Source: Candidatus Altarchaeales archaeon
GTDB lineage: Archaea; Altiarchaeota; Altiarchaeia; IMC4; SCGC-AAA252-I15
DNA: 17,899 nt
Assembly (NCBI GenBank): GCA_016867655.1
Contig: VGJA01000005.1
Location: forward strand, 1-17,899
Reading direction: 5' to 3'
How positions within the stretch are numbered: position 1 is the stretch's first letter; every line of letters starts with the position of its first letter. The notes beneath the pieces were generated by a model, which worked only from the letters and a program-made list of their open reading frames with translations, did no database searches and was not told the DNA's origin. Both the position numbers and the translations under genes were made by a program. Positions 1 to 17,899 of the stretch are shown piece after piece.

Positions 1-399
1 AAATTTGTTCAGTCTCCCTCCTGTCAGGGATTCCCTTCGGGGACCGTTTTCGGTCTTGAGTATTCGAAAAACTTTGGAAAACAGGAAACTGAAAACCGAA
101 AACCCGTGAAAACTGAAAACCGAGACGTAGTGCCTAACTTAGCAAAGTTCGACCGAATCATCATGCCTTTGCCTAAGGATGCGGGTGACTTCCTTGACAC
201 AGCATTGCCTGCCTTAAGCAAGAATGGTGTTGTCCATTTCTACGACTTTGCAGGGTCAACCAAAGAGTCCGAGAAGAAGGTCAAGAAAATCTGCAAGAAA
301 CTTGGATACAAAGTCAGAATGCTGGAATCAGTCTTGTGCGGCAGCTATGCTCCCGGCTTGCACAGGGTTTGCGTTGATTTTAAGGTTGTCGGGAAATAA
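1..399 (+). CDS. Trm5/TYW2-family tRNA methyltransferase, C-terminal part (5' end outside window)
   Basis: The frame is open from base 1 to the TAA at 397-399, so the start lies upstream of the window. The last ~90 residues match the catalytic C-terminus of archaeal class I SAM enzymes that modify G37 of tRNA or add the aminocarboxypropyl group in wyosine synthesis. Visible marks are KFDRIIMPLPKDAGDFL, which corresponds to the NLPxxA active-site motif with Pro at the Asn position; a beta strand VVHFYDF; and the closing block YAPGLHRVCVDF. Upstream of DVVPNLAKFD the reading frame runs through a low-complexity, hairpin-rich segment not expected in the SAM domain (separate entry). Without the N-terminus I cannot separate Trm5 (m1G37) from TYW2/Taw2. 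The next gene starts 2 bases after the stop, so the two are probably cotranscribed. Confidence 0.8.
   Translation, partial: KFVQSPSCQGFPSGTVFGLEYSKNFGKQETENRKPVKTENRDVVPNLAKFDRIIMPLPKDAGDFLDTALPALSKNGVVHFYDFAGSTKESEKKVKKICKKLGYKVRMLESVLCGSYAPGLHRVCVDFKVVGK
15..123 (+). repeat. In-frame insertion of tandem hairpins plus a 24-base tandem duplication inside the Trm5/TYW2 gene
   Basis: Three small hairpins follow each other: TCCCT 15-19 with AGGGA 26-30; TCCC 32-35 with GGGA 40-43 around TTCG; and GACCG 42-46 with CGGTC 51-55 around TTTT. After them AAACTGAAAACCGA occurs at 86-99 and again at 110-123, a 24-base (8-codon) period encoding two TENR units. The segment stays in frame and has no stop. 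The 5' limit of the insertion cannot be set because the window starts here. That it is an insertion is inferred from comparison with remembered family structure, where this stretch is a short loop before the strand leading to the DRI motif. Confidence 0.55.
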
Positions 400-401
400 T
401 T

Positions 402-710
402 ATGAGTATGGGCTCTAAGTTTTTCAGCAATCAGGATTCTGAGCAGATTCTGGCGCACTTGAGGAATTTTCTGAGAAAGGGTTTGAAATACAACTTGAGG
501 ATTGATCCTCTTGGCATTCATTTTGAAATCAATGAGGCTGTTTACAGGGGTGAGCGCGTCACAAATCAGGATCAGTTCAGCAATGAGTTGCATCAAATGT
601 CTAACAAGCAGCGCAGGCTTTTCAATTTGAAGAGGAGGCGCAGCAAGCCGAAGTTGAGGTCTGTGAAAAAAGGGAGAACTGTGTCTTTGAGGGGTAGTTT
701 GGTTTACTAG
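402..710 (+). CDS. Small basic hypothetical protein (102 aa)
   Basis: I do not recognise a family. The ATG lies 2 bases after the stop of the Trm5/TYW2 gene, so it is probably translated from the same mRNA; an alternative in-frame ATG lies at 408. The N-terminal two thirds alternate helical and strand-like stretches (SEQILAHLRNFLRKGL, then GIHFEINEAVYRGE). The C-terminal third is strongly basic (KQRRLFNLKRRRSKPK, then RSVKKGRTVSLRG), which suggests RNA or ribosome contact; that is inference. No Cys, no signal peptide and no membrane segment are visible. Codon use resembles the neighbours. The stop TAG at 708-710 touches the left arm of an inverted-repeat element. Confidence 0.65.
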   Translation: MSMGSKFFSNQDSEQILAHLRNFLRKGLKYNLRIDPLGIHFEINEAVYRGERVTNQDQFSNELHQMSNKQRRLFNLKRRRSKPKLRSVKKGRTVSLRGSLVY

Positions 711-815
711 TCGTGATTTCTATAATGTTGTAGTGCCTAAAGAACGGCATCTTGTGTCAATTAGAAGGTGTAGTTAATAAAGACTTTAAGGCAACATTCA
801 ATAAAACATCACGAC
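710..815. repeat. 106-base element bounded by imperfect inverted repeats
   Basis: Left arm GTCGTGAT (710-717) then ATGTTG (725-730). Right arm CAACAT (792-797) then ATCACGAC (808-815). The two pairs are perfectly complementary and separated by unpaired stretches of 7 and 10 bases. Between the arms lies a 62-base AT-rich core that contains TAGTGCCTAA (731-740), a word also found next to two in-gene insertions. It could be a transcript terminator/processing signal, a leader of the next gene, or a small non-autonomous mobile element. Confidence 0.5.
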
Positions 816-831
816 ATAAAATAATATTTTT
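816..831 (+). promoter_or_regulatory. TATA-like promoter of the orphan gene
   Basis: An AT-only run (ATAAAATAATATTTTT) starts just after the inverted-repeat element. With an archaeal TATA-to-start distance of about 26 bases it would start transcription near 846-850, just ahead of the ATGs at 856 and 865. This makes the ATG at 832 an unlikely start. Confidence 0.35.
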
Positions 832-855
832 ATGTGGGATCCATATATTATATGT

Positions 856-1506
856 ATGCAAAGAATGGATAGTCATAGACGGAGGGGGGGAGCTGAGGAT
901 ACATCAGGAAACGAAGAACCTCAACTTAGACATATAGAAGCTAAGCCTGAGGGCCACGAGAAGGTAAAACCCCTTACGATAACTCATGAGGGTAAACAAT
1001 TAGTTTTCGCCCACTTGGATAATAGGTTCTATCCTAACTTCACATTTTTCACGTCGGAAGAGAGAAAGAGAGTTTGTGTTCCTTGGAATAATCTACTAGA
1101 AGCTGTCCGGGGGAAAATACGTGCTCACATTAAACAACAAAAGAGAGAGGAACCGAGTAAACAAGGAGATGAGTATGACCTACAGCTTTATAGGACTCTA
1201 TGTAACCCTCCATCTGCTGTTAGTGAGGTTCTTAAAGAACAAGCAAGAAGAACTGCTGCGTTGCATACGTCTTTTTCTGCCGTGACTTCGAGAATGGATA
1301 CAATCAAACCAACAGATTTAGTGGAAGAAGTTGCTCTTGAAATCGCAAAAGCTAAAAAATCTAACACGGAATGGGGAAGAACCTTTATTCGAGAAGCACA
1401 ACCTATAGTTTTCAAATGGTTAACGGATTTACGGCTTAATCCTAAACACAAGATGGATAGAATCTCGGTTGATTTTTCTGATTCTGGAAAAAACAGGGAA
1501 CCTTAG
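856..1506 (+). CDS. Orphan hypothetical protein (about 216 aa)
   Basis: No family is recognised. The frame is also open from an ATG at 832, but the TATA-like run just upstream favours 856 or 865 with a very short leader. The N-terminus is charged and low in complexity (SHRRRGGAEDTSGNEEP). The middle contains VFAHLDNRFYPNFTFFTSEE and a basic helix (KIRAHIKQQKREE). The C-terminal half looks mainly helical, with AVSEVLKEQARRTAALH and LVEEVALEIAKAKK. No membrane segment, signal peptide or metal-binding Cys/His cluster is visible. It stands alone with an inverted-repeat element directly upstream and a convergent gene downstream, and its codons (many cta/tta, aga, ata) look less biased than those of its neighbours. 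Recent acquisition is possible. Confidence 0.6.
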   Translation: MQRMDSHRRRGGAEDTSGNEEPQLRHIEAKPEGHEKVKPLTITHEGKQLVFAHLDNRFYPNFTFFTSEERKRVCVPWNNLLEAVRGKIRAHIKQQKREEPSKQGDEYDLQLYRTLCNPPSAVSEVLKEQARRTAALHTSFSAVTSRMDTIKPTDLVEEVALEIAKAKKSNTEWGRTFIREAQPIVFKWLTDLRLNPKHKMDRISVDFSDSGKNREP

Positions 1507-1524
1507 GGTTTTAATTTACCACAT

Positions 1525-1552
1525 GAGTAATTTGATTGCAGTTGTATTACTC
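1525..1552. terminator. Stem-loop between convergent genes
   Basis: GAGTAAT (1525-1531) and ATTACTC (1546-1552) form a perfect 7-bp stem with a 14-base loop in the gap between the converging orphan gene and methylthiotransferase gene. It may help end or protect either transcript. The same bases also fall in a 26-codon open frame (1523-1603) discussed in the findings. Confidence 0.3.
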
Positions 1553-1599
1553 CTATTTATTAACCTGCTCTTCTTTTGTCTGATGCACACAAACATATT

Positions 1600-3003
1600 T
1601 TAATCCACCTCACCTAGTAAGTCATAATAAGTCGCCTTTTTTACAGTAACATTTACTATCTCTCCAAAAATATCCTTTCTTGTTTTTATTATGATTGGTT
1701 TATACCACAGGTTTCTTGCTGTGTAGCTTCCGTCCTTGTTTTTTTCCGAAACCAGTGCGCTGCCTTTCCAGCCAACCCATTTTTTGTTCTGATTTAAACC
1801 GATTTTTTTGAACAAGTCGTTCACCATTCCAGAGCGTTTTTTAATCAGCCAGCCCGGGTGTTGTTTTAATTCTGCAGCTTTTGTTCCGGGTCTGGGCCAG
1901 AATCTGGAGATGTTTATTATATCGGGTTTGACATCTTCAATCATGTTCAGAGTTTTCTTGAAGTCTTCTTCAGTTTCAGTTGGGTAGCCGACTATAATAT
2001 CCGTAGACAACGTAATCTGCGGGGTTGAACTTGGAGTCGCATGTTCCTGTTCATTCTGACAACCTTTTGTTGAAGTATAGCATGCGAGCGTAGCTAGTTT
2101 GAGGGGCTGGAGCGGAGCGGAATGCCCCTCCTTTGATGCACCTTTATTAAAGGTGCTTGTAGTGCCTAACTTTTCCCTGAACTCCCTCACAATCTCCCTG
2201 AAATCCTTTCCACAGTATCTCCTACCCATCTCCTTTAGAATCCTGTCGCTGCCAGCCTGCACTGGAAGATGCAGGAAGCGGTATAACTTCTCGTTTTTTA
2301 AAACTTCAACCAATTCTTCTGTAAAATCTAAAACATGGTTTGGATTCATCATTCCCACTCTCACTTTAAAATCTCCAGGAATTTTCACAATTTCATTCAG
2401 CAATTCCGGCAGGCTTGATTTTATGTCTTTCCCATAGGCGCCAGTGTCCTGTGCCGTAAGCCAGATTTCCCTAACGCCTTCAGCCAATGCAGACTTCACA
2501 TGGCTAACAATCTTCTCGCCTGCAAAAGACTTCAAGCTGCCTCTAGCAGCTTTCGTCAGGCAGTAGGAGCAGTTTCCAAGACAGCCCTCAGCTATCGGCA
2601 CAATTTCAACAAAAGGATTTAGCCTGTTTTTGGGCATGCAGACTTTCACACCAGGCGAGGCTATCAAAACAAATCTACTCCCTCTTCCTACAGTCTCAAC
2701 AGCTTCAACAACATCTTGCACATTGACTCCAATGAAAGAGAACCTTGGAAATTCGTCTGCAATCTGCCGGCATGCAGCAGGTAGGCATCCCGCAGCAATC
2801 ACATTCCTGTTTTGTTTGTCCAGCTCCTTAAGCCTTCTTCTAATCTTGTTTTCAGTCGGAGTCTTCACAGTGCAGGTGTTCACAACCAAAATTTCACCCT
2901 CTTTTTTTACAATCTTGTGGCCGTGTTTCTCCAACAGGCCTGCTATTATCTCCGAATCAGCTTGGTTCATGGCGCAGCCGTAGGTTTCTATTTCAACATT
3001 CAT
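1600..3003 (-). CDS. tRNA t6A37 methylthiotransferase, archaeal CDKAL1/MtaB type, with a 49-residue insertion
   Basis: Radical SAM enzyme that adds a methylthio group to t6A37 of tRNA, forming ms2t6A. The N-terminal UPF0004 domain begins VEIETYGCAMNQADSE and carries the auxiliary-cluster cysteines C10, C44 (VNTCTV) and C73 (AAGCLP). The radical SAM cluster is CLGNCSYC (C141, C145, C148). HLPVQAGSD and TDIIVGYPTETEEDF follow in the usual order, then a C-terminal TRAM-like region. The protein is 467 aa, long for the family, because residues 280-328 interrupt the normal REKL-QITLSTD junction. I place the start at the ATG at 3001-3003 rather than an upstream TTG, because a TATA box lies about 28 bases before it and MNVEIETYGC is the usual N-terminus. 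Confidence 0.9.
   Translation of the reverse strand: MNVEIETYGCAMNQADSEIIAGLLEKHGHKIVKKEGEILVVNTCTVKTPTENKIRRRLKELDKQNRNVIAAGCLPAACRQIADEFPRFSFIGVNVQDVVEAVETVGRGSRFVLIASPGVKVCMPKNRLNPFVEIVPIAEGCLGNCSYCLTKAARGSLKSFAGEKIVSHVKSALAEGVREIWLTAQDTGAYGKDIKSSLPELLNEIVKIPGDFKVRVGMMNPNHVLDFTEELVEVLKNEKLYRFLHLPVQAGSDRILKEMGRRYCGKDFREIVREFREKLGTTSTFNKGASKEGHSAPLQPLKLATLACYTSTKGCQNEQEHATPSSTPQITLSTDIIVGYPTETEEDFKKTLNMIEDVKPDIINISRFWPRPGTKAAELKQHPGWLIKKRSGMVNDLFKKIGLNQNKKWVGWKGSALVSEKNKDGSYTARNLWYKPIIIKTRKDIFGEIVNVTVKKATYYDLLGEVD
2020..2166 (-). repeat. 147-base in-frame hairpin insertion in the methylthiotransferase gene
   Basis: This segment encodes residues 280-328 and separates two pieces that are normally contiguous (REKL and QITLSTD). 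It contains GAGGGGC (2101-2107) pairing with GCCCCTC (2124-2130), and GCACCTTT (2138-2145) pairing perfectly with AAAGGTGC (2149-2156) over a 3-base loop that reads AAT on the coding strand. A weaker CAAC/GTTG pair lies at 2060-2072. The insert is a multiple of three, has no stop in the coding frame, and encodes a low-complexity peptide rich in Ser, Thr, Gln and Pro with two Cys. Confidence 0.7.
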
Positions 3004-3027
3004 GGAGGGTATATTTTTCAACTGTGG

Positions 3028-3038
3028 GGTATATAATT
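3028..3038. promoter_or_regulatory. Shared bidirectional TATA box
   Basis: GGTATATAATT is close to symmetric. Read leftward it lies about 28 bases before the methylthiotransferase ATG (3003), giving a leaderless mRNA. Read rightward it would start transcription near 3059, at the first base pairs of the structured leader of the tautomerase gene. Confidence 0.45.
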
Positions 3039-3056
3039 AAGTGGTGAATTAATATG

Positions 3057-3126
3057 CGCACCCTTCAAAAATAAGTTGAATACAACTTGAGAATAGGGCT
3101 CAAGAATGCAATTCATAATGGGTGCG
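3057..3126 (+). promoter_or_regulatory. Structured 70-base leader upstream of the tautomerase gene
   Basis: CGCACCC (3057-3063) pairs with GGGTGCG (3120-3126). Inside are TTCAA/TTGAA (3064-3068/3076-3080) and CTTGAG/CTCAAG (3086-3091/3099-3104), each with a 7-base loop, plus an alternative AAGTTG/CAACTT (3073-3078/3083-3088) that excludes both. The predicted start of transcription (about 3059) falls on the outer stem, so the element would form the first part of the mRNA. Mutually exclusive pairings fit a switch, but it could also be a small RNA or a repeat element. Arm sizes recall a tRNA, but the T-loop consensus is missing. Confidence 0.4.
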
Positions 3127-3152
3127 TCCAAATAATCAAACGTTAGAACCAA

Positions 3153-3158
3153 GAGGTG
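3153..3158 (+). promoter_or_regulatory. Shine-Dalgarno site of the tautomerase gene
   Basis: GAGGTG lies 7 bases before the ATG at 3166. It supports that start and a leadered mRNA, unlike the leaderless neighbours. Confidence 0.5.
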
Positions 3159-3165
3159 AATAAAT

Positions 3166-3354
3166 ATGCCGGTTGTTAGGATAGAATTGTGGGAAGGCAG
3201 GACTTTAGAGCAGAAGGACAAGTTGATAAAAGAGGTTACTCATGCGGTGGTGAAAACCCTTAAGATTGAGCCTCAGCACGTCATTGTCATACTGCAGGAG
3301 GTCAGCAAGGATCATTGGGGTGTTGGCGGAGAGCGCAGCAGCAAGAAAAAGTAA
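3166..3354 (+). CDS. 4-oxalocrotonate tautomerase-like protein (62 aa)
   Basis: Small tautomerase-superfamily protein. After Met removal the N-terminus is Pro (MPVVRIELWEGRT), the catalytic base of the family. The beta-alpha-beta order is visible: VVRIELWEG, then helix LEQKDKLIKEVTHAVVKTL, then HVIVILQEV, followed by the usual DHWGVGG turn. Length 62 aa matches family members, which assemble as hexamers. The physiological substrate in archaea is generally unknown, and nothing here reveals it. The gene follows a structured leader with a Shine-Dalgarno site and converges on purD (5 bases between the stops). Confidence 0.85.
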   Translation: MPVVRIELWEGRTLEQKDKLIKEVTHAVVKTLKIEPQHVIVILQEVSKDHWGVGGERSSKKK

Positions 3355-3359
3355 CTTCC

Positions 3360-4688
3360 TTACTTTCTGAGCTCTTTCATGTGCTTAATCCTTTTTTGAA
3401 TCAATGCGTCAGTTCCAATGTCTTTCCTGTGGAACAAGTCTCCTTTTATGTGTTGCATTGATTTTTCAGCCACTTTTTCCGCTTCGCTGATGGTGTTTCC
3501 AACCCCTAGAACCGCAACAGACCTTGATTTGGATGAAATGATTTTTCCGTTTTCTTCTCTGACTGAAGCGTAGTATACTCCTCCGCCAAGCTTTTTTATC
3601 GCATTCTCGTCTACTGTAAGTTCAACATCTTTTTTTGGGTTTTCTGGGTAGCCTTCAGGCGCCATGTATTTGCACACAGTGGCTTTCCTACTGAATTTTG
3701 CATTTTTCTTTAAATTCATGTCTGCCATTCCCTGACAGATGTCAACGAAGTCTGACTCCAGTATTGACAGTATGTTCATCGCCTCTGGGTCCCCAAGCCT
3801 TGCATTGTATTCAATCAATCCTACTCCACTTTTGGTTGCCATAAACTGGCCGTAGAGGAATCCCTTGTATTCCACTCCCGTTTCTTTTTTGACTGCTTTT
3901 ACTGTTTCTTCCATCACTTCCAGCCCTTGCTGGTAGTCTCTTTCAGTCAGAAATGGCAGTATGAAACCTTTGTCTGAGTATGACCCCATTCCTCCGGTGT
4001 TCGGTCCTTTGTCGCCTTCGTAGGCTCTTTTGTGGTCTTGCACCATTGGAGCGCCTACAACACGGTTGCCGTCTACGAAAGCCTGCAGTGTGAACTCTTC
4101 TCCAACCAGTTTTTCTTCAACAACCACTTTGGGTATGTGGCCGACTTTAGCGTTCAATATCTCTTTGATGTATTCTTTGGCTTCTTCTTTGTTTTTCAAG
4201 TGTTCTCCAAAGACTTTGACTCCCTTGCCGCCTGTCAGCCCGGCAGGCTTTAAGACAAAATCATGGTATATTGAATCAAGGTATTTGCACGCCTGCCTGT
4301 AGTCTTCGAATATCCCATACTTTGGGTTGCTTTTCACCTTGTGTTTTTCTAGCAGGCTTCTGCAGAAGGTTTTGTCTGTCTCCAGCTGGGCTGCAATCTT
4401 TCTAGGCCCTGCACATCTAATGCCTTTGTCTTCAAGGGCATCTACAACTCCTGCATTAAGCGGCGCTTCAGGGCCTACTACAACCAAGTCTACTTTGTTT
4501 TCTAGGGCGTATTTCAAGACTTCTTCTGGCTTGCAGGTGTCCCCAATGGTATATTTGTCTGAAATTCTTGCTATGCCGGGGTTTTTAGCGCTCATGAAGG
4601 AATAAAGTTTTTTCTTTTGCCTGCTTTCAGACAAAGCTTTTATTATCGCATGCTCTCTTGCGCCATTCCCAACCAGAAGGATGTTCAT
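3360..4688 (-). CDS. purD: Phosphoribosylamine-glycine ligase (GAR synthetase)
   Basis: Catalyses the second step of de novo purine synthesis: phosphoribosylamine + glycine + ATP to GAR. The N-terminus MNILLVGNGAREHAI is the family signature and fixes the start. An ATP-grasp core follows, with FVLKPAGLTGGKGVKVF (residues 145-160), then DHKRAYEGDKGPNTGGMGS and the metal-binding block EYNARLGDPE. Length 442 aa is normal. No other pur gene lies in the window. It follows the DUF4430 gene on the same strand by 29 bases, so some cotranscription is possible, though the functions are unrelated. Confidence 0.95.
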   Translation of the reverse strand: MNILLVGNGAREHAIIKALSESRQKKKLYSFMSAKNPGIARISDKYTIGDTCKPEEVLKYALENKVDLVVVGPEAPLNAGVVDALEDKGIRCAGPRKIAAQLETDKTFCRSLLEKHKVKSNPKYGIFEDYRQACKYLDSIYHDFVLKPAGLTGGKGVKVFGEHLKNKEEAKEYIKEILNAKVGHIPKVVVEEKLVGEEFTLQAFVDGNRVVGAPMVQDHKRAYEGDKGPNTGGMGSYSDKGFILPFLTERDYQQGLEVMEETVKAVKKETGVEYKGFLYGQFMATKSGVGLIEYNARLGDPEAMNILSILESDFVDICQGMADMNLKKNAKFSRKATVCKYMAPEGYPENPKKDVELTVDENAIKKLGGGVYYASVREENGKIISSKSRSVAVLGVGNTISEAEKVAEKSMQHIKGDLFHRKDIGTDALIQKRIKHMKELRK

Positions 4689-4717
4689 GCAACATTATTG
4701 GAGATGATAGTAAAAAG

Positions 4718-5827
4718 TTATCCTTTGAATATGAAGTAGGTCAGCAGTAGGCCGATTAGAATCAGAGCGCTCATCAGCATTACATATCCTCTGGCGTTGG
4801 TGTCGTCATAGGCTACTGCATTTCCAGTAATCTTGTTTTCGTCTGTTTTTTTGTCATAGCCTGCTGCCATGCCAGTGATACTGTTTAAGTCTTCTATTAC
4901 TGTTGTAGTAGTCGCTTCTGTTATGGTCGTTGTTATCTCCCTTGTTGTCGTCTGAATGCTTGTCCTGGATATGTGCGGCAGCGTGGCTTCCGTGCTTGTT
5001 GTTGTGGTTGTCGTTGTTGTCGTGGTGGTTGTCGTGGTTGTCGTCGCCTCCAGGATTTCTATATCCTGTTGTATTGTGTGGTAGTCATCAGCCCTTATCT
5101 CCATTTTGTATACTCCAGGTTTGTTTAGCGATATTCTTGCAGTGCCGTTTTCATCTACACGGCAGTTGTATATCTTTGAACTCCCAGCCTTGTTGTCGTA
5201 GACTACTACCCTGGCTTTTTTTACTGTTTTGTTTCTCTTGCTGTCTGTCAGTTTTATTTCTATCGGGCTGTTGGCGTGTGTTTCGTTTGGCATGTTCATG
5301 TTCATTGTGAACAGTCCGCTTCCCCCAAAGCCTAATGCTCCTGATGTGCCTTGGCATACTGTGTTGAATGACATTGATTGGGGTCTGGTTCCATAGCTTC
5401 CATAGGCGAATCCCAGCATGTGTCCGTCTTGCGCGCAGTAGTGGCCGTCCCAGCTGTTCCAGTCTCCGTTCCAGCAAACGTTGCCTGCGTCAAACCCTAC
5501 TGGGCTGTATCCCCAACTGCCTCCAGTGGATATGTAGAAGCCCCAGTAGCTGCTGCTGCACCAGCAGTTGTCTTCTGGGCAGCCTATGTTGTTTATTCCG
5601 CACATTGCGTGGCCCCAAGTGGGGTCGCTGCTCCATGCTATTGCAAGGTCGCTGTTTTGCATTATTTCATAGCCGCTTGCGTTTTCCTCTATTACAACGC
5701 ATTTTGTGTAAGTGGTGCCGTCCGGGAACGTGACTACTACACCCACTCTTACTGCTTGTGCTGTTGTTGCCAGTATTACTGCTAAAACCACTGCCGTCGC
5801 CCAGTTTTTTGCTTTTTTCCTCATCAT
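4718..5827 (-). CDS. Secreted, membrane-anchored DUF4430 (transcobalamin-like) surface protein with a Thr stalk
   Basis: Probable cell-surface ligand-binding protein. From the start chosen here (MMRKK) the order is: Sec signal peptide ending ATTAQA; a DUF4430-like domain with SGYEIMQNSD, WGFYISTGGSWGYSPVG and FAYGSYGTRP, which match the family's strand-turn pattern; an immunoglobulin/PEGA-like beta domain; a run of 16 Thr encoded by mixed ACN codons (likely a glycosylated stalk); and a C-terminal membrane helix ending FIFKG. Nine Cys in the ectodomain suggest disulfides. DUF4430 is named for resemblance to the C-terminal domain of transcobalamin. The gene is divergent from an ECF transporter operon, which supports a role in vitamin capture. 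A start at 5854 is also open but would add residues before the signal peptide and lies inside a palindrome. Confidence 0.8.
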   Translation of the reverse strand: MMRKKAKNWATAVVLAVILATTAQAVRVGVVVTFPDGTTYTKCVVIEENASGYEIMQNSDLAIAWSSDPTWGHAMCGINNIGCPEDNCWCSSSYWGFYISTGGSWGYSPVGFDAGNVCWNGDWNSWDGHYCAQDGHMLGFAYGSYGTRPQSMSFNTVCQGTSGALGFGGSGLFTMNMNMPNETHANSPIEIKLTDSKRNKTVKKARVVVYDNKAGSSKIYNCRVDENGTARISLNKPGVYKMEIRADDYHTIQQDIEILEATTTTTTTTTTTTTTTTSTEATLPHISRTSIQTTTREITTTITEATTTTVIEDLNSITGMAAGYDKKTDENKITGNAVAYDDTNARGYVMLMSALILIGLLLTYFIFKG

Positions 5828-5836
5828 CCCAATAGA

Positions 5837-5855
5837 TATGGATAAATTATCCATA
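5837..5855. promoter_or_regulatory. 19-base perfect palindrome, probable operator
   Basis: TATGGATAA (5837-5845), centre A, TTATCCATA (5847-5855). It sits 9 bases before the DUF4430 start on the minus strand and upstream of the divergent ECF operon, where a dimeric repressor would be placed. Confidence 0.5.
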
Positions 5856-5890
5856 CACTTAGATTACATACTTAAAAACAAAAACAATAC

Positions 5891-5985
5891 TAAAGTGCTT
5901 CCGATTACATAAAACTTTGGCTGGCTACTCCCACTCACGTAAGTTGGTTAATAGCCGCATGGTTCACAAAATCGGGAGCACTTTA
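5891..5985 (+). promoter_or_regulatory. 15-bp stem closing a 65-base loop in the ECF operon leader
   Basis: TAAAGTGCTTCCGAT (5891-5905) pairs with ATCGGGAGCACTTTA (5971-5985) along 15 pairs with a single G-U. Inside are GGCTA/TAGCC (5923-5927/5952-5956) and a bulged CCACT/AGTTGG hairpin nested within it. TATA-like sequence at 5863-5880 would start transcription around 5890-5900, so whether the whole left arm is transcribed is uncertain. It does not match the TPP or cobalamin riboswitch cores as I remember them. It could be a new leader element, a DNA-level control site or a repeat element. Confidence 0.45.
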
Positions 5986-6013
5986 CCTAAGTCTGAACAA
6001 TACAAACTTAAAA

Positions 6014-6862
6014 ATGAAGCCAAACACATACACCTGGACACTCTGGCTTTTAACAGCCATAACAGCAGGAATACTAACATACAACCCCATCTACCTTACG
6101 GCAATACTAATCACACTGGTTGCAGTCTCATTGGCATGCAAAACAAACTGGAAAAAACACCTGAAAACAGGCTTGATATTTGGAACACTACCGCTGCTGA
6201 TAAACACCCTCTTCGTCCACAGGGGGGCAACAGTATTAATGCAAATACCTGCCAAAACAAGCATTCTTTCATTCAGCATTCCAATCTTCCTGCTTTCAGG
6301 GCCGATAACATTGGAGTCAATAACATTCGGCCTGACAATGGCCCTGCTTTTGGTTGACATGGTTCTCACATTCGGCATATTCTCCTCGATTGTGACGCCA
6401 GACGCATTGCTGAGAATAACGCCAAAATTTTTCTTCAATTCAACACTCTTAACATCTATTGCATTGAGATTCACTCCAGTTATCTCAGACGACATGCAGG
6501 CCATCAGAGATGCGCAACGCTCCCGCGGCCTGAATCTTTCCCAAGGAAACCTTTTTGTCAGACTAATGAAACACAAAGCCTTGGTCGTTCCTGCAGTGGT
6601 GAGCTCGCTAGAAAGGTCATTAAGTCTTGCAGAAGCGATGGCTTCCAGGGCTTTCAACAAAAACCGGACAAAATACATTGTTGAGAGATGGCATATCAAC
6701 GACTACCTAACCATTGGCATGCTTGCAATCTCCCTTGCAATTTTACTCTACTCTAAGGCAAATGGCCTGCTGTCCTACTGGCCCTACAACTCCTTGACAC
6801 CGGCATTCAGCCTCATACCCTTAGCTGCAATACTCCTGCTGGTAACTCCAACCCTAAAATGA
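6014..6862 (+). CDS. ecfT: ECF transporter transmembrane coupling protein
   Basis: Membrane scaffold that couples ATP hydrolysis to movement of the substrate-binding S component. Hydrophobic helices are visible near the N-terminus (WTLWLLTAITAGILTY, then LTAILITLVAVSLAC), mid-protein (LTMALLLVDMVLTFGIF) and the C-terminus (YLTIGMLAISLAILLY, then LIPLAAILLLV). The long cytoplasmic helices carry the two coupling motifs in slightly changed form, QRSRGLNLS and AMASRAF, where the family has Ala-Arg-Gly. Length 282 aa is normal. The stop overlaps the ATG of ecfA (ATGA), so translation is coupled. First gene of the operon; its leader holds the 15-bp stem. Confidence 0.88.
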   Translation: MKPNTYTWTLWLLTAITAGILTYNPIYLTAILITLVAVSLACKTNWKKHLKTGLIFGTLPLLINTLFVHRGATVLMQIPAKTSILSFSIPIFLLSGPITLESITFGLTMALLLVDMVLTFGIFSSIVTPDALLRITPKFFFNSTLLTSIALRFTPVISDDMQAIRDAQRSRGLNLSQGNLFVRLMKHKALVVPAVVSSLERSLSLAEAMASRAFNKNRTKYIVERWHINDYLTIGMLAISLAILLYSKANGLLSYWPYNSLTPAFSLIPLAAILLLVTPTLK

Positions 6863-8214
6863 AACCATTGGTCGAATTCAAGAAAGTGTCATACAAATAC
6901 CCAGACGCTAGAAAAAACGCGCTCTCAAACTTCAATCTAAAGGTAAACAAAGGGGAATTCATCCTGGTGAGGGGTCCTTCAGGCTCTGGCAAGACAACTT
7001 TCTTGAAATGCATCAACGGCCTTGTGCCGCATTACTCCGGAGGCGTTTTCCAAGGCAGGGTTTTCGTCAACGGCCTTGACACAATAAAAAACTCGATAGA
7101 AGGCATCTCACAATCAGTTGGCTTCATATTCCAGGACCCTGAAAATCAGATAATCTGCTCCACGGTTGAAGGCGAAATCGCCTTCGGACTTGAGAACAAA
7201 AAAACTCCTAGGGGGCAGATTGGCAGAAAGATGGCTAAAATAGCTAAAGAACTTGAAATGCAACCCCTCCTCAAGAGACAAATCAGCGAGCTTTCCTCCG
7301 GAGAAAAACAAAAAGTAATTCTGGCTTCAGTCTTGGCCTTGGAGCCTGAAATACTCCTACTGGACGAGCCTTCTTCGCAATTGCATCCTGAAAGCGCGGA
7401 AAAATTGAACGCAATATTATCCAAACTAAACAAGGAAAAAAACATTACAGTAATCCTGGTGGACCACAATTTCAATCCTGCAGGCAAGCTGAAAAAAGTT
7501 GACAGGGTGATAAACCTCGGCCAGCAAGACAAGGCTTGCATTCATGCTAAACCAAAAAAAGTCAAGAAAACCGGAAAGGTTGTTGTTAGAATATACAATT
7601 TGCATTACAGTTATGCAGGCAAGAAAGCCCTTGACGGCATTAATCTGAAAATACGTGAAGGAGAATTTGTTTCAATTATTGGCCCAAATGGCTCTGGAAA
7701 AACAACGCTGCTGAAACACTTCAACGGCCTTTTGAAGCCAAGCAGGGGAGACGTATTCATCCATGGCGTCAACACCAGAACGGCTATTGTTGAAGAGCTT
7801 GCAAAAACAGTCGGCTTCCTCTCCCAGAATCCGAATGACTACCTTTTTTGCGACACAGTGGAGGATGAAGTTAAGTTTACCTTGAAGAACCTTGGCTTGG
7901 GGGGAGACGTAGATGGCATGCTTGTAAGCCTGAGTCTGAAGGAACACAAACACTGTTATCCCCGGGATTTGAGCGGCGGCGAACGCCAGAGGGTCGCACT
8001 GGCGTCAGTCTTGATTGCAAACCCAAAAATAATTGTCCTAGACGAACCAACACGGGGGATAGACTTCAAGTCAAAGAAAAAGATGGTTGAAATACTCCAG
8101 TCAATGAAGTCTGAAGGCAAGACAATAGTAATTGCAACACACGACATGGATCTAGCTTCACATTCAGACAGAATAATATTGATGGAAAACGGTCGAATAA
8201 CCAAAAATGATTGA
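6859..8214 (+). CDS. ecfA: ECF transporter ATPase with two fused nucleotide-binding domains
   Basis: Fusion of the two ATPase subunits that most ECF transporters encode separately. Domain 1: Walker A GPSGSGKTT (residues 39-47), Q-loop FQDPENQ, signature LSSGEKQKV (145-153, first Gly replaced by Ser), Walker B ILLLDEPSS, H-loop VDHN. A Lys-rich linker (KPKKVKKTGK) spans about 231-240. Domain 2: Walker A GPNGSGKTT (275-283), LSQNPND, canonical signature LSGGERQRV (371-379), Walker B IIVLDEPT, H-loop ATHD. The degenerate first signature suggests that the two ATP sites are not equal; that is inference. It overlaps ecfT by 4 bases and the S component gene by 8, so the complex is made from one mRNA. 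Confidence 0.93.
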   Translation: MKPLVEFKKVSYKYPDARKNALSNFNLKVNKGEFILVRGPSGSGKTTFLKCINGLVPHYSGGVFQGRVFVNGLDTIKNSIEGISQSVGFIFQDPENQIICSTVEGEIAFGLENKKTPRGQIGRKMAKIAKELEMQPLLKRQISELSSGEKQKVILASVLALEPEILLLDEPSSQLHPESAEKLNAILSKLNKEKNITVILVDHNFNPAGKLKKVDRVINLGQQDKACIHAKPKKVKKTGKVVVRIYNLHYSYAGKKALDGINLKIREGEFVSIIGPNGSGKTTLLKHFNGLLKPSRGDVFIHGVNTRTAIVEELAKTVGFLSQNPNDYLFCDTVEDEVKFTLKNLGLGGDVDGMLVSLSLKEHKHCYPRDLSGGERQRVALASVLIANPKIIVLDEPTRGIDFKSKKKMVEILQSMKSEGKTIVIATHDMDLASHSDRIILMENGRITKND

Positions 8215-8821
8215 AGTGTTGACATTAAACTGGATGGCGTTCACATTCACCCTGGCAATAGCAGTAGCCCTGCTTTTCACCTTAAAGTTCGAGCATACGG
8301 CAAACCCAAAGTCAATCGCACTGTTGGGAATGCTCACCGCCTTGGTTGTTGTTTCCAGGCAGCTGTTTCATTCAGTGGGCGAATTCAGCCCAGTGTTCTT
8401 TTTGGTCATGGTAATCGGCGTTGTCTATGGCAGTTTAAGCGGCTTCATGGTCGGGGCTTCAACAATGCTGGTCTCAAACTTTCTATTGGGGCATGGACCT
8501 TGGACGCCCTACCAAATGCTGGCTCTCGGCTTGGTGGGCTTTTTTGCAGGCTTGATGCAAACCCGCAATACAATAATACTCACAGTCTACAGCATTTTCG
8601 CAGCCTACTTTTACGGCTTTGTCACAGACTTGTTCTGGTGGAGCGCCTTTGCGGCTGAACACTCCTTGCAGACTTACATTGCAGTCGCCTCTGCAGGACT
8701 GCTGATGGATTCGTCAAGAGCTCTGGGCAACGTGTTGTTCACCCTGGTTTTGAGCAAGCCCTTGATTAAGATACTCCAAAGGTTTAGAAACAGGTTTCAT
8801 TACACTGTCCTGAAAAAATAG
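8207..8821 (+). CDS. ECF transporter substrate-binding S component
   Basis: Six-helix membrane protein expected to bind the vitamin. Hydrophobic segments include WMAFTFTLAIAVALLF, SIALLGMLTALVVVS, FFLVMVIGVVYGSLSGFMVG and MLALGLVGFFAGL. The motif GHGPWTPYQM between helices is characteristic of one S-component group often annotated 'energy-coupling factor transport system substrate-specific component', some members of which are linked to cobalamin or its precursors. The substrate cannot be read from sequence alone. The divergent transcobalamin-like DUF4430 gene fits a corrinoid or related cofactor. The ATG overlaps the end of ecfA by 8 bases. Length 204 aa. Confidence 0.8.
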   Translation: MIEVLTLNWMAFTFTLAIAVALLFTLKFEHTANPKSIALLGMLTALVVVSRQLFHSVGEFSPVFFLVMVIGVVYGSLSGFMVGASTMLVSNFLLGHGPWTPYQMLALGLVGFFAGLMQTRNTIILTVYSIFAAYFYGFVTDLFWWSAFAAEHSLQTYIAVASAGLLMDSSRALGNVLFTLVLSKPLIKILQRFRNRFHYTVLKK

Positions 8822-8822
8822 C

Positions 8823-8833
8823 GATATTAAAGG
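8823..8833 (+). promoter_or_regulatory. TATA box of hisB
   Basis: GATATTAAAGG lies about 28 bases before the hisB ATG, the spacing of a leaderless archaeal promoter. It starts a few bases after the ECF operon stop, so hisB is a separate transcription unit. Confidence 0.45.
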
Positions 8834-8855
8834 ATAATGCAATAATTAAACAACA

Positions 8856-9443
8856 ATGGCCCGTAAATCTTCAGTTAAAAGAAAAACCAGGGAGACGAGC
8901 ATTGAAATCTCTTTGAATTTGGATGGCGCCGGCAAAGGCAAAATAAAGACGCCGTTGAAGTTTCTGAACCACATGTTGGATTCCTTCAGCAGGCACAGCA
9001 GTTTTGACTTGAATGTAAAAGCTTCCGGAGACATTGAAGTGGACGACCACCATCTGGTTGAAGACATGGGCATATGCCTTGGAGAAGCATTACTAAAGGC
9101 TTTAGGCGACAAGAAAGGCATCGCCAGAATGGCTTACGCAATAGTTCCAATGGACGACAGCAAGGCTGTAGTCTCAGTCGACCTTTCAGGCAGGCCTTCA
9201 GTCAAAATAAAACTGCCTTTCAGCGAATTCCAAGAGAAAAAGGTTGGTGATGTAAGCAAGGAGAATATAGAACACTTCCTGGAAAGCTTCGCAATCAACG
9301 GGAGATTCAACCTCAACATAGACGTGGAAGGAAGAAACGACCATCACAAAGTAGAAGCCTGCTTTAAGGCACTGGCCAAAGCAATGAAGGACGCTGTGAA
9401 AATAACAGGCAAGCAAATCCCCTCAACAAAGGGAAATTTATGA
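8856..9443 (+). CDS. hisB: Imidazoleglycerol-phosphate dehydratase
   Basis: Dehydrates imidazole glycerol phosphate to imidazole acetol phosphate in histidine synthesis. Family marks in order: NHMLDSFSRHSSFDL (residues 38-52), the metal-binding HHLVED (65-70), SGRP (111-114), DHHKVEACFKA (162-172, second metal-binding His pair) and the closing IPSTKG. Length 195 aa is normal for the monofunctional archaeal enzyme. The Lys/Arg-rich first 12 residues are slightly longer than in many homologues. No other his gene lies here, so the pathway is scattered in this genome. The ATG at 8856 fits a leaderless mRNA from the TATA box at 8823. A methyltransferase gene follows after 15 bases. Confidence 0.95.
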   Translation: MARKSSVKRKTRETSIEISLNLDGAGKGKIKTPLKFLNHMLDSFSRHSSFDLNVKASGDIEVDDHHLVEDMGICLGEALLKALGDKKGIARMAYAIVPMDDSKAVVSVDLSGRPSVKIKLPFSEFQEKKVGDVSKENIEHFLESFAINGRFNLNIDVEGRNDHHKVEACFKALAKAMKDAVKITGKQIPSTKGNL

Positions 9444-9458
9444 TTACATCTCCTAAGG

Positions 9459-10343
9459 ATGGGCAAATTTACGATTAAACCACCTAAGTGTCCTAACCCA
9501 GATAATACTAGACTTGATCTTTCAGGCACGTGGGACATTTGGGGTGAGGATCTCAAGGAATTACAGGAGAATCTTACAATACACCTTCCGATTTTGAGAG
9601 ATAGAACTCATCCCCCTCTTCTTCCCAACGGCGGGTTCAATGAGGAGTTTCGTCTTCGCGTGAATGCCATGACCAAGGAATCCGAAGGAGACGACAGGCT
9701 CGCAATATCCAGCAATGCTAAGGTAATCTCCTTTCGAGGGAAAAAGTTTTTAACTTGGCTCATCCAGGACGCAGGCGGGCGGGACTTCGGAGTTTGGGAT
9801 AACAAGTCTGCTGGCGTATACAACATTTCCTTTCAAATTGATGTGAACCGCAGGATTCTGGAATTGCTAGAAGATCCTAGCAGACAGACGCCTGTCCGGG
9901 TTTTTGAAGCTGGTTGCGGACCAGGAAGGGCGCTCAAAGACATCAAGCATTTTTTTGAAGCCAGAGGTTTGGGGGATAAAGTCGAGACAATAGGCTTGGT
10001 CTATGCGCGCACTTCCAAAGAAAAATACGAGGGAGTTGACGAGCTTATGGTCGGGGATATACTGGAAGTTGAACCCACCAAAAAATTCGACATAGTGTTG
10101 TCTCATTCAGGTGCCCTCCACCATACATCAGACACAATCGGTGCTTTGCGGCGCACTGTAAGTTGGATGAATCCTGGAGCCCTCGCAATGGTTAAAATAA
10201 CCTCCCATCGTTTTGGAATACCTGACTCGAGTGATATGCCAAAGGCCGTCAAAGCTTTGCGTGATTTAGGGATTTCCAACCCGATATACGACCCCTACTG
10301 CGTTTTCATATTCGAAAAACCACCTCTCAAGAAGGGGGCGTAG
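9459..10343 (+). CDS. SAM-dependent methyltransferase of unknown target (294 aa)
   Basis: The C-terminal half is a class I Rossmann methyltransferase: motif I VFEAGCGPGRAL (residues 148-159), an acidic/Gly block ELMVGDILEVEP, motif IV-like FDIVLSHSGALHH (210-222), and a late strand ALAMVKITSH. The first ~140 residues are a separate region with little similarity I can name; it includes SGTWDIWGEDLKELQENLTI and RGKKFLTWLIQDAGGRDFGVWD and may carry the substrate specificity. A His pair (HH, 221-222) sits where active-site residues often lie. It is 15 bases downstream of hisB on the same strand, but no functional link to histidine is evident. The start ATG has no clear Shine-Dalgarno site. Target could be a small molecule or tRNA. 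Confidence 0.75.
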   Translation: MGKFTIKPPKCPNPDNTRLDLSGTWDIWGEDLKELQENLTIHLPILRDRTHPPLLPNGGFNEEFRLRVNAMTKESEGDDRLAISSNAKVISFRGKKFLTWLIQDAGGRDFGVWDNKSAGVYNISFQIDVNRRILELLEDPSRQTPVRVFEAGCGPGRALKDIKHFFEARGLGDKVETIGLVYARTSKEKYEGVDELMVGDILEVEPTKKFDIVLSHSGALHHTSDTIGALRRTVSWMNPGALAMVKITSHRFGIPDSSDMPKAVKALRDLGISNPIYDPYCVFIFEKPPLKKGA

Positions 10344-10344
10344 C

Positions 10345-10365
10345 ATATTTAAGGTAGTATTAAGA
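10345..10365 (+). promoter_or_regulatory. Promoter of the RuBisCO gene
   Basis: Two TATA-like words, ATATTTAA (10345-10352) and AGTATTAAG (10355-10363), lie just after the methyltransferase stop. Either would place the transcript start between about 10375 and 10387, supporting the ATG at 10386 over the in-frame TTG at 10374. Confidence 0.4.
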
Positions 10366-10385
10366 TAATTCTATTGTTTGTTTCA

Positions 10386-11702
10386 ATGACATCTGAGTAT
10401 TTAGACTTGAATTACAAGCCAACTAAAAACGACTTGAACTGTTTGTTTTACATTGAGCCTTCTAGAGGAGTTTCTTTTGAAAAAGCTGCAGAGCACGTTA
10501 CCGGCGAAAGCAGTATCGGCACTTGGACTGAAGTGCACACCGCATCCGGAAGTTCCATGAGAAAACTAAGGCCTAGCATCTATCACATGAACAAAAATAA
10601 GGGTTTGGTGAAGGTTGCCTATCCCTTGGAGTTGTTTGAGCCTGAAAATGTTTCTCAAATCATGAGCAGTATTGCAGGCAACATTTACGGCATGAAGGCG
10701 ATTCAAAATCTCAGATTGCTGGATTTCACTTTTCCCGAAAAGGCAGTCAAACTTTACCAGGGCCCGAAGTTCGGTATTCCCGGAATAAGAAAAATACTTA
10801 AAGTAAAGAACCGTCCTCTGGTGGGCACTATAATAAAGCCTAAAGTCGGTTTGCCTTACAAGGAGCATGCCAGAGTGGCCTTTGAAAGCTGGGTTGGCGG
10901 CTGCGACATAGTGAAAGATGATGAAAACCTGACTGACCAGAAGTTCAACCCCTTTGACAAAAGAATTGCTGAGACAATGCAGGCTTTAGACAAGGCAGAG
11001 CGAAAAACCGGTGAAGTGAAAATCTACATGCCCAACATAACAGCCGAAACAGAAGAAATGGTTGAAAGAATGGAATACGTCAAAAAACACAACGGAAAAT
11101 ACGTGATGATTGACGTTATCACATTGGGCTTCAGCGCAGTTCAAACAGTCTTGAAACACTCAAGAAAGATGAATCTTGTCGTGCACGCTCACCGGGCGAT
11201 GCATGCCGCACTGACAAGAAACAAAAAGCACGGAATAACAATGCTGGCTTTAGCCAAACTCTACCGTCTCATCGGCACAGACCAACTTCACGTGGGCACT
11301 GCAGTAGGCAAGATGGAAGGCCCGGCAAGGGAAGTAGCTTCAATAAGAGATGAAATAACACTGGACAGCGTGCCTGAATCTAAAGACAGATTAAGCCAGA
11401 AGTGGCATGGCTTGAAGCCTGTGTTTCCAGTCTGCTCCGGCGGCCTGCACGCAGGACACATCCCGGAACTGATGAAAATCATGGGCAAAAATATCGTAAT
11501 CCAAGCCGGCGGAGGCGTTCACGGCCACCCGGACGGCACGATAGCAGGCGCTAAAAGCGTCCGCCAGGCTGTTGATGCGGTAATGGCTGGTCCCCATAAT
11601 GGGGATGTCCCGCAATGCGGGACAAAAACATTGAAAGAATACGCCAGAACGCACAATGAGCTGAGAAAAGTCTTGGAGACTTTTGGAAGTTATAGTAGAT
11701 GA
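10386..11702 (+). CDS. rbcL: Ribulose-bisphosphate carboxylase, archaeal form III
   Basis: Carboxylates ribulose-1,5-bisphosphate to two 3-phosphoglycerates. In archaea form III normally works in AMP/nucleoside salvage with AMP phosphorylase and ribose-1,5-bisphosphate isomerase, neither of which is in the window. All active-site residues are visible: GTWTEV (E49), AGN (N99), TIIKPK (K151, K153), GGCDIVKDDEN with carbamylated K177 and metal ligands D179/E180, HAHR (H269, R270), QLHVGTAVGKMEG (H302, K309), CSGG (S351), QAGGG (375-377). It should be active. Length is 438 aa. An 11-residue segment, P403-T413, interrupts the C-terminal helix region and is encoded by two DNA hairpins. The last codons form one arm of a 15-bp inverted repeat shared with the convergent ABC gene. 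Confidence 0.95.
   Translation: MTSEYLDLNYKPTKNDLNCLFYIEPSRGVSFEKAAEHVTGESSIGTWTEVHTASGSSMRKLRPSIYHMNKNKGLVKVAYPLELFEPENVSQIMSSIAGNIYGMKAIQNLRLLDFTFPEKAVKLYQGPKFGIPGIRKILKVKNRPLVGTIIKPKVGLPYKEHARVAFESWVGGCDIVKDDENLTDQKFNPFDKRIAETMQALDKAERKTGEVKIYMPNITAETEEMVERMEYVKKHNGKYVMIDVITLGFSAVQTVLKHSRKMNLVVHAHRAMHAALTRNKKHGITMLALAKLYRLIGTDQLHVGTAVGKMEGPAREVASIRDEITLDSVPESKDRLSQKWHGLKPVFPVCSGGLHAGHIPELMKIMGKNIVIQAGGGVHGHPDGTIAGAKSVRQAVDAVMAGPHNGDVPQCGTKTLKEYARTHNELRKVLETFGSYSR
11591..11624 (+). repeat. Two-hairpin in-frame insertion near the RuBisCO C-terminus
   Basis: TCCCC (11591-11595) pairs with GGGGA (11601-11605) around ATAAT. Next to it TGTCCCGC (11606-11613) pairs with GCGGGACA (11617-11624) around AAT. 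The pair covers exactly the 11 codons PHNGDVPQCGT, which separate VMAG from KTLKEYARTH. The family normally runs straight from VMxG to a short SLxEYA sequence. The frame is kept. Confidence 0.7.
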
Positions 11703-11794
11703 TGTATTTCTACATATTTTTCATATCTGATACTTATTCGCATAAGCCAAAAAACTATAGCCAAAAGTATGATTATTTCCATCATCTACTATAA
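11690..11794. repeat. 105-base element with perfect 15-bp terminal inverted repeats between convergent genes
   Basis: TTATAGTAGATGATG (11690-11704) and its exact complement CATCATCTACTATAA (11780-11794). The left arm includes the last RuBisCO codons and the stop; the right arm ends one base before the stop codon of the ABC ATPase gene. Inside are CTTAT/ATAAG around TCGC, a longer-range ATACTT/AAGTAT pair, and AGCCAAAA twice. It may act as a two-way terminator or 3'-end stabiliser, or be a small mobile element. Confidence 0.55.
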
Positions 11795-11795
11795 T

Positions 11796-12497
11796 TCAAT
11801 CTTCATTTATCGCTTTCATTATTGTCTTCTTTAATTCAGCAAATCTTTTGCTGTATTTAATTTCCTTACTTCTGGGCCTTCTAAACTTCACGGGAAACTC
11901 ACCTGCAATCCGCTTGTTTTTCAGCATTAAAACACGATCTGCCAGGAATACGGCCTCGTCAATGGAGTGTGTCACAAATACTATCGTCTTTTTCTCTTTC
12001 CTCCAGACGTCAAGCAGCCACCGCTGCATCCTATCCCTAGTGTAAACGTCCAAGGCCCCATAAGGCTCGTCCATAAGTATCAACTCCGGGCTTGCAGCCA
12101 GCGTTCTGGCCAATGCAACACGCTGCACTTGACCCCCAGACAGCTCAAAAGGATATCCTTCTCTCTTATCATCCAAACCAATCATCGCCAGGTAATGCTC
12201 CACCGCAGCGTCGTCACCCTCCAATCCAAAAGCGATGTTTTCTTCAACAGTAAGCCAGGGAAACACCGCATAATTCTGAAAGACAACTCCAATCTTTTTG
12301 GGCTTGTCAACCACTCCAGAAAAACTTACAAAACCAGCAATAGCGTTCAGGAGCGTTGTCTTACCACAGCCTGATTCCCCCACCACCGCCACAAACTCAC
12401 CTTCCTTAACACTAAATCCAATACCCTCTAAGACAACATTACTGCCATAACTAACAGTCAATCCACTTCCACTCAAGACTGTGTTTTTCCTATCCAT
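11796..12497 (-). CDS. ABC importer ATPase, SsuB/TauB/ThiZ-like
   Basis: Energises the importer encoded by the two upstream genes. Walker A GESGCGKTT, Q-loop VFQNYAVFPWLTVEEN (the usual hydrophobic QN-x4-PW pattern of nitrate/sulfonate/taurine-type ATPases), signature LSGGQVQRV, Walker B LILMDEPYGALD, H-loop VTHSIDEA. Length 233 aa from the chosen start is slightly short for the family but complete. The ATG at 12495-12497 has a strong Shine-Dalgarno site (12506-12512) at 8 bases, so I prefer it to an upstream start at 12530; the gene still overlaps the permease gene by 25 bases. Last gene of the operon, it converges on RuBisCO across the 105-base inverted-repeat element. Confidence 0.92.
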   Translation of the reverse strand: MDRKNTVLSGSGLTVSYGSNVVLEGIGFSVKEGEFVAVVGESGCGKTTLLNAIAGFVSFSGVVDKPKKIGVVFQNYAVFPWLTVEENIAFGLEGDDAAVEHYLAMIGLDDKREGYPFELSGGQVQRVALARTLAASPELILMDEPYGALDVYTRDRMQRWLLDVWRKEKKTIVFVTHSIDEAVFLADRVLMLKNKRIAGEFPVKFRRPRSKEIKYSKRFAELKKTIMKAINED

Positions 12498-13240
12498 GGA
12501 AACAACCTCCTCGTGAACTTCACAAAACAATAGTCTGTTAAAGCCCCCAGCAAGCCTAAGACAAGCAAGCCTGCAATCAAGTTATCCATCCTGTATGTAA
12601 GCTGTGACACCGACATCAAATAACCCAGACCATTTGACGAGCCAGCCAGCTCTGACACAAAGACCATTATAAACGCCACGGCAACTCCGTTTCTCATTCC
12701 CGCAACAATAAACGGCATAGAAGCTGGCAGAATAACTTTCAACCATTTCTTCAAGACAGAGTTGGTTAGCGTTCTCGCAGCCTGCAGAAAATGCACTGGA
12801 ATCTGCGACGCTCCGATGTGAGTATTCACCCAAACAGGAAAGAATACTGCAAAGCTTATTGAAAAAAGTTTTGCAATTTCACCAATACCCAGCCAGACAA
12901 TCACAAGAGGTATTACCGCAACCGGTGGAAATGAACGAAACACTTGGAATATTGGGCTGAATGACTCCTCAAAAAATTTTATCCTACCTGTCAGCAGCCC
13001 AAAGGTGGTTCCAGCAAGACTTCCAAGCGTTAGCCCCAAGATTACTCTCCAGATGCTTGACTTGACGTGCACCAGAAGCTCTCCAGACTTAATCAATTCA
13101 ACGATTGCCAGAAAGACCTCGCTTGCAGGCGGAAACAAAGTCCTGTTCACTACTCCGCTTTCCGACACCGCCTGCCAGACTAAAATAAACACCAGAAGGG
13201 GCAATAGACAATACATTCCCCTTAATCTTCCTGAAATCAT
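12473..13240 (-). CDS. ABC importer permease, SsuC/TauC/ThiX-like
   Basis: Integral membrane subunit of the importer, 255 aa with about six hydrophobic helices, beginning LLPLLVFILVWQAVSESG. Typical family blocks are LFPPASEVF, RVILGLTLGSLAGTTFGLLTG, FRSFPPVAVIPLVIVWLGIGE, and the EAA-type coupling loop QAARTLTNSVLKKWLKVILP that docks on the ATPase. GMRNGVAVAFIMVFVSELAG follows, as in sulfonate, nitrate and thiamine-precursor importers. It lies 11 bases downstream of the binding-protein gene and overlaps the ATPase gene, forming a three-gene operon. The substrate cannot be read from this subunit. Confidence 0.92.
   Translation of the reverse strand: MISGRLRGMYCLLPLLVFILVWQAVSESGVVNRTLFPPASEVFLAIVELIKSGELLVHVKSSIWRVILGLTLGSLAGTTFGLLTGRIKFFEESFSPIFQVFRSFPPVAVIPLVIVWLGIGEIAKLFSISFAVFFPVWVNTHIGASQIPVHFLQAARTLTNSVLKKWLKVILPASMPFIVAGMRNGVAVAFIMVFVSELAGSSNGLGYLMSVSQLTYRMDNLIAGLLVLGLLGALTDYCFVKFTRRLFPWIGKTQS
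12506..12512 (-). promoter_or_regulatory. Shine-Dalgarno site deciding the ATPase start
   Basis: GAGGAGG on the minus strand, 8 bases before the ATG at 12497 and inside the end of the permease gene. It indicates translation from a polycistronic message. Confidence 0.65.
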
Positions 13241-13251
13241 TTTTCATTCTT

Positions 13252-14256
13252 CTATATAGTAACTGCTTCAGGTTTGACTTTCAGCAAAGCATCCTTATAT
13301 ATGTACGCTTTAAAGTCCGGAATCTGAGCCTCATTTTTAACTTTTCCAGTCTCCTTGGCCCACTCCGCTTCTAAATTCCAATACTCTAACAATAGGTTGT
13401 TTAAAGCAGGCTTAAACTCAAAATTACCCCAAATCCCGTCCAAGGTTTTTTTGTCTAGTTTAGTGTAATTGGCAACTATTGCCTTAGACTCTGCTGGATT
13501 CTCTTTCATGAATTCAGAGGCTTTAACGAGGCTTCTTATTATTCTTTCAATTATCTCCGGATTTTGATTAACCCAATCCCTGTCTGCGCTTAGCACGTAA
13601 AGTTCAGAGTACATGGTTTCATCCCAGAATGTGACTGCCTTGCTACCTAATTTTTGTTCTGCGAAATATGCGTGAGGGTCGAAAATTGCGATGGCATCAA
13701 CGCTTCCGCTTTCAAGAGCTACCGGCATGTCCTCAGGCTTCAGGTTTACCAATTCAGCGTCTGTTATGTTGTACTTCTTCATGAAATTGTAGATGTAGAA
13801 TTCAGGGCCTCCCCCAACGGAAGTCGCCAGCTTCCTCCTTTTCGCGTTGAAGTACTCATGCGGCGTGTCCAAATCAGGCTCTTTAATAGCAACCACCCTA
13901 ACTTCATTCGTTGTCCTCTCAACTACTTGCGTGATGACGTAAAACTCATTTCCTTGCATTGAAGAAAATGTGACTGGGACCTCCCCGCTTACTGCCATGT
14001 CAATTGAGCCTGACAGAAATGCTTGGAGAGCATATTTTCCACCGGTGAACTCAACCAACTCAACGTTAAGCCCTTCCTGCTGGAAAAAGCCTTTGTCCTT
14101 GGCAACCATAATCAGCGCGTTTGCAGGACTGTTTTGTATCCCTATTGTAAGTGGTTTTTCCGCGTTGTATACTGTCTTCCCAGTTATATCGCTTTCAGTG
14201 CATCCGCTTATTATTACCAGAGTCATTATGGCAAAAATCCAATATTTCTTATCCAT
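13252..14256 (-). CDS. Substrate-binding lipoprotein of an SsuA/NMT1/THI5-like importer
   Basis: Captures substrate outside the cell and delivers it to the permease. The start used here gives a short signal peptide with a lipobox (LVIISGC). A linker containing DITGKTVYN follows, then a two-lobe periplasmic-binding fold: KPLTIGIQNSPANALIMVAKDKGFF, the family block GGKYALQAFLSGSIDMAVSGE, and PVALESGSVDAIAIFDPHA. Length 334 aa is normal. Relatives bind aliphatic sulfonates, taurine, nitrate or thiamine pyrimidine precursors; none is distinguishable here. The frame is open from 14271, but the TATA box at 14281-14290 predicts a transcript start near 14259, so ATG 14256 is likely leaderless. The gene is divergent from a TrmB-like regulator across a palindromic operator. 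Confidence 0.88.
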   Translation of the reverse strand: MDKKYWIFAIMTLVIISGCTESDITGKTVYNAEKPLTIGIQNSPANALIMVAKDKGFFQQEGLNVELVEFTGGKYALQAFLSGSIDMAVSGEVPVTFSSMQGNEFYVITQVVERTTNEVRVVAIKEPDLDTPHEYFNAKRRKLATSVGGGPEFYIYNFMKKYNITDAELVNLKPEDMPVALESGSVDAIAIFDPHAYFAEQKLGSKAVTFWDETMYSELYVLSADRDWVNQNPEIIERIIRSLVKASEFMKENPAESKAIVANYTKLDKKTLDGIWGNFEFKPALNNLLLEYWNLEAEWAKETGKVKNEAQIPDFKAYIYKDALLKVKPEAVTI

Positions 14257-14280
14257 TGTACCATTATCCACGAACTACGG

Positions 14281-14290
14281 ATATATAAAT
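14281..14290. promoter_or_regulatory. Shared TATA box of the importer operon and its regulator
   Basis: ATATATAAAT reads as a TATA box in both directions. Leftward it predicts a start near 14259 for the binding-protein gene; rightward near 14312 for the regulator gene (ATG 14331, about 20-base leader). Confidence 0.5.
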
Positions 14291-14291
14291 C

Positions 14292-14316
14292 TTGTTGTCC
14301 AATAGTTGGACAACAA
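14292..14316. promoter_or_regulatory. Perfect palindromic operator of the TrmB-like regulator
   Basis: Arms TTGTTGTCCAA (14292-14302) and TTGGACAACAA (14306-14316) flank the centre TAG. The site covers the predicted transcript start of the regulator and lies just upstream of the TATA box of the importer operon. In Thermococcales TrmB-type systems, such positions give repression and activation respectively. Confidence 0.7.
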
Positions 14317-14330
14317 TAAACCTAACACTA

Positions 14331-15086
14331 ATGGACCGAGCTATACTTGAGGAGATTGGTTTGTCCAGGGCTGAAATACAACTATACCTGAAACTCTTAA
14401 AACTGGGATCGGTGCCTTCTTCCCGGGTAGTCCACGAGACAGGATTCAGAAGGTCTACGGTATACGATGGCATACGTCGTTTACAGGAAAAAGGTCTGGT
14501 TTCCCATGTAATAAAGAACTCGAGGAAATATTTTGAAGCAGCCAATCCCGAGCGGATTATTGACTTCCTCCATGAAAAGAAGAGAATGCTTGACCAGCAG
14601 ACCGAAGAAGTCCGCAGGATACTGCCCGACTTAAAAAAAGACTATTCGACTTTGAAGCCCCATGCTGAAGCCCATGTGCTAATGGGCGTCGAGGGGTTCA
14701 AGACGATGAGAAGGGATGTCTTGAGGAATGCAGGAAGAGAACACTTAATACTGGGCTCTATAGGGCGGGAGCACGAGGTCATGCCAGTGTTTTTCAACAA
14801 CTGGAATGAAAGCAGGGAAATAAAGAGGATTCATCTCAAAATGCTGTACAAGGAAACCTTTAGAAGACTGGCCATGGCATCTAAGAAAGTGTTTGAAAAA
14901 TATTATGAAATTCGCTTTCTTCCAGAGGAATTCCAGGGGCCGTCAGTAATCAATATCTACGGTGACCGTGTTGTTAACGTAATTTGGAAAGGTGGTGAAC
15001 CAATCTGTTTCATGCTCATAAACAAGGATATTGCAGATGCTTATAGGCAGTATTTCAACTATCTATGGGGGCGTGCAAAAAAATAA
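14331..15086 (+). CDS. TrmB-family transcriptional regulator
   Basis: DNA-binding regulator, 251 aa. The N-terminal winged helix-turn-helix is clear: LEEIGLSRAEIQLYLKLLKLG, then SSRVVHETGFRRSTVYDGIRRLQEKGLVSHVIKN and KYFEAANPERIIDFL, followed by a coiled-coil linker (EKKRMLDQQTEEVRRILPDLKK). The C-terminal ~150 residues form the effector domain seen in short TrmB-like proteins, with VLMGVEGFKTMRRDVLRN and RLAMASKKVFEKYYEIRFLP. An upstream TTG in frame at 14292 is rejected because it lies inside the operator and before the predicted transcript start. Its position beside the ABC importer suggests that it controls that operon and itself. It converges on priL with one base between the stops. Confidence 0.88.
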   Translation: MDRAILEEIGLSRAEIQLYLKLLKLGSVPSSRVVHETGFRRSTVYDGIRRLQEKGLVSHVIKNSRKYFEAANPERIIDFLHEKKRMLDQQTEEVRRILPDLKKDYSTLKPHAEAHVLMGVEGFKTMRRDVLRNAGREHLILGSIGREHEVMPVFFNNWNESREIKRIHLKMLYKETFRRLAMASKKVFEKYYEIRFLPEEFQGPSVINIYGDRVVNVIWKGGEPICFMLINKDIADAYRQYFNYLWGRAKK

Positions 15087-15087
15087 G

Positions 15088-16044
15088 TTACCTTCTTGTT
15101 TTGTTTCTGTAGTATTGTTGTGGGTGTTTTACTTTGCAGTCTGCTTTACAAAGGCCATAGCTTTTTATTGTTATGCATGCCGGGCACGTGTATTTGGTGT
15201 TGCTTTTCTGGCCTGCAAGAAATTGCAGCTGGTAGCGCGTTTTTTCCTCATCAAAGTTCTGGCTTTTGGAGAATATCTTCACGATTTCATCCTCTTTCAG
15301 TCCAAGGCCGATTAGGAATGTCGCAAGTATGAATCGTGAGTTGTGGTTTGCCATTCCAGCCTGGAGCAGGGAGATTATGTGCGTCATGCATTTTGGCAGC
15401 GCCCTTTCTTCAAGGAATTCTACTTTCGCCTCTTCCAATTTTGCAGTGAACTCTCCTTTCAGTTCGTTTAACGCTTTTTGCATGCTCTTGGGTGTTGTTT
15501 TTATTTTCAACGGTTCAAGAACTTTCTGCCTTATCGCTTCTTTCATCAGCGTTAAGTCTTCCCCTTGGTTTAGTTTTACAAAGCCTTTTTCTACCGTTCT
15601 GTTGACCAGCTTCCATCTGGTGTCTTTTTTTGCCATCGATGTTGCCAGCTTTAGGTATTCTGAGACTTCTATTTTGTCGTCTATTTTCAGCCCCAAGTCT
15701 TCTTTTATTTTTTCCACTGTGTTCTTGCCTTCTTTTCTAAGCTGCTCGTGCATGTATTCGGCTTCTGCGTTTGCGTGTCTTCCTGCCACTATGCTGTTTC
15801 CAAGCTGGCTTATTAGTATTCTGGCGACCGGGTAGCTTAGCATGAGGATTTCCTGGCTTGTTTTGTCGTCCTTTTCCGGATTAAACTTGTTGTTCAGAAG
15901 TTCCAGTATTCTTTGTTTTCCGAGGCTTATGGCTGCGGAGTATACTGGGTGTTTGTCCAGTTCTTCCATTGTGAGGCCTAGTTTGGCGACGTGTTCCTTG
16001 GCTTCTTTGAGGAAGGGGTATCTGGCCAGCGTTTGCAGTTTCAT
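15088..16044 (-). CDS. priL: DNA primase large subunit
   Basis: Non-catalytic subunit of the archaeal/eukaryotic primase, needed with PriS for primer initiation and length control. The N-terminus MKLQTLARYPFLKEAKEHVAK is the family signature and decides the start; the frame is open to 16146 but those 34 residues are unlike the family. The C-terminal iron-sulfur domain shows its cysteines: LPKCMTHII, CPAC, YGLCKADC, followed by HPQQYY. Length 318 aa is somewhat short but complete. The small catalytic subunit is not in the window. A TATA-like TATATG near 16091-16097 (minus strand) would give a ~20-base leader. It is divergent from gch3 over a region with repeated TTGAGTA motifs. Confidence 0.92.
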   Translation of the reverse strand: MKLQTLARYPFLKEAKEHVAKLGLTMEELDKHPVYSAAISLGKQRILELLNNKFNPEKDDKTSQEILMLSYPVARILISQLGNSIVAGRHANAEAEYMHEQLRKEGKNTVEKIKEDLGLKIDDKIEVSEYLKLATSMAKKDTRWKLVNRTVEKGFVKLNQGEDLTLMKEAIRQKVLEPLKIKTTPKSMQKALNELKGEFTAKLEEAKVEFLEERALPKCMTHIISLLQAGMANHNSRFILATFLIGLGLKEDEIVKIFSKSQNFDEEKTRYQLQFLAGQKSNTKYTCPACITIKSYGLCKADCKVKHPQQYYRNKTRR

Positions 16045-16094
16045 TTTAGTCTTGTGGTATCTATATTCCTGGTTTTTGCTTAATATCAAACATA

Positions 16095-16128
16095 TACTCA
16101 ATTTTGAGTAGTAAATCATTTTTGAGTA
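16095..16128. promoter_or_regulatory. Repeated TTGAGTA sites between priL and gch3
   Basis: TACTCAA (16095-16101) and TTGAGTA (16104-16110) form a 7-bp inverted repeat with a 2-base centre. TTTTGAGTA then occurs again at 16120-16128, 18 bases after the first copy at 16102-16110. Three copies of one 7-base site in 34 bases of a divergent promoter suggest a regulator binding region. Confidence 0.45.
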
Positions 16129-16134
16129 TTTAAA
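16127..16134 (+). promoter_or_regulatory. TATA box of gch3
   Basis: TATTTAAA is centred about 28 bases before the ATG at 16159, predicting a leaderless mRNA. It overlaps the last TTGAGTA copy, so binding there would block the promoter. Confidence 0.5.
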
Positions 16135-16158
16135 CCCAAATACCAATGACCTAGAGCA

Positions 16159-16899
16159 ATGATACAGCTAACCCTCATCCAAATAGACAACTACGGCCCC
16201 TGGACAACGAATCCCGCTCCAAAAAAGGAAGCCAGCCTCCAGTTACTGCAGTCTAAAATCTACTCCCAACTGCAGAAAAAATTCTCAGCCAAAAAAGCAC
16301 TGCTCTTCCCGATGAGATACGACAACTTGATTGCAATAACAAACGGAATCAGCGAGCAACAGCACAGGAAAATAATGGATGCAGTCAACAAAAAAATCCC
16401 GGTCTCAATAAGCATGTCCATAGCTGTTGGCGAAACGCCCTACGAGGCCCAGGCCCTTGCAACCAAACAGCTTTCAGTTGAAGGCGGTGCCAGGCATGCA
16501 AGCAGAAAGGCTGTGTTGAAGTCAAGCGGAATATCAAGGGATGCGATACAGATTGCCCACATAGACATAAACGGGATTACAGAGCACACTGACTTGAATG
16601 TGTATGACTCCTATTCAAGGGTGGTTGAATTGGAAAAAGATTTGATTAAGCATCTGACTCCAAAAGGCACTTTGGTCTTCTATATGGGTGGAGACAACTT
16701 CATTGCGCCTTGCAATGGATTGTCGGAAGGGGAACTGCAAAATGTTTTAGAGAAAGTTGAAAAAGAAACCGGCATAAGGCTTAAGGCTGGTTTGGGTGTT
16801 GGAATGAATGCAGAAGAAGCTGTTCATCTCGCAAGTTTGGGTTTGAAGGAAATACGGGCGGGCGTTCAAAAACGGGTGGTAATGAAAAATGATGTATAA
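16159..16899 (+). CDS. gch3: GTP cyclohydrolase III
   Basis: Converts GTP to the formamidopyrimidine nucleotide FAPy, the first step of archaeal riboflavin and F420 deazaflavin synthesis. The N-terminus MIQLTLIQIDNYGPWT is the hallmark of the family. The protein has two related cyclase-like halves: the first with FPMRYDNLIAITNG, the second with IAHIDINGITEHTD and YMGGDNFIAPCNG, which carry the acidic residues for Mg-GTP. The C-terminal GIRLKAGLGVGMNAEEAVHLA completes the fold. Length 246 aa is normal. The promoter predicts a leaderless start. The stop overlaps the ATG of the next gene by 11 bases, so the two products are probably made together. Confidence 0.93.
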   Translation: MIQLTLIQIDNYGPWTTNPAPKKEASLQLLQSKIYSQLQKKFSAKKALLFPMRYDNLIAITNGISEQQHRKIMDAVNKKIPVSISMSIAVGETPYEAQALATKQLSVEGGARHASRKAVLKSSGISRDAIQIAHIDINGITEHTDLNVYDSYSRVVELEKDLIKHLTPKGTLVFYMGGDNFIAPCNGLSEGELQNVLEKVEKETGIRLKAGLGVGMNAEEAVHLASLGLKEIRAGVQKRVVMKNDV

Positions 16900-17899
16900 C
16901 GCTTCCATACTCCAAGGAAATGAATTTGAATTCATTGAAGAAGCCCACTTCCAAATTGAAGAAGGCGTGATAACCGACGTCGGTGAAGGCTATCTTCCAG
17001 GGGGAGTTGACTACAGGCAATATCTGGCAATGCCTTCTTTCTTCAACGCCCACACACATCTTGGAGATTCCTTTGCCAAAGAGGCCTTGTTGGGTTTGAA
17101 CGTCACCCAGGCTGTCGGGAAAAAAGGCTTGAAATGGAAGCTGTATGAAAGTTCAACCAGAAGCGAAAGAATGATTGCGATGAAAGACTCTTTGAAATTC
17201 ATGCTTGCTTCAGGAACCACCGGTTTTGCAGACTTCAGGGAATTCGGCATGGAAGGGATTAACGAGCTGAAGGATTGTTTGACTGCAAGCAATATGACTT
17301 CCATCATCCTGGGCAGGGATGTTGATGAAAACGAGTGCGATGGTTTTGGTTTGAATCTTTACCAGAAAAACCAGATTCCAAAAAATAGAAAAAAAATTCT
17401 TGCTTTGCATGCCGGAGAGAAGGAAGGCGAACTTGAAAAGGCGTTGGAATTAAGGCCTGACATATTGGTTCATTTCACCAAGGCAGGCAAGCGTGCGATA
17501 AAGCAGGCTGTAAAGAATAAAATTTCTGTTGTAGTCTGTCCAAGAAGTAATTCTCTCTTGCAGGCAGGCTTTCCTAAAGTGAGGGAAATGCTTGACTCTA
17601 GAATAAAAGTTTCTCTAGGCTCAGATAACGTGATGCTGAACCAGCCTAACATGCTGCGCGAGATGGAATACCTCTTCAAAGTTTCCCATCTGGTTGGAAA
17701 GCCTTTAACTCCTGCCGAAGTTCTCAGAACTGCAACCTACAACGGCTTCAAGACATTCAACATCAATTCAGGCCTGCTGAAAAAAGGCATGAGCGCAAGC
17801 CTTTTATTCCTGGACAAGAACGCCCCGAATTTGAGGCACAGCAAGGACATTCGGGCCTCAATAGTCGGCAGGTGCGAGATGGAAAACATAAGAAAAGTC
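16889..17899 (+). CDS. Metal-dependent amidohydrolase/deaminase family protein (3' end outside window)
   Basis: The frame runs without a stop from ATG 16889 (or the next codon, ATG 16892) to the last base, 337 codons. It is a COG0402-like amidohydrolase: N-terminal beta segment, then the metal-binding HxH in FFNAHTHLGD (H55, H57), LHAGE (H174, E177), VHF (H195), and SLGSDN (D246), followed by the late helix PAEVLRTATYNGFKTF and a C-terminal beta segment LLKKGMSASLLFLD. All expected metal ligands are present, so it should be an active hydrolase or deaminase. Relatives act on N-formimino compounds, cytosine, guanine, adenosine derivatives and triazines; the substrate is not evident. Overlap with gch3 suggests work on a purine- or pyrimidine-like intermediate. 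Probably a few dozen residues are missing at the end. Confidence 0.85.
   Translation, partial: MMYNASILQGNEFEFIEEAHFQIEEGVITDVGEGYLPGGVDYRQYLAMPSFFNAHTHLGDSFAKEALLGLNVTQAVGKKGLKWKLYESSTRSERMIAMKDSLKFMLASGTTGFADFREFGMEGINELKDCLTASNMTSIILGRDVDENECDGFGLNLYQKNQIPKNRKKILALHAGEKEGELEKALELRPDILVHFTKAGKRAIKQAVKNKISVVVCPRSNSLLQAGFPKVREMLDSRIKVSLGSDNVMLNQPNMLREMEYLFKVSHLVGKPLTPAEVLRTATYNGFKTFNINSGLLKKGMSASLLFLDKNAPNLRHSKDIRASIVGRCEMENIRKV

Follow-up and report, generated by a model that had tools for sequence, protein, structure and literature searches.

The distribution of a two-hairpin repeat suggests that mobile DNA wrote itself into an archaeal protein

Rickettsia is the best-known setting in which palindromic DNA has come to encode part of conserved proteins, and a gene of Candidatus Altarchaeales raises the question of whether an archaeon has a counterpart. 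The window analysed here, a stretch of 17,899 nt (contig VGJA01000005.1), belongs to a genome of 1.15 Mb in 215 contigs that is 79% complete. It contains a radical SAM methylthiotransferase gene in which a first-pass annotation had marked positions 2020-2166 as an in-frame, hairpin-bearing insertion. The gene and the parts of its insert are:

1600-3021, minus strand: MiaB-like-B (CDKAL1-type) tRNA methylthiotransferase gene (MtaB; TIGR01578) carrying the insert and probably starting at the ATG at 3003
2020-2166, minus strand: insert within the limits first given, 49 codons (about 48 net), absent from relatives and listed homologues
2159-2169, minus strand: 11-mer TTAGGCACTAC, which reads K-LGTT and marks the insert's left edge; the genome has 38 exact copies
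2138-2156, minus strand: hairpin H1, GCACCTTT-AAT-AAAGGTGC, 8 bp, the repeated core (repeat search, covariation)
2131-2137, minus strand: spacer ATCAAAG, the gap between H1 and H2 (signature copies)
2101-2130, minus strand: hairpin H2, GAGGGGC...GCCCCTC, 7 bp, sequence-diverse between copies (covariation)
2023-2100, minus strand: 3′ part of the insert, with no convincing copies in the same genome; contains the wide pair TCGCATG/CATGCGA

The encoded protein matches TIGR01578 at 447 bits (cut-off 314.7) in two stretches, the best of which ends at residue 282, and among the matches listed (120 of 7810 matching database proteins) its closest named homologues are from Candidatus Altiarchaeota. The ORF is open across the whole segment, which is in frame and free of stops. 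A homologue search gave a match in 54 of 61 genomes, the gene's own included, and 30 proteins (its own and those of 29 relatives) were aligned. The insert is present in none of the 29 relatives and in none of the 119 other listed homologues; it is thus not a segment that all homologues carry, and the open frame and the empty site in relatives together bear out the insertion. Its limits as residues 280-328 hold for a start at ATG 3003 and become 286-334 from the TTG at 3021. The 49 codons are stop-free as described, but they include the P of the downstream motif, and by alignment the net insert is 48 residues between FREKL and PQITLSTD, with a right edge that is uncertain by a few codons.

The residues at this site vary among homologues, and length changes therefore recur there: P0006 and P0008 have different extra residues followed by LGTTISTD, P0007 (78% identical) and P0034 read LGTTLSTD without an insert, and P0002 reads KLNTTISTD. 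LGTT, encoded here by the 11-mer, recurs beside the insert site in homologues at the protein level. In an AlphaFold2 model built from 49 aligned sequences (mean pLDDT 88.7, pTM 0.86), residues 282-325 have pLDDT below 50 and form the loop that joins helix 265-280 to strand 331-338, the simplest reading of which would be a tolerated disordered loop in an otherwise confident fold. The segment might reflect lineage-specific growth of a permissive helix-strand loop by slippage or drift, with hairpins arising by chance. The unrelated extra residues of P0006 and P0008 show that the loop tolerates changes of length, and folding of the insert is only mildly unusual, both as RNA (z -1.96, 7 of 200 shuffles as good) and as DNA (z -2.19, 5 of 200). 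Perfect stems of at least 8 bp are likewise not rare by chance, with nine rows in the window against 0-9 in five order-2 Markov simulations. Against loop growth, the first ~55 nt of the insert recur elsewhere with the same architecture and covarying stems, including at non-coding loci, which makes this explanation improbable and, as things stand, difficult to maintain for the H1-H2 part.

What places the MtaB hairpin above chance is the repetition of its palindrome, not its stem or fold statistics: the 15-nt ACCTTTAATAAAGGT has six exact copies in 1.15 Mb, where by our own arithmetic ~0.002 would be expected. Searched against its own genome, the first 46 nt of the insert gave short matches on contigs C6, C126, C30, C77 and C41, and the last ~80 nt gave weak matches only (E 0.5 or worse). 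The first ~55 nt form a dispersed repeat of H1, spacer ATCAAAn and H2, a unit that starts 2 nt 3′ of the 11-mer in MtaB; the wide 7-bp pair has its arms at 2037-2043 and 2081-2087. The 7-bp and perfect 8-bp stem-loops reported earlier are both real, as H2 and H1, but the idea of a single palindromic insert has to be revised, since only these first ~55 nt repeat and the unit consists of two hairpins with a fixed spacer, adjoined by a strict 11-bp word. The AAT loop that H1 was said to have in common with a RuBisCO hairpin is indeed found there (11606-11624), but it is no mark of a family because other H1 copies carry GCT or GAT loops.

A signature made of H1 and ATCAAA, ACCTTTRNTAAAGGTNNATCAAA, has seven copies in its own genome, one in G001 (same genus), four in G012 and one in G013 (another family), and none in 37 other genomes; its reversed control has none. 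The copies share H1 (8-bp stem, 3-nt loop) and ATCAAA plus one base; H2 comes directly after the spacer at 9 of the 13 places. Covariation of H1 was scored on nine rows for the 13 places, with C126 left out and six inner pairs fixed by the search pattern; the two outer pairs vary in both arms, 71 of 72 cells are paired and the score lies above all 500 shuffles, while two of five measures are unexceptional (88 and 33 of 500 shuffles). H2 was counted at 9 of 13 places with arms chosen by eye (C6, C30, C65 and C66, where the next hairpin starts elsewhere, were dropped). All seven of its pairs vary in both arms, 59 of 63 cells are paired compared with 19-51% in slid registers, and covariation is above all 500 shuffles, with one measure unexceptional (154 of 500). 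Base pairing has outlasted the changes in sequence, a pattern that suggests a folded strand or RNA as the form recognised.

On contig C126, H1 stands in frame inside a second, unrelated gene of 398 aa with no NCBIfam match, reading FEKLGTTYTFNKG compared with REKLGTTSTFNKG in MtaB; at this copy ATCAAA comes only after two further hairpins. Most of the other H1 copies lie outside genes. An Rfam scan of 12 element loci returned tRNAs only. At the G013 copy (L251, ~1499) the H1 stem begins where an Rfam-predicted tRNA (1388-1499) has its 3′ end, and the C65 copy (L017, ~1300) appears by eye to sit in a tRNA gene intron, where ARAGORN predicted no tRNA.

Flanking sequences repeat each other better than any shuffle, over 11-52 bp, in 7 of 14 H1 copies. 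The repeats measure 52 bp at C41, 22 bp at C30 (overlapping the start of a tRNA-Arg gene) and 41 bp at G012:C4, and those at C6 and three G012 copies, of 11-15 bp, contain the 11-mer or ten of its bases. At C41, C30, C6 and G012:C28, 2 nt separate the end of the left repeat from ACC, with which the 8-bp H1 stem begins; the element would accordingly have a well-defined left end, and its target duplications would vary in length. The other seven copies, namely those of C126, five further loci and MtaB, have no flanking repeat. As the MtaB copy has no second 11-mer and no other repeat around it, target duplication there is only putative.

The 11-mer itself has 38 copies in its own genome against ~0.5 expected, and none when reversed. 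It occurs in 24 of the 29 genomes of the phylum set and has at least five copies in 18, which fall in family f1 (6 of 8) and family f3 (12 of 13; 18 of 21 together); four f7 genomes have none or one, and an archaeon outside the phylum set, G032, has 16. Across 263 kb of its own genome there are 13 exact copies and three with one mismatch, and since 30 shuffled words average 3.2 there is no halo of decayed copies. Pairs less than 300 bp apart have the same orientation in 5 of 5 cases in its own genome and in 30 of 30 among the sites listed (147, ten relatives); among sites listed, pairs within 2.5 kb number 38 of the same and 10 of opposite orientation. G032, outside this count, has an opposite-orientation pair 165 bp apart. 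Within genes the word is read as LGTT or RHY forward and VVPN backward, its stop-free readings. In our own tally of 29 sites, 14 coding sites are forward and 6 reverse, with 9 left out as unclear or outside genes; a role at the RNA level was considered and is disfavoured, the 14:6 split fitting two forward and one reverse stop-free frames.

Both the MtaB and the C126 inserts begin just 3′ of TTAGGCACTAC, and at 4 of the 29 sites a perfect hairpin, in three cases H1, starts no more than 4 nt 3′ of the word, compared with 1% of random positions. Five of the 13 signature copies (C30, C41, C65, C66 and C77) have no adjacent 11-mer on either contig side by inspection, so the association is a preference at most. 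The word also stands in genes without a visible insert (diaminopimelate decarboxylase, an isochorismatase-like gene and two aminotransferases, named by eye). It is kept, as GGTTAGGCACTACATG, at one of four aligned orthologous sites in the fetched part of G001, and four word sites within 400 kb of that genome have no palindromic insert. Because it is exact, lacks a decay halo and stands in genes without a visible insert, the 11-mer seems to have a role of its own, of which the inserts make use.

Further copies in the window lie at 127-137 (minus strand), in a Trm5-like gene truncated at the contig edge, where a GGTTTTC-rich stretch comes after the word, and at 730-740 (minus strand), between genes. 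Other words are over-represented in the window plus the own-genome sample, AAACCCGTGAAAAC with 8 copies against 0.01 expected and CCCCTTCGGGGA with 7 against 0.02; stretches of the GAAAACCG type adjoin several 11-mers in that sample. Several f3 genomes have the 11-mer in inverted orientation on both sides of an OB-fold/SerB-like gene pair (named by eye).

Against 400 kb of G001, 166 reciprocal best pairs were compared and gave 16 own-side and 13 G001-side gaps of at least 8 residues, the latter all in pairs less than 50% identical. Clear own-side inserts, all in frame and open, are those of DapF, a 630-aa protein, RuBisCO and MtaB. The DapF insert spans 69 bp from 11-mer to 11-mer, where G001 has a single near-copy, TTAGGCGCTAC. 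That of the 630-aa protein spans 159 bp between two reverse 11-mer copies, the G001 pair being only 38% identical. These two are not an unbiased sample because their loci were fetched for holding the 11-mer. The RuBisCO insert is:

11592-11624, plus strand: two-palindrome in-frame insert of 33 bp in type III RuBisCO, absent from G001 (GGC|AAA there), with no adjoining 11-mer

A second RuBisCO difference from G001, of 24 bp, has no palindrome by eye. In IGPS (C17), LGTT and LNTT stand 25 residues apart and both align to one LETT of 6y88, a duplication visible against 6y88 and not against the top hit, 1vc4; its 11-mer is followed, after 2 nt, by the start of a 6-bp hairpin (GGGCTG-GAAT-CAGCCC). 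TrpE (C36) has extra residues after the 11-mer without a clean duplication, and Trm5, truncated by the contig edge where the window begins, appears replaced, not lengthened. A listing of inserts relative to G001 held 27 own-side and 35 G001-side entries, many of low complexity, of which two own-side and one G001-side (28 bp) were out of frame. One own-side entry (L138) lies between two separate genes and was rejected as a frame-breaking insert, and the other (L129) was judged spurious from its reading.

The repeat could also be a tyrosine-recombinase (integron-like) cassette, or an element of the REP/IS200 type that a Y1 transposase moves. GTTAGGC is similar to an integron core, hairpin elements are typical cargo of Y1 enzymes, and the co-orientation of the close 11-mer pairs in its own genome and ten relatives would suit either. 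However, the tyrosine recombinase PF00589 has no match in the element's own genome (G000), G001 or G013 and one in G012, and the Y1 transposase PF01797, present in 4 of 29 genomes, has none in any of these four, which like all the genomes compared are incomplete assemblies. The base before TTAGGC varies, and the C30 and C41 copies have no 11-mer, so that a cassette or element of this kind is very unlikely. Slightly less likely again is an archaeal intron removed by the splicing endonuclease, with the segment never present in the protein. Archaea do splice bulge-helix-bulge introns, and the G013 copy abuts a tRNA 3′ end, but no bulge-helix-bulge was found at in-frame excision points for lengths within 3 nt of the insert: MtaB is without the 4-bp central helix, DapF, the 630-aa gene and RuBisCO do no better than shuffles, and for IGPS 32 of 300 shuffles are as good. 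The inserts compared also keep the frame and have no stops, though frame-breaking ones would be harder to see. That the ribosome skips the segment, by translational bypassing between repeated take-off and landing sites, scarcely merits consideration, since for all the hairpins and the repeated edges in DapF, IGPS and the 630-aa protein, bypassing has no need of an insert that is open and in frame, as this one is, and MtaB has no repeated edge.

We therefore regard the MtaB segment as probably a small, non-autonomous palindromic element that has inserted itself and is translated; its mobility and selfishness are suggested by the distribution of its copies. Some activity would copy or move the H1-spacer-H2 unit, preferring TTAGGCACTAC-like targets; the hairpin pair would be inserted at staggered or re-copied breaks, often near an 11-mer, and insertion would often duplicate 11-52 bp of target, and the unit's left end would be the H1 stem. 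A further ~80 nt may have arrived with the unit or been added later. The mRNA would keep the insert, and the enzyme would tolerate it because of its place in the radical-SAM domain, where a putative disordered loop joins a helix to a strand. A more specific proposal is an Altiarchaeota insertion system, neither tyrosine-recombinase nor Y1, that reads hairpin pairs by shape (as ssDNA or RNA), writes beside or between exact copies of TTAGGCACTAC, duplicates its target and adds peptides to conserved enzymes; this is conceivable, and we put it forward tentatively as the less probable case.

Rickettsia palindromic elements are described as small palindromic repeats that occur at multiple sites, including in-frame positions within unrelated protein genes (PMC10969869). 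H1, in frame in the two unrelated genes for MtaB and the 398-aa protein, resembles their description in this respect. The likeness in principle proposed in the first-pass annotation is accordingly upheld in that a multi-copy palindromic element lies in frame in an unrelated protein gene, the site is empty in relatives and a splicing signal was not found; by this analogy the archaeal element would work like a Rickettsia palindromic element. It differs in its archaeal host, its two hairpins with a fixed spacer, the location of most copies outside genes, the long direct repeats around half of them and the 11-bp word beside several. A hairpin adjoined by a short tag-like word is shared with REP and GTAG-tagged palindromic repeats. 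Unlike in those repeats, no Y1 transposase was found in the element-bearing genomes, themselves incomplete, and the word is missing beside C30, C41, C65, C66 and C77. Like MITEs, the unit is short, non-coding, dispersed and apparently non-autonomous, but by inspection of the edges at C41, C30, C6 and G012:C28 it has no terminal inverted repeats (the left end is H1 and the right ends differ), and in place of a fixed short target duplication there are 11-52 bp in 7 of 14 copies. Integron cassettes (attC) likewise conserve fold more than sequence and have a core-like word, whereas the 11-mer forms direct repeats, not an inverted pair, and in the incomplete genomes no tyrosine recombinase was found in G000, G001 or G013, with one match in G012. 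As with DNA uptake sequences, the word is exact, over-represented and present in and between genes in both orientations; in contrast to them it has only 38 copies, forms direct-repeat clusters and in several copies borders inserts.

In the open-access literature, to which the search was confined with subscription papers outside its scope, no case of palindromic elements in archaeal protein genes was found, and TTAGGCACTAC was found in no open-access paper. If archaea do have a counterpart, with hairpins conserved in shape, long duplications of target and a strict 11-bp word, the phenomenon would have had more than one origin. The element and the word together would offer a signature for finding the mobilising factor, and the natural empty and filled sites a way to ask how enzymes absorb new segments.

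The two-hairpin element has no match in virus contigs, and AAGTTAGGCACTACA occurs there in 70 stretches, near chance by a rough estimate with the exception of one contig with many copies. IMGVR_UViG_3300009320_000030, a head-tailed virus contig (terminase, portal, major head and ParB-like proteins), carries TTAGGCACTAC 17 times in the 27.8 kb covered; the copies share one orientation, and several stand just before an ATG. Because the same word is dense and one-directional in this contig, host and virus may share a factor that recognises it. Close tandem 11-mers occur in 11 virus stretches, five in repetitive coding sequence and six outside ORFs of at least 70 aa; close direct repeats of the latter kind were seen in virus contigs L263, L264, L265, L267, L268 and L271.
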